Part shown: positions 1 to 64,000 of the stretch, one piece after another
Numbering within the stretch: position 1 is the stretch's first letter
How the letters are laid out: every line of letters begins with the position of its first letter
NCBI GenBank assembly: GCA_006738865.1
Contig: AP019701.1
Location: 1,794,001-1,858,000, forward strand
DNA: 64,000 nucleotides
Direction: 5' to 3'
From: Allostella sp. ATCC 35155
GTDB lineage: Bacteria > Pseudomonadota > Alphaproteobacteria > ATCC43930 > Allostellaceae
Made by a program: the position numbers and the translations under genes
Notes under the pieces: generated by a model
What the model was told of the DNA's origin: nothing
Database searches by the model: none
The model's input: the letters and a program-made list of their open reading frames with translations, nothing else

Positions 1-2090
1 ACGAAGGCGGCGAGCCCGGCGGCCTCCAGGCGCGCGCGGACCTCCTGCGCTGCCGCGATCACGTCGGACCAGGAGACACCCTCTCCCGGGTCGAGGTCGA
101 AGGTCAGGAGGTCGGGTCGCTCGATATCCGCCAGCGTCGCACCCCAGGGATGGATCTCCAGCACGCCCGACTGGACGAGGCCGATGGCGCCGTCCAGGCC
201 GTCGATGGCGAGGAGCTGGCCCCCGTCCTTGGGGTCGTCGGCGCGGCGGATCACCTTCGGCATGCCCCGCCAGCCATGCTTCTGGAAGAAGCACGCCCCG
301 GCGATGCCGTCGGGACAGCGCACCAGCGCCAGCGGGCGGCCGACGACGAACGGCGCCATATGGCGCCAGGTCTGCGCGTAGTACTCGGCCAGCCCCTCCT
401 TGGTGACGCCGGCATCCGGCCAGTAGACGCGATCGGGATGGGTCAGGCGAACGGCGAAGGCGGGGCGCTCCTGCTCGCCCGGCCGGACCGGCTGCTCGAT
501 CTCGACGCTGTCGGCCGGCTTGTCTTCGCGAAGGCCCCGGAAGGCGGCGTGGCGCAGGTGGCGGTCGGCCGTCCAGCCGCGATACTCGACCTCGGCCACC
601 AGTTCGGGCTCGACGAAGCGGACGCCGCGCCGCTGCTCGGCGCCGAGGCGCCCGGCGAAGGGCGCAGTCGAGCGGCCGATCGCGTCCAGCCGGCCGAAGA
701 GGTCGCGCGCGACGCGGTTCGAGAAGCCCGTCCCGACGCGGCCGGCGTGTTGGAGGCGGCCCTTCCGATAGTAGCCCAGGACGAGCGAGCCGACGGCATC
801 GTCGGCGACGACAGACGGCACGAAGCCGCCGATCACGAACTCCTGCCGCAGGCTGCATTTCGCCTTGATCCAGTCCTTCTGCCGGCCGGATCGATAGGGG
901 GCGGCGCGCAGCTTGGAGACGACGCCTTCCAGGGCCAGCCGGCAGGCATGGCGCTGCATCGCCGCGCCCTCGGCGTCGAAGTGTTCGCTGAGGCGGATCG
1001 TCCCGGCGCCGACATCCCCGAGCACCTCCGCCAGCCGCTGCTTGCGGCGCAGCAGCGGCATTTCCCGCAGATCCTCTCCGTCGAGATAGAGCAGGTCGAA
1101 CAACCAGACGACGAAACGGTCCTGCCGATCCTCCGACAGATCGGCCTGGAGCAGCGCGAAGTCGGAGGCGCCCGACGGTCCCTCGACGGCGATTTCCCCG
1201 TCGAGGAGCGCGGAGCGGAGCGGCAGGGCGGCCAGCGCCGCGGAGATGCGGTCGCCGAAGCGACCGGTCCAGTCGAGACCGGAGCGGGTCCGGATGCGCG
1301 CCTGCCCGTCGGCGATGCGGACCTGGATGCGATAGCCGTCGAACTTGATCTCGTGAATCCAGCGCCGGCCGGCGGGCGCCCTGGTCCGCAGCGTCGCAAG
1401 GCACGGTTCGACGAATTCGGGCATCTCTTCGGCCCCGCTGTCGCGCGGCGGATCGGCCTTGCGCTTGCCTCCGCGCGCGGACCGCTTGCGGGCAGGTGGA
1501 TCGGCGTCGCCGGCCACCGCCGGGATATCGCGGCCGCTGAGGACGGACTCGGGACGCTCCTCCAGGATGTCGGCGGCGTCGGCTGGGCGCGCGGCGGCAT
1601 CGTTGCCTTTGATCAGAAGCCAGTTCTCGCGCTTTTCTCCGGGCTTGCCGCGGATGCGGACGAGGTGCCAGCGGCCGTGCAGCCTCTCGCCCTCCAGCGC
1701 GAAATCGAGCTGCCCCTTGCGGTAGCCGCGCTCGGGGTCGCCCTCCGGCTGCCAGGTGCCCTGGTCCCAGACCAGCACGGTGCCGCCGCCATACTGGCCC
1801 TTCGGGATTGTCCCCTCGAAGGTGCCGTAGTCGAGCGGGTGGTCCTCGACATGCACCGCCAGGCGCTTTTCGCCGGCGACGAGGCTGGGCCCGCGGGTCA
1901 CCGCCCAGCTCTTGTAGACCCCATCCAGCTCCAGCCGGAGATCATAGTGCAGGCGGGTGGCGTCATGCTTCTGGACGACGAAGCGCGATCCTCCGGCGCC
2001 TGTCTGCGCGCCTGCGGGCTCGCGGGTGCGGCGGAAGTCGCGCTTGGCGCGATAGGGCGCAAGCGGGTTGCCTTCTGCGGCCTTTGGCAT
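1..2090 (-). CDS. ligD: DNA ligase D (LigD), 3' end cut by window edge
   Basis: Multifunctional ATP-dependent ligase that processes, fills and seals double-strand breaks in bacterial non-homologous end joining. About 696 codons are inside the window; the stop lies beyond base 1. Domain order is phosphoesterase - ligase - polymerase: an N-terminal 3'-phosphoesterase module (HDATRLHYDLRLELDG, residues about 35-150), a ligase core with the nucleotidylated lysine in EIKFDGYR (about residue 249), and a primase-like polymerase module from about residue 545 (VYWPDAGVTKEGLAEYY) with the metal-binding DLD in TFDLDPGEG (about 665). The ATG lies three bases after the ku stop, so the two are almost certainly co-translated. 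The polymerase C-terminus cannot be judged. Confidence 0.93.
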   Translation of the reverse strand, partial: MPKAAEGNPLAPYRAKRDFRRTREPAGAQTGAGGSRFVVQKHDATRLHYDLRLELDGVYKSWAVTRGPSLVAGEKRLAVHVEDHPLDYGTFEGTIPKGQYGGGTVLVWDQGTWQPEGDPERGYRKGQLDFALEGERLHGRWHLVRIRGKPGEKRENWLLIKGNDAAARPADAADILEERPESVLSGRDIPAVAGDADPPARKRSARGGKRKADPPRDSGAEEMPEFVEPCLATLRTRAPAGRRWIHEIKFDGYRIQVRIADGQARIRTRSGLDWTGRFGDRISAALAALPLRSALLDGEIAVEGPSGASDFALLQADLSEDRQDRFVVWLFDLLYLDGEDLREMPLLRRKQRLAEVLGDVGAGTIRLSEHFDAEGAAMQRHACRLALEGVVSKLRAAPYRSGRQKDWIKAKCSLRQEFVIGGFVPSVVADDAVGSLVLGYYRKGRLQHAGRVGTGFSNRVARDLFGRLDAIGRSTAPFAGRLGAEQRRGVRFVEPELVAEVEYRGWTADRHLRHAAFRGLREDKPADSVEIEQPVRPGEQERPAFAVRLTHPDRVYWPDAGVTKEGLAEYYAQTWRHMAPFVVGRPLALVRCPDGIAGACFFQKHGWRGMPKVIRRADDPKDGGQLLAIDGLDGAIGLVQSGVLEIHPWGATLADIERPDLLTFDLDPGEGVSWSDVIAAAQEVRARLEAAGLAAF

Positions 2091-2093
2091 CGC

Positions 2094-2927
2094 TCAACCG
2101 GCCTTGCGTCGAGAGCCGGCAGCGCCGGCCTGTTTCTTGGCGGGCTTCGCGGTCTTGGCGCCGGCGCTGCGGCGCAGCGCCTCGCGCAGGTCGACGACCT
2201 TCTCCTCGGCCGGGGCGCGGGGTCGCGGCGGCTTGCGGCCGGCCTGCTTGGCGCGGATCAGTTCGGCCAGCGCCGCCTCGTAGCGGTCCCCGAACGTTGC
2301 AGGCTCGAAATCGCCGCGCTTGGTGCGGATGATGTGGCGCGCGAGCTCGATCATCTCGGCATCGATCCGGCGCTTCGGCACCGCATCCAGGACGGTATCG
2401 GCCTCGCGCACCTCATAGTCGAAATGCAGCGTGGCGGCGGCAAGGCCATGGGCGAGCGGGGCCAGCAGCACCATGCGGTCGCGCCGGAAGAGGACCGTGC
2501 GACCCAGGCCGAGGACGTTCTCGGACTGCATGGCCGCCCGGATCACGGCGAACGCCTCGCGGCCGATGCGGTCGGTCGGCACCAGGAAGTACGGGCGGTC
2601 CCGGAATACGGGGTCGAAGGCGTCCGCGGGCACGAAATGCGCGATCTCGAGCCGGTGGGTGGAGGGGGGCACGACGGCGTCGATCTCCGCCTGCTCCAGC
2701 ACGACGAAGCGGCCTTCGCCGGTGTCGTAGCCCTTGACCTGGGCGTCGCGGGCGACCGGTCGTCCGGTCTCCTCGTCCACGAACTGGCGGCGGACGCGCC
2801 GGCGGGTGCGCCGGTCGACGATATGGAGCCGGATCCGCTCGGCCTCGGAGACGGCGGCGTGGAGGGCGACGGCGCAGCTGAGGGCGCCGAGTTCGAGGTG
2901 TCCCTTCCAGATCGCCCGGTGGCCCAT
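2094..2927 (-). CDS. ku: Ku DNA end-binding protein
   Basis: Bacterial Ku homologue, 277 aa. It forms a ring on broken DNA ends and recruits LigD. The start MGHRAIWKGHLELG is the usual Ku opening (W-K-G-x-L); further family features are the LVPTDRIGREAF region and a lysine- and arginine-rich C-terminal tail (residues about 235-277), typical of bacterial Ku tails that contact DNA and LigD. It sits 11 bases after the DUF4142 gene and 3 bases before ligD, all on the same strand, so a DUF4142-ku-ligD transcript is likely. I chose this ATG because a longer in-frame opening upstream runs through the DUF4142 gene and has no Ku similarity. Confidence 0.95.
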   Translation of the reverse strand: MGHRAIWKGHLELGALSCAVALHAAVSEAERIRLHIVDRRTRRRVRRQFVDEETGRPVARDAQVKGYDTGEGRFVVLEQAEIDAVVPPSTHRLEIAHFVPADAFDPVFRDRPYFLVPTDRIGREAFAVIRAAMQSENVLGLGRTVLFRRDRMVLLAPLAHGLAAATLHFDYEVREADTVLDAVPKRRIDAEMIELARHIIRTKRGDFEPATFGDRYEAALAELIRAKQAGRKPPRPRAPAEEKVVDLREALRRSAGAKTAKPAKKQAGAAGSRRKAG

Positions 2928-2938
2928 GGTCCCGCCCA

Positions 2939-3475
2939 CTACCGCGCCGGCGCCAGGGCGCGCAGCTCGTTGAGATGGGTCTGGATGACCGGTTTCGCGG
3001 TTTCCGCCAGCAGCTTGAGGTCGCGGTCCGGCCCGGTCACGGCATAGCGCGTATGCTCCGCCAGCACCTCCTCGGTCGCCTTGACCTGGAAGCGGATATA
3101 GAGCCGGTCGAACTCGGCCCGGGGCGCCGCGTTCAACTCGGCCAGCAGCCGCTTGTGCGGCCGGTCGAGCTTGACCGGCAGGGCCGGCGGGGAGGGCCGG
3201 CCTTCCAGCGACTGGAGAAGCTGCGCCGACAGCCAGCCATGCTCGTCCAGCACTTGCTGCGCAAAGCGGCGAACGCCGGGACTGGGACTGCGCCGCAGGG
3301 CCGACTTGCTGGTCTCGATCTTGAACATGTCGGCCATCGCCACCCGACCGACATACTCGGCCGAGGGATCGCCGGCGGCGAACAGATCGGGCAGGCCACG
3401 CAACGGCTGCTGTGCGTTCGCCGCGGCCGGCGCGACGGCCATGCAGGACAGGGCGAGCAGGACGGCGCGAAACAT
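2939..3475 (-). CDS. DUF4142 secreted protein
   Basis: Protein of 178 aa with an N-terminal signal peptide (MFRAVLLALSCMAVAPAAANA, cleavage after about residue 21) and a helical DUF4142 body (MADMFKIETSKSAL, then RRFAQQVLDEH and the C-terminal helices). DUF4142 proteins are predicted periplasmic, often near stress genes; no enzymatic activity is established. It lies 50 bases after a YihY-type membrane protein and 11 bases before ku, in the same direction. The family assignment is solid; the role is unknown, and a functional link to end joining is inference from position only. Confidence 0.8.
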   Translation of the reverse strand: MFRAVLLALSCMAVAPAAANAQQPLRGLPDLFAAGDPSAEYVGRVAMADMFKIETSKSALRRSPSPGVRRFAQQVLDEHGWLSAQLLQSLEGRPSPPALPVKLDRPHKRLLAELNAAPRAEFDRLYIRFQVKATEEVLAEHTRYAVTGPDRDLKLLAETAKPVIQTHLNELRALAPAR

Positions 3476-3525
3476 CGGGCTCGTACTCCGGCGGACACTG
3501 ACCCGGTGAAACCCCCGAGCCGGCG

Positions 3526-4584
3526 CTAGGTTCCGGAGGCGCGTTGCCATGGCGCCTCGCGCTCGATCTCGGCATCGATCTCGCCGCCGAGGAGCACGAT
3601 GATCGCCGAAATCCAGATCCAGGTCATGAAGCCGATGGCGGCGCCGAGCGAGCCATAGGTCTGGTTGTAGTCCGCGAAGTTGGAGACGTACCAGGAGAAG
3701 AGCATCGACGCGCCGACCCAGGCGCAGGCGGCGGTGACGCAGCCGATGGCGATGCCCGCCCAGCGCCGTCCCGACACCGGCTTCGGACGGCATGGACCCC
3801 AGCGGTAGAGGATCGCGAGGCCGAGGGCGAGTACGCCGGCCATCGCCGGCCAGCGCAGCAGCAGCAGCAGTTCGAGCGCGCGGCCCAGCCCCAGCCAGTT
3901 CAGCACGGCCGGGATGACGACGATGCCCGACAGCGACAGGAGCAGGAACAGGATGGCGCCGAGGGTGAACCCCAGGGTCTGCAACGTCAGCCCGAAGAAG
4001 GACCGTCGGTCGCGGACGCCGTGGACGATGTTGAGCGCCTCGAAGATGGCCTTCATGCCCGCATTGGCGCTCCACAGGGACAGCGCGAGGCTGAGGCTCA
4101 GCGTCAGGCCGAGCGATTCCGGCGCCCGGGCGGCGATGCGCGACACCTGATTGCCGATCACGTCGACGGCGGCGTCCGGCATCAGGAAATAGAGGCGCGA
4201 GAGGTGGTCCGAGATCGTCGCCGGGTCGGCGACCAGCCCATAGAGCGACACCAGCGCCGCCAGGGTCGGAACCAGTGCGAGCAGGGCGTAGAAAGTGACG
4301 CCGGCGGCGATGGCCAGGACGCGATCCTCGGTGATCTGCCCGTAGAGGCGCTTCGCGAGGCCGAGCCAGCCGCCGGTCGAGCCGGAGGCGGCGGCGGACG
4401 GGGGCAGCTCGAAGGGTTCCGCCCGGCCGGCAGACAGACCCGCCTGCAGCCGCCGCAGCCGATCGAGCCGCGCCGCGGCCCGCCGCCGCGACCGTTCCTC
4501 CCAGGCGGTGCCGGCGATTGCGCCGGCGAGCAGCAGGATCACCAGATGGAGGCGGATGGCAGACCGGGAATGGTGCTCGAGCAT
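3526..4584 (-). CDS. YihY/BrkB family inner-membrane protein
   Basis: Integral membrane protein of 352 aa (UPF0761, formerly mis-assigned as ribonuclease BN). One N-terminal membrane helix (residues about 12-28), a basic linker with RSRRR, then the YihY core from about residue 85 (DRVLAIAAGVTFYALLALVP) with five or six further helices, ending in the family motif TYGSLGAAIGFMTWIWISA and a short acidic/basic tail. Substrate unknown; family members are discussed as transporters or envelope factors. It is followed by DUF4142, ku and ligD on the same strand. The extra N-terminal helix makes it longer than the usual 290-310 aa form. Confidence 0.85.
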   Translation of the reverse strand: MLEHHSRSAIRLHLVILLLAGAIAGTAWEERSRRRAAARLDRLRRLQAGLSAGRAEPFELPPSAAASGSTGGWLGLAKRLYGQITEDRVLAIAAGVTFYALLALVPTLAALVSLYGLVADPATISDHLSRLYFLMPDAAVDVIGNQVSRIAARAPESLGLTLSLSLALSLWSANAGMKAIFEALNIVHGVRDRRSFFGLTLQTLGFTLGAILFLLLSLSGIVVIPAVLNWLGLGRALELLLLLRWPAMAGVLALGLAILYRWGPCRPKPVSGRRWAGIAIGCVTAACAWVGASMLFSWYVSNFADYNQTYGSLGAAIGFMTWIWISAIIVLLGGEIDAEIEREAPWQRASGT

Positions 4585-4636
4585 GTCGGCAGCGCAACGC
4601 GCGGCGCCCGCCGACCGTTCCGCGGCGCAGCAGCAG

Positions 4637-4969
4637 TCAGCCCGCCGGTTCGGGCGGCGGATCGTTCAGTTCGAGCGGGCAGACGGTGTCGTGGACGGAC
4701 CGGACGATATGCCGGGCCTGCGCCGATCTGCGGTGCTGTGCCCGCCGGGGCCGCCGCGCAGCGATGTCGGCGCCCAGCAGCGTGGCCGTCCCGGACAGGA
4801 TCACGACACCGGCCAGGATGGCCGCCGGGGCCAGGCCCGGTAGCCTCGCGGACGCCTCGATCCCGGCGACGAATGTCGCCGCCGCGACGACCCCGAGCAG
4901 GCCGGACAGGAACCCCATGCCGAGGGCGATCGGCGTTGCGAGGGCGAGTGTCGTCTCCGATGCGCGCAT
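4637..4969 (-). CDS. small membrane protein, unknown function
   Basis: Predicted 110-aa protein with two hydrophobic segments (residues about 8-38 and 46-68) and a basic, then acidic-proline tail (NDPPPEPAG). I recognise no family. It lies 52 bases upstream of the YihY gene in the same direction and could be the first gene of the putative ku-ligD operon. Codon use and the membrane pattern look real, but with no family match the call rests on reading frame and context alone. Confidence 0.5.
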   Translation of the reverse strand: MRASETTLALATPIALGMGFLSGLLGVVAAATFVAGIEASARLPGLAPAAILAGVVILSGTATLLGADIAARRPRRAQHRRSAQARHIVRSVHDTVCPLELNDPPPEPAG

Positions 4970-5105
4970 GTGCGGCCTCCGGTCGCGTCCCCCTCACAGC
5001 GAAAAATGGCGTTGGCCTGCCTCTCGTTCCATGCAAAATCGCGAAGCAACCGAAGGACGAGAAATTGATCCCTCCAGGCTGCTTCAGGGACGACCGGGGA
5101 GCGGG

Positions 5106-6938
5106 ATGGGTTCGGTAACCAAACAGCGCATGCTGGCCCTGCAGACCGAGATCCTGGAGGCGGTGGCGACCGGCATGCCGGTCGAGGCGGTTTCGGCCCT
5201 GCTGTGCCGGCGCATCGAGGCCCTGGCCCCCAACGCGATCTGCACGATCGTCGGGATCGATCACGAGCGCCGGCTGCGTCCCATCGCCGCCCCCAGCCTT
5301 CCCCGAACCTATTCCGCGGCACTGGACGGGGCGCCGATCGGTCCATCGGCCGGATCCTGCGGTACGGCGGCCTATCTCGGACGCCCGGTCGAGGTCCGGG
5401 ATATCGCCGCCGACCCGTTGTGGCGCGACTACGCCGACCTGGCCCTGCCGATCGGCCTGCGCGCCTGCTGGTCGAGCCCGATCTTTGCGCGCGATGGGCG
5501 GGTCATCGCCACCTTCGCCTTCTACTACCGCAGCCGGCGCGGCCCGGGCGTGGTCGAGCGCCAGGTGGTCGCGACCTGCGTCCATCTCTGCGCCATCGCC
5601 ATCGCCCATGCCGAAGCGCAGCGGCGCAACCACGAACTGGCCCATTTCGACCAGCTCACCGGGCTGCCGAACCGGTGGCAGTTCCAGGCCATGCTCGCCG
5701 ACCGCCTCGCCGCGCCCGATGCCTTCGGCCTGCTGCTGGTCGACATCGACCGCCTGAAGGCCATCAACGACACGATGGGCCATGTCATCGGCGACCAGGT
5801 CATCCGGGAGGTCGCCGCGCGCATCCGGCGGGCGGCCCCTTCGGCGGCAGCGTGCCGTCTGGCCGGCGACGAGTTTGCGCTTCTCGTCGATGCCTGCCCG
5901 GACCATGCCGCGCTCGGGCGGATCGCCGAGAGCGTGCTCGACGAGATGCGCCAGCCCTTCGTCTGCGACGGCAACGCGTTGATCCCGCAGGTGACCGTGG
6001 GCGGCGTCGTACGCGGCGCCGACGGCACCGACCCCGAAACCTTGTGCCAGAACGCCGACTTCGCGCTGCATCACGCCAAGGAGATCCGCCGCGGCGGGCA
6101 CGTCGCCTTCGAGCCGGGGCTGCGCACCGCGATCATGCGGCGCATGGGGGCGGTGCGGGATGTCGATCATGCGCTGGCCGAGGATCGTATCCTCGTCCAC
6201 TACCAGCCCCAGGTGCGCCTCGACACCGGCGGCATCGTCGGGCTGGAGGCGCTCGCGCGGATGCGCCTGTCGGACGGCCGGGTGCTGCCGGCGATGCAGT
6301 TCTTTCCCGCCTTCGCCGACCATGCGGTCGCCCATCGCCTGACCGACCGCATGCTGGCGCAGGTCGCGGCCGACATGCGCGGCTGGCTCGACCGCGGGAT
6401 CGATTTCCAGCATGTCGGCGTGAACGTCTCGACGGCCGACTTTCGCCGCGGCGACCTCGGCCAGCGGCTCGAGGCGGCGTTCGATGCGGCCGGCGTGCCG
6501 CTGCGCCATCTCGTCCTGGAGGTGACGGAGACGGTGCTGATGGGCGATCCGGGCGACGCGTTCGGGCCGGCCGTGCGCGCCTTCCGCGACCGCGGCATCC
6601 AGGTCGCGCTCGACGATTTCGGCACCGGCTACGCCTCGCTCACGCACCTGCTGAGCTTCCCGGTCGACATCATCAAGATCGACCGGTCGTTCGTCGAACG
6701 CCTGATCCACGATCGGCCGAGCGCCGTCATCGTCGAGGCGATGATCGAGTTGGGGCGCAAGCTCGACATGCGCATCGTCGCGGAAGGAATCGAGGAGCCG
6801 GAGCAGCGGCACCGTCTGGCCGAACTGGGTTGCCGGCTGGGGCAGGGCTTCCTGTTCGCCCGGCCCGTCGATGCGACCGCCGTCACCCGGTTGCTGGAAG
6901 CGGGCGTGCTACCGCCGCCGGGCGGCACGTCCTCCTAG
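5106..6938 (+). CDS. GAF-GGDEF-EAL cyclic-di-GMP enzyme
   Basis: Soluble 610-aa signalling protein. Residues about 15-165 form a GAF-like sensor. A GGDEF domain follows (FDQLTGLPNRWQF to about 335) whose active-site loop reads AGDEF near residues 253-257, a tolerated variant; I see no RxxD inhibitory site before it. The EAL domain (about 345-600) keeps EALARM, DDFGTGYASL, KIDRSF and AEGIEEPEQ, so phosphodiesterase activity is likely. No transmembrane helix. The ATG at 5106 has a GGGGAG ribosome site at good spacing; an in-frame ATG at 5031 has none. Whether it makes or degrades c-di-GMP in vivo cannot be read from sequence. Its end overlaps the convergent reductase gene by four bases. Confidence 0.9.
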   Translation: MGSVTKQRMLALQTEILEAVATGMPVEAVSALLCRRIEALAPNAICTIVGIDHERRLRPIAAPSLPRTYSAALDGAPIGPSAGSCGTAAYLGRPVEVRDIAADPLWRDYADLALPIGLRACWSSPIFARDGRVIATFAFYYRSRRGPGVVERQVVATCVHLCAIAIAHAEAQRRNHELAHFDQLTGLPNRWQFQAMLADRLAAPDAFGLLLVDIDRLKAINDTMGHVIGDQVIREVAARIRRAAPSAAACRLAGDEFALLVDACPDHAALGRIAESVLDEMRQPFVCDGNALIPQVTVGGVVRGADGTDPETLCQNADFALHHAKEIRRGGHVAFEPGLRTAIMRRMGAVRDVDHALAEDRILVHYQPQVRLDTGGIVGLEALARMRLSDGRVLPAMQFFPAFADHAVAHRLTDRMLAQVAADMRGWLDRGIDFQHVGVNVSTADFRRGDLGQRLEAAFDAAGVPLRHLVLEVTETVLMGDPGDAFGPAVRAFRDRGIQVALDDFGTGYASLTHLLSFPVDIIKIDRSFVERLIHDRPSAVIVEAMIELGRKLDMRIVAEGIEEPEQRHRLAELGCRLGQGFLFARPVDATAVTRLLEAGVLPPPGGTSS

Positions 6939-7501
6939 GAGCCGGGTCGGCCTGAGTCGACGAAGGCGGCGAAGCCGGCGACGAACTGGCGCAGGCGGTC
7001 GAGAATGCCGGCATCGGCGATATTGCCGTCCGCGTCGAACACCCGCCCGGCCTGCGCCACCATGAGGCGGCCGCCGTGCCACGGGCGCGTGCCGAGCGTG
7101 CGCAGCACCGGCAGCCAGTCGTTCTGGGCGAGGATCGTGCCGAAGCCCCCCGGTGAGGCGCCGACGACCGCGACCGGCTTGCCGCCGAAGACGCGGCCGA
7201 TGTCGGAAGCGGGGCGCGAGGCCCAGTCGATGGCGTTCTTGAAGACGCCGGGGATGCCGTTGTTGTACTCGGGCGTCACCAGCAGGATGCCGTCGGCGGC
7301 GGCGAAGGCGTCCTTGAGCGCCACGGCCGCGGGCGGAATGCCCTCGGCCGCCTCGCGGTCGCCGTCATAGAGCGGGATGCGGTCGATCGTCGCAATCGCG
7401 AGTTCGCTGCCCTCCGGCACCAGCCCCTGTGCCGCCCGCAGCAGGGCCCGGTTGTAGGACCCCTTGCGCAGACTCCCCGCAACCCCGACCAGCTTTGCCA
7501 T
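6935..7501 (-). CDS. NADPH-dependent FMN reductase family protein
   Basis: Flavodoxin-fold quinone/FMN reductase of 188 aa, related to ChrR/SsuE/azoreductase-type enzymes. Seen: the phosphate-binding loop GSLRKGSYNRAL after the first strand, the family signature TPEYNNGIPGVFKNAIDW, and the flavin-site segment VGASPGGFGT. Such enzymes reduce flavins, quinones or metal oxyanions using NAD(P)H in the cytoplasm; the substrate here cannot be told. It starts at the ATG at 7501, is convergent with the GAF-GGDEF-EAL gene, and is preceded by a palindromic dispersed repeat. Confidence 0.88.
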   Translation of the reverse strand: MAKLVGVAGSLRKGSYNRALLRAAQGLVPEGSELAIATIDRIPLYDGDREAAEGIPPAAVALKDAFAAADGILLVTPEYNNGIPGVFKNAIDWASRPASDIGRVFGGKPVAVVGASPGGFGTILAQNDWLPVLRTLGTRPWHGGRLMVAQAGRVFDADGNIADAGILDRLRQFVAGFAAFVDSGRPGS

Positions 7502-7651
7502 CGCTCTCCCTCCGCATCCGGAGGCGATGCTAGCGGCTCCGGGTGGCGAGGGAAGCCCTTTCGGCGCTCGTCCTGCTCTCGCTCGGGGGCTGCCGGGAGA
7601 ACCATAGCAATTCTGGCGCAACGGAATTCATGGCGTCCGCCAGCGACCGTG

Positions 7652-7733
7652 CGTCCCTCGACCTCGCTCGGGATGAGGTAGGCCATTGTTCAGTTTGAAA
7701 AATTCCTCTCATCCCGAGCGAAGTCGAGGGACG
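7652..7733. repeat. 82-base palindromic dispersed repeat, copy 1
   Basis: Two 26-base arms (7652-7677 and 7708-7733) are reverse complements with one mismatch and enclose a 30-base AT-richer centre. The reverse complement of this element matches the element at 47758-47839 across its whole length, centre included (23 of 30 centre positions identical). It lies in the gap between the FMN reductase start and the histidine kinase stop, outside any gene. It resembles REP/ERIC-type or miniature non-autonomous elements; no transposase is nearby. Confidence 0.85.
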
Positions 7734-7793
7734 TAGCGGCATCCGCCACGGGTCGTTCCAAACCCGCCGGACCTGATGCGAGGACCGATAGCG

Positions 7794-8939
7794 CTATTCG
7801 AGGGCGGAGTGGGGAATCCGCAGGCGGACGCCGCCATCCTCGCCAATCTCGGCTTCGCTGCCGAACTGGCGGGCGAGTGCCGACAGGAGGCGGGCCCCGA
7901 GCCCGGTCGACCGGCCGGCATCCGGCTGGGAGAGGGCGTCGGCGGAATCCGCGACGCGGAGCATATGATCGCCGGATTCGGCGGTCACGAAGGAGACGGA
8001 GAGACGGTCCGTGCGGCGCTTCATGGCGGTCGTCACGAGCTGCGTCACGATCAGTCCCAGCGACACCGCGCGGTCGACGGGAAGTGGCAGGGGCGCCGCA
8101 TCCAGCTCGATGCGGTCGTCGGGCAGGCCGAACGAGGTCGCCAGATTCTCGCAGAGGTGGCGGAGATAGTCGTCGAGGCGGATCGTTCCCCCGGCCTCGT
8201 GGCCATAGAGCCGGTCGTGAACCAGCGCGATCGTCGAGACGCGGGCGGCCGCCTCCTCGAGCTGCTCGCGGACATAGGCGTCGTCGGCCGTCCGGGCTTG
8301 CATCTCCAGCAGCGAGCGGGTGACGGCGAGGCTGTTCTTCACCCTGTGGTCGATCTCCGAGACGAGGACGTGCAGCCGTTCCTCGCTCTCGCGGCGCCGC
8401 GCCAGTTCCCAGAGATGGGCGATCTCGCTCATGGCGGCCGCCGCGAGGTCGGCGAGGATGGACAGGTCGCTGCCGGTCCACGTCCGCGGCCGCGCGTCGA
8501 TCGCGCAGAAGGCGCCGATCACCCGGCCGTCGGGCGTGGCCAGCGGCACCGCCAGGTATCCGATCACGCCCAGCGCCGTGACGGCCGGATTGTCCCGGAA
8601 GCGGTCGTCCCGGCGCGCGTCGTCGATCACCAGCGGAGCGCCGCTCTCGACGACATGGCGGCAGAAGGAATGGGACAGCGGCGTCTGCCGCATGCCGGCC
8701 CACGGCTCGGACAGACCATGCTGGCCGGCGAAGACCTGGCGGCCGGCATCGACCACCGTCACCATCGACACGGGCACCGCCAGGAGGCGCGATGCCAGCC
8801 GGGCGAGCCGGTCGAACGCCACGTCGCCACTGCGGTCGACCAGCAGCCCGCTGCGCCGGAGGCTGGCCAGCCGCTCGGGGTCGTCGACCGCTCCTGCGAT
8901 CGGCGCGGTCCCTTCGTCGGGCGATTCGGCGTGCAGCAT
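7794..8939 (-). CDS. GAF-domain HisKA_2 sensor histidine kinase, ATP site degenerate
   Basis: Cytoplasmic 381-aa protein. A GAF domain (residues about 25-170; SHSFCRHVV, IDDARRDDRF, GAFCAID) precedes a HisKA_2 dimerisation/phosphoacceptor helix with EIDHRVKNSLAV (His198). The ATPase part is eroded: the N-box reads IVTQLVTTAMKRR where relatives have two asparagines (NELVTNA), and the G1 box reads ADSADAL instead of DxGxG, although STGLG survives. It may be a poor or inactive kinase. I use the ATG at 8939; a TTG six codons upstream is possible. No response regulator is adjacent. The repeat at 7652-7733 lies downstream. Confidence 0.85.
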   Translation of the reverse strand: MLHAESPDEGTAPIAGAVDDPERLASLRRSGLLVDRSGDVAFDRLARLASRLLAVPVSMVTVVDAGRQVFAGQHGLSEPWAGMRQTPLSHSFCRHVVESGAPLVIDDARRDDRFRDNPAVTALGVIGYLAVPLATPDGRVIGAFCAIDARPRTWTGSDLSILADLAAAAMSEIAHLWELARRRESEERLHVLVSEIDHRVKNSLAVTRSLLEMQARTADDAYVREQLEEAAARVSTIALVHDRLYGHEAGGTIRLDDYLRHLCENLATSFGLPDDRIELDAAPLPLPVDRAVSLGLIVTQLVTTAMKRRTDRLSVSFVTAESGDHMLRVADSADALSQPDAGRSTGLGARLLSALARQFGSEAEIGEDGGVRLRIPHSALE

Positions 8940-9041
8940 CGACCGTGATATTCGCAATTGGCGGGCGGACGATGGCGCCCGCGCGCGCCGCCGCCCCGAA
9001 CCTTCTAGAAGCCGCTTTCCGCGGCGGAGTCGAGCAGAATC

Positions 9042-10337
9042 TCAGGCGGCCGCGGCGGAACCATGCAGGGCTGCCTCGATCCAGGCCCCGAGCGCGACCA
9101 CCGACCGGTCGTCTCCGCGCCGGCCGACGACCTGGATCCCGAGCGGCAGATCGCCGACGGCAACGGGCTGCGGAACATGCACCAGCGGTCCGTGGAGCAG
9201 TGTCCACATGCCGTTCATCGAGGGGTCGCCGGTGAAGTCGTGGCCGCGGGGTGCGGGTCCGGTGGCGCTCGGCGCCAGGACCGCGTCGAGGCCGGCCGTC
9301 AGGGCATCGAAACGCTCGCGCAGGCTCGCCGCCTCCGCCTGGGCCGCCGCCAGTTCACCGGGCGGCCGCGCCTCCGCCTCGGCCAGGAGGTCGCGCAGCT
9401 TCGGGCTGAGGAGATCGCGATGGCCGGCCCATTCCGCGTGTAGGGACTGCAGCGCTTCGACCGTGAAGATCGCGCGATGGATCTCCCGCATCGGCTGGAA
9501 TGCGGCGGGCAGATCGAGGGGCACGATCTCCGCCCCGGCTGCCGTCAGGCGTCCCAGCATCGCCGCGAGCGCCGCGCGGTAACCGGGCTCGACCAGCTCC
9601 CAGAGCGGGGTCCGGCACCAGCCGAAGCGCGGGCGCGCAGGGGCGTCGGCCGTCTGGCCCACGTCCCAGGCGTCGAGCAGCAGGTCGAGATCGCGGACGG
9701 AGCGAGCGAAGGCGCCGAGCGAGTCGAAGGAGGGGGCGAGCGCCATGGTGCCGTCGAGAGGGACGGCCCCGCGCGTCACCTTCATGCCGACGACGCCGCA
9801 GAAGGCGGCCGGGCGGATGACCGAGCCTACCGTCTGCGATCCATAGGCGAGCGGGACGTGGCGGTCGGCGACGGCAGCCGCCGAGCCGCTGGAGGAGCCG
9901 CCCGGGGTATGGGCGGGGTTTGCCGGATTGGCGGTCGGCCCGGGATGGAAGCAGGCGAACTCGGTGGTTACCGTCTTGCCGAGGATGACCGCGCCGCTCT
10001 GCCGCGCCAGTGCGACCGGCAGGGACTCGGTCTCGGACCGGCGTCCGCGATGGATCGGCGAGCCGCGCTCGCCGGGCATGCCATGGACGTCGAAGATGTC
10101 CTTGATGCCGAGCGGCAGGCCGTGCAAGGGCCGGTCGCCGGCCCCGGCGTCGGCAGCCCGCGCCGCCGCCAGCGCGCCCTCGCGGTCGATCCTGGTCCAG
10201 GCGTGGATGGCGCCGTCCCGCTCTGCGATCCGCTCGAGGCAGTCCGCGGCCAGCCGTTCGGCGGTGAGGCGGCCATCGGCGATGGCGCGCCGGGCCGCTG
10301 TCGCCGTGAGGTCCGCCGGCCGCATTGTCGTGGTCAC
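9042..10337 (-). CDS. amidase signature family hydrolase
   Basis: Cytoplasmic amidase of 431 aa. The Ser-cisSer-Lys catalytic set is visible: Lys in LGIKDIFD, cis-Ser in GGSSSGSAAAVA, and the nucleophilic Ser in GSQTVGSVIRPAAFCG. It hydrolyses a C-N amide bond; the substrate is unknown and it is not GatA-like in context. It is the last gene of a five-gene minus-strand operon with RidA, a COG3964 amidohydrolase, a phosphoesterase and a D-amino-acid lyase; the gap to the upstream gene is one base. Start is GTG at 10337 or ATG at 10325. Confidence 0.9.
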   Translation of the reverse strand: MTTTMRPADLTATAARRAIADGRLTAERLAADCLERIAERDGAIHAWTRIDREGALAAARAADAGAGDRPLHGLPLGIKDIFDVHGMPGERGSPIHRGRRSETESLPVALARQSGAVILGKTVTTEFACFHPGPTANPANPAHTPGGSSSGSAAAVADRHVPLAYGSQTVGSVIRPAAFCGVVGMKVTRGAVPLDGTMALAPSFDSLGAFARSVRDLDLLLDAWDVGQTADAPARPRFGWCRTPLWELVEPGYRAALAAMLGRLTAAGAEIVPLDLPAAFQPMREIHRAIFTVEALQSLHAEWAGHRDLLSPKLRDLLAEAEARPPGELAAAQAEAASLRERFDALTAGLDAVLAPSATGPAPRGHDFTGDPSMNGMWTLLHGPLVHVPQPVAVGDLPLGIQVVGRRGDDRSVVALGAWIEAALHGSAAAA

Positions 10338-10338
10338 G

Positions 10339-11673
10339 TCAGAAGAAGGTGCGGTAGGCGCCGACGACGGAATATCCGTCGTCGACCACCGGCAGCACCT
10401 GCCATTTGTCGAAGGTGACGCAGGGATGGGAGACGCCGAAGCAGACCATGTCGCCCACCGCGAGCGGGCTCGCCGCCGGCACGGTCATGTGGCAGTGCTG
10501 GTCGTTGAGGCCGGTCACGACATGGTCGGGGTCGAGCGGCGCCGGCGCGCCGCCGGCCGACGGGCGATACCAGCTCTGCGCCTGGGGCAGGCCGCCGGTG
10601 ACGCCGACATCGCGCTGGCCCATGGTCAGCACGACCTTGCCCGTCTCGGGCCGGGACTGGACATAGGCCCAGACCTCCATCGCCGGCTGGAGGCCGGACC
10701 CGATCCGGTCGACCAGCGGCGCGCGCCCGCGCACGGCGGCGAAGAACTCGCGATACATCAAGGAATCATGCGTGATGTAGCAGCCGCTGCGCGACACCAG
10801 CAGCACCTCCCGGTGCAGGCCGGCGCGGCGGAAGCGATCGACCACGATGTCGTAGAAGGCCGAGCCGCCGGCGCTGAGGATGATCGGCCCGTCGGCGAAC
10901 AGGCCGCCCGCCTCGGTCCGGGCGGCCATCGCGACCATGCGCTCGAGGAAGAGGCGCACCTGATCGGCAGCCTCGTCGATGGTGCGCCCGCTCACCAGGC
11001 CTTCGAAGCCCTCGATGCCGCGCAGCGTCAGATGCGGTTCGGCCGCCTTGACCGCGCGCGCGACGGCGAGCGCGGTATCGGTGTCGCGGCATCCGGTGCG
11101 CCCGCCGGCATAACCGATCTCCAGCAGCACCGGCACGGGCCGGCCGACCGGCGCTGCAGCCGCGGCCTTGGCCAGCAGCTCGACGACGGCCTCGGAATCG
11201 ACCAGGACGAGCAGCTCGAACCCCGGATCGTCGCGCAGCATGTCGAGCGCGCCGCGGATCGCCTGCCGTCCGACGAGCTGGTTGGCGAGCAGCACGCGCC
11301 GGATGCCGTGGCGACGGGCGACGACGGCCTGATGGATGGTGCCGACGGTGATCGCCCAGGCGCCGTGCTCGACCTGCTCCCGGAACAGTCCCGGGGCCAT
11401 CGTCGTCTTGCCGTGCGGCGCCAGGACCGCGCCCGCATCGCCGACGAAGCGGGCCATCCAGTCGAGATTGTGGTCGAGCGCCGAACGCTTCAGGACGGCC
11501 AGCGGCAGTGGCAGGTCTTCGGCCAGCACGTTCCAGCCCTGGCGGCCCATGGCGCCGATGGGGAAGGGGGTGACGCCGGGCGGCATCCCCTTGACGGTCT
11601 CGTCGAGCAGGAAGGCGGCGGGGTCGCCGACGGGCTGGCCCAGGACCGGGGCCGGGGGCGTTACGAGGGACAC
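10339..11673 (-). CDS. D-threonine aldolase/D-serine dehydratase-like PLP enzyme (amino acid deaminase)
   Basis: Fold-type III PLP enzyme of 444 aa (COG3616). An alanine-racemase-like barrel carries the PLP lysine in LAPHGKTTMAPGLF, and the C-terminal D-serine-dehydratase-like domain carries a likely metal site (DQHCHM near residue 390). Relatives deaminate D-serine to pyruvate and ammonia or cleave D-threonine. The start is a GTG at 11673, preceded by AGGAAAGAG, inside the end of the phosphoesterase gene (13-base overlap). RidA in the same operon fits a 2-aminoacrylate-producing enzyme. Substrate preference is inferred. Confidence 0.87.
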   Translation of the reverse strand: MSLVTPPAPVLGQPVGDPAAFLLDETVKGMPPGVTPFPIGAMGRQGWNVLAEDLPLPLAVLKRSALDHNLDWMARFVGDAGAVLAPHGKTTMAPGLFREQVEHGAWAITVGTIHQAVVARRHGIRRVLLANQLVGRQAIRGALDMLRDDPGFELLVLVDSEAVVELLAKAAAAAPVGRPVPVLLEIGYAGGRTGCRDTDTALAVARAVKAAEPHLTLRGIEGFEGLVSGRTIDEAADQVRLFLERMVAMAARTEAGGLFADGPIILSAGGSAFYDIVVDRFRRAGLHREVLLVSRSGCYITHDSLMYREFFAAVRGRAPLVDRIGSGLQPAMEVWAYVQSRPETGKVVLTMGQRDVGVTGGLPQAQSWYRPSAGGAPAPLDPDHVVTGLNDQHCHMTVPAASPLAVGDMVCFGVSHPCVTFDKWQVLPVVDDGYSVVGAYRTFF

Positions 11674-12893
11674 GAGAAGCTCTTTCCTTCCAGGCGGCAC
11701 CGGCGCACCGGGCCGCGATCGAGATCGTGGAGGGTCGCGTGCCAGACGGCGCCCTCGCGCTCCAGCAGCAGGAACTGGAAGCCCTTGTCGGAGACGCGCT
11801 CGGCGACCGGCATGCCGGCGATCCGGAACCCGTCCGGACCGTCGCCGAGGCCGGGGTCGATGGCGGTGCCGCCGCCGCCGACGATCACCTGCGACGGCCG
11901 GTCGCCGGCGAAGCGGAAGACGTCGAAGCGATGGATGTGGCCCGAGAAGACGACGGCGAAGGGATCGTCGCCGAGGCCGTCCGCCGCCGCCAGCAGGGTC
12001 GCGTTGGTTTCCACCGGGCGCCGCTCCGGCCCATCGAAGCGGAAGACGGCATAGTGCGGATGGTGCACCAGGAGCCAGCTGCCGGGCTTGGCCATGGCGC
12101 GCGCGGCCGCGATCTGCGGCCGGTAGCGGTCGACGAGGGGCGGCGGCGGCGCGCGGTCGAGGGCGTGGGCGCTGTCCAGCACGACCAGGTCCAGCCCGCC
12201 TGCCGCGATCCGGTAGGGCTCGGTGAAGGCTTCGCAGTCGACCGGCCGTGCTCGCGGCTCGAGATAGCGGTACCAGCCCTGGCCGGCACGCCGGCAATCC
12301 TCGTGGTTGCCGCGCACCATCACCCATGGCGCGGCGTCGAGCAGGGGCCGGGCCGGATCGAAGAAATCGGCCCGCCATGCGCCCCAGTTGTAGCCGTAGG
12401 GGCTGCCTTCGCATCCGGCGCCGGGCATCGGGCAGGGCGATTCGCGATAATGGTAGTCGCCGACATGGATGACGAGGTCGGGGGCGAGGGCGGCGGCCGC
12501 CGCGGCCATGCGGGCGAACGGCCATTGCGTCGGGTCGTTGCAGGCCTGGGCGAAGATGCCGCGGATGCGGCAACCGGTGTCGCCAAGGATCACGACGCGC
12601 CGGACTTCGGCCTTGGGCACCGGCACCGGGCGCCCGGCAAAGGACACGCGCTGCACGACCTTCGGCAGCGGCGCCTCGCAGACGGTGTGCGGATAGGCGT
12701 CCCAGGGGCCGACCCGGACCTGCATCGGCCGGTCGAAATCGTCATAGCGGATGCGCGGGCACTCCGCCTCGGTGGTGGCGGTGCGCACGACGGCGCCGGC
12801 GGGCCCCAGCACCACCCAGGGCGCCAGGGTCTCGGCGGCGGCCGGCGCGACCGCCGCCAGCAGCCCGGCCAGCATCGTCGCCGCCATGCGCAT
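11661..12893 (-). CDS. secreted calcineurin-like metallophosphoesterase
   Basis: Protein of 410 aa with a signal peptide (MRMAATMLAGLLAAVAPAAA). The dinuclear metal site is complete: GDTG, VGDYHYRE, RGNHED, VHHPHY and SGHIHRFD. Purple-acid-phosphatase-like esterases of this type cleave phosphomonoesters or diesters in the periplasm. It is embedded in an operon otherwise made of cytoplasmic amide and amino-acid enzymes and overlaps the start of the downstream PLP gene, so co-expression is likely. It could release phosphate from an imported compound; that is inference. Confidence 0.88.
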   Translation of the reverse strand: MRMAATMLAGLLAAVAPAAAETLAPWVVLGPAGAVVRTATTEAECPRIRYDDFDRPMQVRVGPWDAYPHTVCEAPLPKVVQRVSFAGRPVPVPKAEVRRVVILGDTGCRIRGIFAQACNDPTQWPFARMAAAAAALAPDLVIHVGDYHYRESPCPMPGAGCEGSPYGYNWGAWRADFFDPARPLLDAAPWVMVRGNHEDCRRAGQGWYRYLEPRARPVDCEAFTEPYRIAAGGLDLVVLDSAHALDRAPPPPLVDRYRPQIAAARAMAKPGSWLLVHHPHYAVFRFDGPERRPVETNATLLAAADGLGDDPFAVVFSGHIHRFDVFRFAGDRPSQVIVGGGGTAIDPGLGDGPDGFRIAGMPVAERVSDKGFQFLLLEREGAVWHATLHDLDRGPVRRCRLEGKSFSCPS

Positions 12894-12907
12894 CGTCCGC
12901 CGCTCCC

Positions 12908-14062
12908 CTACCGGATGGTGGGCTGTGCCGCCGGCTCGAACCAGCGGCCGCCGGCGACCATGCCGCGCGCGAGCAGACGCTGCTTGCCTTCCAGCCGCTC
13001 GCCCAGCACGTCGCGATAGATCCAGTCGCCCTCGGCCAGTTCGAGAACCGACGCATCGCCGATGCCACCCTCGACCAGCGTGCCGAGTTCGGGCCGCTGC
13101 ACGGCCTGGCCGGCCGTCTGGGTCGCCCGCCGGATCACCTCGGGCAGCGGCACGCCGAGGCAGACGAACTTGGACAGCGTCACCAGCAGGTCGTAGGCGG
13201 GCCCGTGGATCGAGATCTCGTGCACGTCGCTCGAGATGACGTCCGGCAGGAAGCCCGCGGCCAGCATGGCGCGCGTCGTCTTGAAGCCGAAGCTGCCGCC
13301 GCCATGGCCGATGTCGAACAGCACGCCGCGCTCGCGCGCCGCCGCGATCTCCTCACGCACGCGGCCGTCGGGGGTCACCGGCGCGTTGGGGAAGGGGCGG
13401 AAGCAGTGGGTCAGCACGTCGCCGGGCCGCAGCCGCTGGATGACCTCGAGCCGGCTCGGCGGCGGGTTGTCGAGATGGCACATCACCGGCATGCCGACCT
13501 CTTCGGCGACGTCGAGCGCCATGTCGAGCGGGGCGATGCCGGACGTGCCGCTGGCCGAACGGCCGACGCGCACCTTGATGCCGACGACGATGTCGCGGTT
13601 GGCGGCCGCGACCCGGGCGCACTCGCGCGAATCGAGCAGGCGGATGTCGGCGCATTCGCCGACCATCACCGACTGGCTGAAGGCGAAGATGCCGGGATAG
13701 GAGAGATTGAGATAGGGCAGGATGCGGATCGGCGAACCGTCGATCAGGAACTTGCGGAAGCCGTGGAGCGTGCCGGGGCCCGCACTGCCGGCGTCGATCA
13801 GGGTCGGGCTGGCCATCTGGCGGGCGATCGTGAGCGGATCGACGCCGAGGGACGTGCCGCCCCAGTAGACATGCGTGTGCAGGTCGATCAGGCCGGGCGT
13901 GACCACCAGGCCGCGGACGTCCCGGATCTCGGCGCCGGGCGGCACGGCGAGGTCGGGGCCGATGGCGCGGACGCGCCCGTCGGCGAACGCGACGTCGGAG
14001 ATCTGGTCGACACCACGACCGGGATCGAGTACCCGGCCGCCCTTCAGGACGAGTTCCGTCAT
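12908..14062 (-). CDS. COG3964 amidohydrolase/deacetylase
   Basis: Metal-dependent amidohydrolase of 384 aa. Seen: DLHTHVYWGG (first metal His pair), the likely carboxylated lysine in GIKVRVG, CHLDNPPP and THCFRPFPN for the further histidines, and the catalytic aspartate in SSDVHEISIHG. The C-terminal SVLELAEGDW strand is the usual amidohydrolase end. Members of COG3964 have been reported to hydrolyse acetyl-(R)-mandelate and N-acetyl-D-amino acids rather than dihydroorotate. The next genes encode a D-amino-acid lyase and an amidase, which supports a D-amino-acid substrate. Start MTELVLKGG at 14062 follows AAGAGA. Confidence 0.87.
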   Translation of the reverse strand: MTELVLKGGRVLDPGRGVDQISDVAFADGRVRAIGPDLAVPPGAEIRDVRGLVVTPGLIDLHTHVYWGGTSLGVDPLTIARQMASPTLIDAGSAGPGTLHGFRKFLIDGSPIRILPYLNLSYPGIFAFSQSVMVGECADIRLLDSRECARVAAANRDIVVGIKVRVGRSASGTSGIAPLDMALDVAEEVGMPVMCHLDNPPPSRLEVIQRLRPGDVLTHCFRPFPNAPVTPDGRVREEIAAARERGVLFDIGHGGGSFGFKTTRAMLAAGFLPDVISSDVHEISIHGPAYDLLVTLSKFVCLGVPLPEVIRRATQTAGQAVQRPELGTLVEGGIGDASVLELAEGDWIYRDVLGERLEGKQRLLARGMVAGGRWFEPAAQPTIR

Positions 14063-14188
14063 TCTCTTGCTGCCTTGCTGCTGCCGTGCTGCCGCGGGCT
14101 CATGGAGCCGCATCCTGGCGCCCGGGCGGGCGGGCGCCAAGACCCTTGCGGTATCGGGCGCCCCCGCCGGCGCCGGGACGGGTTGCGG

Positions 14189-14635
14189 TCAGGCGACCTC
14201 GAAGATCGCCTCGATCTCGACCGTGATCTGGTTCGGCAGCGAGCCCATGCCGACGGCCGAGCGCGCATGGCGGCCCTTGTCGCCGAAGACCTCGACGAAG
14301 AGGTCCGAGCAGCCGTTGATGACCTTGGGCTGGTCGCCGAACTCCGGCACGGCATTGACCATGCCCAGCACCTTGACCACGCGCTGCACCCGGTCGAGGT
14401 CGCCCAGGGTGTCCTTCAGCACGGCGATCAGCACCAGCCCGACGTCGCGGGCGTGCTTGTAGGCATCCTCGACCGAGACGTCGCGCCCGACCTTGCCGGT
14501 CGCGCCGGGGCCGGGGCCCTTGCCCGCCAGATACAGCAGGTTGCCGGTCTGCACGGCATGGACATAGTTGCCGGCGGCCTTGGGAACGGCGGGCAGAGTG
14601 ATGCCGAGTTCGGAAAGGCGCTTCTCGATCTGCAT
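14189..14635 (-). CDS. RidA family enamine/imine deaminase
   Basis: RidA/YjgF/UK114-family protein of 148 aa, the longer variant. Family RidA proteins hydrolyse reactive enamines and imines such as 2-aminoacrylate to keto acids. Seen: GNLLYLAGKGP early, EDAYKHARDVGLVLIAVLK in the middle, and GCSDLFVEVFGDKGRHARSA before the final VEIEAIFEVA, where the Arg is the usual carboxylate-binding residue. It is first in the operon with the amidohydrolase and the PLP D-amino-acid enzyme, whose product it could detoxify. About 125 bases separate it from the amidohydrolase. Confidence 0.9.
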   Translation of the reverse strand: MQIEKRLSELGITLPAVPKAAGNYVHAVQTGNLLYLAGKGPGPGATGKVGRDVSVEDAYKHARDVGLVLIAVLKDTLGDLDRVQRVVKVLGMVNAVPEFGDQPKVINGCSDLFVEVFGDKGRHARSAVGMGSLPNQITVEIEAIFEVA

Positions 14636-14734
14636 TGGGGGCTCCCGTCGGGATCGATGGAGGGGGAGCCGGCCGGGCGGCCGGCATTCGCGGGGGACGG
14701 TAGCAGGACGGCTGTCCGCCGTCATTCGCGGCCG

Positions 14735-14959
14735 TCAGAATCGCACCACCGTTCCGGTGACGAACGCCCAGCTGTCGCCGCGGGCGGTCGGCTTGTCGCT
14801 GTCGAAGCCGTACCAGTGGAGGCTCGACCGCAGGTCGATGCCCGGACCCAGCGCGTACTGCCCGCCGACCAGCACCCGCTGCATCCGGTCGTCGGCCTGA
14901 CCGGGAATCTGCCGCTCGGCGGGGAGGAACAGCGTTGCCTCGGACGAGAGCCGCTCACT
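14735..14959 (-). pseudogene. C-terminal remnant of a porin
   Basis: An open frame of about 75 codons that begins inside the 3' end of rsmA and ends at TGA 14735 reads as the last strands of a Gram-negative porin: VLVGGQYALGPGIDLRSSLH, an acidic turn (DSDKP), then SWAFVTGTVVRF with a terminal Phe, the outer-membrane sorting signature. No signal peptide, start codon with ribosome site, or upstream barrel is present; upstream the frame runs into rsmA. I read it as the tail of a deleted porin gene. It might still be translated as a peptide from an internal ATG, but not as a porin. Confidence 0.65.
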
Positions 14960-15782
14960 GCGCGGGCAGGTGCCGCGCGAGACGCGCGAAATCCTCGATC
15001 GTCAGTTCTTCGGCGCGCCGGGTGGGGTCGATGCCGCAGGCGAGGAGCAGGGCTTCGCCGCCCAGTGGCCGCAGGCTGGCCCGCAGCATCTTGCGCCGCT
15101 GGCCGAAGGCGGCCTGGGTGATCCGCTCCAGGCTGCGGCGGTCGGCGGCCGCGAGCGGCGCCTCGCGGGGGATGATCTCGACCACGGACGAGGTCACCTT
15201 GGGGGGCGGGACGAAGGCACTGGCGGGCACGTCGAACAGGCGCCGCACGCGGCACAGCCACTGGACCAGGACCGACAGGCGGCCATAGTCGGGATCGCCC
15301 GGCTGCGCCAGCAGGCGGTCGGCGACCTCCTTCTGGAACATCAGCGTCATGCCGGCATAGTCGCCCGGGCGTTCCAGCCAGCGCAGCAGCAGCGCCGTCG
15401 CGATGTTGTAGGGCAGGTTGGCGACGATGCGGCGCGGCGCGGGAGCCAGCGTCGCCGGATCGATCCGCAGCGCGTCGCCCATGACGAGTTCCAGGCGCCC
15501 CGGATAGGCGGCCGCGACCTCCGCCAGCGCGGCGGCGCAGCGCTCGTCGCGCTCCACGGCGACGAGCCGGCCGGCGCCGCATTCGAGCAGCGCGCGGGTG
15601 AGGCCGCCGGGGCCCGGGCCGATCTCGATGACGCTGCCCTCGCCGATCGCGCCGGCGGCGCGCGCGATGCGGCGCGTCAGGTTGAGGTCGAGCAGGAAAT
15701 GCTGGCCCAGCGCCTTGCGCGCGCCCAGCCCATGGCGCGCGATGACCTCGCGCAGGGGCGGCAGGGCCGCCGGATCAGGCAC
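14955..15782 (-). CDS. rsmA: 16S rRNA (adenine1518-N6/adenine1519-N6)-dimethyltransferase
   Basis: KsgA/RsmA, 275 aa, dimethylates two adjacent adenines of the 16S rRNA 3' hairpin late in 30S assembly, using S-adenosylmethionine. Seen: [10 protein letters not shown] at the N-terminus, the SAM loop [11 protein letters not shown], the acidic VAVERDE, and the catalytic NLPYNI. The C-terminal helical domain includes [10 protein letters not shown]. It starts at GTG 15782, 12 bases after pdxA, as the last intact gene of the lpt-surA-pdxA operon. Confidence 0.96.
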
Positions 15783-15794
15783 GGGCGGGACCGG

Positions 15795-16832
15795 TCACTC
15801 GGCGGCTGCGGAGGATCGGACGAGCGCCCCGGTGCGCCGGCGCTCGGCGATCTCGCCGGCCATGATCATGGCTGCCTGCAGGCTGCCGGGGTGGGCGACG
15901 CCGGTGCCGGCGATGTCGAGCGCGGTGCCATGGTCGGGCGAGGTGCGCACGAAGGGCAGGCCCAGGGTCACATTGACGCCGCCGTCGAAGTCGATCGTCT
16001 TCAGCGGGATCAGCGCCTGGTCGTGGTACATGCACAGCGCGGCGTCGTACTTCGCCCGCGCCCGGGCATGGAACATCGTGTCCGCCGGCATCGGCCCGCG
16101 CACGTCGATGCCCTCGGCCCGCAGGATCTCCATCGCCGGCAGGATGATCTCGATCTCCTCGCTGCCGAGGCTGCCGTTCTCGCCGGCATGGGGATTGAGG
16201 CCGGCGACGGCGAGGATGGGGTCGGCGATGCCGAAATCCTGGCGCAGTGCGTGGGCGGTGATCCGTCCCGCCGTCAGGATGAGGTCGACCGACACCATCT
16301 CGATCGCCGCGCGCAGCGACCGATGCACGGTCGCCGGCACCACGCGCAGTTCCGGACAGGCCAGCATCATGATCGGGTGGACGTTGCCGCCCGCCAGTTC
16401 CGCCAGAAACTCGGTGTGCCCGGCATGGCGGAACCCTGCCGCGTAGAGGGTTTCCTTCTGGATCGGATTGGTCACGACCGCGGCGGCGGCGCCTGCCTGC
16501 ACCGCGGCCACCGCGCGCTCGATGGATTCGATGACGAGCGTCGCCTGCCCGGGGTCCGGCTGGCCGGGCGCGGCATCCGGGGCGGCCGACAGGGGCAGGA
16601 CCGGCAGGGCATGCGGAAAGACCGCCGCGGCCTCGCCCGGCTCGGTGATCGCCGCGACCGGCAGGTCGAGGCCGATGCGACGTCCCAGGCGCGCGAGACG
16701 GGCCGGATCGTCGACGACGAAGAAGGGCCGATCGCCCGGGTGCCGCTCGCTCCAGCACTTGAGCGTGATCTCGCCGCCGATCCCGGCCGGCTCCCCCATG
16801 GTGAGGGCGAGCGGCGTCATCTCGAGCGTCAT
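15795..16832 (-). CDS. pdxA: 4-hydroxythreonine-4-phosphate dehydrogenase
   Basis: PdxA, 345 aa, oxidises 4-phosphohydroxy-L-threonine with NAD(P)+ in the DXP-dependent pyridoxal phosphate pathway. Seen: MGEPAGIGGEITLK at the N-terminus, NPIQKE, GHTEFLAELAGG, ATVHRSLR (metal His), NPHAGENG and MYHDQALIPLK (metal His). The end LVRSSAAAE is unremarkable. It sits 8 bases after surA and 12 bases before rsmA on the same strand; the surA-pdxA-rsmA order is widely conserved in Proteobacteria. Confidence 0.96.
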   Translation of the reverse strand: MTLEMTPLALTMGEPAGIGGEITLKCWSERHPGDRPFFVVDDPARLARLGRRIGLDLPVAAITEPGEAAAVFPHALPVLPLSAAPDAAPGQPDPGQATLVIESIERAVAAVQAGAAAAVVTNPIQKETLYAAGFRHAGHTEFLAELAGGNVHPIMMLACPELRVVPATVHRSLRAAIEMVSVDLILTAGRITAHALRQDFGIADPILAVAGLNPHAGENGSLGSEEIEIILPAMEILRAEGIDVRGPMPADTMFHARARAKYDAALCMYHDQALIPLKTIDFDGGVNVTLGLPFVRTSPDHGTALDIAGTGVAHPGSLQAAMIMAGEIAERRRTGALVRSSAAAE

Positions 16833-16840
16833 GGCCGCAT

Positions 16841-18139
16841 TCAGCTGCGAATGTCGATGAAGGCGCTGCGCCGCAGGTCGCGGATGACGCGGCGCGCGAC
16901 GTTTTCCAGGCGCTGGAGCATCAGGCTCTCGGTGATCGCCTCGCGGTCGAATTTTTCCTCGACCCGCTTCGGCTCGTCGCGCTCGCAGACCATCAGGATG
17001 ACGAAGCCGCCCTCGGTCTGCAGCGGCTGGGTGGCGCTTCCGACCGGCTGGCGCGCGACCAGCTGGCGCAGGCCGGCCGGCATGTCCCCGAGGCGGACGC
17101 GGCCGAGATCGCCCGACAGCGATCCGGCACCGCTGCGATCCGCCGTCATGTCGGCGCAGTCGCGGACGGTGCGGCTCAGCTGTTCGGCGAGCTGTCGCCG
17201 CTCCTGGATCACCTCGGGCGTGCTGCCGGGGGCCACGGGCACCACGATCTGGCGCAGCGCGACCATCTGGTCCTCGGAGACCGCCGCCGTCGCCCCCTCG
17301 GGCATCCGGCGCTCGATCATCAGCAGGATGTAGTAGCCCCCCGGAAGCTTGATCGGGCGGCTAAGCTCGCCCGGCTGCATCCGCTCGACCACGGCTTCCA
17401 GCGTCGGGTCGAGCTGTCCCGGCCGAATCCAGCCGAGGTCGCCGCCGTTGGCGGCAGAGGCCGAGCGGGAGAACTGCTGCGCGACCTGGGTGAAGCGCAC
17501 GCCCTGCCGCATCTGCTCGATCAGGCGCTCGGCGAGGCGGCGTACTTCGTCCTCATCCTCGGGGTTCTCGACCGGCAGATAGATCTCGGCGACGCGGCGC
17601 TCGACCGTGTTGCGGGCGGCGATGCGCTCCTGGATCGCCTCGTCGATCTCCTCCTCGCTGACGCTGATGCTGCGGGCATGGCGTCGGCGCATCAGCTTGG
17701 ACCAGGCGATGCTGGCCCGGATCTGTTCGATGGCCGTCGAGCGCTGGATCTCGTTCTGGTCGAGCCAGGCGACGAAGCCGCCGGGGCCCATGTTGTTCTG
17801 CCGCTCCAGCCGGGCGAGGTTGTCGGCGATCTCCCGCTCGGTCACGGTGATGTTGGCCCGCGCCGCCTCCTGCAGCTGCAGGCGTTCGTCGATCAGGTTG
17901 CGCAGCACCTGCGGCCGCAGGCGCTCCATGTTCTCGGCCGTCGGCGCCATGCCGGAGGCCACGGTCGCCAGTCGCAGCCGCACCGCCACGTCGTGGCCGG
18001 TGATGACCTCCTCGTTGACCACCGCCGCGATGCGGGTCGAGGCCTGCTGGGCCCATGCGGCACCGACGGCGGCGAGGGACAGCAGGATCGCGGCGACGGC
18101 GGCGTGGCAGCGGAAGCGACGGCCGAGAGACATGCGCAT
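16841..18139 (-). CDS. surA: periplasmic chaperone/peptidyl-prolyl isomerase SurA
   Basis: Protein of 432 aa with a signal peptide ending in AAWA-QQ. It escorts unfolded outer-membrane proteins across the periplasm. A SurA N-terminal domain (VNEEVITGHDV, residues about 30-165) is followed by two parvulin-type domains: the first with GGDLGWIRPGQLDP, the second with SGDLGRVRLGDMP. The ATG at 18139 shares a base with the lptD stop (TAATG), so it is translationally coupled to lptD, one of its best-known client types; a second in-frame ATG lies two codons on. Confidence 0.94.
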   Translation of the reverse strand: MRMSLGRRFRCHAAVAAILLSLAAVGAAWAQQASTRIAAVVNEEVITGHDVAVRLRLATVASGMAPTAENMERLRPQVLRNLIDERLQLQEAARANITVTEREIADNLARLERQNNMGPGGFVAWLDQNEIQRSTAIEQIRASIAWSKLMRRRHARSISVSEEEIDEAIQERIAARNTVERRVAEIYLPVENPEDEDEVRRLAERLIEQMRQGVRFTQVAQQFSRSASAANGGDLGWIRPGQLDPTLEAVVERMQPGELSRPIKLPGGYYILLMIERRMPEGATAAVSEDQMVALRQIVVPVAPGSTPEVIQERRQLAEQLSRTVRDCADMTADRSGAGSLSGDLGRVRLGDMPAGLRQLVARQPVGSATQPLQTEGGFVILMVCERDEPKRVEEKFDREAITESLMLQRLENVARRVIRDLRRSAFIDIRS

Positions 18140-20382
18140 TACATCAGGTCCACGCGGGGCAAGCCGAACTCGCCCAGGTTCTTGAAGAAGAGGCGGACCA
18201 GGATCGCATCGGACGGCTCGATGTCGAGATCCCGGGTGCGCGTGCGCCGATAGCTGACGACGATCGCGAAGCACTCGTCCTCATACTTGGCACCGAAGGC
18301 AGAATCCAGAAGATCGCCCCCGTTGGTGAGGTCGATCGTGCCGCGGCCGAAGACGGACCAGTAGTTGGAGATTCGCGCCGTACCGCCGATGGCGAGCTCC
18401 TCGCGCCGGCCGGTGACGGGCTCGTTGGTCGGCCGGTCGAGGTAGATGTAGCTGCCATAGACCTTGAGCCAGGACGGCCCGCCGGCCGCGCCGATCTCGT
18501 GTCGCCGCGGCGTCAGATCGTCCTTGTCGAGGCGGAACCGGTAGAGCAGGTCGAGATACTCCGACGGCGAGACGACGAACCGGCCGACGATGTCGGACCG
18601 CTGGTCCTCCGCGCCGGAGCCCACCGGCATCGCCCGGTTCTCCTGGAAGCTGTAGCTCTGGGCGACGAAGGCGCGCACGCTCATGCCGCCGGCGAGATAG
18701 GCGCCGAGGTTGAGGCCGTAGGCGATGCGCTGGCCGCCATCGTAGCGGTCGAGGCCGGGGAAGCGGTTCGGCCGCATGATGTTCACGTCGTTCAGCTCGA
18801 AGCCGAGGCTGTCCTCGTTGGGCACGTCGCTCTGGCGGCCAAGCACCGGCGCGACGGCCAGCATCGCCACCGGCTCGATCAGGTACTGGACGCCGGGGTC
18901 GTTGCGGACCCAGGGGTAGCTCCAGTTGACCGACAGCTGCGGCATCATGCGGGCGGTGGTGGCGTTCTTGGTCGGGCTGGCGTCGCCGAGAGAGTCGTCG
19001 GTCGGGACGTCCTTGGCCCAGTAGGCGTCGCCGCGCAGGCTGGCGGCGAAGACGTACCGGTCGCCCAGCGGCGACTGCCAGGGCATCTGCCAGCCGCCGT
19101 TGATCGAGATGCGGCGGCTGTCGGTGCCGTCCTCGCGATAGAGGTTGAGGATGTTGGCGTCGACCGACCAGTAGGCGCCCAGTTCGTTCGGCTCGCCCAG
19201 ATAGTGGACGGTCGCGGTCGGGGCCACGATCGGCTGGCGGGTGTCCCGGTCCTCGGGCCGCAGCCCCTGGAAGGCGTAGGCGGCGACCTCGGCGTAGCTG
19301 CGGCCGCGGAAGCCCTCGGCGAACAGGCGGGTGGTCAGCGACTCCTCCGACCCGTAGCCGTAGCGCCGCATGTAGGTCTTGTCGGTCGCGCGGGCGAGGT
19401 CGATGCCGGCCCGCCAGGTGTTGTCGATGTCGATGCGGCCCTTGCCCTTCACATGGCCGCGGAACTGGTTCTGTTCGACGATCGGGTTCTCGTCCGTCCC
19501 GGTGGTGCGGTCGGCGACGGTGCCGCTGGCCTCGATCTCGTAGAAGCCGTTGCGCAGGCGCTGGCGGAACTCGCCGCCCAGGACGATGCCCTGCTGGGTC
19601 GTGATGATCGGGTCGAAGGTGAAATCCATGCTGTCGGACAGCACGAAATAGTACGGAACCCGGACGAAGCCCCCGAGGTCGGTCTTGCTGCCGATCGTCG
19701 GGGGGAGGAAGCCGCTCTGGCGCTTCACCGTCGGGTCGGGGTGCGAGAAGTAGGGCGTGTAGGCGATCGGCACGCCCATGATCTCCATGGTCGCGTCGCG
19801 GTACTGGACGACCTTGCGTTCCTGGTCGTGGATCACGCGGGCGGCGCGGATCTGCCACATCGGCGCCCGCGTCGGGTCGGTCTTGCAGAGGTCGCAGGGC
19901 GAATAGACGCCCTGGTCCAGCTCGGTGCGGTTGCCGCCGGTGCGCGTGGCGTCGTTGCCGGCCATCCGCCCGCCGTCGGTCATCAGCATGCGCACGTTGC
20001 GCACGAACCCTTCGCGCAGGCCCTCCTGAAGCTCGACATAGTCGGCGAAGATGACGTCACCCGTCGGCTCGAGGATGCTGACATTGCCGGACGCGGTCGC
20101 GGTGTTGGTCCGCTGGTTGTAGGAGACGACATCGGCCATCAGCGTCCGCTGGTCCTGCGTCATCTCGACCTTGCCGCGCGCGACGACGATGCCGAGGTCG
20201 CTGTCGACCGACAGCTCCTCTGCCGAGAACAGCACCGGCGCGTTGGTGTTCTGGCCGCCCGGCACCTCGATGGTCCCGCCGCGCGGCTGCGCGGCCGCCC
20301 AGTCCGGGACGAAGGCGATGCCGGCCAGGATAATGCCGAGGGCCGCGGCGTGGGGGCGGGGCAGGCGCATGTCGTCAGCCAT
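18139..20382 (-). CDS. lptD: LPS-assembly outer-membrane protein LptD
   Basis: Outer-membrane translocon barrel, 747 aa, that inserts LPS into the outer leaflet. After a signal peptide (cut near AAAQ, residue about 32) comes an OstA/LptA-like beta-jellyroll (PVLFSAEELSVDSD to about 150), then the LptD barrel (FSHPDPTVKRQSGFLPPTIG onwards). I count only three cysteines: SPCDLCK around residue 165 and one in YEDECF near the C-terminus, so the two-disulfide layout of E. coli LptD cannot form as such. The start overlaps the lptG end by 8 bases. Confidence 0.95.
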   Translation of the reverse strand: MADDMRLPRPHAAALGIILAGIAFVPDWAAAQPRGGTIEVPGGQNTNAPVLFSAEELSVDSDLGIVVARGKVEMTQDQRTLMADVVSYNQRTNTATASGNVSILEPTGDVIFADYVELQEGLREGFVRNVRMLMTDGGRMAGNDATRTGGNRTELDQGVYSPCDLCKTDPTRAPMWQIRAARVIHDQERKVVQYRDATMEIMGVPIAYTPYFSHPDPTVKRQSGFLPPTIGSKTDLGGFVRVPYYFVLSDSMDFTFDPIITTQQGIVLGGEFRQRLRNGFYEIEASGTVADRTTGTDENPIVEQNQFRGHVKGKGRIDIDNTWRAGIDLARATDKTYMRRYGYGSEESLTTRLFAEGFRGRSYAEVAAYAFQGLRPEDRDTRQPIVAPTATVHYLGEPNELGAYWSVDANILNLYREDGTDSRRISINGGWQMPWQSPLGDRYVFAASLRGDAYWAKDVPTDDSLGDASPTKNATTARMMPQLSVNWSYPWVRNDPGVQYLIEPVAMLAVAPVLGRQSDVPNEDSLGFELNDVNIMRPNRFPGLDRYDGGQRIAYGLNLGAYLAGGMSVRAFVAQSYSFQENRAMPVGSGAEDQRSDIVGRFVVSPSEYLDLLYRFRLDKDDLTPRRHEIGAAGGPSWLKVYGSYIYLDRPTNEPVTGRREELAIGGTARISNYWSVFGRGTIDLTNGGDLLDSAFGAKYEDECFAIVVSYRRTRTRDLDIEPSDAILVRLFFKNLGEFGLPRVDLM

Positions 20383-21466
20383 CTTCGGCGTGTAGCAGAA
20401 TTGAGGCCCCGAGCAACAGGCAGACGCCGGCAGGAGTCCAGGCCGCGAGTGCGATCGGGATGTTCGCCGCCAGCCCGAGGGCGAAGACGACGTCCGAGAG
20501 GAAGTGCAGCAGGAAGCCCGTCAGGACGCCGCCCATGATCAGCCAGGTCGTGCCGCCGCGCCGTGTATGGCGCAGGGCGAAGGTGGCCGCGATCAGCACC
20601 AGCGCACCGAGCAGGATCGGCTGCGCCAGCAGCGTATGCCAGTAGAGGCGGTGGCGGTGGGCGGAAAAGCCGGCGGTCTCCAGCAGGGTGATGAAGCCCG
20701 GCAGCTCCCAGAAGGACATCGTCTCGGGCGCCGCGAAGCTCTCCTGCAGGCTGCTGGCCGTCATGGTCGTCGGCAGCACGAACGCGCCGATCGGCGTCGA
20801 CGATTCGCCGGGTCGCCAGCTCCAGGCGTCGTTGAGCCGCCAGTTGCGCTCCTCGAGCCGTGCGCTGGGGGCGTCGATGCGGCGCACGACCCGGTCGTCC
20901 TCGCGGAACCGGAGCACCGTCACGTCGAGCAGTTCGCCGTCCGGGGCGACGCGCAGCGCGTGGATGATGCTGAAACCGTCCGTGTCGCGCTGGCGCAGCC
21001 AAAGGCCGGTGCGCGACAGGGCGAACTCGCTGGTCCGCCCCTTCAGCACCCGGTTCTCGAGATTGTCGTAGCGATTGCGCAGGACAGAAGCCACGGGGTT
21101 GAACACCGTCACGACCAGCACGCCGATCGCGACCGCCAGCAGGACCGCCGGGGCAAGGAACTGCCACGCGGAGACGCCGGCGGCCCGTGCCACCAGGAGT
21201 TCGCTGCTCCGTGTCAGTCGCCAGAAGGCGAGCATGCTGCCGAACAGCATCGCGAAGGGCAGGATCTCCTGGGCCAGGTAGGGCAGCTTGAACACCGCCA
21301 TCTGCATCACGATCGCCAGCGTCGCGTCGGCCTTGCTGCCGGAGCGGCGCAGCAGCTCGACCACGTCGATGACGAAGGCGACGCCGACCATTGCCAGGAA
21401 GACGCTGGCGCACCACACCGCGAACTGGCGCGCGATGTAGCGCGAGAGGGTGGGCGAGACGCTCAT
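20375..21466 (-). CDS. lptG: LPS export ABC transporter permease LptG
   Basis: YjgP/YjgQ-family permease, 363 aa, that with LptF and the ATPase LptB extracts LPS from the inner membrane. Three N-terminal helices (FAVWCASVFLAMVGVAFVI and following, residues about 12-120), a periplasmic beta-jellyroll (about 125-265) and three C-terminal helices. The ATG at 21466 overlaps the lptF stop (ATGA). It ends inside the lptD start region. No lptB is present in the window. Confidence 0.95.
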   Translation of the reverse strand: MSVSPTLSRYIARQFAVWCASVFLAMVGVAFVIDVVELLRRSGSKADATLAIVMQMAVFKLPYLAQEILPFAMLFGSMLAFWRLTRSSELLVARAAGVSAWQFLAPAVLLAVAIGVLVVTVFNPVASVLRNRYDNLENRVLKGRTSEFALSRTGLWLRQRDTDGFSIIHALRVAPDGELLDVTVLRFREDDRVVRRIDAPSARLEERNWRLNDAWSWRPGESSTPIGAFVLPTTMTASSLQESFAAPETMSFWELPGFITLLETAGFSAHRHRLYWHTLLAQPILLGALVLIAATFALRHTRRGGTTWLIMGGVLTGFLLHFLSDVVFALGLAANIPIALAAWTPAGVCLLLGASILLHAEDG

Positions 21467-22587
21467 GACGCAGCTGCCGGAGCCGCTGGAGCCGCGGCGC
21501 GCCGGGCGCCGCGCCGGCGCAGCATCAGCGCGATGCCGAGCGCGATCGGCAGCAGCAGATTGAGATGCATGAGCGGCAGGAAGCCGATGGACCGGTTGGC
21601 GAGGTTGTTGAAGACGATGTTGCCGATTTGGACGAGGAAGGCGACGGCGATCGCGGCCATCACCCGTCCCGTCTGGCCGCGGCGGTTGAACTCGCCCCCG
21701 AGGAGGAAGCCCAGCGCCAGCAGCGCGTAGGCGAAGGGATAGAGCGGTGCCAGGATGCGCTGATGTCCCTCGACCGTCAGGCGATGGCCGTAATAGCGGT
21801 CGGCCTGGCTTCCCGACGGGAAGAAGAGGTCGGGCAGATAGCGTTCCTGCGGCTCGTGCCAGCGTGCGCCGGGCGCATCCCGGACGTCCCCCAGTTCGAT
21901 GATGTAGCGGTCGAAGGCCAGGACCGAGAGGCGGTGCGTCTTGCGGTCCAACTCCTGGCGGGTGCCGTTGAGCATGACGATGCGCGGTCCCGAATCGGTC
22001 TGGGCGAGGGCGCCGCGCTCGGCCGTCAGCGTCGCCGGGCGGCCCTCGACCCGTTCGTCCTGGATCATCACGCCGAGCAGTTCGCCGCTCTGCGCCTGCT
22101 CGCGGATATAGACCGTGATCTTGTCGGTCATGCTGTTGAACACCCCCTCCTGCAGCAGGATGGAGGCGAAATTGTTGCGGATCTCGAACTGCAGGTCCTT
22201 GAAGGCCCGCAGCGAGGTCGGCAGGAAATAGAGGCTGAGGGCCAAACCCAGGATGCTGGCGGTGGCGGCCGCCATCAGCGCCGGCCGCGCCAGCCGCGCC
22301 TGGCTGAAGCCCGTGGCGCGCAGCACCACCAGTTCGCTGTCGGTGATCAGCCGGTGATAGGTGAAGAGGATCGCGGCAAAGGTCGCGATCGGCAGCACGA
22401 CCTCGAGGAAGCGCGGCAACAGCAGCATCGCCAGATAGAGGAACGTGCCGACCGAGACGCCGCGGTTCACGATCAGCTCGATCAGGCGCAGCGACTGCGA
22501 CAGCCATATGGCGAAGCACAGTCCGAGCGCAATGAAGGCAAGGACCGTCAGGCACTGCCGATATACGTAGCGATCGATGCCCAGCAT
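21463..22587 (-). CDS. lptF: LPS export ABC transporter permease LptF
   Basis: YjgP/YjgQ-family permease, 374 aa, partner of LptG. N-terminal helices (LTVLAFIALGLCFAIWLS), the conserved cytoplasmic loop SELVVLRATGFSQ (coupling to LptB), a periplasmic jellyroll and three C-terminal helices. First gene of lptF-lptG-lptD-surA-pdxA-rsmA. A perfect TATAAT sits only about 10 bases upstream of the ATG and there is no Shine-Dalgarno sequence, so the mRNA may be leaderless or nearly so. The start MLGIDRYVYRQ fits family alignments; an upstream in-frame extension has no similarity. Confidence 0.94.
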   Translation of the reverse strand: MLGIDRYVYRQCLTVLAFIALGLCFAIWLSQSLRLIELIVNRGVSVGTFLYLAMLLLPRFLEVVLPIATFAAILFTYHRLITDSELVVLRATGFSQARLARPALMAAATASILGLALSLYFLPTSLRAFKDLQFEIRNNFASILLQEGVFNSMTDKITVYIREQAQSGELLGVMIQDERVEGRPATLTAERGALAQTDSGPRIVMLNGTRQELDRKTHRLSVLAFDRYIIELGDVRDAPGARWHEPQERYLPDLFFPSGSQADRYYGHRLTVEGHQRILAPLYPFAYALLALGFLLGGEFNRRGQTGRVMAAIAVAFLVQIGNIVFNNLANRSIGFLPLMHLNLLLPIALGIALMLRRRGARRAAAPAAPAAAS

Positions 22588-22597
22588 GGCGCGACCG

Positions 22598-22603
22598 ATT
22601 ATA
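22598..22603 (-). promoter_or_regulatory. candidate -10 box for lptF
   Basis: Perfect TATAAT on the minus strand, 10 bases before the lptF ATG. No convincing -35 box at 16-18 bases; the closest is ATCCGC. Transcription would begin about 4 bases before the start codon, implying a leaderless message. Confidence 0.35.
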
Positions 22604-22650
22604 GGAAGTCGGCCCGCGTCGCGGATAGAAGCAAATATCCGGCGGTGCCG

Positions 22651-22680
22651 TTGACATGGGTCGGTGCCGGGGGCTATCCG
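22651..22680 (+). promoter_or_regulatory. candidate sigma-70 promoter for pepA
   Basis: TTGACA at 22651-22656, then 18 bases and TATCCG at 22675-22680, followed by pepA at 22730. The -35 is perfect; the -10 is weak. It lies in the 142-base gap divergent from lptF. Confidence 0.4.
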
Positions 22681-22729
22681 GGCCGGTCGTATCGATCGCA
22701 TTGACACGCAGGCTGGAGATCGCCCCCCG

Positions 22730-24220
22730 ATGGATATCCGTTTCGCCAATGCCGCGACGCCGAAGTCGGGCGCTCTCGTGCTGCCGGTCTATGACGGGCG
22801 AGCGCTCTCCGAGGCCGGGCAGGCCGTCGACACCGCCACGGGCGGCCAGCTCGTCCGCGCCATGGAGGGCAGCCGCTTCGAGGGTCGCAAGGACCAGCAG
22901 CTCGCCGTGGCGGCGCCGGCTGGCCTGCCGGTCAGCCGGGTGCTGCTGATCGGCGTCGGCAAGCCGGCGGACGCCGGTGCCGAGCGCTTCCAGGCGCTGG
23001 GCGGCCTGGCCTGTGCGGCGCTCAATGCGGCGGGCGACAAGGAGGGCACCATCCTGATCGACGGGGTCGAGGGGCTGGCGCTGCCGCTCGCCGACGCCGC
23101 GGCCGAGGCGGCCTACGGCGCGCGCCTGCGCAGCTATCGCTTCGACAAGTACCGCACCACCGAGAAGGCCGAGAAGAAGCCGACCCTGGCGAAGCTGACG
23201 GTCGCCGCGACGTCCGCTGCCAAGCGCGCCTATGCCGGCCGCGAGGCGGTGGCGGACGGGATTTTCCTTGCCCGCGACCTCGTGTCCGAGCCGGGCAACG
23301 TGCTCTATCCCGAGACCTTCGCCGAGGCCATCAAGGCGCTGAAGAAGGACGGGGTCGGCGTCGAGATCCTGGACGAGAAGGCGCTGCGCAAGCTCGGCAT
23401 GGGGGCGCTGATCGGCGTCGCACAGGGCAGCGTGCGCCCGCCGCGGGTCGTCGTCATGCAGTGGGAGGGCGGCCGCAAGGGCGAGGCGCCGATCGCCTTC
23501 GTCGGCAAGGGCGTCACCTTCGACACCGGCGGCATCTCCCTCAAGGGCGGCGCCGGCATGGAGGACATGAAGTGGGACATGGCCGGCGCCGGGGTCGTCG
23601 TCGGCCTGATGCGGGCGCTGGCGCGGCGCGAGGCGGCGGTGAACGCGGTCGGCGTCGTGGCGCTGGTCGAGAACATGCCGGACGGCAACGCGCAGCGGCC
23701 GGGCGACATCGTCAAGTCGATGTCGGGCCAGACGATCGAGGTCCACAACACCGATGCCGAGGGGCGTCTGATCCTCGCCGACGCCTGCTGGTACACCCAG
23801 GACCGCTTCCGCCCCAAGGCGATGATCGACCTGGCGACCCTGACCGGGGCCATCATCATCGCCCTCGGCGACCATCATGCCGGCCTGTTCTCGAACGACG
23901 ACGAGCTGTCGCAGCGGCTGACGGCCGCCGGTACCGCGGTCGGCGAGCGGCTGTGGCGGCTGCCGCTGACCGACTACTACGACAAGCAGATCGACAGCGA
24001 CGCGGCCGACGTGAAGAACATCGCCGGCAACCGCAACGCGGGCAGCATCATCGGCGCGCAGTTCATCCAGCGCTTCGTCAACAAGGTGCCGTGGGCGCAC
24101 CTCGACATCGCCGGCGTGACCTGGTCGAAGTCGGATTCGGCGATCACGCCCAAGGGCGCGACCGCGTTCGGGCTGCGCCTGCTCGACCGGCTGGTCGCCG
24201 AGCACTACGAAGGCAAGTGA
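22730..24220 (+). CDS. pepA: leucyl aminopeptidase (M17)
   Basis: Cytosolic M17 aminopeptidase, 496 aa, removes N-terminal residues from peptides; PepA also binds DNA in some bacteria. Seen: the dinuclear zinc and catalytic residues in VGKGVTFDTGGISLK, then MKWDMAGAGVV and the signature NTDAEGRLILAD. The N-terminal macro-like domain covers residues about 1-160. The ATG at 22730 gives the normal family N-terminus. Its stop overlaps the holC start (GTGA). The pepA-holC pair is conserved across Proteobacteria, as is the divergent lptF. Confidence 0.95.
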   Translation: MDIRFANAATPKSGALVLPVYDGRALSEAGQAVDTATGGQLVRAMEGSRFEGRKDQQLAVAAPAGLPVSRVLLIGVGKPADAGAERFQALGGLACAALNAAGDKEGTILIDGVEGLALPLADAAAEAAYGARLRSYRFDKYRTTEKAEKKPTLAKLTVAATSAAKRAYAGREAVADGIFLARDLVSEPGNVLYPETFAEAIKALKKDGVGVEILDEKALRKLGMGALIGVAQGSVRPPRVVVMQWEGGRKGEAPIAFVGKGVTFDTGGISLKGGAGMEDMKWDMAGAGVVVGLMRALARREAAVNAVGVVALVENMPDGNAQRPGDIVKSMSGQTIEVHNTDAEGRLILADACWYTQDRFRPKAMIDLATLTGAIIIALGDHHAGLFSNDDELSQRLTAAGTAVGERLWRLPLTDYYDKQIDSDAADVKNIAGNRNAGSIIGAQFIQRFVNKVPWAHLDIAGVTWSKSDSAITPKGATAFGLRLLDRLVAEHYEGK

Positions 24221-24666
24221 CGGAAATCGGCTTCTACCACCTGACGCGCACGCCGCTCGAACGCGCGTTGCCCCGCCTTCTGGAGAAGGTCGCGGGCAGC
24301 GGGCGCCGGGCGGTGGTGCTGACGGGCTCGGAAGAGCGGGCCGAAGCCCTGAACGCGCTGCTCTGGACCTACGACCCGGACAGCTTCCTGCCGCACGGCA
24401 CGGCCCGCGACGGCCGGGCCGGCGAGCAGCCGATCTGGTTGACCGACAGCGACGAGAATCCCAACGGCGCGACCGTCCTGGTCCTGATCGACGGCATGGT
24501 CTCGGCCCGTCTCGCCGACTATGAGCGGTGCCTCGATCTCTTCGACGGCAACGACCCCGAGGCGGTCGCTGCCGCCCGCGAGCGCTGGCGCGGCGCCAAG
24601 CAGGCCGGCCACGCGCTGACCTACTGGCAGCAGACCGAGCAGGGCGGCTGGCAGGCGCGGGCCTGA
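24217..24666 (+). CDS. holC: DNA polymerase III chi subunit
   Basis: HolC, 149 aa, a clamp-loader accessory that binds single-stranded-DNA-binding protein. It starts with GTG overlapping the pepA TGA and opens [20 protein letters not shown], the usual HolC beginning. Other family features are [14 protein letters not shown], then PIWLTD and a C-terminal [10 protein letters not shown]. The length is normal for alphaproteobacterial HolC. Translational coupling to pepA is likely. Confidence 0.93.
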
Positions 24667-24681
24667 GGCATTTCCTCGCGG

Positions 24682-24710
24682 TTGCGGCCCATCGGGGCCG
24701 TCGCTATAAC
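24682..24710 (+). promoter_or_regulatory. sigma-70 promoter for ndk
   Basis: TTGCGG at 24682-24687, a 17-base spacer and TATAAC at 24705-24710, 34 bases before the ndk ATG. The best-looking housekeeping promoter in the window. Confidence 0.6.
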
Positions 24711-24743
24711 CCCGCGACTTTTCTCCCCCAGAAAGAGGATTCC

Positions 24744-25166
24744 ATGGCGGTCGAACGCACTTTGTCGATCATCAAGCCGGACGCGACCCGTCGCAACCTG
24801 ACCGGCAAGATCAACGCCCGGTTCGAGGAGCAGGGCCTGCGCATCGTCGCGCAGAAGCGGATGCAGCTGACCCGGGACACGGCCGAGAAGTTCTATGCCG
24901 TCCACGCCGAGCGGTCGTTCTTCGACGACCTGTGCTCGTTCATGACCTCGGGTCCGGTCGTCGTGCAGGTTCTCGAGGGCGAGAACGCGGTCGTGCGCAA
25001 CCGCGAGATCATGGGCGCGACCAACCCGGCCAATGCCGCGGCGGGCACCATCCGCAAGGATTTCGCGGAGTCGATCGAGGCGAACTCCGTCCATGGCTCG
25101 GATTCGCCGGAGAATGCGGCGAACGAGATCGCCTTTTTCTTCGCCCAGACCGAAATCGTCGGTTGA
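24744..25166 (+). CDS. ndk: nucleoside diphosphate kinase
   Basis: Ndk, 140 aa, transfers the gamma phosphate among NTPs through a phosphohistidine. Seen: [14 protein letters not shown] at the N-terminus, the [14 protein letters not shown] strand, [14 protein letters not shown], and the active-site histidine in [12 protein letters not shown] (about residue 117). The ATG follows GAAAGAGGA. Full length. A strong hairpin just downstream separates it from a convergent mini-gene. Confidence 0.97.
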
Positions 25167-25172
25167 GCGGTT

Positions 25173-25208
25173 GCGGCCCGTCGCGCCCTCCGCGGGGCGA
25201 CGGGCCGC
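25173..25208. terminator. bidirectional hairpin terminator
   Basis: Perfect 12-base stem (GCGGCCCGTCGC and its complement) with a 12-base GC-rich loop, between the convergent ends of ndk (25166) and the CoxIV mini-gene (25214). No clear T-run follows on either strand, so Rho-independent action is probable rather than certain. Confidence 0.6.
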
Positions 25209-25213
25209 CGCTG

Positions 25214-25348
25214 TCAGATCAGGAACAGGGCCATCAGCGCCAGCGCGACGACGATCGTGGCCGAGGCCCAGGTCGCCATGCGCACGAATGCGTTCCAGGT
25301 GGCCCGGTGGTCGCGCTCGATCGCTTCGAACTTGTTGTCCGCCGCCAT
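25214..25348 (-). CDS. aa3-type cytochrome c oxidase subunit IV
   Basis: A 44-aa mini-protein: a short soluble start (MAADNKFEAIERDHRATWNA), then a basic turn and a single membrane helix (ATWASATIVVALALMALFLI). This matches the bacterial aa3-type oxidase subunit IV family, whose members cap the oxidase with one helix. The start at 25348 has GGGGAT upstream; an ATG four codons earlier is possible. No oxidase subunits I-III are in the window. It is convergent with ndk across a strong hairpin. Confidence 0.8.
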   Translation of the reverse strand: MAADNKFEAIERDHRATWNAFVRMATWASATIVVALALMALFLI

Positions 25349-25439
25349 GAATATCCCCATTCGGTTACCGGTCAGGCGTTCCTGCTAGCGAACCGCCGCG
25401 CGGTTGGCAAGTGGTCGGGCAACCACCGTGTCCGGCATC

Positions 25440-26096
25440 TCAGGGGCCGCATCCTGGCACCATCATCGGCGCCGCTCGCCAGTCCCCGCCGGAGATGATC
25501 GCGCGCTCGTCCGCCACGCGGACGCGGCCGTCGGCGATCAGGCGGACGGCCAGCGGGTAGGCCGCATGCTCGGCCCCGAGGATGCGGTCGGCCAGGACTT
25601 CCGCACTGTCGTCCGGCAGCACCGGGACCACGGCCTGGACGAGGATGGGACCGGCATCCATCTCGTTGCGCACGAAATGCACGGTGCAGCCGCTGATCCG
25701 CACCCCGGCATCGAGCGCCTGCTGCTGCGGATGCAGCCCCTTGAAGAGCGGCAGCAGCGAGGGATGGATGTTGACCATCCGGTCGTGCCAGGCATCGACG
25801 AACCCCGGGGTCAACAGGCGCATGAAGCCGGCAAGGCAGACGAGGCCGACCCCGGCGCCCGTCAGCCGCTCGTGCACCGCCGCGTCGAAGGCGGCCCGGT
25901 CGGGATAATCCCGGTGCGGCAGCACGGCCGTCGCGATGCCCGCCCGCTGCGCGCGCTCGACGGCGAAGGCACCGGCGACATTGCTGACGACGAGGGCGAT
26001 CTCGGCGGGATAAGCAGGATCGGCGCAGGCGTCGATCAGCGCCTGCAGGTTGCTGCCGCGGCCCGAGACCAGCACGCCCAGGCGAAGACGCCCCAT
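25440..26096 (-). CDS. purN: phosphoribosylglycinamide formyltransferase (PurN)
   Basis: GAR transformylase, 218 aa, transfers the formyl group from 10-formyl-THF in purine synthesis. Seen: LVSGRGSNLQAL (phosphate loop), LAGFMRLL, the catalytic region NIHPSLLPLFKG, and TVHFVRNEMDAGPI with the catalytic His and Asp. It follows purM by four bases on the same strand. Confidence 0.97.
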   Translation of the reverse strand: MGRLRLGVLVSGRGSNLQALIDACADPAYPAEIALVVSNVAGAFAVERAQRAGIATAVLPHRDYPDRAAFDAAVHERLTGAGVGLVCLAGFMRLLTPGFVDAWHDRMVNIHPSLLPLFKGLHPQQQALDAGVRISGCTVHFVRNEMDAGPILVQAVVPVLPDDSAEVLADRILGAEHAAYPLAVRLIADGRVRVADERAIISGGDWRAAPMMVPGCGP

Positions 26097-26100
26097 GGCG

Positions 26101-27291
26101 TCAGCCCGGCCAGCGGTCGGCGAGGCCGGCGACGGTGCAACCGGCGGCTCCGGGATCCCGCGGCACGACGCGGCCGATGCGGTGCGTCGGCACGCCGGCG
26201 GCCGTCAGTTCGGCGGCGATGCGATCCGCCTCGGCCGCGGCGACCACGACCACCATGCCGATGCCGCAGTTGAAGGTGCGGGCCATCTCCGACCCGGCGA
26301 TGCGCCCGGCCGTCGCCAGCCAGTCGAAGACCGGTGGCATCGGCCAGCGCTGCGTGTCGACCGCCACGGCGGCCCCGGACGGCAGGACGCGCGGCACGTT
26401 CTCGACGAGCCCGCCGCCGGTGATGTGGGCCAGTGCCTTGACGCCGCCGGAGCGCACGGCGGCCAGGGCCGGCCGCACATAGATCCGCGTCGGCTCCAGC
26501 AGGGCCTCGCCCAGGGTGCGATCGGGATCGAAGGGCGCGGGCGATGCCCAGTCGAGGCCGGTGGCGGCTGCCACCCGGCGGACGAGCGAGAAGCCGTTCG
26601 AGTGGACGCCGGCCGAAGCCATGCCGAGGACGACGTCGCCGGGCGCGACGGTCGTTCCGTCGAGGGCCGCGCCGCGCTCGACGGCGCCGACGGAGAAGCC
26701 GGCAAGGTCGAAATCGTCGCCCTGGTAGAGGCCCGGCATCTCCGCCGTCTCGCCCCCGACCAGCGCGCAGCCGGCGATCCGGCAGCCCTCGGCGATGCCG
26801 GCCACGATCGCGCGACCGCGGGCGACGTCGAGCCGCCCGGTCGCGAAATAGTCGAGGAAGAGGAGGGGCTCGGCCCCCTGGACGACGAGGTCATTGACGC
26901 ACATCGCCACCAGGTCGATGCCGATCGTCTCCAGCCGGCCGGTGTCGATGGCGATCTTGAGCTTGGTGCCGACCCCGTCGGTCGTCGTCACCAGGATCGG
27001 ATCGCGATAGCCGGCGGCCTTCAGGTCGAAGAGCGCGCCGAATCCGCCGAGACCGGCATCGGCACCGGGCCGGGCGGTCGACCGGGCGAGCGGCTTGATC
27101 GCCTCGACCAGGGCATTGCCCGCGTCGATGTCGACCCCGGCGTCGCGATAGGTGTGGCTGCTGATGGCGTCCTCGCCGCATATGGAGTACAGATCGGCGG
27201 CCGGCCGTGCCCGGACATCCGCGCACGGGTTCCCGGCTCCGGCGCCGGCATGCGGCCGACGCCGGCCGACAATACCGGATCGGAGTGCCAT
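26101..27291 (-). CDS. purM: phosphoribosylformylglycinamidine cyclo-ligase (PurM), start unresolved
   Basis: AIR synthetase, closes the imidazole ring with ATP. The protein is clear: [19 protein letters not shown] near the N-terminus, then [31 protein letters not shown], the GGETAEMPG loop and [13 protein letters not shown]. The start is not: between the conserved N-terminus and the divergent neighbour the only in-frame NTG codons are CTG (27192) and the ATG at 27291, which is four bases from the start of the divergent gene and adds a non-conserved stretch. I list the ATG; the CTG or a rarer codon may be real. Confidence 0.93.
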
Positions 27292-27295
27292 TGCA

Positions 27296-28465
27296 ATGAC
27301 CGGCCAGCGCCTCCCCGCCGCCCGCCGGCCCGCCCGTTTCCGTCGCCTGCCCCTGGCCCTGCTCGCGCTGGCTCTGGCGCTGCTGGCGGCGGTTCCGCAG
27401 GCGGCCGCGCAGTACGAGATCACCGGCAATCAGGTCGACGTCACGGCCGCCACCGCCGTCCAGGCGCGCGAGCGCGCGCTCGCCGAGGCCCAGCAGGCGG
27501 CCGCTCGGCGGCTGATGGAACGGCTGGTGGTCCCGGCCGGCGGTACGCCGCCGCGCCTCTCGGCCGGCCAGGTCTCGGCCCTCGTCCAGGATGTCGAGGT
27601 CGCCGAGGAGCGGGTGACGCCGGTGCGCTACATGGCGACGGTCACGGTCCGCTTCCGGCCGGAGGCGGTGCGCCGCTTCCTGACCGAGCAGGGCGTGGCC
27701 TTCAGCGAGCGCGCCGCACGACCAGTGCTGGTGCTGCCGGTGCTCGACCTGCCGGACGGGCCGCTGCTGTTCGACGACCGCAACCCGTGGCTCCAGGCAT
27801 GGTCGGAGCAGTCGGGCGGCGGCGCGTTCGCCGTGCCGATCGGCGACCTCGCCGACATCACCGCCCTCTCGCCGGCGCAGGCGCTGGCGGGTGATCGCGG
27901 GCGCATCGCGGCCCTGGCCCGTCGCTACGGCACCGGGGAGGTGGCGGTCGTCCGCGCGACGCCGGGCAGCGGCGGTGCCCTGACCGTCGCGATCACCCGC
28001 TATTCGGGGGACGATCCCGCCAGCCGCCAGCGTGTCAACGTGGCCGGGCCGGGCGATGGCGGCTTCGCCGCCGCCGTCCGCAGTACCATCCCGGTGCTGG
28101 CACGCCCGCTGCCGCCGAGCCGGCCGCCCGCCGATGTCCCGCCGCCGGTCGCCGGCGGCGTCGACCGGGCGACGGCCCCGACCGGAACGGCCGAGGCCTG
28201 GATCCAGCTGCGCCGGCGGATCGCCGAGACGCCGGGCGTCGAGCGCGTCGAGATCGAGGCGCTGTCGGCGGACCGCGCGCGGCTGCGGATCGCCCATCGC
28301 CTCGGACATGACGGATTGCGGCGCGCCATGGCTCCGTTGGGTGTCGAGGTCGAGGCGCCCGCACCACCTCCTGCCGCGCCGCCGCCGACCGCACCGTCCT
28401 ATGGCGCACCACCCCATGGCGCACCGTCGGCGGCGCGACCGGGCGCGCCGACGCCGCTGCGGTGA
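27296..28465 (+). CDS. DUF2066 secreted protein
   Basis: Protein of 389 aa with a signal peptide (a basic start, then [20 protein letters not shown], cut near residue 40) and a DUF2066 domain ([20 protein letters not shown] to about residue 310), ending in a proline- and alanine-rich tail (residues about 345-389). Function unknown; DUF2066 genes lie beside purM in many Proteobacteria, as here. First gene of the unit DUF2066 - CDP-alcohol transferase - perM - hdaA. Its start is almost adjacent to purM on the opposite strand. Confidence 0.85.
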
Positions 28466-28520
28466 CGGCCAAACGATAGGAACGGACGCCGGGGTACGGC
28501 GCCGGGTACGGGGCGACAGA

Positions 28521-29069
28521 TTGTATCTCGCCAACATCATCACGCTGGGCCGGCTGCTCTCGGTGCCGGTCATCGTCTGGCTGATCATCGACGGATCGAT
28601 GCTGCCGGCTTTCGCGTTGTTCGTGGCGGCCGGGATCTCCGATGCCGTCGACGGCTTCCTGGCGCGGCGGTTCGACCAGCGCTCGGAACTGGGCGGCTAT
28701 CTCGACCCGCTGGCGGACAAGGCACTGCTCGTCGGCGTCTATGTCACCCTCGGCCATGTCGGGCACCTGCCGGCATGGCTGGTGATCCTGGTCGTGTTCC
28801 GGGACGTGCTGATCATCGGGGGGGCCGTGCTGCTCTACATGTTCACCGACGAACTCCGCATGGCGCCGCTCACCATCAGCAAGGTGAACACCGCCATGCA
28901 GATCGTCCTGGCCGCCGTCGCCCTCGGCGTCATCGGCCTCGGGCTGGACGACCGCGGTGCGACCGCCGCGCTCGTCTATGCGGTCGGCGCGACCACGGCC
29001 CTCTCGGGAGCCGCCTACATCATGCAATGGAGCCGGCACGTCGCGCTGACCGGCGGCGGCCGCAAGTGA
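28521..29069 (+). CDS. CDP-alcohol phosphatidyltransferase family protein
   Basis: Inner-membrane enzyme of 182 aa. The CDP-alcohol motif DGxxARx8GxxxDxxxD is intact: DGFLAR, eight residues, then GGYLDPLADK. Four or five membrane helices. Relatives make phosphatidylglycerol phosphate (PgsA) or cardiolipin from CDP-diacylglycerol; the acceptor here is unknown, and a housekeeping pgsA may lie elsewhere. The most plausible start is TTG at 28521, giving the family-like YLANIITLGRLLS; no ATG or GTG is available nearby. Its stop overlaps the next start (GTGA). Confidence 0.88.
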   Translation: MYLANIITLGRLLSVPVIVWLIIDGSMLPAFALFVAAGISDAVDGFLARRFDQRSELGGYLDPLADKALLVGVYVTLGHVGHLPAWLVILVVFRDVLIIGGAVLLYMFTDELRMAPLTISKVNTAMQIVLAAVALGVIGLGLDDRGATAALVYAVGATTALSGAAYIMQWSRHVALTGGGRK

Positions 29070-30130
29070 GCAGCCGCTCGATCGCCTGGTTCTGGGCCGG
29101 GGCGGCGGTCGTCGCCGCGCTGCTGCTCTACGTCTTCAGCGATATTCTCTTCCCGTTCCTGGTCGGGCTCGTCGTCGCCTATATCCTCAATCCCGCGGTC
29201 GATCGCCTGGCGCTCCACGGATTGCCGCGCTGGCTGGGCACGCTGGCGGTCGGCGCCGTCGTCCTGCTGCTGGCCCTTGCCGCCATGCTGGTCGTCGTGC
29301 CCCCCCTGGTCGAGCAGACGGTCGATCTCGTCGCCCGGCTGCCCGAGATCGCCGAGGCCCTGCGGACGCGCCTGCTCATCGCCGGCGACGCGCTGCGCGA
29401 CCGTCTCGGGCCCGAGGACACGGCCAAGCTCGAGGAATTCCTGACGCAACAGCTCGGCACTGTCGCCAAATGGGCCGCCAGTCTGGTCGGGGGCGTCGTC
29501 GGCAGCGGCTTTGCGATCTTCAACGCTTTGTCGCTGATCTTCATCACGCCGATCGTCGGCTTCTACCTGCTGCGCGACTGGCACTACATCCTGGCCAGCC
29601 TCGACCTCAACGTGCCCGACCGCCATCGCGAGAACGTCCACCGCGTCGCGATCGAGGTCGACCGGCGACTGGCCGGATTCCTGCGCGGACAGGGGCTCGT
29701 CTGCATCACCCTCGGCACGTTCTACGCGGTCGGACTCACCCTGGCGGGGCTGGACTTCGGGCTGGCGATCGGCGCGTTCTCGGGGCTCGTCTCCTTCATT
29801 CCGTTCGTCGGCTCGATCTCCGGCCTCGTGCTCTCGACTTCCGTCGCGCTGTTCCAGTTCGAGGGCTGGACACCGATCGTGGTCGTCGTCGCGGTCTTTC
29901 TCGTCGGACAGGCGATCGAGGGGAATTTCCTGACCCCCTGGCTGGTCGGCGACCGCGTCGGCCTGCATCCGGTCTGGGTCATCTTCGCCCTGCTCGCGGG
30001 GGGCGCGGTGTTCGGCTTCGTCGGCCTGCTGCTCGCCGTGCCAGCGGCCGCGGTCGTCGGCGTGCTGGTGCGCTTTGCCCTGGAACGCTACCGCGACAGC
30101 ACGCTCTTCCGCGCCCGGCCCGAGGCGTGA
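29066..30130 (+). CDS. AI-2E/PerM family transporter
   Basis: Inner-membrane permease of 354 aa with about eight helices, AI-2 exporter/PerM family. Seen: the helical pair LYVFSDILFPFLVGLVVAYI near the N-terminus, a long periplasmic amphipathic region (residues about 75-150), FITPIVGFYLLRDW, and the C-terminal GNFLTPWLVGDRVGLHPVW signature. Transport substrate unknown. It starts with GTG overlapping the upstream stop and its own stop overlaps hdaA (GTGA). Confidence 0.9.
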   Translation: MSSRSIAWFWAGAAVVAALLLYVFSDILFPFLVGLVVAYILNPAVDRLALHGLPRWLGTLAVGAVVLLLALAAMLVVVPPLVEQTVDLVARLPEIAEALRTRLLIAGDALRDRLGPEDTAKLEEFLTQQLGTVAKWAASLVGGVVGSGFAIFNALSLIFITPIVGFYLLRDWHYILASLDLNVPDRHRENVHRVAIEVDRRLAGFLRGQGLVCITLGTFYAVGLTLAGLDFGLAIGAFSGLVSFIPFVGSISGLVLSTSVALFQFEGWTPIVVVVAVFLVGQAIEGNFLTPWLVGDRVGLHPVWVIFALLAGGAVFGFVGLLLAVPAAAVVGVLVRFALERYRDSTLFRARPEA

Positions 30131-30882
30131 GCGAGCTGCGCCAGCTGCCGCTGCCGCTCGCCCGCCGGCCCGCCCTGGCGGCGGACGACTTCCTCATCGC
30201 CGACAGCAACCGCGCGGCGGCCGCCTGGATTGGGCGGTGGCCGGACTGGCCGGCGCCCGCCCTGACGATCATCGGGCCGGAGGGGGCGGGCAAGACGCAT
30301 CTCGCGCGGATCTTCGCGGACCGGGCCGGCGCGGCGTTCTTCGACGGCGCCCGCCTCGCGATGGCGGCGCTGTCGCCCCTGATCGAGGGGGCGCCCGCCG
30401 CGGTCGTGGTCGACGATGCCGACCGGGTGCCGGACTGGCCGATCCTGCTGCACCTCTACAACATCCTGGCGGCGCGCGAGGGCCACCTGCTGCTGACCGC
30501 ACGGCGCGCGCCCTCGCGCTGGCCGATCGCGCTGGCCGATCTTCGCTCCCGGCTGGCTGCGGCCCCGATCGCGGCGATCACGCCGCCCGACGACGACCTG
30601 CTGTCGGCGGTGCTGGCCAAGCATTTCTCCGACCGCGGCATTCCGGTCGAGCCCGGCGTCGTCGCGTTCCTCGCCGCCCGCATCGAACGATCCTTCGCCG
30701 CCGCGCAGGCCGTCGCCGCCGTCATCGACCGGCACGCCCTGGCGGCGGGACGGCGGGTGACGCTGCCGCTGGTGCGAGCGGCATTGCCTGAACTTGCCGG
30801 TGCGACCCATGATCGCGCCCCGGACGAATCGGCCCGCTCAGGGCCCAACCCCCAGGAGGACACGAGATGGATCTCGGATTGA
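30127..30882 (+). CDS. hdaA: DnaA regulatory inactivator homologue HdaA
   Basis: AAA+ protein of 251 aa related to DnaA domain III. With the beta clamp it promotes ATP-DnaA hydrolysis to prevent re-initiation. The clamp-binding motif QLPLPL is at residues 5-10, which also supports the GTG start at 30127. Walker A is GPEGAGKTHL and Walker B is VVVDDADRV; the DNA-binding domain IV of DnaA is absent. The C-terminus overlaps the next gene by 16 bases. Position beside perM is conserved in alphaproteobacteria. Confidence 0.92.
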   Translation: MSELRQLPLPLARRPALAADDFLIADSNRAAAAWIGRWPDWPAPALTIIGPEGAGKTHLARIFADRAGAAFFDGARLAMAALSPLIEGAPAAVVVDDADRVPDWPILLHLYNILAAREGHLLLTARRAPSRWPIALADLRSRLAAAPIAAITPPDDDLLSAVLAKHFSDRGIPVEPGVVAFLAARIERSFAAAQAVAAVIDRHALAAGRRVTLPLVRAALPELAGATHDRAPDESARSGPNPQEDTRWISD

Positions 30883-31646
30883 AGGGCAAGACTGCGCTGG
30901 TGTGTGCGGCGAGCAAGGGACTGGGCAAGGGCTGCGCCGTGTCGCTGGCGCGCGAGGGCGTCGAGGTCACGATCCTTGCCCGCGGCACCGAGGCCCTGGA
31001 GGCCACCGCCGAGGAGATCCGGCGCGAGACGGGCGTGAAGGTGACCAGCATCGCCTGTGACATCACCACGCCGGAGGGCCGCGAGAAGGCCCTGGCCGCC
31101 TGCCCGTCGCCGGACATCCTGGTGACCAATGCCGGCGGCCCGCCGCCGGGCGACTTCCGCCAGTGGGGCGAGGCCGAGTGGCTGTCGGCCCTGAAGGCCA
31201 ACATGCTGACCCCGATCGAGCTCATCAAGGCGACCATCGACCCGATGATCCAGCGCCGCTTCGGGCGCGTCATCAACATCACCTCGGGGGCGGTGAAGAT
31301 GCCGATCGACGTGCTGGGGCTGTCGAACGGCGCGCGCACCGGTCTCACCGGCTTCTGCGCCGGCCTCGCCCGCCAGGTGGCGCAGCACGGTGTCACCATC
31401 AACAACCTGCTGCCGGGCCCCTTCGATACCGACCGGCTCCGCACCAACACCAAACTCGCGGCCGAGAAGGCGGGCAAGAGCTACGACGACGTCTGGAACC
31501 AGCGGATGATGCTGAATCCGACCCGCCGTTTCGGCACCGTCGCCGAGTTCGGCGATGCCTGCGCCTACCTCGCCAGCGTCCAGGCCGGCTTCATCACCGG
31601 GCAGAACCTGCTGATGGACGGCGGCCACTTCCCCGGCACGCTCTGA
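30867..31646 (+). CDS. SDR family oxidoreductase lacking the Tyr-Lys pair
   Basis: Rossmann-fold protein of 259 aa. The dinucleotide loop is AASKGLGKGCA, and NAGGPPPGDF is the family form of the NNAG motif. The catalytic Ser is present (INITSGAVK), but where classical SDRs have YxxxK this reads SNGAR, so Tyr is Ser and Lys is Arg. A known divergent SDR subgroup (BKR-like) shares this. It may bind NAD(P) with altered chemistry. The ATG follows AGGAGG and overlaps the hdaA end by 16 bases. Confidence 0.88.
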   Translation: MDLGLKGKTALVCAASKGLGKGCAVSLAREGVEVTILARGTEALEATAEEIRRETGVKVTSIACDITTPEGREKALAACPSPDILVTNAGGPPPGDFRQWGEAEWLSALKANMLTPIELIKATIDPMIQRRFGRVINITSGAVKMPIDVLGLSNGARTGLTGFCAGLARQVAQHGVTINNLLPGPFDTDRLRTNTKLAAEKAGKSYDDVWNQRMMLNPTRRFGTVAEFGDACAYLASVQAGFITGQNLLMDGGHFPGTL

Positions 31647-31656
31647 TCCGCAGGGC

Positions 31657-32181
31657 CTATTCCAGGTCGCGGGGCACCACGAAGGCCGCGAGGTGCCCCG
31701 AACCCGGCTCGGCCGCCCGCCATTCGCCCTGAAAGGTGAGGATGGCGAGCGCCCCGGTCGGGAACTGCTCGGCGAGGCGGCGGCGTAACCCGCCGTCGCC
31801 GTCGCCGGCGAGCATGACCGCCAACTCGTGCAGGCCCGGATTGTGCCCGATCAGCATCGCGCAGGGGATGTCGGGCAGGCCCTGGACGATGCGGGCGAGA
31901 TGGTCGGGGTCGGCGAGATAGAGCGACCGGTCGAACTGCGTCTCCGGCTGGCCGGCCAGCCCCGAGCGGATGCCCTCGAGCGTCTCGCGCGTGCGGCGGG
32001 CCGGCGAGCAGAGGACGAGCGCCGGTTGCGTCGGCATGCCGGCCAGCACGCGCGCGACATCACCCACCGCACGCCGGCCGCGCGGATTGAGGGGACGGTC
32101 GAAATCGTCGATCCCGGGATCGGCCCAGCTCGACTTGGCATGCCGCAGCAGCAGCAGGGTGCGGGTCGGGGCGGTACTCAT
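31657..32181 (-). CDS. SixA-type histidine phosphatase
   Basis: Phosphohistidine phosphatase family, 174 aa. The phosphate loop is LLRHAKSSW with the nucleophilic His; the second histidine is in IGHNPGLHELA. SixA removes phosphate from histidine phosphotransfer domains, and related small members act on the nitrogen PTS. Start at ATG 32181; a TTG four codons upstream is less likely. It is convergent with the SDR (10-base gap) and divergent from ppk. Confidence 0.88.
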   Translation of the reverse strand: MSTAPTRTLLLLRHAKSSWADPGIDDFDRPLNPRGRRAVGDVARVLAGMPTQPALVLCSPARRTRETLEGIRSGLAGQPETQFDRSLYLADPDHLARIVQGLPDIPCAMLIGHNPGLHELAVMLAGDGDGGLRRRLAEQFPTGALAILTFQGEWRAAEPGSGHLAAFVVPRDLE

Positions 32182-32264
32182 GGGCGCCTGCAATAGCCCG
32201 GGCCCGCCGGGCGGGACAAGATGCCTGCCATGACACCGTCATGACAGCCGGCTAGCATGCGCGC

Positions 32265-34466
32265 ATGACCGAAGACGCCGGCCTCCCCGAGGCGACCCCC
32301 GAATCCAGACGCTCGCGCGCGCCCCGGCGTCGACCCGATCCGCCGGCCGCAGTGCCGCCGGAGGGCGGGCTGCCCACCCGCTTCATCAATCGCGAGCTTT
32401 CCTGGCTCGCCTTCAACGAGCGCGTGCTGGCGGAGGCGGACAACCTCCACCACCCGCTGATGGAGCGTCTGCGCTTCGTCTCCATCTCCGCCGGCAACCT
32501 CGATGAATTCTATATGGTCCGCGTCGCCGGGCTGAAGGGGCAGATCGGTGCGGGCGTCGACAATCCCAGCCAGGACGGCCTGACGCCGGCGCAGCAGCTC
32601 GCCGCGATCACCCAGCGGGCGACGCGCCTGACCGACGCCCAGCAGGAGCGGTACCGCATCCTGCGCGAAGAGCTGCGCACTGCCGGGGTTTCCGTCGTCG
32701 ACCCGCCGGAGCTGACGGTCGACGAGCTGACCTTCCTCGATCAGCGGTTCCGCGAGGAGACCTTTCCGGTCCTCACGCCACTGGCGATCGACCCGGCCCA
32801 TCCGTTTCCCTTCATCCCGAACCTCGGGCTCGGACTGGTCCTCGCGCTCCGCCGGCGGCAGGACGGAGAGCGGATGGACGCGATCGTCCTGATGCCGCAG
32901 CAGCTCGGCCGCTTCGTGCGGCTGCCGGGGCCCGACATCCGGTTCCTGTCGATGGAGCAGTTCATCGGGCTCTTCCTCGACCGGCTGTTTCCCGGCTTCG
33001 ACGTGCTCGGCCGCGGCACCTTCCGGGTGCTCCGCGACAGCGAGGTCGAGATCGAGGAGGAGGCCGAGGACCTTGTCCGCCTCTACGAATCGGCGCTGAA
33101 GCGGCGCAAGCGCGGCCACGTCATCCGGCTCGGCGTCACCGCCGACACGCCGGAGGATCTGCGCACCTTCCTCATCGAGCAGCTGCATGTCGTGCCCGAC
33201 GACGTCTTCGCGGTCGAGGGGCTGGTCGGGCTCGTCGACATCCGCCAGATCATCGTCGACGAACGTCCCGACCTGAAGTTCCTGCCCTACAATCCGCGCT
33301 TTCCGGAGCGCATCCGCGATTTCGGCGGCGACTGCTTCGCGGCGATCCGCACCAAGGACATTCTCGTCCATCACCCCTACGAGAGCTTCGACGTCGTCGT
33401 GCAGTTCGTCCGCCAGGCGGCGGAGGATCCGGCGGTGGTCTCGATCAAGCAGACGCTGTACCGCACGAGCAACGATTCGCCGATCGTCCGCGCCCTGATC
33501 GAGGCGGCCGAAGCCGGCAAGTCCGTCGCGGCGCTGATCGAGCTCAAGGCCCGCTTCGACGAGGAGCAGAACATCCTCTGGGCCCGCCATCTCGAGCGGG
33601 CCGGGGTGCAGGTCGTCTACGGCTTCGTCGATCTCAAGACCCACGCCAAGATCTCGCTGGTCGCGCGGCGCGAGGGGACGGGGCTGCGCAACTACGTCCA
33701 TTTCGGAACCGGCAACTATCACCCCTATACCGCCAAGGTTTACACGGACCTGTCCTTCTTCACCTCCGATCCGGTCTTGTGCAACGACGCCGCCAAGTTC
33801 TTCAACTACATGACCGGCTATGCCGTGCCGGAAGGGCTCGAGAAGCTGGCCATCGCGCCGATCTCGCTGCGCGACACGCTGATGCGCCACATCGCCGGCG
33901 AGGTGGAGCATGCCCGGGCCGGGCGGCCGGCGTCGATCTGGGCCAAGATGAACGCACTGGTCGATCCCGGCATCATCGACGCGCTGTGCGGCGCCTCCCA
34001 GGCCGGGGTGCAGATCGACCTCGTCGTCCGCGGCATCTGCTGCCTGCGGCCGGGCGTCGCCGGCATGTCGGAGAACATCCGCGTCCGGAGCATCGTCGGC
34101 CGCTTCCTCGAACATGCGCGCATCGTCTGCTTCGGCGGCGGCCATCGCATGCCCTCGCCTTCGGCCAAGGTGTTCATCTCGTCGGCCGACTGGATGCCGC
34201 GCAATCTCGACTATCGCCTCGAATCGCTCGTGCCGATCGAGAATCCGACCGTCCACCGCCAGGTGCTGGACCAGATCATGGTGATGAATCTTCGCGACGA
34301 GGCGCAAAGCTGGACCTTGGGCGGCGATGGCGAGTATGTGCGGGTATCGCCGGACGGCGACGGATTCTCGGCACATGGATATTTCATGACCAATCCCAGC
34401 CTTTCCGGGCGCGGCAGCGCGCTGAAGCAACGACGCCAACCGAAGCCCGCCCGCAACAGTGACTGA
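32265..34466 (+). CDS. ppk1: polyphosphate kinase 1
   Basis: Ppk1, 733 aa, polymerises the ATP gamma phosphate into polyphosphate at the membrane. Four-domain architecture: N-terminal helices ([16 protein letters not shown]), head domain, then two phospholipase-D-like catalytic domains with the autophosphorylated His in [11 protein letters not shown] and ARFDEEQNI nearby. The first 35 residues are basic and proline-rich. It overlaps ppx by 8 bases, the usual polyphosphate operon. No PhoB box was recognised upstream. Confidence 0.96.
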
Positions 34467-35979
34467 CGGGCCGGAGGCACGGGCGGCCGCGCGTCCCGGG
34501 GGGCGCGTCGCCGTCATCGACGTCGGCTCCAACTCGATCCGCCTCGTCGTATTCGACGGCTTTCGCCGCTCCCCGCTGGCCCTTTTCAACGAAAAGGTCA
34601 TGTGCGGACTGGGGCGCGGGCTGGAGAAGACGGGCCGGCTCAGTCCCGAGGGCGTCGTGCAGGGGTTGGAGAACCTGCGCCGATTCGTGCGGCTCGCGCA
34701 GCTGATGGGGGTCGGGCATCTCGAGGTGCTGGCGACCGCGGCGGTGCGCGAGGCGTCGGACGGGCCGGCCTTCGTCGCCACCGTCGAGGCGCAGTGCGGT
34801 GTCCGGGTGCGGGTGATCTCCGGCCTGGAGGAGGCGGCCCTGTCCGCGGACGGCGTCCTCAGCGGCATCCCGGACGCCGAAGGGGTGATGGGTGATCTCG
34901 GTGGCGGCAGCGTCGAACTGGTGCCGCTCTCCGCGGGCGCCGCCGGGGCGGGGATCAGCCTGCCGCTCGGGCCGCTGCGTCTGGCCGATGCGGCCGGCGA
35001 CAATCCCAAGAAGGCGCGGGAACTCGTGGATGCGACGCTGGCGCGCGTCGACTGGCTGGCCCGTCAGCGCGGGCGCCAGCTCTATCTCGTCGGCGGTGCG
35101 TGGCGGGCGCTCGCGCGGATCCATATGGATCGCACGAACCATCCGCTGCACGTCATCCACCACTACGCCATCGAGCGCGCGGCGCTGGAGGCATTCCTGC
35201 GCCAGATCGCCAAGCAGGGTCGCAAGCAGCTCGACAAGCTGACGGGCGTGTCGCGGCGGCGCCTCGACGCGATCCCGAACGCGGCGCTGCTGCTGGGCCG
35301 GCTCGTCGCGGCCCTGGCGCCGCAGCGCATCGTCTTCTCGGCCACGGGCCTGCGGGAGGGGTACGTCTTCTCCGGCCTCGACGCCGGGGAGCGCGCCGCC
35401 GACCCGCTGCTCGCCGCCTGCCGCGCGATCGCCGCACGCGGGCGGCGCTTCGGTGCCGACGGGGACCATCTCCTGGCCTGGACCGAGCCGCTGTTCGCTG
35501 CCGATCCGCCGGGCGAGCGCCGCCTCCGGCACGCGGCCGGCCTGCTGTCGGACAGCGCCTGGAACGAACACCCCGACTATCGCGCCGAACAGGCGTTCCT
35601 CTCGGCCATTCGCCTGCCGCATGGCGGCATCGACCATCGCGGCCGCTTCCTGCTCGCGACGATGCTCCATTCCCGCTACGGCGGCGCCGGCGATGCGGCC
35701 GTCCTCGCGCCCTATGCGCCGCTCGCCAGCGCGGCAGAACGGCTGTGGGCGCAGGCGGTGGGGCTGGCGTTGCGCGTCGGCTACACGATCTCGGGCGGCT
35801 CGCCGGACGCGCTCGCCCGCACCCGGATCGAACTGGCCGACGGCGCCATCCGGCTCGTCCTGCGGCCGGAGGACGAGGTGATGGCGGGCGAGGCGGTGCG
35901 TCGCCGGCTCGACGCGCTCGGCCGCGCCCTGGGCCGTCCGGCCGCCGTCGCCTTCCAGCAGGCACCGGCCGCGGGCTAG
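34459..35979 (+). CDS. ppx: exopolyphosphatase (Ppx/GppA)
   Basis: Ppx/GppA phosphatase, 506 aa, degrades polyphosphate or pppGpp. Actin-like ATPase fold: [16 protein letters not shown] (phosphate 1 loop), [22 protein letters not shown] and [10 protein letters not shown] (phosphate 2), then a long C-terminal HD-like helical domain (from about residue 320). It starts with GTG at 34459 within the ppk1 end. Preference between polyphosphate and guanosine pentaphosphate cannot be told. Confidence 0.95.
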
Positions 35980-36012
35980 GATCGGCCGCAACGAGAGGCG
36001 GAGAGGGCGGCC

Positions 36013-36876
36013 ATGACCGGGATCGAGCATCATTTCGCGCGGCTGTCGCAGGTGACGATGCACTACGTCACCGCGGGGACCGGGACGCCCGTCGTGCTGC
36101 TGCATGGCTGGCCCTCGACCTGGTACGAGTGGCGCCACGTCATTGCGCGCCTGTCGCCCGGCTGGCGGATCATCGCGCCCGACCTGCGCGGGCTGGGCGA
36201 CACCTCCCGCCCGCCCGGCGGCTACGACAAGCAGACCGTCGCGGGCGACGTGCGCGAACTCGTCCGCCATCTCGGGATCGGACGGTTCCATCTGGTCGGG
36301 CACGACTGGGGCGGACCGACCGCCTTCGCGCTGGCGAGCCAGATGCCGGATTCGGTGCGCAGCCTCGCCATCGTCGACGTGACGGTGCCGGGTCTCGGTC
36401 CCGACATCTCCCAGGGCGGGCGCCGCTGGCACCACCTCTTCCATCGTACGCCGGACCTGCCGGAGGCGCTGGTGGCGGGCCGCGAGCGGCTCTACCTCTC
36501 CTGGTTCTATTCCGAGTTTTCCTGGCAGCACGGCGGAATCACCGACGCCGACATCGACGAATACGTCCGCACCTACAGCAAGCCCGGCGCGCTGCGGGCC
36601 GGCTTCTCCTACTATCGCGCCGCACCCGAGGACGCCGAGACCAACCTCCGCCTGCAGGAGTCCGGATTCCGCCTGCCGATGCCGGTGCTGGCGCTCGGCG
36701 GCGCCCGGACGGAGGCGCGGGCCCGCGGGATGGAGCCGGCGGAATCGCTCGCCTGCATCGCCGACCGCGTCGAGGGCGGCGTCATCCCCGAGTCCGGCCA
36801 TTTCGTGCCGGAGGAGCAGCCGGACGCGCTGGTCGACCGGCTGCTGCGCTTCTGGCAGGACCACCCCGACGGCTGA
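36013..36876 (+). CDS. alpha/beta hydrolase, epoxide-hydrolase-like
   Basis: Protein of 287 aa. HGWPSTWYEW is the oxyanion loop of the epoxide hydrolase/haloalkane dehalogenase group and the nucleophile is an aspartate (VGHDWGG), which argues against a simple serine esterase. A cap domain (residues about 140-225) carries tyrosines (SWFYSEFSW, FSYYRAAP) as in epoxide hydrolases; the catalytic His is in PESGHFVPEEQP. It starts 33 bases after ppx but is not part of the conserved block. Substrate unknown. Confidence 0.88.
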   Translation: MTGIEHHFARLSQVTMHYVTAGTGTPVVLLHGWPSTWYEWRHVIARLSPGWRIIAPDLRGLGDTSRPPGGYDKQTVAGDVRELVRHLGIGRFHLVGHDWGGPTAFALASQMPDSVRSLAIVDVTVPGLGPDISQGGRRWHHLFHRTPDLPEALVAGRERLYLSWFYSEFSWQHGGITDADIDEYVRTYSKPGALRAGFSYYRAAPEDAETNLRLQESGFRLPMPVLALGGARTEARARGMEPAESLACIADRVEGGVIPESGHFVPEEQPDALVDRLLRFWQDHPDG

Positions 36877-36879
36877 GCG

Positions 36880-36899
36880 GCGGCCGGCCGGCCGGCCGC
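36880..36899. terminator. bidirectional hairpin between convergent genes
   Basis: Perfect 20-base palindrome GCGGCCGGCCGGCCGGCCGC between the alpha/beta hydrolase stop (36876) and the arsC-like stop (36910). No T-run; likely a transcription barrier for both strands. Confidence 0.45.
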
Positions 36900-36909
36900 A
36901 GCCCGCGGG

Positions 36910-37434
36910 TCAGGAAGCGCTCTCCTCCACCGCATCGGGACGCAGGCGCCCGATTGCGTCGACCCGCCGCTGCAGCGACATCCGGTCGAGCGCCCCGATC
37001 GGCAGCGCGACGAAGATGCGCAGCCATTGGTTCAGCATGCGCAGCGTCTCCCGGAAGGCCAGCATCCGTTCGGCCTCGGTGCCGGTCGCGGCGCCGGGGT
37101 CGGGAATGCCCCAATGGGAGGTCACCGGCATCCCCCGCCACTCCGGGCAGGCTTCGCCGGCGGTCTGATCGCAGAGCGTGAACACGAAGTCGAACTCGGG
37201 CGCATCGGCGCCCGTGAACTCCTGCCACGACTTCGATCTCAGGGTGGGATCGAGCAGCCCTTCGCTATTGAGCAGCGTGGCCGCGAGGGGATGGATGTGC
37301 CCGCGCGGCGCGGCGCCGGCGCTCCAGGCGTCGAAGCGGCCCGCCCCCAGCTTTCGCAGCAGGGCCTCCGCGATGATGCTGCGGGCGGAATTGCCGTTGC
37401 ACAGGAACAGCACGTTGTAGCGTCGAGCGGTCAT
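36910..37434 (-). CDS. arsenate reductase/low-molecular-weight phosphatase-like protein
   Basis: LMW-PTP-fold protein of 174 aa, ArsC (thioredoxin-coupled) type. The CX5R loop is CNGNSARS, as in arsenate reductases, followed by IIAEALLRKLG and the substrate-side FTLCDQTAGEACPEWRG with the resolving cysteines. The C-terminus is longer than usual (about 30 extra residues). It would reduce arsenate to arsenite, but no ArsR, efflux pump or other ars gene is adjacent. The start at ATG 37434 is preceded by an AT-rich region with TTCGA repeats. Confidence 0.85.
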   Translation of the reverse strand: MTARRYNVLFLCNGNSARSIIAEALLRKLGAGRFDAWSAGAAPRGHIHPLAATLLNSEGLLDPTLRSKSWQEFTGADAPEFDFVFTLCDQTAGEACPEWRGMPVTSHWGIPDPGAATGTEAERMLAFRETLRMLNQWLRIFVALPIGALDRMSLQRRVDAIGRLRPDAVEESAS

Positions 37435-37526
37435 CGTCCCGGGCCTCTCCGGAGTGGAGAACAGCGCGCGACGGCACCGACCTCGGCCGTCCGCCCCGCG
37501 CGACATCGACCGTATCGATTCGACAA

Positions 37527-37542
37527 TTCGAGAACAATCGAA
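37527..37542. promoter_or_regulatory. possible operator dyad upstream of the arsC-like gene
   Basis: TTCGA, six bases, TCGAA, inside an unusually AT-rich patch with further ATTCGA copies (37518-37542), about 95 bases before the arsC-like start. It could bind an ArsR-type repressor; no such gene is nearby. Confidence 0.25.
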
Positions 37543-37604
37543 CTTTTTGTTGCGGCCAAGTGACAGCCGCCGGCGCCGTCCGCCGGTAGCCGGCGGCGCC
37601 GCGG

Positions 37605-38765
37605 TCAGGCTGCGTCGACCAGGCTGACCACCGCGATCGCCTTGCCGTGCGCGGTGAGGCCGAGCCGGCCGTGCTTGAGGGCCAGCGCGTGCTGGCCGAA
37701 CACCTCGCGCCGCCAGCCTTGCAGCGCCGGCACGTCGGCGTCGTCGGACGCGGCGATACGCTCCAGGTCGTCGGCCGAGGCGACCAGCTTCTGGGCGACG
37801 TCGTGCTCCTCGCACTTCATCTTGAGCAGCACGCGCAGCAGGTCGCAGAGCGGCCCCAGGCCGGGCGGCATGTCCTGCCGCGGCGGCGGCTTGGGCAACT
37901 CCGCCTCCGGCAGCGCCAGCCCGCGCTGCACCGCCTCCAGGATCTCGGTCCCGAAGCGCCCCTCCGCCAAGCCCTTGCCGAGGCCGCGTGTGCGGGCCAG
38001 TTCGTCGACCGAGGTCGGGTGGTGCGCGGCGATTTCCAGGATCGCCTCGTCGCGCAGGATGCGCCCGCGCGGCATGTCCTTGTCCTGGGCGGCGCGCTCG
38101 CGCCAGGCCGCGACCTCCTGGAGGACGGCCAGGAACCGGCCGGACCCGCCCCGGATCTTGAACCGTCGCCACGCCTCGACTGGATCGAGGCGATAGGTCG
38201 AGGGTTCCAGCAGGACGTTCATCTCGTCGTTCAGCCACTCGCCGCGGCCCGACCGTTCCAGTCGCCGGCGCAGCTTCTCGTAGGTCGGACGCAGATGGGT
38301 CACGTCGGACAGCGCGTAGGTCAGCTGGCGTTGGGTCAGCGGCCGCTGCGCCCAGTCGGTGAAGCGGGACGACTTGTCGATGCGCGCGCCGGCCAGCTTG
38401 CTCGCGAGGTTCTCGTAGGAGACCGCCTCGCCGAAGCCGCAGACCATGGCCGCGACCTGGGTGTCGAACAGCGGCTCCGGGATGCGGCCGGTCAGGTGAT
38501 AGAAGATCTCGACGTCCTGGCGGGCGGCATGGAAGACCTTGACGATCCGTTCGTCGAACATGAGATCGAGCAAGGGCGCGAGATCCATCCCGGGGGCGAG
38601 CGGATCGATCGCCGCCGCCTCCTCGGGACCGGCGACCTGGACGAGGCAGAGCTGCGGCCAGTAGGTCTTGTCGCGCATGAATTCGGTATCGACCGCGAGG
38701 AAGTTCGCGCCGGCCTGGCGCTGGCAGAAGGCGGTCAGGGCGTCGGTGTCGGCGATCAGCGTCAT
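37605..38765 (-). CDS. rnd: ribonuclease D
   Basis: RNase D, 386 aa, a 3'-5' exonuclease in tRNA maturation. The DEDD exonuclease domain ([33 protein letters not shown]; the DVTHL segment) is followed by an HRDC domain (about 210-290) and a second helical domain. The ATG at 38765 gives the normal short N-terminus [10 protein letters not shown]. It is divergent from aspS, an arrangement seen in other alphaproteobacteria. Confidence 0.94.
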
Positions 38766-38993
38766 TCGGCCTCGGGATGGCGGCCGGGCCGGGCGGCGCG
38801 GCGGCAAGGTCCAGTCTGTCGTTCGGCAGCCGCCCGCGGGGACGGTTCCGGCAGGACATTAGGCTTCGGGCGGCGTCCGGTCGAGCCGCGCGTTCGCCGC
38901 TGCGGGCGCGGGGCCCCGTGTCATCTTGACATGGGCGCGGGTGCCATGCGCTTTTCGCCCGCCCGCTCCCGAACCCCATCCGACGGTTTTCCG

Positions 38994-40778
38994 ATGCACG
39001 CCTATCGTACGCACACCTGCGGTCAGCTCCGCGCCGAGCATGTCGGCAGCGAGGCCCGGCTTTCCGGCTGGGTCCACCGCAAGCGCGACCACGGGCAGCT
39101 CGTCTTCATCGACCTGCGTGACCATTACGGGATCACCCAGTGCGTCGTCGACGTGTCGAGCGGCCTCTTCGCCGCCGTCGACGCGCTGAAGGTGGAGAGC
39201 GTCGTCACCGTCACGGGCAAGGTCGTGGCCCGCTCGGCCGAGACCGTCAACACGAAGCTCGACACCGGCGCGATCGAGCTTCAGATCGGCCAGCTCACCG
39301 TACAGTCGGTGGCCGACACGCTGCCGATGCCGGTCAACGCGGACGCCGACTATCCCGAGGACATCCGGCTGCGCTATCGCTTCCTCGACCTCAGGCGGGA
39401 GGCGGTGCACCGCAACATCATGCTGCGCTCGCAGGTCATCGCCAGCATCCGCCGACGCATGATCGAGGCGGGCTTTGCCGAATTCCAGACGCCGATCCTG
39501 ACCTCGAGCTCGCCCGAGGGCGCACGCGACTTCCTGGTGCCGAGCCGCATGCATCCGGGCCAGTTCTACGCCCTGCCGCAGGCGCCGCAGCAGTTCAAGC
39601 AGCTGCTGATGGTGGCGGGCTTCGACCGCTACTTCCAGATCGCACCCTGCTTCCGCGACGAGGACAGCCGCGCCGACCGCTCGCCGGGCGAGTTCTACCA
39701 GCTCGATTTCGAGATGTCGTTCGTGACCCAGGAAGATGTCTTCCGGACGATCGAGCCGGTGCTGTCCGGCGTCTTCGACGAATTCTCGAACGGCCGCTCG
39801 GTGACGCCGCCGCCGTTCCCGCGCATCCCGTTCGACGAGGCGATGCTGAAGTACGGCTCGGACAAGCCGGACCTGCGCAACCCGCTCGTCATCGTCGACA
39901 TCACCGACATCTTCGCGCGCTCCGAGTTCCAGGTCTTCGTCAAGATCGCCAAGGCCGGAGGCGTCGTCCGCGCGATCCGCGCGCCCGGCGCGGCGGCGCG
40001 GCCGCGCAGCTTCTTCGACAAGCTGAACGACTGGGCCCGCGGCGAGGGTGCGCCCGGCCTCGGCTACATCACGCTGGCCGAGGGCGAGGCCAAGGGGCCG
40101 ATCGCCAAGTTCCTGTCGGCCGAACTGGTGGCCGAGATCCGGGCGGCGACGGGCGCCGCCGACGGCGACGCCGTGTTCTTCGTCGGCGACAAGAAGGCCG
40201 CGGCCGAGAAGCTGGCGGGCCAGGCGCGCAACCGCGTCGGCCAGGAGATGGGGCTCTACGAGGAGGGCACCTTCCGCTTCTGCTGGATCACCGACTTCCC
40301 GATGTACGAGTTCGACGAGAAGACCGGCCAGATCGTCTTCTCGCACAACCCGTTCTCGATGCCGCAGGGCGAGCTGGAGGCGCTGGAGACCAAGGATCCG
40401 CTGGAGATCAAGGCCTTCCAGTACGACATCGTCTGCAACGGCGTCGAACTGTCGAGCGGCGCCATCCGCAACCACAAGCCCGAGATCATGTACAAGGCCT
40501 TCGCGATCGCGGGCTATTCGCAAGAGGAAGTCGAGCAGCGCTTTGGCGGCATGCTCAACGCCTTCAAGTTCGGCGCTCCGCCCCATGGCGGCTCGGCCCC
40601 CGGCATCGACCGCATCGTCATGCTGCTGGCCGACGAGCCGAACATCCGCGAGATCATCGCCTTCCCGCTCAACCAGCAGGCCCAGGATCTGCTGATGCAG
40701 GCGCCCTCGCCGGTGCCGGTCGAACGGCTGAAGGAACTGCACATCCGGCTCGACCTGCCGCCGGTCAAGAAGGGCTGA
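38994..40778 (+). CDS. aspS: aspartyl-tRNA synthetase
   Basis: Class IIb synthetase, 594 aa. OB-fold anticodon-binding domain ([20 protein letters not shown]), motif 1, motif 2 with [20 protein letters not shown], the bacterial GAD insertion (residues about 280-420) and motif 3 [13 protein letters not shown]. Charges tRNA-Asp, and in many alphaproteobacteria also tRNA-Asn for GatCAB repair; discrimination was not determined here. A TTGACA at 38926-38931 upstream is a possible -35, but the -10 is poor. A strong hairpin follows the stop. Confidence 0.96.
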
Positions 40779-40786
40779 CGGTTTCG

Positions 40787-40814
40787 GCCACCCGGCGCGG
40801 CGGCGCCGGGTGGC
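40787..40814 (+). terminator. hairpin terminator after aspS
   Basis: Perfect 12-base stem GCCACCCGGCGC with a 4-base loop, starting 8 bases after the aspS stop. No T-run follows. It separates aspS from the permease gene. Confidence 0.6.
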
Positions 40815-40879
40815 TGACACGAGCTTGTATTCGCGGACTCGTCCGCTACTCTCCGCTCTCCGTTCGAACGGAGGGGGGA

Positions 40880-42580
40880 CTGGCCCGCAAGCCCGCGAAT
40901 CTGGTCTACGGGGTCGATGACCGCCCGCCCTGGTCGGTGACGCTGCTGCTCGCCTTCCAGCACGCCGTCCTCATCCTGATGTTCGTGGCCTATCCGCTGA
41001 TTGTCGCCGCCGGCGCGGGCTTCTCGCCGGAGGCGACGCGGGACTTCGTCACCGCGACGATCCTCGCCATGGGCATCGGCACCATGCTCCAGGCATGGAG
41101 CCGGTTCGGCAGCGGCTATCTCCTGGTCCACAACCCCAATCCCATCCACATCCCGGTCCTGATCCAGGCGGGTGCCGTCGGCGGCGCGGCGCTGATCGCC
41201 ACCCTCGGGCTCTTCAGCGCTGCCGTGCAGGCCTCGATGGGGCGCATCATCCGGCCGCTGCGCCGGCTGCTCCCGGCAGAGGTGTGCGGCGTCACCGTCA
41301 CGATGCTCGGCGTCTCCCTGATCGTGCCCGGGCTGGAGCGGGCGCTGGAGCTGTCGCCGGACCGGGCGACCTTCCAGCCCGACAGCCTGCTCGTCGCCGC
41401 CGTCTCCCTCGCGCTGATGCTGGGCGTCGCCATTTTCGCGCGGGGCCGGGTGCGGCTCTTCTCGCTGCCGATCGGGATCGCCGTCGGCTGGATCGTCGCG
41501 GCGGCGGTCGGGCTCGACACGCACGCTCCCAGGGTCGAGATCGGCGCGCTGCCGTGGATCGACATTCCGCTGCGCCTGCCGTCCTTCGCCTTCGACGCCG
41601 CCTTCGTGCCGGCGATCCTGCTGGGCGCCTTCATCGCCGCCATCGACACGCTCGGCATCATGATCTCCATCCAGCGCATGAACGATGCCGACTGGCGGCG
41701 GGCCGACCTGCGCGGGGCGGCCCGCGGCATGGTCGCGGACGGGGCGAGCTGCACCGTCAGCAGCCTGCTCGGCGGCATGCCGACGCACATCTCCTCGTCC
41801 AACGTCGGCCTCGCGTTTGCGACCGGGACGACGGCCCGCATCGTCGCCACGGCGACCGGCGCCATGCTGATCCTGGCCGCGCTCTGCCCGCGCGTCGCGG
41901 CGGCCGCGACGATGGTGCCGCAGCCCGTGCTGGGCGCCATCATCCTCTACTCGGCCGCCTATCTCATCACGTCGGGCATGGAGCTGATCCTGTCGCGCCG
42001 GCTGAGCGAGCGACGGGTGTTCGTGGTCGGCCTGTCGATCATCGCCGGCATCAGCCTGCTGGTGATCCCGCAGGTCTTCCGCGGCGTGCCGGCGATCCTG
42101 GCGCCGCTGTTCGGGTCGCCACTGTCGCTGTCCGCCATCTCGGCGCTGCTGCTCAACCTCGTCTTCCAGATCGGCATCAGCCGCCGGGCGGAGCTGTCCA
42201 TGCCCGCGGCTGCGCACCCGTTCCTGGCGGTCCAGGCGTTCCTCGATCGCCAGGGCGAACTCTGGGGCGCGCGCCGCGACGTCATCATCGCGGCGGCCCG
42301 GACGACGGCGCTGGCGGCCGAGGCGATCCTGGAAGCGGGCCTTGCGCGCGACGGCGTGCGGCTCGACGCGCAGTTCGACGAGACCCACCTCGACATCGCC
42401 GTCGTCTACCAGGGCACGGCGATCGAACAGCCGACGGCGCAACCCTCGCCCGAGGCGCTGCTGGGCGACGAGCGGGAGGTCGGCCGCTATGTCGGCTGGA
42501 CCCTCGGCCAGCTCTCCGACGCGCTGGAACTACGCTCGGACGGCGACCGCCAGACGGTGTTCATCCGCTTCGAGCATTGA
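40880..42580 (+). CDS. NCS2 xanthine/uracil-type permease with extended C-terminus
   Basis: Membrane transporter of about 566 aa with 12-14 helices. The N-terminus PANLVYGVDDRPPWSVTLLL is the nucleobase-cation symporter-2 signature, and LVHNPNPIHIPVL and GGMPTHISSSNVG fit the substrate-site regions. After the last helix there is a soluble tail of about 130 residues (LAVQAFLDRQGELWG to the end). No ATG, GTG or TTG precedes the conserved start; a CTG at 40880 follows GGAGGGGGGA at good spacing and is the probable initiator. Substrate unknown. Confidence 0.87.
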   Translation: MARKPANLVYGVDDRPPWSVTLLLAFQHAVLILMFVAYPLIVAAGAGFSPEATRDFVTATILAMGIGTMLQAWSRFGSGYLLVHNPNPIHIPVLIQAGAVGGAALIATLGLFSAAVQASMGRIIRPLRRLLPAEVCGVTVTMLGVSLIVPGLERALELSPDRATFQPDSLLVAAVSLALMLGVAIFARGRVRLFSLPIGIAVGWIVAAAVGLDTHAPRVEIGALPWIDIPLRLPSFAFDAAFVPAILLGAFIAAIDTLGIMISIQRMNDADWRRADLRGAARGMVADGASCTVSSLLGGMPTHISSSNVGLAFATGTTARIVATATGAMLILAALCPRVAAAATMVPQPVLGAIILYSAAYLITSGMELILSRRLSERRVFVVGLSIIAGISLLVIPQVFRGVPAILAPLFGSPLSLSAISALLLNLVFQIGISRRAELSMPAAAHPFLAVQAFLDRQGELWGARRDVIIAAARTTALAAEAILEAGLARDGVRLDAQFDETHLDIAVVYQGTAIEQPTAQPSPEALLGDEREVGRYVGWTLGQLSDALELRSDGDRQTVFIRFEH

Positions 42581-42590
42581 GGTCCGGCCG

Positions 42591-44372
42591 CTACAGCCAG
42601 TCCGGATCGGTTTCCCCGACGCTGCCGTCCAGCTGTTCGACCAGGTCCGCCCAGTGGGCGCATTTCGGCAGTTCCCAACGGAAGAACCAGCGGCAGGCGG
42701 CGCGCTTGCCGCGCGGCAGCGGGCCGTCGGGGAGGCGCAGGGCGGCCAGCGTCTGGTCGAGCCAGAGCCAGGCGACGACCGTGTGGCCGGCGAGGTCGAG
42801 ATAGGCCGAGGCGTTGGCGAGCGCCGCGCCGGCGCGGCCGCCGGCCATGGCGGCGCGGGCGGCCTGCGTCACCCGGTCGAGCCGGCGGGCGGCGGCGTCG
42901 AGCGCGCCCGCCATGTCCTGCAGGGCCGGCTCGGCGGCGGCGCGCGCGGCCGTCGCGTCGATGCGCGCCAGCAGGTCCGCCAGCGCGGCGCCATCCTGCA
43001 TCGTCACCTTGCGGCCGAGCAGATCGAGCGCCTGGATGCCGTTGGTGCCCTCGTGGATCGGGTTGAGGCGGTTGTCGCGATAGAATTGTTCGACCGGGTA
43101 CTCGCGGGTGAAGCCGTAGCCGCCATGGACCTGGATCGCGAGCTTGTTCGCCTCCAGGCACCACTCGGCCGGCCAGGCCTTGACGATGGGGGTCAGCACG
43201 TCGAGCAGGCGGTGGGCGTGCGCGCGGGCATCGGCGTCGGGCAGGGTGCGGCTGTCGTCGACCAGCCGGGCGGCATAGAGGCAGAGCGCCATCGCGCCCT
43301 CCGAATAGGCCTTCTGCGCCAGCAGCATCCGCCGCACGTCGGCGTGTTCGACGATCGCCACCTGCGGCCGCGTCACGTCCTTGGCGTCGGCCGGGCGACC
43401 CTGCGGACGGGTGCGGGCATAGTCGAGGGCCGCGAGATAGCCGGCATGGCCCAGCATCGCGGCCCCGAGGCCGACGCCGATGCGGGCCTCGTTCATCATC
43501 TGGAACATCTGCGCGAGGCCGCGCCCGGGCTCGCCCACCAGCTCGGCGACGCAGGCGTCGCGCTCGCCGAAGTTGAGGACGGTCGAGGTGGTCCCGCGCC
43601 ACCCCATCTTGTGGATGAGGCCGCCGAGCGCGACGTCGTTGCGCCGACCGAGGCTGCCGTCGTCGCCGACCGCGTATTTCGACACCAGCATCAGCGACAG
43701 GCCCTTGGGGCCCGGCGGCGCGCCGGCGATGCGGCAGAGCACGAGGTGGACGATGTTGTCGGACAGCTCGTGCTCGCCGCCCGAGATGAAGATCTTGCCG
43801 CCCTTGATCCGCCAGGTGCCGTCGCCGGCGGGCGTCGCGGTGGTCCGGACGTCGCCCAGCGACGAGCCGGCCTGCGGCTCGGTCAGCGCCATCGTCCCGA
43901 AGAAGCGGCCGGCGCGCATGGCGGGCAGATAGCGGCGCTTCTGGTCGTCGCTGCCGAAGCTCTCGATCAGGTTCGCGGCGGCGATCGTCAGCAGGGGGTA
44001 GGAGGCGGTCGCGATGTTGGCGGCGTCGAAGACACCGAAGCAGGCCTGGGCGACGAGGTGCGGCAGCGCCATGCCGCCGGCCTCGGGCGCCGCCTCCATC
44101 GCGAAGAAGCCGGCCTCGCGGAAGGCGTCGAGGGCGGCCTTCGCCTCCGGCACGACGACGACGCGGCCGTTCTCCAGCCGTGGTTCCTCGATGTCGGCCT
44201 TGCGGTTGTGCGGCTGGAAGTGCCGCGCCGCGATCGCCTCGGCGGTGTCGAGGGCGGCGGCGAAGGTCTCGCGGCCATGGTCGGCGAAACGCGCGCGCCC
44301 CGTCAGCCCCTCGGCATCGAGCCAGTCGAAGAGCAGGAAGTCGAGATCGGCGCGGCGGACGAAGGCGGCCAA
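42591..44372 (-). CDS. acyl-CoA dehydrogenase, long form (DmdC/FadE type)
   Basis: FAD-dependent acyl-CoA dehydrogenase of 593 aa. Seen: [17 protein letters not shown] (flavin), the [13 protein letters not shown] strand, [14 protein letters not shown], and the catalytic Glu in [18 protein letters not shown]. An extra C-terminal helical domain (from about residue 460) marks the long AidB/DmdC-like subgroup. It starts with TTG at 44372 after a GGTGAG ribosome site, 7 bases behind the PimD-like gene. Last gene of a three-dehydrogenase operon; substrate unknown. Confidence 0.92.
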
Positions 44373-44379
44373 GGGCGGC

Positions 44380-45492
44380 TCACCCGCCCTGGAACCGGGC
44401 CAGGTGATGGTCGCTGTCGCCGAAGCTCTGCTCGATCGCCGTCAACCGCTTGAAATAATGGCCGACCTGCATCTCGTCGGTCATGCCCATGCCGCCATGG
44501 AGCTGGACGGCGGTCTGCCCGATTATGCGGCCGCTCTTGCCGATCTGCACCTTGGCGGCGGAAATGGCGCGGCGGCGGGCGGCATCGTCGTCGCTGCCGG
44601 CATGGACGGCGGCCACGATCGCCATCGAGCGCGACTGCTCCAGCTCGACGAACATGTCGACCAGCGCATGCTGCAGCGCCTGGAAATTGCCGATCTTGGT
44701 GCCGAACTGCTCGCGCGTGTTGAGATAGTCGCGGGTGCGCTCGAAGGTCGCCTGCATGCAGCCGACCGCCTCCGCGCAGACGGCCGCGGTGGCGATGTCG
44801 ACCGCCCGCTCGATGAGCGGTAGGGCGCCGCCGTCCGGCCCGAGCAGGGCTTCGGCGCCGACCGTGACTCCCGCCAGCGTCACCTCGCCGGCGCGCTGCC
44901 CGTCGATCGTGAGGTAGGGACGCACGGAGAGGCCGGCGGCGTCGGCCGGGACGAGGAAGAGGGAGATGCCGGCGGCCGTGCGGGCCGAGACGATGAACTG
45001 GGTGGCGGACGGCGCGCCGAGGACGACGCTCTTGGCGGCGTCGAGGACGAAGCCGTCGCCGCTGCGCGCGGCCTTGGCCTCGACATGGCCGAGATCGTGC
45101 CGCGCCCGGCGCTCGCCATGGGCGAAGGCGAGCAAGGTCTCGCCGTCGATGATGCCCGGCAGCAGCCCGGCGCGCTGTTCGGCCGTCGCCGCCAGCTTCA
45201 GCAGGCTGCCGCAGAGGATGACGGTCGGCAGGAAGGGCTCGACGACGAGGCCTTTCCCGAAGGCCTCCATCACCACCATCGTGTCGACCCCGTCGCCGCC
45301 GATGCCGCCCTCGTCCTCGGCGAAGGGCAGGGCGAGCAGGCCGAGTTCGGCGAAGGTCCGCCAATGGTCGCGGCTGAGGCCTTCCTCCGACGCGACGATC
45401 TTGCGCCGGGCGTCGAAGGCGTACTCGTCCTGGACGAACCGCTCGATGGAATCGCGCAGAAGCTGCTGCTGCTCGGAGAGTCCGAAGTCCAT
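44380..45492 (-). CDS. acyl-CoA dehydrogenase, pimeloyl-CoA dehydrogenase small subunit-like
   Basis: Acyl-CoA dehydrogenase fold, 370 aa, opening MDFGLSEQQQLLRDSIERFV. The C-terminal part LHGGMGMTDEMQVGHYFKRL is typical of PimD-like subunits, and no Glu stands at the usual YEG position (the segment reads TAIEQSFGDSDHHL). Such proteins pair with a PimC-like partner in heterotetramers that oxidise dicarboxylyl- or side-chain-CoA esters. The partner gene is immediately upstream (3-base gap). Confidence 0.9.
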   Translation of the reverse strand: MDFGLSEQQQLLRDSIERFVQDEYAFDARRKIVASEEGLSRDHWRTFAELGLLALPFAEDEGGIGGDGVDTMVVMEAFGKGLVVEPFLPTVILCGSLLKLAATAEQRAGLLPGIIDGETLLAFAHGERRARHDLGHVEAKAARSGDGFVLDAAKSVVLGAPSATQFIVSARTAAGISLFLVPADAAGLSVRPYLTIDGQRAGEVTLAGVTVGAEALLGPDGGALPLIERAVDIATAAVCAEAVGCMQATFERTRDYLNTREQFGTKIGNFQALQHALVDMFVELEQSRSMAIVAAVHAGSDDDAARRRAISAAKVQIGKSGRIIGQTAVQLHGGMGMTDEMQVGHYFKRLTAIEQSFGDSDHHLARFQGG

Positions 45493-45495
45493 GGA

Positions 45496-46692
45496 TCAGG
45501 CCCTGAGGAGGATCTTGGAGACGATGTTCTTCTGGATCTCGTTCGATCCGCCGTAGATCGAGGTCTTGCGCCAGTTGAGATAGGTCGGCGCGAAGGCGGC
45601 CGCGCCGTCGGGCCCGACCGGCTCGACATTGGCGCCGCCTTCCAGGGCCTCGGGCAGGAAGGGCAGGGCATAGGGCCCCGCCGCCTCGACGAAGAGTTCG
45701 GTGATCGCCTGCTGGATCTCGGTGCCGCGCACCTTGAGGATCGACGGTTCCGGCCCCGGCATGGCGCCGCGGGTCTCGTTCGCCAGCGCCCGGAGGTTGG
45801 TGTATTCGAGCGCCATCAGCTCGACCTCGATGCGCGCGATCTTGTCCCGGAAGGGCCCGTGCTCGATCAGCGGCCGGCCGCCGATCGTCTCCTCCGCCGC
45901 CACGCGGCGCAGCTTCTCCAGCATCTTCTTGGAGTGGGCGATGCCGGCGATGCCGGAGCGCTCATGCCCGAGCAGGTACTTGGCGCAGGTCCAGCCCTTG
46001 TTCTCCTCGCCGACGAGGTTCTCGACCGGCACCTCGACCTCGTCGAGGAAGACGTCGTTGATCTCGGCGGAGCCGTCGATGGTGCGGATCGGGCGCACGC
46101 TGACGCCCTTGGAGCGCATGTCCATCAGGATGAAGGAGATGCCTTCCTGCTTCTTGGCGCCGGGGTCGGTGCGGACCAGGACAAACATCCAGTCGGCATA
46201 CTGCGCCAGCGTCGTCCAGGTCTTCTGGCCGGTGACGACGTAGTGGTCGCCGCGGCGCTCGGCGCGGGTCTTGAGACCGGCGAGATCGGAGCCGGCCCCG
46301 GGCTCGGAATAGCCCTGGCACCACCAGTCCTCGCTGGAGAGGATGCGCGGCAGGAAGCGCTGCTTCTGCGCCTCGGTGCCGAACTTCAGCAGCACCGGGG
46401 CCAGCATCTTGGTGCCGAAGGGCATGATCCGGGGCGTGTTCCCGAAATTCAGCTCCTCGTCGAAGATGTGCCGCTGCACCGGCGACCAGTCGCAGCCGCC
46501 CCACTCCTTCGGCCAGTGCGGCGCCATCCAGCCGCGGCCGTGCAAGAGCTTCTGCCAAGTGACGTAGTCGTCCTTGGAGAGGTGCTGCTGGGCGGCGACC
46601 TTGTCGCGGATATGAGTGGGAAGGCTGTCGCGGATGAAGGTCCGGACCTCGTCGCGGAATGCGAGATCCTCGGCGCTGTAGCTCAGGTCCAT
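45496..46692 (-). CDS. acyl-CoA dehydrogenase, pimeloyl-CoA dehydrogenase large subunit-like
   Basis: Acyl-CoA dehydrogenase of 398 aa, opening MDLSYSAEDLAFRDEVRTFI. Flavin region CQGYSEPGAGSDLAGLKTRA; GQKTWTTLAQYADWMFVLVR; C-terminus SIYGGSNEIQKNIVSKILL, with Gly where medium-chain enzymes have the catalytic Glu (YEG). Best match by pattern is PimC. Start at ATG 46692; order PimC - PimD - long dehydrogenase. The hydrolase gene lies 35 bases upstream on the same strand and may be co-transcribed. Confidence 0.9.
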   Translation of the reverse strand: MDLSYSAEDLAFRDEVRTFIRDSLPTHIRDKVAAQQHLSKDDYVTWQKLLHGRGWMAPHWPKEWGGCDWSPVQRHIFDEELNFGNTPRIMPFGTKMLAPVLLKFGTEAQKQRFLPRILSSEDWWCQGYSEPGAGSDLAGLKTRAERRGDHYVVTGQKTWTTLAQYADWMFVLVRTDPGAKKQEGISFILMDMRSKGVSVRPIRTIDGSAEINDVFLDEVEVPVENLVGEENKGWTCAKYLLGHERSGIAGIAHSKKMLEKLRRVAAEETIGGRPLIEHGPFRDKIARIEVELMALEYTNLRALANETRGAMPGPEPSILKVRGTEIQQAITELFVEAAGPYALPFLPEALEGGANVEPVGPDGAAAFAPTYLNWRKTSIYGGSNEIQKNIVSKILLRA

Positions 46693-46727
46693 GGCCGCCC
46701 TCCCGATCTTGCTTGGTGGGCGGGAAG

Positions 46728-47705
46728 CTAGAGAGGCGTCGCCGCCTTGGCAAGCGGTCGGCGGGCGAGCCAGTCCGCCACGATCCCGGCAATTGCCGCC
46801 GAATTCCGGTCCATCGTCAGCATGTGCGAATTGCCGCGGATTCCCATGGCGGGCAGGTCGATCACGTCGACCGCGCCGCCGGCATGGCGCAGCGCTTCGG
46901 CATAGCGCTCGAAGGCGGCGCGGTAGGCCTGCCAGACCGGGCTCTCGGCGAAGAAGTCGCCCCAGACGGCGAGGTGGGGCACATCGGCCGCGGCGGCGAG
47001 GTCGACCGTCGCGGGGTCGGGCGCGCCCGACGGCTCCAGCAGGACGCAGGCGGCGACGCGCGAGGGGCCATCGCGGGCGGCGGCGAGCGCGAAACCGCAA
47101 CCCTGGCTGTGGGCGATCACCTCGGCGGTTCCGACCCGGTCGAGCAGCGCCTCATATCCGGCGATCGTCGCCGCCTCGTTGCCGGGCCAGCGCGGCACGA
47201 CCTGCCGTGCCAGCCCCTGCAGGTGATCGACGGGAAACAGCTGGCCGGGGAAGGGGGCGCGGCTGCCGTACCCTTCCGGCGGGCCGAGGCGGAAGGTCGC
47301 CCACATCTCTTCCATCGGCCGCAGCACCGGCTCGCCCGGCATGATGCCGGGATAGGGAAACCAGGATGCGCGCCCGCGCTCGACCGCGTCGGCGACATAG
47401 ACGTCGCGCCCCGCCTCCAGCAGGAGCTGCTGCCAGCCCGGCCGTCCGTCGGGCGTGTCCTCCCAGGTGACGCCGGTCATGCCGCCGCCGTGCCACAGCA
47501 GGACGGGCAGGGGCGAACGCGGCGCCGCCAGCCGGACATACTGGACATACATCTGCTGCACGACGAACTCGCCGTTGGGATCGAATGCGCGAGCCGGGCC
47601 GTCGGGCGCGAAGGCCGCCATCCGGGGCGCCGCGCCGGAGAGCCGGTGCGGCCTGCCGCCGACATGGAAGCCGCCGATCGCGGCTACTGCGAGCGTTGCG
47701 GTCAT
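46728..47705 (-). CDS. alpha/beta hydrolase (esterase-like)
   Basis: Protein of 325 aa. HGGGMTGVTWEDTPDGRPGW is the oxyanion region; the nucleophile is Ser in AHSQGCGFALAAA; acid and His follow in AVWGDFF and IRGNSHMLTMDRNS. There is no convincing signal peptide, although the N-terminus is mildly hydrophobic. It sits 35 bases upstream of the acyl-CoA dehydrogenase operon in the same direction and could open an ester or lactone entering that pathway; the substrate is unknown. Confidence 0.85.
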   Translation of the reverse strand: MTATLAVAAIGGFHVGGRPHRLSGAAPRMAAFAPDGPARAFDPNGEFVVQQMYVQYVRLAAPRSPLPVLLWHGGGMTGVTWEDTPDGRPGWQQLLLEAGRDVYVADAVERGRASWFPYPGIMPGEPVLRPMEEMWATFRLGPPEGYGSRAPFPGQLFPVDHLQGLARQVVPRWPGNEAATIAGYEALLDRVGTAEVIAHSQGCGFALAAARDGPSRVAACVLLEPSGAPDPATVDLAAAADVPHLAVWGDFFAESPVWQAYRAAFERYAEALRHAGGAVDVIDLPAMGIRGNSHMLTMDRNSAAIAGIVADWLARRPLAKAATPL

Positions 47706-47757
47706 GGCGCAATGCCAAAGCCGGTGGATACGGAACGAGCCGTCATCGACGCCGCTG

Positions 47758-47839
47758 CGTCCCTCGACTTCGCTCGGGATGAGCGAAATTCTTTAATCTG
47801 AACAAAGGCCTGCCTCATCCCGAGCGAAGTCGAGGGACG
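47758..47839. repeat. 82-base palindromic dispersed repeat, copy 2
   Basis: Perfect 26-base inverted arms (47758-47783 and 47814-47839) around a 30-base centre. Inverted relative to the copy at 7652-7733, with the centre also conserved (shared CTGAACAA and GGCCT). It sits between the divergent hydrolase (start 47705) and SDR (start 47919) genes, so it could form a strong hairpin within their promoter region. Confidence 0.85.
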
Positions 47840-47918
47840 CACGATGGCTGGCCCGCGCCATGAGTCATCGTTCTTCGGAACTGGTATAAGTTCGGCCGGA
47901 AGCAGAGGGGAGGGGAGC

Positions 47919-48683
47919 ATGTTCGATCTCGCAGGCAAGGTCGCGATCGTCACCGGTTCCAGCCGCGGCATCGGCCGCGCGGCGGTCGAGGCACTGGCCA
48001 GGGCGGGGGCGAAGGTCGTCGTCTCCAGCCGCAAGCCCGAAGCGATCGAGCCGGTGGCGGCCGCCATCCGCGCGGGCGGCGGCGAGGCCGTCGCCATTCC
48101 CTGCAATGTCGGCCGCGAGGACCAGCTGCAGGGCCTCGTCGCCGAGACGCGGGCCCGCTTCGGCCCGGTCGACGTGCTGGTCGGGAACGCGGCCGTCAAT
48201 CCGTATTTCGGGTCGCTCGACGCCCTGCCGCGCGAGCCGTTCGACAAGATCATGGGGACCAACGTCTGGAGCAACCTCGTCCTGGCGCGCCTCGTCATGC
48301 CCGACATGGCGGAGCGGCGCGAGGGGTCGATCATCATCGTCTCCAGCATCGCCGGGCTCAAGGGCACGAGCACGCTCGGCGCCTACGCCATCTCCAAGGC
48401 GGCCGACTTCCAGCTCGCCCGCAACCTCGCCGTCGAATGGGGCCGACACAACATCCGCGTCAACTGCATCGCTCCCGGCCTGATCCGGACCGACTTCGCC
48501 CGCGCATTGTGGGAGGACGAGCGGATGCTGCAGGGCAATCTGCGCCAATGCCCGCTCGGGCGCATCGGCGAGGTCGAGGACATCGCCGGCGCCGTCGTCT
48601 TCCTGGCTTCGCCGGCGGCGCGTTTCATGACGGGACAGGTGATGGTGATCGACGGCGGCGTCACCATCGGCCAGACCAACTGA
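47919..48683 (+). CDS. classical short-chain dehydrogenase/reductase
   Basis: SDR of 254 aa with an intact site: TGSSRGIGRAA (cofactor loop), GNAAVNPYFG (NNAG variant), Ser in VSSIAGLKG and the YxxxK of GAYAISKAADFQLAR. The C-terminus FMTGQVMVIDGGVTIGQ is typical of 3-oxoacyl-ACP-reductase-like enzymes. The ATG is preceded by GGGGAGGGGAG. The alcohol substrate is unknown; proximity to the acyl-CoA dehydrogenase genes is suggestive only, since it is transcribed the other way. Confidence 0.9.
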   Translation: MFDLAGKVAIVTGSSRGIGRAAVEALARAGAKVVVSSRKPEAIEPVAAAIRAGGGEAVAIPCNVGREDQLQGLVAETRARFGPVDVLVGNAAVNPYFGSLDALPREPFDKIMGTNVWSNLVLARLVMPDMAERREGSIIIVSSIAGLKGTSTLGAYAISKAADFQLARNLAVEWGRHNIRVNCIAPGLIRTDFARALWEDERMLQGNLRQCPLGRIGEVEDIAGAVVFLASPAARFMTGQVMVIDGGVTIGQTN

Positions 48684-48700
48684 GGGCCGGGGGCACGGCG

Positions 48701-49999
48701 ATGGACGCCGCCGCGCAGCTTCCGAACCTTGCCGTCGCGCTGGGCATCGGGCTGCTGGTCGGGCTGGAGCGCGGCTGGACCCATCGCGGCGAAGGCGAAG
48801 GCGGCCGGGTCGCCGGGTGGCGCACCTTCGGCCTGATCGGCCTGCTCGGCGGCGTGCTGGCCATGGCCGGTCCGGCCGCCGCCTGGCTGCTTCCGGCCGG
48901 CCTGCTCGCCGTCGCCCTCTTCCTCGCGCTCGGCTACTGGCGCGAGGCGCATCCCCAGGGCGGGCTCGGCATCACGACCGAGATCGCCGCCCTCGTCACC
49001 TTTGCGCTCGGTGCCGTCGCGGGGCATGGCGAGCCGGCCGTCGCCGCGTCGGTCACCATCGTCATGGCGCTGCTGCTGGGCTTCAAGCCCGAGATGCACG
49101 ACCTGCTGCAGCGAATCGAGCGGCGGGAATTGCTGGCGACACTCCGCCTGCTGCTGATCTCGGTCGTCTTCCTGTCGCTGCTGCCGGACCGCGGCTTCGG
49201 CCCGTGGGAGGCGGTCAATCCCTACGATGTCTGGCGCATGGTCGTGCTGATCGCGGCGATCGGCTACGTCGGATATTTCGCGATCCGGCTGATCGGGCCG
49301 ACCGCGGGCCTGACGGTGACGGCGCTCCTGGGCGCGCTGGTCTCGTCGACCGCCGTGACGCTCGAGCTGTCCCGGCGCGCGCGGAGCGAGCGGGCGCGCC
49401 GTCCGATGCTCGCTGCCGCAGTCGGGCTCGCCTCGACGATGATGCTGGTCCGGCTGCTGGTGGTGGCGGGTATCGTGGCGCCGGCCTTGCTGCCGCAGCT
49501 GGCGACCGCACTGCTGCCGGCCGTACTGGCCGGGGCCGCCGTGGCGGCTTGGCGCCTGCGCAAAGCCGCCGCGGAGGATCACGGCACCCCGGGCGAACGC
49601 GGCGACCCCCTCGATCTCGGCGGCGCGATCCTCATGGGCGGCATCTTCGCCGCCGCCGCCTTCCTGGTTCAGGCGGTCCAGCATCTCGTCGGCACGGCCG
49701 GCCTCTATCCCCTGGCGGCGCTGTCGGGCCTCTTCGACGTCGATGCGATCAGCATCTCCCTCGCCGGCGGAGCGGCATCGGGTTCCTTCCCGGCGGAGGT
49801 CGCGGCCGACGCCATTCTGATCGCCGCCCTCGTCAACACCCTGATGAAGCCGGCGATCGCCGGCTCGGCCGGCGGCGCCGGCTCGGCCGGCGGCGCCGGC
49901 TTCGCCCGCGCGCTGGCGCTGCCGATCGGGGCGACGGTCGCCGGCGGGGCGGCCGGATGGGCCGCCGGCAGCACCGCCCTTGCCTGGCTGGGCGTCTGA
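48701..49999 (+). CDS. MgtC/SapB and DUF4010 membrane protein
   Basis: Inner-membrane protein of 432 aa with about 11-12 helices. The N-terminal MgtC/SapB-like part (LAVALGIGLLVGLERGW, residues 10-145) is followed by DUF4010 (ISVVFLSLLPDRGFGPWEAV onwards). Function unknown; a transport role is often assumed. A perfect 18-base tandem duplication near the 3' end produces GSAGGAGSAGGAG between the last helices. It starts 17 bases after the SDR. Confidence 0.87.
   Translation: MDAAAQLPNLAVALGIGLLVGLERGWTHRGEGEGGRVAGWRTFGLIGLLGGVLAMAGPAAAWLLPAGLLAVALFLALGYWREAHPQGGLGITTEIAALVTFALGAVAGHGEPAVAASVTIVMALLLGFKPEMHDLLQRIERRELLATLRLLLISVVFLSLLPDRGFGPWEAVNPYDVWRMVVLIAAIGYVGYFAIRLIGPTAGLTVTALLGALVSSTAVTLELSRRARSERARRPMLAAAVGLASTMMLVRLLVVAGIVAPALLPQLATALLPAVLAGAAVAAWRLRKAAAEDHGTPGERGDPLDLGGAILMGGIFAAAAFLVQAVQHLVGTAGLYPLAALSGLFDVDAISISLAGGAASGSFPAEVAADAILIAALVNTLMKPAIAGSAGGAGSAGGAGFARALALPIGATVAGGAAGWAAGSTALAWLGV
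49861..49896 (+). repeat. 18-base tandem duplication in the DUF4010 gene
   Basis: Two perfect copies of CGGCTCGGCCGGCGGCGC at 49861-49878 and 49879-49896. The repeat is in frame and encodes a Gly-Ala-Ser linker repeat in a predicted loop. Confidence 0.9.
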
Positions 50000-50069
50000 A
50001 GTCGATATTCTGCGCCGCTCTGCCAGGGTAGGATGTGGCGGGCAGATCTTCCCCGGGGAGGACAAGGCG

Positions 50070-50888
50070 ATGCGCGCACGCATCCGCTTCCGGTTCGCCG
50101 TGTGGCTCGGCCTCGTCGTCGCAGGCGCGGCGACAGCGCCGGCCGACGTTGCCGCCGAGCCCGTGGTCGAGGTCGCGTCGCGCGGCCAGGCGATCCGCGC
50201 GCTGCTGCTGCGGCCGGAACGTCCCCGCGGGTCCGTCGTGCTGCTGGCAGGCGGCCTCGGGCGCCTCGACATCACGCCGGACGGCACCATCCAGGCCTTG
50301 CGCAACAACCAGCTCGTCCGCACCCGGCATGTCTACGCGGCGGCCGGGTTCGCGACGCTGGTGCCGGATGTCGCGCCCGACCTGAAGACGGCGGACGGGG
50401 CCGTGCGCGGCTATCGCTGGGCAGCCGAGCACGGCGCCGACCTCGCTGCGCTCGTCGCCTACATGCGGACGATCAGCCAGCCCGTGGTGGTGGTGGCGAC
50501 CAGCCGTGGCGCCGTGTCGGCCGGAACCCTGCTGCGCGAAAGCGCGGGTGCGGGCCGGCCGGACGGCATGGTGCTGACCGCGCCGATGCTGATGCCGACC
50601 GAGCATCGACAGCCCAGCTTCTTCAGCGCCGTCCGCGGCGACCCCGGGGTGGCGCTCCTGCCTCTGCTGGTCGTCGGGCATGTGCGGGACACCTGCCGGG
50701 TCACGCTGCCCGCGTCGGTCCTCGCCTTCCGCCAGTGGCATGGCGGCGCCGTCGACGTCATCCTGCTGGACGGGCCGGAAGGCATCGGTGACCCGTGCGA
50801 GGCGCGCGCGGCGCACGGCTTCGCCGGGCTGGACGACGAGGTCGTAGCGCGGGTCACCCGCTGGATCGACGCCCTCGCGGCGCGCTGA
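50070..50888 (+). CDS. secreted alpha/beta-hydrolase-like protein
   Basis: Protein of 272 aa with a signal peptide (LGLVVAGAATAPADVAAE, cut near residue 30). A strand-turn-helix with Ser in VVATSRGAVSAG stands where the nucleophile elbow belongs (TSRG rather than GxSxG), and a C-terminal GFAGLDDEV segment may hold the histidine. GDPCEARAAHG and RDTCRV suggest one disulfide. Likely periplasmic hydrolase of unknown substrate. It ends in a 35-base overlap with the convergent tetR gene. Confidence 0.72.
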   Translation: MRARIRFRFAVWLGLVVAGAATAPADVAAEPVVEVASRGQAIRALLLRPERPRGSVVLLAGGLGRLDITPDGTIQALRNNQLVRTRHVYAAAGFATLVPDVAPDLKTADGAVRGYRWAAEHGADLAALVAYMRTISQPVVVVATSRGAVSAGTLLRESAGAGRPDGMVLTAPMLMPTEHRQPSFFSAVRGDPGVALLPLLVVGHVRDTCRVTLPASVLAFRQWHGGAVDVILLDGPEGIGDPCEARAAHGFAGLDDEVVARVTRWIDALAAR

Positions 50889-51543
50889 GGGACGGCGCGG
50901 CCATGCGCGCTTCCAGCATCGGCAGGAAACCCGCGACGATGCGCTCGGGGTCGCAGCCCTCGGGCGAGACCAGCCATTCGACCCAGGCGCCCTTGAGTAG
51001 GGCCATCAGCAGTCGGGCCGTCTCCACGGGATCGACCTTGCCGCCATGGGTCGCCTCGATCTCGCCCAGCAGACCTTCGAGGCGCCGGCGCAGCCGGCCG
51101 TAGGTTTCCTCGTGCGCCGCCTGCATCGCCGCGTCGGACTGGCTGAGGCTCCACAGGATATAGCGGGCGCGGACGTAGTCGCGGTCGAGAATGGGCGGCC
51201 GCAGTCCCACCAGCAGGATCGCGCGCAGGCGGGCCAGTGGGTCGGGCCCCGCGGCGGCCGCCGCCGCCTCCGCCGCCTCGTAGAAGCGGTCGGAGAGATG
51301 GCGGGTGGTGGCCGCAAGGAGCTCGCCCTTGGTCTGGAAATGGTGGCGCACCATGCCCTGGGAGAGGCCCGCGAGCGCGGCGATCGCCCGCACGCTGGTG
51401 CCGGCGTCGCCGTGGAGGCAGAGCGAGCGGAAGGTGGCGTCGATGAGTTGCTGGCGCCGGATCGCGGGCGCCAGCTTGCTGAAGCCGCGCCGGGCGGCAT
51501 CGCCGCTGCCGCCGGGAAGGTTGCTCGATTCGTGCCGGTTCAT
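50854..51543 (-). CDS. TetR/BetI-like transcriptional regulator
   Basis: Repressor of 229 aa. The helix-turn-helix is near residues 40-75: RRQQLIDATFRSLCLHG, then GTSVRAIAALAGLSQGMVRH and HFQTKGELLAATTRHLSD. The C-terminal ligand domain resembles BetI (LLMALLKGAWVEWLV). It is divergent from the Rieske oxygenase gene, 109 bases away, and probably controls it. The ATG at 51543 follows GAGGGAC; an in-frame extension of 15 codons upstream is less likely. Confidence 0.9.
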   Translation of the reverse strand: MNRHESSNLPGGSGDAARRGFSKLAPAIRRQQLIDATFRSLCLHGDAGTSVRAIAALAGLSQGMVRHHFQTKGELLAATTRHLSDRFYEAAEAAAAAAGPDPLARLRAILLVGLRPPILDRDYVRARYILWSLSQSDAAMQAAHEETYGRLRRRLEGLLGEIEATHGGKVDPVETARLLMALLKGAWVEWLVSPEGCDPERIVAGFLPMLEARMAAPSLSAPRGRRSSG

Positions 51544-51617
51544 GTCCCTCGGGGGCGAGTGATAGCGCCGGCGGCCGCGGATGGCCATTGCGCCCTGCCG
51601 GTCAGGATCGTAACTTC

Positions 51618-51629
51618 ATACGAGTGTAT
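51618..51629. promoter_or_regulatory. candidate TetR operator over the Rieske -10 box
   Basis: Inverted repeat ATAC-GAGT-GTAT. Its right half overlaps TATAGA (51627-51632), a good -10 for the oxygenase gene that starts at 51653, so binding would block transcription. It lies 75 bases from the tetR start. Confidence 0.4.
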
Positions 51630-51652
51630 AGAGTGGCGAGGGGACTTCGAAC

Positions 51653-52789
51653 ATGGACGGAGACCGCAGCATCGCGCCGCAATTGGCCGCCACCCGATCC
51701 GACCTGCTGCGTGCGCGGCATGTCCCGGGAGAGATCTACGCTTCGCCCGAGATCTACCGGCGCGAGCTGGTCGAGTTCTTCGGACGCGAGTGGCTGTTCG
51801 TCGGCCGCGAGGAACAGTTCGCCGCGCCCGGCGACTACGAGGCGCGCCGCATTGCCGATCGCCCCATCCTGGTCGCCCGCGACAAGCGCGGCGAACTCCA
51901 CGCCTTCTACAACATGTGTGCCCATCGCGGCGTCGAGGTCGCCCAGGGTCGCGGCAACGCCCGCATGTTCAAATGCCCCTATCACGGCTGGACCTACGAC
52001 CTGACCGGGCAGCTCACGGGCGCGGCCTACATGCGCGATTCCGAGGCCTTCGATCCGGCCCAGTGCCGCCTGCCGCCGGTCGCCCTGCGCATCTGGCGCG
52101 GCAACGTCTTCGTCTGCTTCCATTCTGAGCCGCGCGACTTCGACGCGGCGATGGCCGAATTCGAAGCGGACTTCGCCGCCCTGCATACCGAACGCTGCCG
52201 GGTGGCGGACCTGACGCGCATCCGGCTGGCCTGCAACTGGAAATTCTTCCACGAAAATCTGATGGACTTCTACCATGTGGGGGTCCTGCACGCGAAGTCG
52301 TTCGGCGCCCGCTTCAGCTGGACGCCGGAGAACGTGTCGCTGAAGCCGGGCGGCGGCATCGCCATCCGCTACGACGCCGCCCCATCGACCCCGGACGGGC
52401 AGACGCGCTTCGCCAAGGCGCCGTGGCTCGAGGACCGGCCCGACAGCTTTGCCTGCACCGGGTTCCTGCCGCCGAACCTCACGCTCTTCGGCCGGGTCGA
52501 CTGCGTCAAGCTGATGACCGCCTGGCCGCTCGGCCCGGACGCCTGCGAGGTGCTGATTTATCTGCTGTTCCCGGAGGAGTTCTTCGCCGACCCGGACTTC
52601 GCGGCCAAGGTCGAGGTCTACCGGGCCTACCAGGAGGTCATCTACGAGGAGGATCGGGGCATGATCGAATCGATGCAGCTCGCCATGGCCTCGCCGAACT
52701 ATGCGCCGGGGCGCATGTCGATCATGGAGAAGCCGATCCATCACTTCCTCAACGCCTATCTCGACCGCATGTTCGGGCCGGCGACGTGA
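51653..52789 (+). CDS. Rieske non-heme iron oxygenase, alpha subunit
   Basis: Ring-hydroxylating or demethylating oxygenase of 378 aa. The Rieske 2Fe-2S ligands are Cys89-x-His91 (CAHRG) and Cys108-x2-His111 (CPYHGW). The mononuclear iron motif is DFYHVGVLH (Asp205, His208, His213), with a conserved asparagine just before. No beta-subunit gene is present, so it is probably a homo-oligomer. The next gene encodes the matching reductase and overlaps by four bases. Substrate unknown. Confidence 0.93.
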   Translation: MDGDRSIAPQLAATRSDLLRARHVPGEIYASPEIYRRELVEFFGREWLFVGREEQFAAPGDYEARRIADRPILVARDKRGELHAFYNMCAHRGVEVAQGRGNARMFKCPYHGWTYDLTGQLTGAAYMRDSEAFDPAQCRLPPVALRIWRGNVFVCFHSEPRDFDAAMAEFEADFAALHTERCRVADLTRIRLACNWKFFHENLMDFYHVGVLHAKSFGARFSWTPENVSLKPGGGIAIRYDAAPSTPDGQTRFAKAPWLEDRPDSFACTGFLPPNLTLFGRVDCVKLMTAWPLGPDACEVLIYLLFPEEFFADPDFAAKVEVYRAYQEVIYEEDRGMIESMQLAMASPNYAPGRMSIMEKPIHHFLNAYLDRMFGPAT

Positions 52790-53748
52790 CCTTGGCGCAT
52801 CTGCCGATGGTGGTGGCGGCGGCCCGCCCGGAAGCTGCCGACATCGTCGCCATCGACCTCGCCCATCCGGCCGGCCGGCCGCTGCCGCCGGCCCCGGCCG
52901 GTGCGCACATCCGGGTCCGGGTCGGCGAAGGGCCGGTGCGGCAGTACTCGCTGACCAACGCGCCGGACGACCGGGACGCGTACCGGATCGCGGTCAAGCT
53001 GGAGCCTGCCTCGCGCGGCGGCTCGGCCGCCATGCACCGGCTGGCTCCGGGCGACATGGTCGGGGCGTCCTTGCCGGTCGACGGCTTCCCGGTCGACTGG
53101 ACCAAGGGACCGCTGCTGCTGATCGCGGGCGGCATCGGGGTGACGCCGCTGATCGGCATGGCGCGCCACGCGGTCGCCCGCGGCCATCCCTTCCAGCTGC
53201 ATCATTTCGCGCGCTCCGCCTGTGCCGCGGCCTTCGCCGGCCTTGCGGGGGAGCCGGGATTCGCGGGCCGTGCCACTGCCCATTTCGGGCTCGACCCCGA
53301 TGCCGTCCCCGGCCGGCTCGCCGCGATCTTCGCGGCCGCCAGAGGGGCCGGCGTCGATGCGTATGTATGCGGGCCCACCGCCTTCATGGACGCGGCGCGG
53401 GCAGCCGGGGCGCCGGTGCTCGGCGCCGGCGCACTGCACTTCGAGTACTTCACGGCCGACGCTGTGACGGGCGATGCCGACGGCGACATCCGCGTCCGCC
53501 TCGGCCTCAGCGACCGCGAGTTCCTGGTGCCGGCCGGGCGCAGCATCCTCGCCGTCCTGCAGGAGAACGGGATCGACGTCGACTGCTCGTGCCTGGAAGG
53601 GGTCTGCGGCATGTGCGCGACCGAGGTGCTGGCGGGCGAGCCCGACCACCGCGACCACTTCCTCAGCGACCAGGCGCGCGCGGCGGGCGACGTCATGACG
53701 ATCTGCGTCTCCCGCGCCCGCGGCGGCGCCCTGACCCTGGCGCTGTGA
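52786..53748 (+). CDS. ferredoxin-type oxygenase reductase (FNR fold plus 2Fe-2S)
   Basis: Electron-transfer partner of 320 aa, vanillate-demethylase-reductase architecture. A flavin-binding beta-barrel (RQYSLTNAP, residues about 45-55), an NAD-binding lobe (LLLIAGGIGVTPLIGMA; YVCGPTAFMDAA) and a C-terminal plant-type 2Fe-2S ferredoxin with CLEGVCGMC plus a distal Cys in ICVSRA. It passes electrons from NAD(P)H to the Rieske centre. The GTG start at 52786 overlaps the oxygenase stop (GTGA). Confidence 0.93.
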   Translation: MTLAHLPMVVAAARPEAADIVAIDLAHPAGRPLPPAPAGAHIRVRVGEGPVRQYSLTNAPDDRDAYRIAVKLEPASRGGSAAMHRLAPGDMVGASLPVDGFPVDWTKGPLLLIAGGIGVTPLIGMARHAVARGHPFQLHHFARSACAAAFAGLAGEPGFAGRATAHFGLDPDAVPGRLAAIFAAARGAGVDAYVCGPTAFMDAARAAGAPVLGAGALHFEYFTADAVTGDADGDIRVRLGLSDREFLVPAGRSILAVLQENGIDVDCSCLEGVCGMCATEVLAGEPDHRDHFLSDQARAAGDVMTICVSRARGGALTLAL

Positions 53749-53759
53749 GGGCCGCCCGC

Positions 53760-54797
53760 ATGACGCCCGCCCGCCTCCAGCGCGCCGCCGATACCCTGGT
53801 GCAGGCGCAGTTCGGGATCGGCGGCGGCGAGAGCGTCCTGATCACGGCCGACAGCGCGACCGAGCCGGCCCTCGCCGACGCCATCGCCGCCGCGGTCCTG
53901 CGCGCCGGCGGCCGGCCGCTGCTGGCGCTGGCGCCGCAGCTGCCCTTCCAGGGCGGCCTGTCCGACCCCTTCGTCCCGGACAGCCTGCGGGCGGCCGCCG
54001 CAGCATCCGACGTCTGGCTCGACCTCTGCTTTCCCTACCATGCCGGCTCGCGTGCGACCTCCGAGGCGGTCGCGGCCGGGCGCTGCCGCTATCTCCTGCT
54101 GGCGACGGCCGGCGCCGACAGTTTCGAGCGGCTCTACGGCCAGGTCGACTTCGCGGCCCTGATGGACTTCAACCTCGCCTTCGCCGCTTTCGTCGCCGAT
54201 GCGGCGGGGCAGACCTTGCGCTTCGCCTGCCCGCTCGGAACCGACCTCTCCTGCGTCCTCGACCGGCCGAAGCTGGTGCGCGATCGGGTGGCGCGGACGC
54301 CCGGCCTGCACACCGTGCCCGGCACCCAGAGCTTCTATCCGGCGGCCGACAGCGTCCGCGGCCAGGTCGTGCTGCAGGGCCTCTTTGACGAGGACCACCG
54401 CCTGCTGCGGCGGCCCATCACCATCCGCGTCGCGGACCGCATCCTGGCCGTCGAGGGCGGGGCCGCGGAGGACCGCCCCCGCCTGGAACGCGCGCTGCGC
54501 CGCGCCAACGGCGGCGGCGACGATCTCGGGCGCTGCATCCACTTCACCTTCGGCTTCCATCCGGCCGCCCGGCTGACCGGCAGCCACTTCATCGAGGACA
54601 TCCGGGTACCGGGCTCGAACGCCATCGGCATGGGCCGGCCCTGGTGGGAGCCGGGCGGCGGCGAAAACCATCCCGACGGCATCGCCCTCGACCAGTCCCT
54701 GTGGATCGGCGACCGTCTCGTCGCCGAAGCGGGCCTCCTCGTCGGCCCGCCGGAGCTGAAGGGCCCCTACGACGCCATGTCCCGCCGACTCGACTGA
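53760..54797 (+). CDS. M29 aminopeptidase-fold protein, NicX (dihydroxypyridine dioxygenase)-like
   Basis: Protein of 345 aa with the M29 aminopeptidase/NicX layout: GIGGGESVLITADSATEP at the N-terminus, a nucleotide-like LLLATAGADSF segment and a C-terminal metal region with IHFTFGFHPAARL, GSHFIEDIRVPG and ENHPDGI (His304, Asp306). That spacing recalls the His-x-Asp iron ligands of 2,5-dihydroxypyridine 5,6-dioxygenase. Following a Rieske oxygenase and reductase by 11 bases, a ring-cleavage role is attractive; a peptidase cannot be excluded. The 3' end overlaps the convergent YkgJ gene by 31 bases. Confidence 0.75.
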   Translation: MTPARLQRAADTLVQAQFGIGGGESVLITADSATEPALADAIAAAVLRAGGRPLLALAPQLPFQGGLSDPFVPDSLRAAAAASDVWLDLCFPYHAGSRATSEAVAAGRCRYLLLATAGADSFERLYGQVDFAALMDFNLAFAAFVADAAGQTLRFACPLGTDLSCVLDRPKLVRDRVARTPGLHTVPGTQSFYPAADSVRGQVVLQGLFDEDHRLLRRPITIRVADRILAVEGGAAEDRPRLERALRRANGGGDDLGRCIHFTFGFHPAARLTGSHFIEDIRVPGSNAIGMGRPWWEPGGGENHPDGIALDQSLWIGDRLVAEAGLLVGPPELKGPYDAMSRRLD

Positions 54798-55159
54798 AGA
54801 TCGCTCGCCGCCGTCGGATCGGGCAGATCCGCCAGGCCGGACAGATCCGCCAGGCCGAGCAGGTCCGGCAGACCGATATGGCGGCGCGCGATCGTGCAGG
54901 CGTCGTCGCCGGGCTCGCAGGCGCGGCAGACGTCCGGACGGTCGTCATAGATGGTGCAGCGGGTCTCGACGCCGACCTCGCCTTCGAGCGCCGCGCAGCG
55001 GTCGCCCTCGCAGCGCATGCCGCCGCGGGAAGGCGAAACGAGGGCCTCCGGAATACGGGCGAGGGCGGCGTCGCTCTCCAGCGAGAAGCGGGGCCACTCG
55101 GCCGAATAGGCGCAGCAGGCGCCGCAGGCGCGACAGGCGGCCGCGTCGATGGCAAGCAT
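54767..55159 (-). CDS. YkgJ-family cysteine-cluster protein
   Basis: Protein of 130 aa. Eight or more conserved cysteines: CRACGACC, RCEGDRCAAL, RCTIYDDRPDVCRACEPGDD, and one in ACTIARR. The family is a putative zinc- or iron-sulfur-binding module; function unknown. Residues about 95-120 are a leucine/aspartate/glycine tail from an 18-base degenerate tandem repeat, unlike the rest of the protein. It overlaps the NicX-like gene tail to tail; the methyltransferase lies 16 bases downstream on the other side of a common direction. Confidence 0.82.
   Translation of the reverse strand: MLAIDAAACRACGACCAYSAEWPRFSLESDAALARIPEALVSPSRGGMRCEGDRCAALEGEVGVETRCTIYDDRPDVCRACEPGDDACTIARRHIGLPDLLGLADLSGLADLPDPTAASDLQSSRRDMAS
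54824..54877. repeat. three 18-base degenerate tandem repeats in the YkgJ gene
   Basis: Units at 54824-54841, 54842-54859 and 54860-54877 share CAGATCCGCCAGGCC in the first two copies and drift in the third. They encode GLADL-type repeats on the minus strand. Confidence 0.8.
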
Positions 55160-55175
55160 GACGGCGGCGCTCCGG

Positions 55176-56024
55176 CTATTCGCCGAGGACGCGGCGCACG
55201 ATCGGCTTCAGCGCCTTGCCGATCGGATGGCGGGTCAGCCGGCGGGCGATCTCGGACTGGCGGATGCGGTGGACGAGGCGCCGGGGCGTCCGGAACACGG
55301 TCACGGCCTGGCCGAACATCTCGGTGTGACGGACGAAGAAGCGCGGCGGCACGGCCTCCGCCAGGACGGCGCGATAGGCCTCGCCGCGGCCGGGGCGGGC
55401 GAGCATCAGCTTGTTGTCGCCGATGGCGAACGGCACCAGCTGTCCGCCATCGACCAGTCGGTGCTGGCACATGCCCTGGGAGACCTCGGGGAACTCGGTG
55501 TTGAAGTAATCGTCGAGCACGACGACGCCGTCCGGGGCGAGACCGGCATCGGCGATCGCGAGGTCGTTGGCGGTGATCGTGGCGGTATGGCCGCCATCGA
55601 TGCTGAACAGCCGGGCAGGCGCACCGACCGCAGCCTCGATCTCCGGCCACCGGATGGCGAGGGAGCTGGCCCGCAGGATGGCGATGCGATCCTCGGACAC
55701 CGCGAAGCGGGCGAGATTCTGCCGGAAGCGCGCCTCGTCGCCCTCTCCCGAACGGTCGACGTTGTGCTGCTGCTCGCCGAAGATGTCGACCGCGAAGGCC
55801 CGCTCGCCCGGCTGCAGGCCGAGAGCCAGCAGGATGAAGAGGCGGCCGTGGTGGACCCCGATCTCACCGACCGAACCGGTGACCCCCCGGACGGACTGCG
55901 CGGCCGAGACCAGCGCGATCAACTCCGCATCGAGGGTGGAGAGCCATCCGTCCACCCGCCTCTGGCCGCTTTCGGCATACTGCCGGACGGCGTCGGGCAG
56001 GGTCGGCTGTGTCGTTTTCGGCAT
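55176..56024 (-). CDS. class I SAM-dependent methyltransferase (Methyltransf_24 type)
   Basis: Protein of 282 aa. GSVGEIGVHHGRLFILLALG is the SAM-binding strand-loop, AFAVDIFGEQQHN the acidic second strand, LFSIDGGHTATITANDL a likely metal/substrate loop and GVVVLDDYFNTEFPEV motif III. Small-molecule or sugar O-methyltransferases share this pattern; the substrate is unknown. The C-terminal 60 residues are basic. It lies upstream of the YkgJ gene on the same strand (16-base gap), so the two may form a unit. Start at ATG 56024. Confidence 0.82.
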   Translation of the reverse strand: MPKTTQPTLPDAVRQYAESGQRRVDGWLSTLDAELIALVSAAQSVRGVTGSVGEIGVHHGRLFILLALGLQPGERAFAVDIFGEQQHNVDRSGEGDEARFRQNLARFAVSEDRIAILRASSLAIRWPEIEAAVGAPARLFSIDGGHTATITANDLAIADAGLAPDGVVVLDDYFNTEFPEVSQGMCQHRLVDGGQLVPFAIGDNKLMLARPGRGEAYRAVLAEAVPPRFFVRHTEMFGQAVTVFRTPRRLVHRIRQSEIARRLTRHPIGKALKPIVRRVLGE

Positions 56025-56086
56025 TGCAGATCCCCGCTGGACGGCTCCCGAAGCATATCGGCCGCCGGGTGCGGCGTCATATCGAA

Positions 56087-56115
56087 TTGACCCGGACATG
56101 GTGTGGCTGTATTCC
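56087..56115 (+). promoter_or_regulatory. candidate promoter for the RNA helicase
   Basis: TTGACC, 17-base spacer, TATTCC. It lies in the 293-base gap between the divergent methyltransferase and helicase genes, giving a leader of about 200 bases. The rest of the gap holds nothing I recognise. Confidence 0.4.
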
Positions 56116-56317
56116 CGCGCCACAGAACGACAATTCGGGGGAAGGCCGGGGCGCGATGCCCGGGCCTGGGGCGCGCGGCGAGGAGTGCCGGTCGGCGTCG
56201 GGGGCCGACCTGGATCGGCGAACCGGAGGCGTCGTCCTTCCTGTCGGCATTGGCCGGCCCCAGTCAGTGGTCCCGCGACCGAGCGTCGCCGGGATTGAGA
56301 GAGGTTTCGTTTCTCCC

Positions 56318-58096
56318 GTGCCGTTTCCAATCATGAGTGCGCCCCTCGCGCAGGCGCTCGCCGCGCGCGACTATGCCGAGCCCACCCCCGTCCAGGCCGC
56401 CGTCCTCGAAGCCGAGGCGCATGAGCGCGACCTGCTGGTGTCCGCCCAGACCGGGTCGGGCAAGACCGTGGCCTATGGCCTGGCGTTCGCCTCCACGCTG
56501 CTGGGCGACGCCGAGCGGCTGCCGCGTGCCGGCCAGCCGCTGGCGCTCGTCGTCGCCCCGACCCGCGAGCTGGCCCTGCAGGTCCACCGCGAGCTGACCT
56601 GGCTCTATGCCCAGACCGGCGCGGTCGTCGCCGCCTGCGTCGGCGGCATGGATCCAGGCGCCGAACGGCGCCGCCTTCAGGCCGGTGCCCATATCGTCGT
56701 CGGCACGCCGGGACGCCTGCGCGACCATCTCGAGCGCGGCGTGCTGGTGTTCGACGCGCTGGCGGCCGTCGTCCTCGACGAGGCCGACGAGATGCTCGAT
56801 CTCGGCTTTCGCGAAGACCTGGAATTCCTGCTCGACGCGACCCCGCCGGAGCGCCGGACGCTGCTGTTCTCGGCGACGCTGCCGCCGGACATCGTCAAGC
56901 TCGCGGTGCGCTATCAGCGCAATGCCCACCGGATCGCCGTGGTCGGCGCCGAACGCGGCCATGCCGACATCGAGTATCGCTGCGTGCGGGTGCATCCGCG
57001 CGCCATCGAACTCGCCGTCGTCAACGTGCTGCGCTTCATCGAGGCGCCGAGCGCCATCGTCTTCTGCAACACGCGGGAGGCGGTGCGCCATCTGCTGGCG
57101 ATCCTGCTCGAGCGCGGCTTCGCCGCCGTCGCCCTGTCGGGCGAACTCAGCCAGAACGAGCGCAACCATGCGCTGCAGGCGCTGCGGGACGGGCGCGCCC
57201 GGGTCTGCGTGGCGACCGATGTCGCGGCGCGCGGCATCGACCTGCCCAATCTCGGCCTTGTCGTCCATGCCGAGCTGCCGCACGACCCCGAAGTCCTGCA
57301 GCATCGCAGCGGCCGTACCGGCCGGGCGGGGCGCAAGGGCGTCAGCATCCTGATGGTGCCGGCGAACCGGCGACGCCGGGCCGAGTTGCTGCTTTCCGCG
57401 GCCCGGGTCGGCGCCAGCTGGAGCGGTCCGCCGACGGCCGACGATATCCGCGGCCTCGACCGCGAACGCATGCTGGCGGACCCGCTGCTGAGCGAGCCCG
57501 TGGGCGAGGAGGATCTCGCGCTGGCGCAGGCATTGCTGGCCGACCGTTCGCCGGAGGCCGTGGCCGCGGCGCTGGTGCGGGTCTGGCGCTCGCAGCGGCC
57601 GGCGCCCGAGGAAGTCTATGATCCCGGCGTCGACCGCGGCCCGCGCGAGCGGACCGTGACCGCGGCGCCGGATCGCGCATATGACCGCGCACAGGATCGC
57701 GCGCCCGGCGGGGGCAAGCCGCGGCTGGCCGGGCGCGGCGTCTGGTTCCGCCTCAATGTCGGGCGGCAGAAGAACGCCGATCCGCGCTGGCTGCTGCCCA
57801 TGATCTGCCGCCAGGGCATGATCACCAAGGCCGAGATCGGCGCCATCCGCATCTTCGACCGCGAGACGCGCTTCGAGGTCGCCGAGCAGGCCGTCGACGG
57901 CTTCATGACGGCCATCCGGCGCCTGGAGCGCGGCGAGGTGCGCATCGAGCAGATGCCGCTGGATGGGCACCGTCATGACGTGCACAGGCCGGATGGGCAC
58001 AGCCGTGACGGGCACATCGAGGGCGCAGTCCGCCGCACTCCGCCGCGCCAGAACCGGACCGATCAGCGCCCGCCGCGGACCGGCCGGGCAGCCTGA
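56318..58096 (+). CDS. DEAD-box RNA helicase with DbpA RNA-binding domain
   Basis: ATP-dependent RNA helicase of 592 aa. Q-motif PTPVQAAVLEAEA, motif I SAQTGSGKT, Ia PTRELALQ, II DEAD, III SAT, V TDVAARGIDL, VI HRSGRTGRAG. Residues about 465-530 form a DbpA/CsdA RNA-binding domain (GVWFRLNVGRQKNADPRWLL), pointing to ribosome assembly or cold-shock roles. The tail is histidine-rich (DGHRHDVHRPDGHSRDGH). GTG at 56318 gives the family-like PFP opening; an ATG five codons later also works. Confidence 0.92.
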   Translation: MPFPIMSAPLAQALAARDYAEPTPVQAAVLEAEAHERDLLVSAQTGSGKTVAYGLAFASTLLGDAERLPRAGQPLALVVAPTRELALQVHRELTWLYAQTGAVVAACVGGMDPGAERRRLQAGAHIVVGTPGRLRDHLERGVLVFDALAAVVLDEADEMLDLGFREDLEFLLDATPPERRTLLFSATLPPDIVKLAVRYQRNAHRIAVVGAERGHADIEYRCVRVHPRAIELAVVNVLRFIEAPSAIVFCNTREAVRHLLAILLERGFAAVALSGELSQNERNHALQALRDGRARVCVATDVAARGIDLPNLGLVVHAELPHDPEVLQHRSGRTGRAGRKGVSILMVPANRRRRAELLLSAARVGASWSGPPTADDIRGLDRERMLADPLLSEPVGEEDLALAQALLADRSPEAVAAALVRVWRSQRPAPEEVYDPGVDRGPRERTVTAAPDRAYDRAQDRAPGGGKPRLAGRGVWFRLNVGRQKNADPRWLLPMICRQGMITKAEIGAIRIFDRETRFEVAEQAVDGFMTAIRRLERGEVRIEQMPLDGHRHDVHRPDGHSRDGHIEGAVRRTPPRQNRTDQRPPRTGRAA

Positions 58097-58109
58097 GCCG
58101 CCCGCGCCT

Positions 58110-58208
58110 TTAGGCCCGGCAGACCGGCCGGGCCATCTCGCTGCGGCGCTTCTCGCCGGGCATGCCGATGTCCTGCATCGGATGCTCGTCGAGGGACGCC
58201 GGGCAGCG
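58110..58208 (-). pseudogene. decayed 3' part of a DUF1127 gene
   Basis: The minus strand reads RCPASLDEHPMQDIGM and on to RRSEMARPVCRA-stop, matching 22 of the last 32 residues of the intact DUF1127 protein at 63280-63447. At the DNA level 58133-58208 is about 91% identical (69 of 76) to 63303-63378. The 5' half and start codon are missing. A 7-base GC hairpin (58113-58134) at its end may serve as terminator for the helicase gene. Confidence 0.8.
58133..58208 (-). repeat. 76-base direct repeat, left copy
   Basis: Same orientation as 63303-63378, 69 of 76 bases identical. It flanks the FecI-FecR-TonB cassette on the left. Confidence 0.85.
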
Positions 58209-58290
58209 AATGTGAATTGAGAGCGCGTCGCAATTGCACTAAGGTCGGTGCGCCGGGATCGGGCCGGGCGAGCGTGATCGGACAGCGCCA

Positions 58291-58806
58291 TTGACGAAGA
58301 AGGACCTGACGGACCTGTTCCTCGCCCATCGGCGCGGGCTTCACGCCTTTCTGAACCGAAAGCTGCGGAATCCCGATGTCGCTGCCGACCTGACCCAGGA
58401 GACCTTCCTGCGCTTCGCCGAATTCCGGGCGGGAAATCCGACGGTCGCGATCGCGCACGAGCGCTCCTACATCTACCGGACGGCACACAATCTCGCGATC
58501 GACCATCTGCGTCGCGAGCGGCAGGCGCCGACCGACAGCGCCGACGAGGCCGCGATCGCCGAGGTCGCGGACGAGCTGCCGTCGCAGGAGACCATCGTCA
58601 GCGGCCGGAGCGAACTCGACCGCATCCGCGAGGCGCTGCTCGAACTCCCCGAACGGACCCGCCAGGTCTTCGCCTTGGCCCGCATCGAGGGGCTGATCTA
58701 TCAGGAGGTCGCCGATCGCCTGGGGATATCGACCAGTTCCGTCCAGAAGCATCTGATGGTGGCGACAAGGCACGTCATGCTGCGGCGTCGCCGCGACCGC
58801 GACTAG
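58291..58806 (+). CDS. FecI-like ECF sigma factor
   Basis: Sigma-70 family ECF factor of 171 aa. Region 2 (LFLAHRRGLHAFLNRKLRN; LTQETFLRFAEF; YIYRTAHNLAIDHLRRER) and region 4 with a helix-turn-helix (IYQEVADRLGISTSSVQKHL). Downstream genes encode FecR and an STN-bearing TonB receptor, the standard surface-signalling trio. Start is TTG at 58291; no ATG or GTG fits. Iron control is probable, but no Fur box was recognised. Confidence 0.93.
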   Translation: MTKKDLTDLFLAHRRGLHAFLNRKLRNPDVAADLTQETFLRFAEFRAGNPTVAIAHERSYIYRTAHNLAIDHLRRERQAPTDSADEAAIAEVADELPSQETIVSGRSELDRIREALLELPERTRQVFALARIEGLIYQEVADRLGISTSSVQKHLMVATRHVMLRRRRDRD

Positions 58807-58894
58807 GCAAATCCCGCACTCCGCGTTACCGGGTCGGGAGCGTTCCTCCGTCCCAATCAAGGGCAGATGTTCGCCGAACGGCACCGGGTGGAAG

Positions 58895-59920
58895 TTGGAC
58901 AAGAGCGTGGACAGCAGCGGCGAGCGACAGGACGAGATCGACACCACCGCGGCGGCATGGGCGGCGCGCCTCGGCGGCGATCCTTTGTCCGAGGCCGAGG
59001 GTCGCGAACTCGATCGCTGGCGTGCGGCAACGCCCGCGAACGAGGCCGCCTTCGTCGAGGCGCAGGCGGCCTGGGACGAAATGGGAAAGCTGCGCTTCGT
59101 CCCCGGCGCATTGCGGGACGACATCGTCCCACCGCCCGCGATGTCCCGTGGCCCGGCCGCTGCGGCCCGCGTGCGCCGTATGTCCCGGTGGACGCGCATG
59201 GCAGCAGCGGCTGCATGCCTGCTGTTCGTGCTCGCCGGGTTCGCCGTCTGGAACGGCGATCCCGTCGTCATGCTGACGGCGGACTACCGGACCGCCCCTG
59301 GCGAGCAACGGCTTGTCGCGCTGTCGGACGGAAGCACCGTCGCCCTCGGGCCGGCCAGCGCGATTGCGGTCGACTATGGCGAGCACGCCCGCCGGGTGAA
59401 GCTGCTCTCCGGCCTGGCGTATTTCACGGCCGTGCCGACGGGGGGCAGCGAATCTCGACCATTCGTCGTCGAGGCGGCGCAGGGGACTGCGCGGGCGCTC
59501 GGCACCCGCTTCATGGTCGAGCACCTTGCTTCGGGGGCCGAGGTCACGGTCGCGGAGCACAAGGTCGAGGTGGCGCTTGCCGGGGAGGCGGGCGACCGCT
59601 CGATCGTCGTCGTCGCGCCGGGCGAGGCGGTGCGCTACTCGGACGCCGGCATGGGTGCCGTTCATGCCGTCAATGTCGCGCGCGCGACGGCCTGGCAGCG
59701 TGGTCGCCTGATCTTCGACAGCGTCCCGCTGGGCGAGGTGGTGGCCGCGCTCAACCGATACCGCCGCGGCCGGATCTTCGTCGCCGACCCGGTGCTTGCT
59801 TCGCGCAAGGTCAGCGGCGTGTTCGAGACCGCGGCGTGGGATGCGGCGCTGGCCACCGTCGTGCGGGATCTGCGGATCTCCGCGGCCTCGCTGCCGCCCC
59901 TGGTGACCGTGCTCTACTGA
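58895..59920 (+). CDS. FecR-like anti-sigma/sigma-regulator protein
   Basis: Single-pass inner-membrane protein of 341 aa. The N-terminal cytoplasmic FecR_N part (AWAARLGGDPLSEAEGRELD, residues about 20-65) binds the sigma factor; the membrane helix is near residues 102-119; the periplasmic FecR domain (TAPGEQRLVALSDGSTVALG) ends in an STN-like segment (LGEVVAALNRYRRGRIFVAD) that contacts the receptor. It starts with TTG at 58895, or GTG at 58907, 88 bases after the sigma gene. Confidence 0.92.
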   Translation: MDKSVDSSGERQDEIDTTAAAWAARLGGDPLSEAEGRELDRWRAATPANEAAFVEAQAAWDEMGKLRFVPGALRDDIVPPPAMSRGPAAAARVRRMSRWTRMAAAAACLLFVLAGFAVWNGDPVVMLTADYRTAPGEQRLVALSDGSTVALGPASAIAVDYGEHARRVKLLSGLAYFTAVPTGGSESRPFVVEAAQGTARALGTRFMVEHLASGAEVTVAEHKVEVALAGEAGDRSIVVVAPGEAVRYSDAGMGAVHAVNVARATAWQRGRLIFDSVPLGEVVAALNRYRRGRIFVADPVLASRKVSGVFETAAWDAALATVVRDLRISAASLPPLVTVLY

Positions 59921-59951
59921 CTGCTGGCTCCCGTCCCGCCGGCGGGGCCAC

Positions 59952-59957
59952 GGAAAA
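59952..59957 (+). promoter_or_regulatory. possible FecI-type -35 element
   Basis: GGAAAA, close to the GGAAAT of FecI-dependent promoters, with TC dinucleotides at suitable distance downstream, in the 145-base gap before the TonB receptor gene. Tentative. Confidence 0.25.
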
Positions 59958-60065
59958 TCGCGAATCTCTTACCGACTCCCTGCCGAATTCCCGTCCCAGC
60001 GAATAGGGCGATCTGCGAACCGGACGCATTTCGATGACGAGGGCTTTGGCTTGAAAGGACGAGGA

Positions 60066-62492
60066 ATGGGGGCGAGCACGGTGCGCCGCAGGGGGGCGAA
60101 GGCCGTTGTCAGGCTGGGGTGGATCGCGGCGGGGGCGGCGCTCTGCGCCGTCCAGGGAGTGGTGGCGCCGGCATCGGTCGCGGCCCAGGAGGCGGGCCCG
60201 TCGCCGTCGATCACCCGGCGGGCGATCGAGTTCGACATTGCGGCGCAAGGCCTCAACTCCGCGCTGCTCAGCTTCGCCGAGCGGGCCGGCATCCAGCTCA
60301 TCTACGACGTGGCCATGGTCCGGGGGCTGCGGAGCGCGCGACTGCGCGGCACCTTCACCCCCCAGGAGGGCCTCGACCGCCTCCTCGCCGGAACCGGCAT
60401 GACCTACCGGTTCAGCGGCCCGAACACCGTAACGCTGCGGGTGGCGGTGACCGGCGGATCGGCTGGCGTGGTCGCGCTCGCGCCGGTGACGGTCGCCGGC
60501 CGGGCCGAGACGGGCACCGGGAGCTTCGGCGCCTACGAGGCCGGCAGCGCCACCAACATCCCCGTGCCGCTGATCGAGACGCCTGCGACCGTGAACGTCA
60601 TGTCGGCCGAAACGCTGGAACGGCTCAATGTCCAGCGGCTCGACGACATTCTTCAGTACATCCCGGGAACCGCTCCGGGAGCGTCCGGCAGCTCGATGAC
60701 CAATACCTTCACCATCCGGGGGTTCGAATCGTCCACGACCAGGGGCGGCAGCCTCGGATCCCGGGCAAACTCCGTCTATATCGACGGGCACCGGCCGGCG
60801 AGCCGCCACTACCACTACGACCGGTCGCTCTTCGAGCGGGTCGAGGTGCTGAAGGGGACCTCTTCGGTGCTCTATGGCGCCGCTTCGCCCGGCGGCATCG
60901 TCAGCTACAGCTCGAAGAAGCCGCTCTACGAGCACCGGAACGCGGCGTCCGCCTCCATCGGCAGCTTCGACACCCGACGCGGCTCCGTCGACCTCACCGG
61001 CCCGATCGGAGGCCTCAACGGGGTCGCCTACCGCCTGATCGCGACGGCGCAGGAATCGAACCAGGCGCTCACCGGCAAGAACCATTCGAGCAGCCACGAC
61101 GACCGCCTCATCGTGAAGCCGCAGGTCTCCTGGCAGAACGACGCCGGGACGCGGGTCGACCTCGCCTACGAGTACAGCCGGCAGGACAGCGTCGCCGATC
61201 CCGGCATCCTGCGCTTCAACGACGGGAGCTTCGGGTTCCGCGGGCCGTCGCTCGTCAGCGACGACAGCTTCACGAAGCACACCAACCACATCGCCACCGC
61301 GAGCATCTCCCATCCGCTGACCGACCAATGGTCGGTCTCGGTCGACGGCAGCTACGGCAAGAACCACATCGATGCCCTGTGGGATTCGGCCAACACGCGG
61401 ACCGCCCCGTCGCGAACGGCACTGATCGATCGGGACATCATTCGCTTCGAGACGGACTTCGAGCACATCGAAGGGCGCGCGAAGCTGCAAGGCGAGTACC
61501 AGATCGGGTCGGTCCGCAACACGATGACGATCGGCGTGTCGCAGCGCCGCGAATCCTACGACAGCAAGCGGGTCCAGCGGACCATCCGGGGATCGATCGA
61601 CCCGCTCGACCCGGTCTTCGCACCCGTGGGCGACCTCGGCCCCTACACCGGCACGGTCGAATGGACGATCAACGAGCGGGCCGTCTACCTGCAGAGCTTC
61701 GCCAGGGTGGGGTCGAAGCTGAAGCTGTTCGGCGGCCTCCGCTACACGGACGTCCGGACCGAGTTCAACGACAGCGGCGGCAGCGACAAGGCGCTCGACT
61801 ACTCGCTGGGCGCGATCTTCAACCAGAATCACTGGTTCAACCCGTTCATCAGCTATTCGACGTCCCTGACGCCGCAGGTGGGCACTCTGGAGTCCGGCGC
61901 GCCCGTACCCTTCTCCGAAGGCACGCAGTTCGAAATCGGCGTGAAGAGCCAATGGCTCGGCGAGGCGGTGGCGTCGACGGTCTCGATATTCCAGATCACC
62001 CAGACCAACCGGGTCGAAACGGACCCCAATGACCGCAGCTTGTCGAGGATTGCCGGGGACCAGGAGGTGAGAGGGGCGGAGCTGGAAATCGTCGGCCGAA
62101 TTACCGGCAATCTCAGCTTCATCGGCGGATACAGCTATCTCGACGCCGAGTTCACCGAGTCCGTCCAGTACAAAGGTAATACGCCCGCGAACGTGCCGAA
62201 GCACAAGGCGTCAGCCATGCTGAACTACAGCATCGAGACGAACTTCGGAACCTGGGATGCCGGACTGGGATACATCTATGTTCGCAATCGCCAGGGTGAC
62301 AACGAGAACTCCTACATACTGCCGGACTATCACCGGATCGATCTGAGCGTCGGGTGGCAGTATCGGGGAGTGGAGTTGCGCCTCCGAGCCGAGAACATAC
62401 TCGACAAGGACTATGTGTCCGGCTCCAGCGGTGTCTTCCTCAACCAGGGCCTGCCTCGCTCGTTCTTCCTGACGGCCAAGGCGACCTTCTGA
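60066..62492 (+). CDS. TonB-dependent siderophore receptor with STN signalling domain
   Basis: Outer-membrane receptor of 808 aa. Signal peptide to about residue 41; an STN domain (FDIAAQGLNSALLSFAERAG, residues about 55-125) that signals to FecR; plug domain (ETPATVNVMSAETLERLNVQ to about 270, with VEVLKGTSSVLYGAASPGG); then a 22-strand barrel ending in FLTAKATF with terminal Phe. The pattern is that of ferric hydroxamate/catecholate receptors, but the ligand is not determinable. The ATG at 60066 follows AAAGGACGAGG; a TTG at 60051 is a weaker alternative. Confidence 0.95.
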   Translation: MGASTVRRRGAKAVVRLGWIAAGAALCAVQGVVAPASVAAQEAGPSPSITRRAIEFDIAAQGLNSALLSFAERAGIQLIYDVAMVRGLRSARLRGTFTPQEGLDRLLAGTGMTYRFSGPNTVTLRVAVTGGSAGVVALAPVTVAGRAETGTGSFGAYEAGSATNIPVPLIETPATVNVMSAETLERLNVQRLDDILQYIPGTAPGASGSSMTNTFTIRGFESSTTRGGSLGSRANSVYIDGHRPASRHYHYDRSLFERVEVLKGTSSVLYGAASPGGIVSYSSKKPLYEHRNAASASIGSFDTRRGSVDLTGPIGGLNGVAYRLIATAQESNQALTGKNHSSSHDDRLIVKPQVSWQNDAGTRVDLAYEYSRQDSVADPGILRFNDGSFGFRGPSLVSDDSFTKHTNHIATASISHPLTDQWSVSVDGSYGKNHIDALWDSANTRTAPSRTALIDRDIIRFETDFEHIEGRAKLQGEYQIGSVRNTMTIGVSQRRESYDSKRVQRTIRGSIDPLDPVFAPVGDLGPYTGTVEWTINERAVYLQSFARVGSKLKLFGGLRYTDVRTEFNDSGGSDKALDYSLGAIFNQNHWFNPFISYSTSLTPQVGTLESGAPVPFSEGTQFEIGVKSQWLGEAVASTVSIFQITQTNRVETDPNDRSLSRIAGDQEVRGAELEIVGRITGNLSFIGGYSYLDAEFTESVQYKGNTPANVPKHKASAMLNYSIETNFGTWDAGLGYIYVRNRQGDNENSYILPDYHRIDLSVGWQYRGVELRLRAENILDKDYVSGSSGVFLNQGLPRSFFLTAKATF

Positions 62493-62545
62493 TGTGCCCG
62501 AGATTTTCTCCAGTCCCCGATGCCGCCCGCCAGCAGGAGCAGAAG

Positions 62546-63199
62546 ATGGCTGCCTACCCCGTTCTCGTGACGAAGTTCCGCGCGCTCGTCGGCGCGCTCG
62601 TTTCCTGCGTCCTGCTCGCGCAGCTGGCGGTCGCCGCGCCGCCCGGCCCGGATGGGAACCGGGGACATCTCAACCGCCTCCTGCACAATCCTGCGGTGAC
62701 GAGCCATCTCGGCCTCACGGCCGAGCAGGCGCGGTCGGCCCAGGCGATCTCCAACGGGGTGGTGGAAAGCCATAGGGCGGACTTCGAGACGGCGCTGAAG
62801 CCGAGCGGCAAGGCCGAGCGGGTCGTGCTGGTCCGCGACCTGTTCATGACCGTCAATGCGGACACTTTCCGCCGGCTGAACGGCGTGATCAGCGCGCCGC
62901 AGCTGGAAAGGCTTCGCCAGATCGAGATTCAGACCTTCGGCATTCGGGCGCTCGCCCGGCCGAGCGTCATCCAGAGTCTGGAGCTGACGCCCGATCAGAT
63001 CGGCCGTCTGGCCAAGGTCGGCGATGCGATGGGCGAGCAACTGTCCGGGATCCACAAGGCCTCGGGGATGAGCCCGGCTGCGAAGACGGAGGCGACGACG
63101 GGAATCCGCCGCGCCGCTCTCCAGGGCGCACGGGAGATCATGAGCGCCGAGCAATGGGTCCGGTGGGAATTGCTGATCGGGGCCGAGTTCCGTCGGTAG
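62546..63199 (+). CDS. secreted helical protein with repeated [ST]xxQ motifs
   Basis: Protein of 217 aa with a signal peptide (FRALVGALVSCVLLAQLAVA, cut near residue 31). The body is helical and carries four spaced motifs: LTAEQ (57-61), ISAPQ (116-120), LTPDQ (147-151) and MSAEQ (199-203), suggesting a two-fold internal repeat. Single LTxxQ motifs mark the Spy/CpxP periplasmic chaperone family. It follows the TonB receptor by 53 bases with AGGAGC upstream. Function unknown; likely a periplasmic partner of the uptake system or of its stress response. Confidence 0.7.
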   Translation: MAAYPVLVTKFRALVGALVSCVLLAQLAVAAPPGPDGNRGHLNRLLHNPAVTSHLGLTAEQARSAQAISNGVVESHRADFETALKPSGKAERVVLVRDLFMTVNADTFRRLNGVISAPQLERLRQIEIQTFGIRALARPSVIQSLELTPDQIGRLAKVGDAMGEQLSGIHKASGMSPAAKTEATTGIRRAALQGAREIMSAEQWVRWELLIGAEFRR

Positions 63200-63240
63200 C
63201 GCGGAACCGGCCTTTCGATCCTGTTGCGATCCGCGTCGCG

Positions 63241-63273
63241 CCGGCCGGGTGGTCCCTTGGGCGCCCCGGCCGG
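63241..63273. terminator. bidirectional hairpin after the secreted [ST]xxQ gene
   Basis: Nine-base perfect stem CCGGCCGGG with a 15-base loop, between the convergent ends of the secreted-protein gene (63199) and the DUF1127 gene (63280). Confidence 0.5.
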
Positions 63274-63279
63274 TCTTGC

Positions 63280-63447
63280 TCAGGCGCGCCAGATGGGCTT
63301 GGTCATCTCGCTGCGGCGCTCCTCGTCGGACATGCCGATGTCGTGCATCAGATGCTCGTCGAGGGACGCCAGGCAGCGGCGGTGGAGGCTGCGCTCCTCC
63401 CAGGTCTGGAGGAAGCGGGTGAAGGAGCGGGTGATCATCTGCGCCAT
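63280..63447 (-). CDS. DUF1127 (YjiS-like) mini-protein
   Basis: A 55-aa basic protein, MAQMITRSFTRFLQTWEERS then HRRCLASLDEHLMHDIGMSD and a short tail. DUF1127 proteins are small, arginine-rich and abundant in alphaproteobacteria; some bind RNA and affect phosphate or carbon metabolism. The ATG at 63447 follows AGGGAG. A decayed, same-orientation copy lies at 58110-58208, on the other side of the FecI-FecR-TonB cassette. Confidence 0.87.
   Translation of the reverse strand: MAQMITRSFTRFLQTWEERSLHRRCLASLDEHLMHDIGMSDEERRSEMTKPIWRA
63303..63378 (-). repeat. 76-base direct repeat, right copy
   Basis: Part of the intact DUF1127 gene. Matches 58133-58208 at 69 of 76 bases in the same orientation, 5.17 kb apart. 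Confidence 0.85.
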
Positions 63448-63535
63448 GGTCGGAACTCCCTGAAAGGTTCGGGCCTCGCTGCCCGGTGTCCTTCAGTCGC
63501 AGCCGCCATGGCGGCGGTTCATGCGCGCACAGGTT

Positions 63536-64000
63536 TCATTTGTTACCGGGCCCGGCCGTCCGCAGGCCGTCGATTCCAGCCTTCATCGCCTGCTGGAAGA
63601 GGACGCTGTCGACGCCGTAGGCGAGCGCGCCGAAGCCCAGCTCCATGTAGCGCCGGCCGGTCGCGACATCGCCGCAGAGGAAGCCCGCGGTCTTGCCGTG
63701 GCGGCGGCAGGCGGCGACGACGGCGCGGATGGCGGCTTCGTACTTGGGATGGTCGAACTGGCCGTCGATGCCCAGCGCGTTGGTCAGGTCGAAATGGCCG
63801 ACCCAGCCGATGTCGATGCCGGGCGTCGCCATGATCGCATCGACATTCTCCAGCCCCGCGGCGGTTTCGATCAGGGCGATGACGATGGTGCGGCGGTTGG
63901 CTTCGCGCATCTTCTCCAGATGGTCGCCGAGGTCGTAGTCGTCGTGCGGCATCCCGAAGGCGAGGCCGCGCACGCCTTCGGGCCGGTAGCGGCACCAAGC
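63536..64000 (-). CDS. HpcH/HpaI family aldolase, 5' end outside the window
   Basis: The C-terminal 154 residues of a class II pyruvate-dependent aldolase (2-dehydro-3-deoxyglucarate or 4-hydroxy-2-oxo-acid aldolase type). Seen: IALIETAAGLENVDAIMA with the metal Glu, DIGWVGHFDLTNALG with the metal Asp region, and the substrate-loop segment after it. It cleaves 2-keto-4-hydroxy acids to pyruvate and an aldehyde. The stop is at 63536; the start lies beyond base 64000. Context upstream is unseen, so the pathway is unknown. Confidence 0.88.
   Translation of the reverse strand, partial: AWCRYRPEGVRGLAFGMPHDDYDLGDHLEKMREANRRTIVIALIETAAGLENVDAIMATPGIDIGWVGHFDLTNALGIDGQFDHPKYEAAIRAVVAACRRHGKTAGFLCGDVATGRRYMELGFGALAYGVDSVLFQQAMKAGIDGLRTAGPGNK

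Follow-up and report, generated by a model that had tools for sequence, protein, structure and literature searches.

The window analysed here is a stretch of 64,000 nt from the genome of Stella sp. ATCC 35155, a star-shaped bacterium. It was compared mainly with the genomes of S. humosa ATCC 43930, S. vacuolata ATCC 43931 and a fourth Stella genome (G002); the genomes of ATCC 35155, S. humosa and S. vacuolata are closed, and G002 consists of about 570 contigs. The locus under study lies between a DEAD-box/DbpA-like RNA helicase gene (56309..58096, plus strand; Pfam DEAD, Helicase_C and DbpA), which is syntenic in S. humosa and S. vacuolata, and an HpcH/HpaI aldolase gene (63536..64000, minus strand; PF03328), which runs off the window and is syntenic in all three other Stella genomes. 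Four genes on the plus strand fill most of the interval. They encode an ECF (FecI-type) sigma factor of 171 aa (58291..58806; Sigma70_r2, 40.5 bits, and r4_2, 52.3 bits; TIGR02937), a FecR-type anti-sigma factor or regulator of 341 aa (58895..59920; FecR, 65.5 bits, E = 5.9e-18; DUF4880, 35.4 bits, E = 9.3e-9; the value for FecR_C, 0.017, is under that family's cut-off), a TonB-dependent siderophore-type receptor of 813 aa with an STN signalling domain (60051..62492; STN, plug and barrel at 41.8, 78.2 and 155.7 bits; TIGR01783 at 270.9 bits, exceeding the cut-off of 223.5) and an LTXXQ-like helical protein of 235 aa (62492..63199; PF07813 in homologues). The four genes are preceded by a promoter region (58209..58290, plus strand) with a Fur-box-like element, delimited by an alignment of three cassettes, and followed by an 80-bp spacer (63200..63279) outside the block common to S. 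humosa and S. vacuolata. At the two ends lie a decayed 3' fragment of a DUF1127-like gene (58110..58208, minus strand), which lies 13 bases past the helicase stop, and an intact DUF1127-like gene of 55 aa (63280..63447, minus strand). According to Pfam, no recombinase is among the four cassette genes (overlapping antisense ORFs left out) and no transposase gene is among the genes of 56309-64000; nor was a near DNA match found in a plasmid collection.

The gene content is that given in a preliminary description of this DNA (sigma factor, FecR, STN receptor and secreted protein), with the export of the fourth protein being probable from its N-terminus. This protein has no Pfam match of its own, but weak matches to LTXXQ (PF07813) were obtained with four of the five sequences in its family alignment (best E = 0.00076). 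Its structure model is helical and of low confidence (pLDDT 65, pTM 0.46); a Foldseek search with the model gave a best E of 0.89, and a sequence search of solved structures gave no match at E<=1. The LTXXQ-like gene accompanies the receptor gene in all five genomes examined. By analogy with FecI-FecR-FecA systems, the STN domain would presumably relay the presence of ligand via FecR to the sigma factor, which would transcribe the receptor and LTXXQ-like genes. The Fur-box-like element is degenerate in ATCC 35155 and clearer in relatives: scored against a Fur consensus, the best 19-mer before the sigma gene reaches 10/19 here (shuffle P = 0.180), 14/19 in S. humosa (P = 0.002), 12/19 in S. vacuolata (P = 0.040), and 13/19 in both G136 (0/500 shuffles) and G146 (P = 0.024), two genomes from other families of the class.

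The fragment on the helicase side and the gene on the aldolase side form a direct repeat (58112-58208 and 63282-63378; 97 nt, ungapped, 87% identity). Aligned from their stop codons, both on the minus strand (TAA at 58110-58112 in the left copy, TGA at 63280-63282 in the right one), they are identical at 85 of 99 bases and 22 of 32 residues, and the fragment corresponds to codons 24-55 plus the stop, i.e., the last 33 codons, in the same orientation as the right copy. The layout proposed earlier, an intact copy on the right and a decayed one on the left, is therefore confirmed, and the earlier counts (69 of 76 bases and 22 of 32 residues) proved right when checked by eye against the difference list and the translations. 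The 14 differences between the copies are divided 5/5/4 among the codon positions, a pattern that free decay of one copy would produce; in the difference list, the longest stretch of identity is 20 bases. When 40 of 106 candidate places for the left fragment in its own genome were scored, the right copy matched at E = 3.9e-27 and the next-best place at E = 0.0066 (36.5 bits); the repeat is thus real, and a chance match is ruled out. Matches to the DUF1127 family at E<=1 number five in ATCC 35155, five in S. humosa, eight in G002 and five in S. vacuolata. Among 19 copies from the four Stella genomes, a set that leaves out four weak G002 matches (E 0.15-0.42), the right copy is closest to the fragment (local score 129), the runner-up being the G002 copy C228 (local score 53), so that none of the 18 other copies qualifies as the closer paralogue that the preliminary description had considered. 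Since the right copy scores 22.3 bits against PF06568 (E = 1.1e-4), under the gathering cut-off of 23.3, it is a divergent member of the family; by score it is not a full member, and we call it DUF1127-like.

The junction between the helicase and aldolase genes is variable in the genus. In S. vacuolata, the two genes nearly abut, with neither cassette nor DUF1127 gene. In S. humosa, the helicase gene is followed by one DUF1127 gene (L028:6330-6497) and no cassette, and about 5.4 kb with an IS1595-type transposase gene and a DUF6471 gene separate this DUF1127 gene from the aldolase gene. The right copy of ATCC 35155 aligns with L028:6330-6586 at 71% identity over 264 columns, upstream region included, and is the positional counterpart of the helicase-side gene of S. 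humosa. In G002, the aldolase gene adjoins an amino-acid-type transporter gene; the best match of the helicase in this genome is 38% identical, and those in G136 and G010 are 70% and 66% identical. We considered G002 as a guide to the ancestral position and set it aside: it lacks both the cassette and a close homologue of the helicase, and the contig that carries its radC stops before the junction. Cassette-free versions of the site therefore exist, one of them with a single DUF1127 gene beside the helicase gene. The empty site expected in the preliminary description was found in part: both sister species are cassette-free here, but S. humosa carries extra DNA and S. vacuolata lacks the DUF1127 gene. 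None of the relatives compared carries both DUF1127 copies and the cassette at this site. Because both closed sister genomes are cassette-free at the site and carry the cassette elsewhere, the comparison supports insertion of the cassette between the helicase and aldolase genes.

Of 41 genomes searched at the DNA level, only those of ATCC 35155, S. humosa and S. vacuolata gave the cassette as a block, the others giving short partial matches; only one copy of the cassette was found. The block at 58216-63198 is 81% identical to that of S. vacuolata, and the block at 58253-63192 is 78% identical to that of S. humosa. The fourth protein is likewise confined to these three among 43 genomes of the order, and is absent from G002. 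In S. humosa and S. vacuolata, all four genes adjoin radC, and the two places are mutually syntenic on the radC side; the other flank is an SDR gene in S. humosa and a LysR gene in S. vacuolata. A family search and a loose tblastn (best E 0.15) found no DUF1127 gene near either of these cassettes. The radC neighbourhood is present in ATCC 35155 without the cassette, about 1.3 Mb away from it, and the similarity to S. humosa stops at the radC stop codon (L075:6752). Among 385 genomes sampled from the class, four gave a match to the fourth protein at E<=0.001: ATCC 35155, G136, G146 and, weakly, G134. The complete set of four genes is present in G136 and G146, with different neighbours. G134 (E = 3.6e-4) was rejected as a cassette carrier, tblastn of the stretch giving no cassette gene. 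Two Rhizobiaceae loci (L081 and L082) have a sigma factor, a FecR and a distant receptor (25-26%), with the fourth protein unmatched.

Whether the cassette was inherited or is foreign was judged from divergence and composition. In long flanking alignments, S. humosa and S. vacuolata are 84.9% identical over 6.1 kb, and their identities to the genome of ATCC 35155 are 80.7% and 81.5%; the two species are thus sisters, and the same pairing is seen at the four-fold sites of the receptor gene and of three of five core genes (helicase, sfsA, map, aldolase and radC, taken from both loci). The four-fold-site identity of the receptor gene is 0.660 to S. humosa and 0.646 to S. vacuolata, compared with 0.602-0.702 for the core genes and 0.517-0.736 for the other cassette genes. 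The GC3 of the cassette (0.856-0.888) is within or near the range of the five core genes of ATCC 35155 (0.863-0.915), so that, with regard to the comparison of codon use advised earlier, the composition gave no foreign signal. Recent foreign acquisition is disfavoured because the divergence of the receptor and the composition are core-like and the cassette is present in a single copy; on balance, descent from a common ancestor with a change of place is favoured over recent transfer. An older transfer of the cassette into the genus is possible, since the fourth protein is scattered in the class sample and the four genes occur together in G136 and G146. With regard to the alternatives of acquisition or duplication offered in the preliminary description, the insertion at the site stands, whereas acquisition is at odds with the core-like receptor and composition, and duplication with the finding of one copy that has changed place. 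Two cassette genes deviate from the pattern of the receptor and sit less well with relocation. The LTXXQ-like gene is lowest at four-fold sites (0.517 and 0.567) and diverges more than the core genes; for the sigma gene, the closest pair is ATCC 35155 and S. vacuolata (0.875 at the nucleotide level versus 0.842 between S. humosa and S. vacuolata).

The idea that DUF1127 genes serve as a general landing site is not supported. At 13 other DUF1127 loci of the three closed genomes, a second copy was found within about 10 kb in none, so no other DUF1127-flanked cassette came to light, and the cassettes of the two sister species have no DUF1127 gene beside them. The only self-match among the 13 loci is one of 29 bases in L105, in inverted orientation; the same self-match test recovers the known repeat in the window. 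Deletion of the cassette by recombination between the repeats was also envisaged. RecA-mediated recombination requires a minimum run of identical bases; because the longest run shared by the copies is only 20 bases, loop-out should be rare today.

The relation between the two copies bears on the order of events. Of 99 bases, the left and right copies share 85, the right copy and that of S. humosa 67, and the left copy and that of S. humosa 61. In a quartet with the recJ-side copy of G002, informative sites support the pairing of left and right by 17:0:0. At the 14 sites where left and right differ, the S. humosa base is found in the right copy at nine, in the left copy at three and in neither at two. 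Each of the two copies has the other as its nearest relative among those compared, so their duplication probably dates from the lineage of ATCC 35155, provided that no gene conversion has occurred; a duplication older than the split from S. humosa would have left them about as different from each other as from the S. humosa copy. With the same reservation, the insertion most likely took place in the ATCC 35155 lineage as well.

Taken together, these comparisons make it probable, with considerable room for doubt, that an inherited four-gene Fec-type cassette was relocated on one occasion into a DUF1127-like gene in the lineage of ATCC 35155. The cassette would have been resident in the genus before the three species diverged, and S. 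humosa and S. vacuolata would have retained it at radC, presumably its older site. It would then have moved once, into the DUF1127-like gene between the helicase and aldolase genes, with duplication of the 3' 99 bp of this gene, so that the aldolase side kept an intact gene and the helicase side received a displaced 3' fragment that has been decaying. Illegitimate repair seems a likelier route than a dedicated recombinase. The duplication may stem, for example, from a staggered break that was filled in and closed by Ku-type end joining, or from the copying of a fragment; since Ku genes occur in all four Stella genomes, the former is an available route, although the presence of Ku is no proof of its use. 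By eye, the similarity among the three cassettes begins at 58209, right after the DUF1127 fragment and just before the Fur-box-like element, and the BLAST blocks begin at 58216 and 58253; on the right, it ends with the stop of the LTXXQ-like gene (block end 63198), followed by the spacer. A decayed radC tail in this spacer was sought as a trace of the donor site and rejected (P = 0.33, 0.42 and 0.055 for three radC ends; 0.79 for one end aligned without gaps). The spacer at 63200-63279 is not accounted for by relocation, and a duplication ending at a stop codon is also the shape left by site-specific integrases.

An intact gene and a displaced 3' fragment in direct orientation are the usual layout of integrated elements, and the two ends of the present locus have just this arrangement. 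The cassette might accordingly be the remnant of an integrative element whose integrase, now lost or acting in trans, used the 3' end of the DUF1127-like gene as attachment site, the element restoring the 3' end and displacing the old one. Islands at the 3' ends of coding genes are known, e.g., SGI1 at trmE (PMC8409611). However, the four genes that occupy the interval include no recombinase gene, and both composition and receptor divergence are native. In addition, such an integration would make the 3' half of the right copy foreign, yet it is the right copy that is nearer to S. humosa. With a loose tblastn, no piece of DUF1127 was detected beside the cassettes of S. humosa, S. vacuolata, G136 and G146 (best E 0.15). 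We therefore regard an integrative origin as unlikely.

The repeat could also be older than the arrival of the cassette, if a tandem pair of DUF1127 genes had formed and the cassette had later landed between them or at their edge through some unrelated rearrangement in which one copy was truncated. The several small DUF1127 genes in each Stella genome and the end of the repeat at a stop codon, which makes it a gene-like unit, agree with such a history. It is nonetheless improbable, for none of the 13 other loci has a second copy nearby, and the inner edge of the fragment coincides by eye with the edge of the cassette, for which a single event is simpler. Judged by position alone, movement in the opposite direction is equally parsimonious: the cassette would have been ancestral at the present site and have moved to radC in the ancestor of S. 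humosa and S. vacuolata, leaving the single DUF1127 gene now seen beside the helicase gene of S. humosa. The two copies are too close to each other for this (85 of 99 bases, versus 67 and 61), unless they have been converted, and we hold it to be very unlikely. Our reading of the direction depends on how old the repeat is, and an old repeat would seem young if gene conversion had acted on it. Finally, relocation may have recurred, the block from promoter to last stop being a unit that has no recombinase of its own and is captured during break repair with duplication of about 100 bp of target. The three left flanks differ (DUF1127 fragment, SDR and LysR genes) and the similarity starts at about the same base in each, and G136 and G146 hold the four genes in yet other neighbourhoods. 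There is little probability in this either, the common left edge being more plainly explained if nothing but the functional promoter has stayed alignable there.

If a single relocation is indeed what happened, the locus would clearly exemplify the move of an entire inherited iron-signalling cassette, with the duplication of its target gene as a scar and no transposase or integrase left. It would also show that a layout resembling the integration of an island at the 3' end of a gene can hold a native cassette, so that horizontal transfer should not be deduced from such a layout by itself. Neither horizontal acquisition nor duplication of the cassette is supported, any more than a general landing site, and apart from its relocation and the lesson of its layout the cassette appears ordinary.

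Among known systems, the small DUF1127 proteins include YjiS and CcaF1. The right copy resembles them in being short with a conserved C-terminal core and differs in scoring just under the Pfam cut-off; it is noteworthy only as an insertion target. An IS-flanked composite transposon would differ from the present locus, which has no transposase, while one of IS1595 type lies at the same junction in S. humosa. The genomic islands at gene 3' ends, such as SGI1 at trmE, share with the locus an intact target gene on one side and a displaced, directly repeated 3' fragment on the other; here, in contrast, there is no integrase, the composition is native and four other cassette places have no DUF1127 piece. 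The fec region of Escherichia coli is described as probably acquired by horizontal transfer and as associated with IS elements, inversions and deletions (PMC9249621), whereas the site in ATCC 35155 has no transposase and the receptor diverges within the genus as core genes do. A further parallel is with FecI-FecR-FecA modules in general: an ECF sigma factor, a FecR-domain regulator and an STN receptor are encoded in the same order, a putative Fur-box-like element upstream is degenerate here and clearer in the relatives, and the cassette of Stella differs from them in a fourth, LTXXQ-like gene that has been kept with the receptor gene.

At the helicase-aldolase junction, the site of the Fec-type cassette in Allostella sp. 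ATCC 35155, the content differs among this genome, S. humosa and S. vacuolata. In S. humosa the same junction holds different DNA (L028:6649-11970), in which a transposase of the IS1595 type occurs along with a DUF6471 gene.

The recJ-side DUF1127 of the fourth genome of the genus (G002; L077:1-109) and the helicase-side copy in S. humosa (L028:6330-6497) share 80% identity across 105 bp. In a 99-base comparison the G002 gene matches this S. humosa copy at 79 positions, but the recJ-side copies of ATCC 35155 and S. humosa at only 61 and 64, respectively. This closer relationship across sites hints that the DUF1127 copies themselves move or undergo conversion.

The window also carries a Ku gene on the minus strand (2346-2888). 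It belongs to a pair of Ku genes in ATCC 35155 (G000:C1:1792814 and 1796346) that are separated by about 3 kb, one inside the window and the other just to its left; S. humosa and S. vacuolata have two each, and G002 has one.

All four cassette genes were found in two genomes from other families of the class, G136 (L090:6198-11118) and G146 (L091:9223-14240), where the receptor and LTXXQ-like protein (76/59% and 65/56%) are far better conserved than the sigma factor and FecR (47/45% and 32/32%). This difference suggests that the receptor and LTXXQ-like pair is the functional core of the cassette, with regulators that are fast-evolving or swapped. In G136, the cassette has as neighbours a metal transporter of the ZnuABC/Mnt type and a regulator of the DtxR family (L090:12018-15552); therefore, the ligand may be something other than an iron carrier in some hosts.
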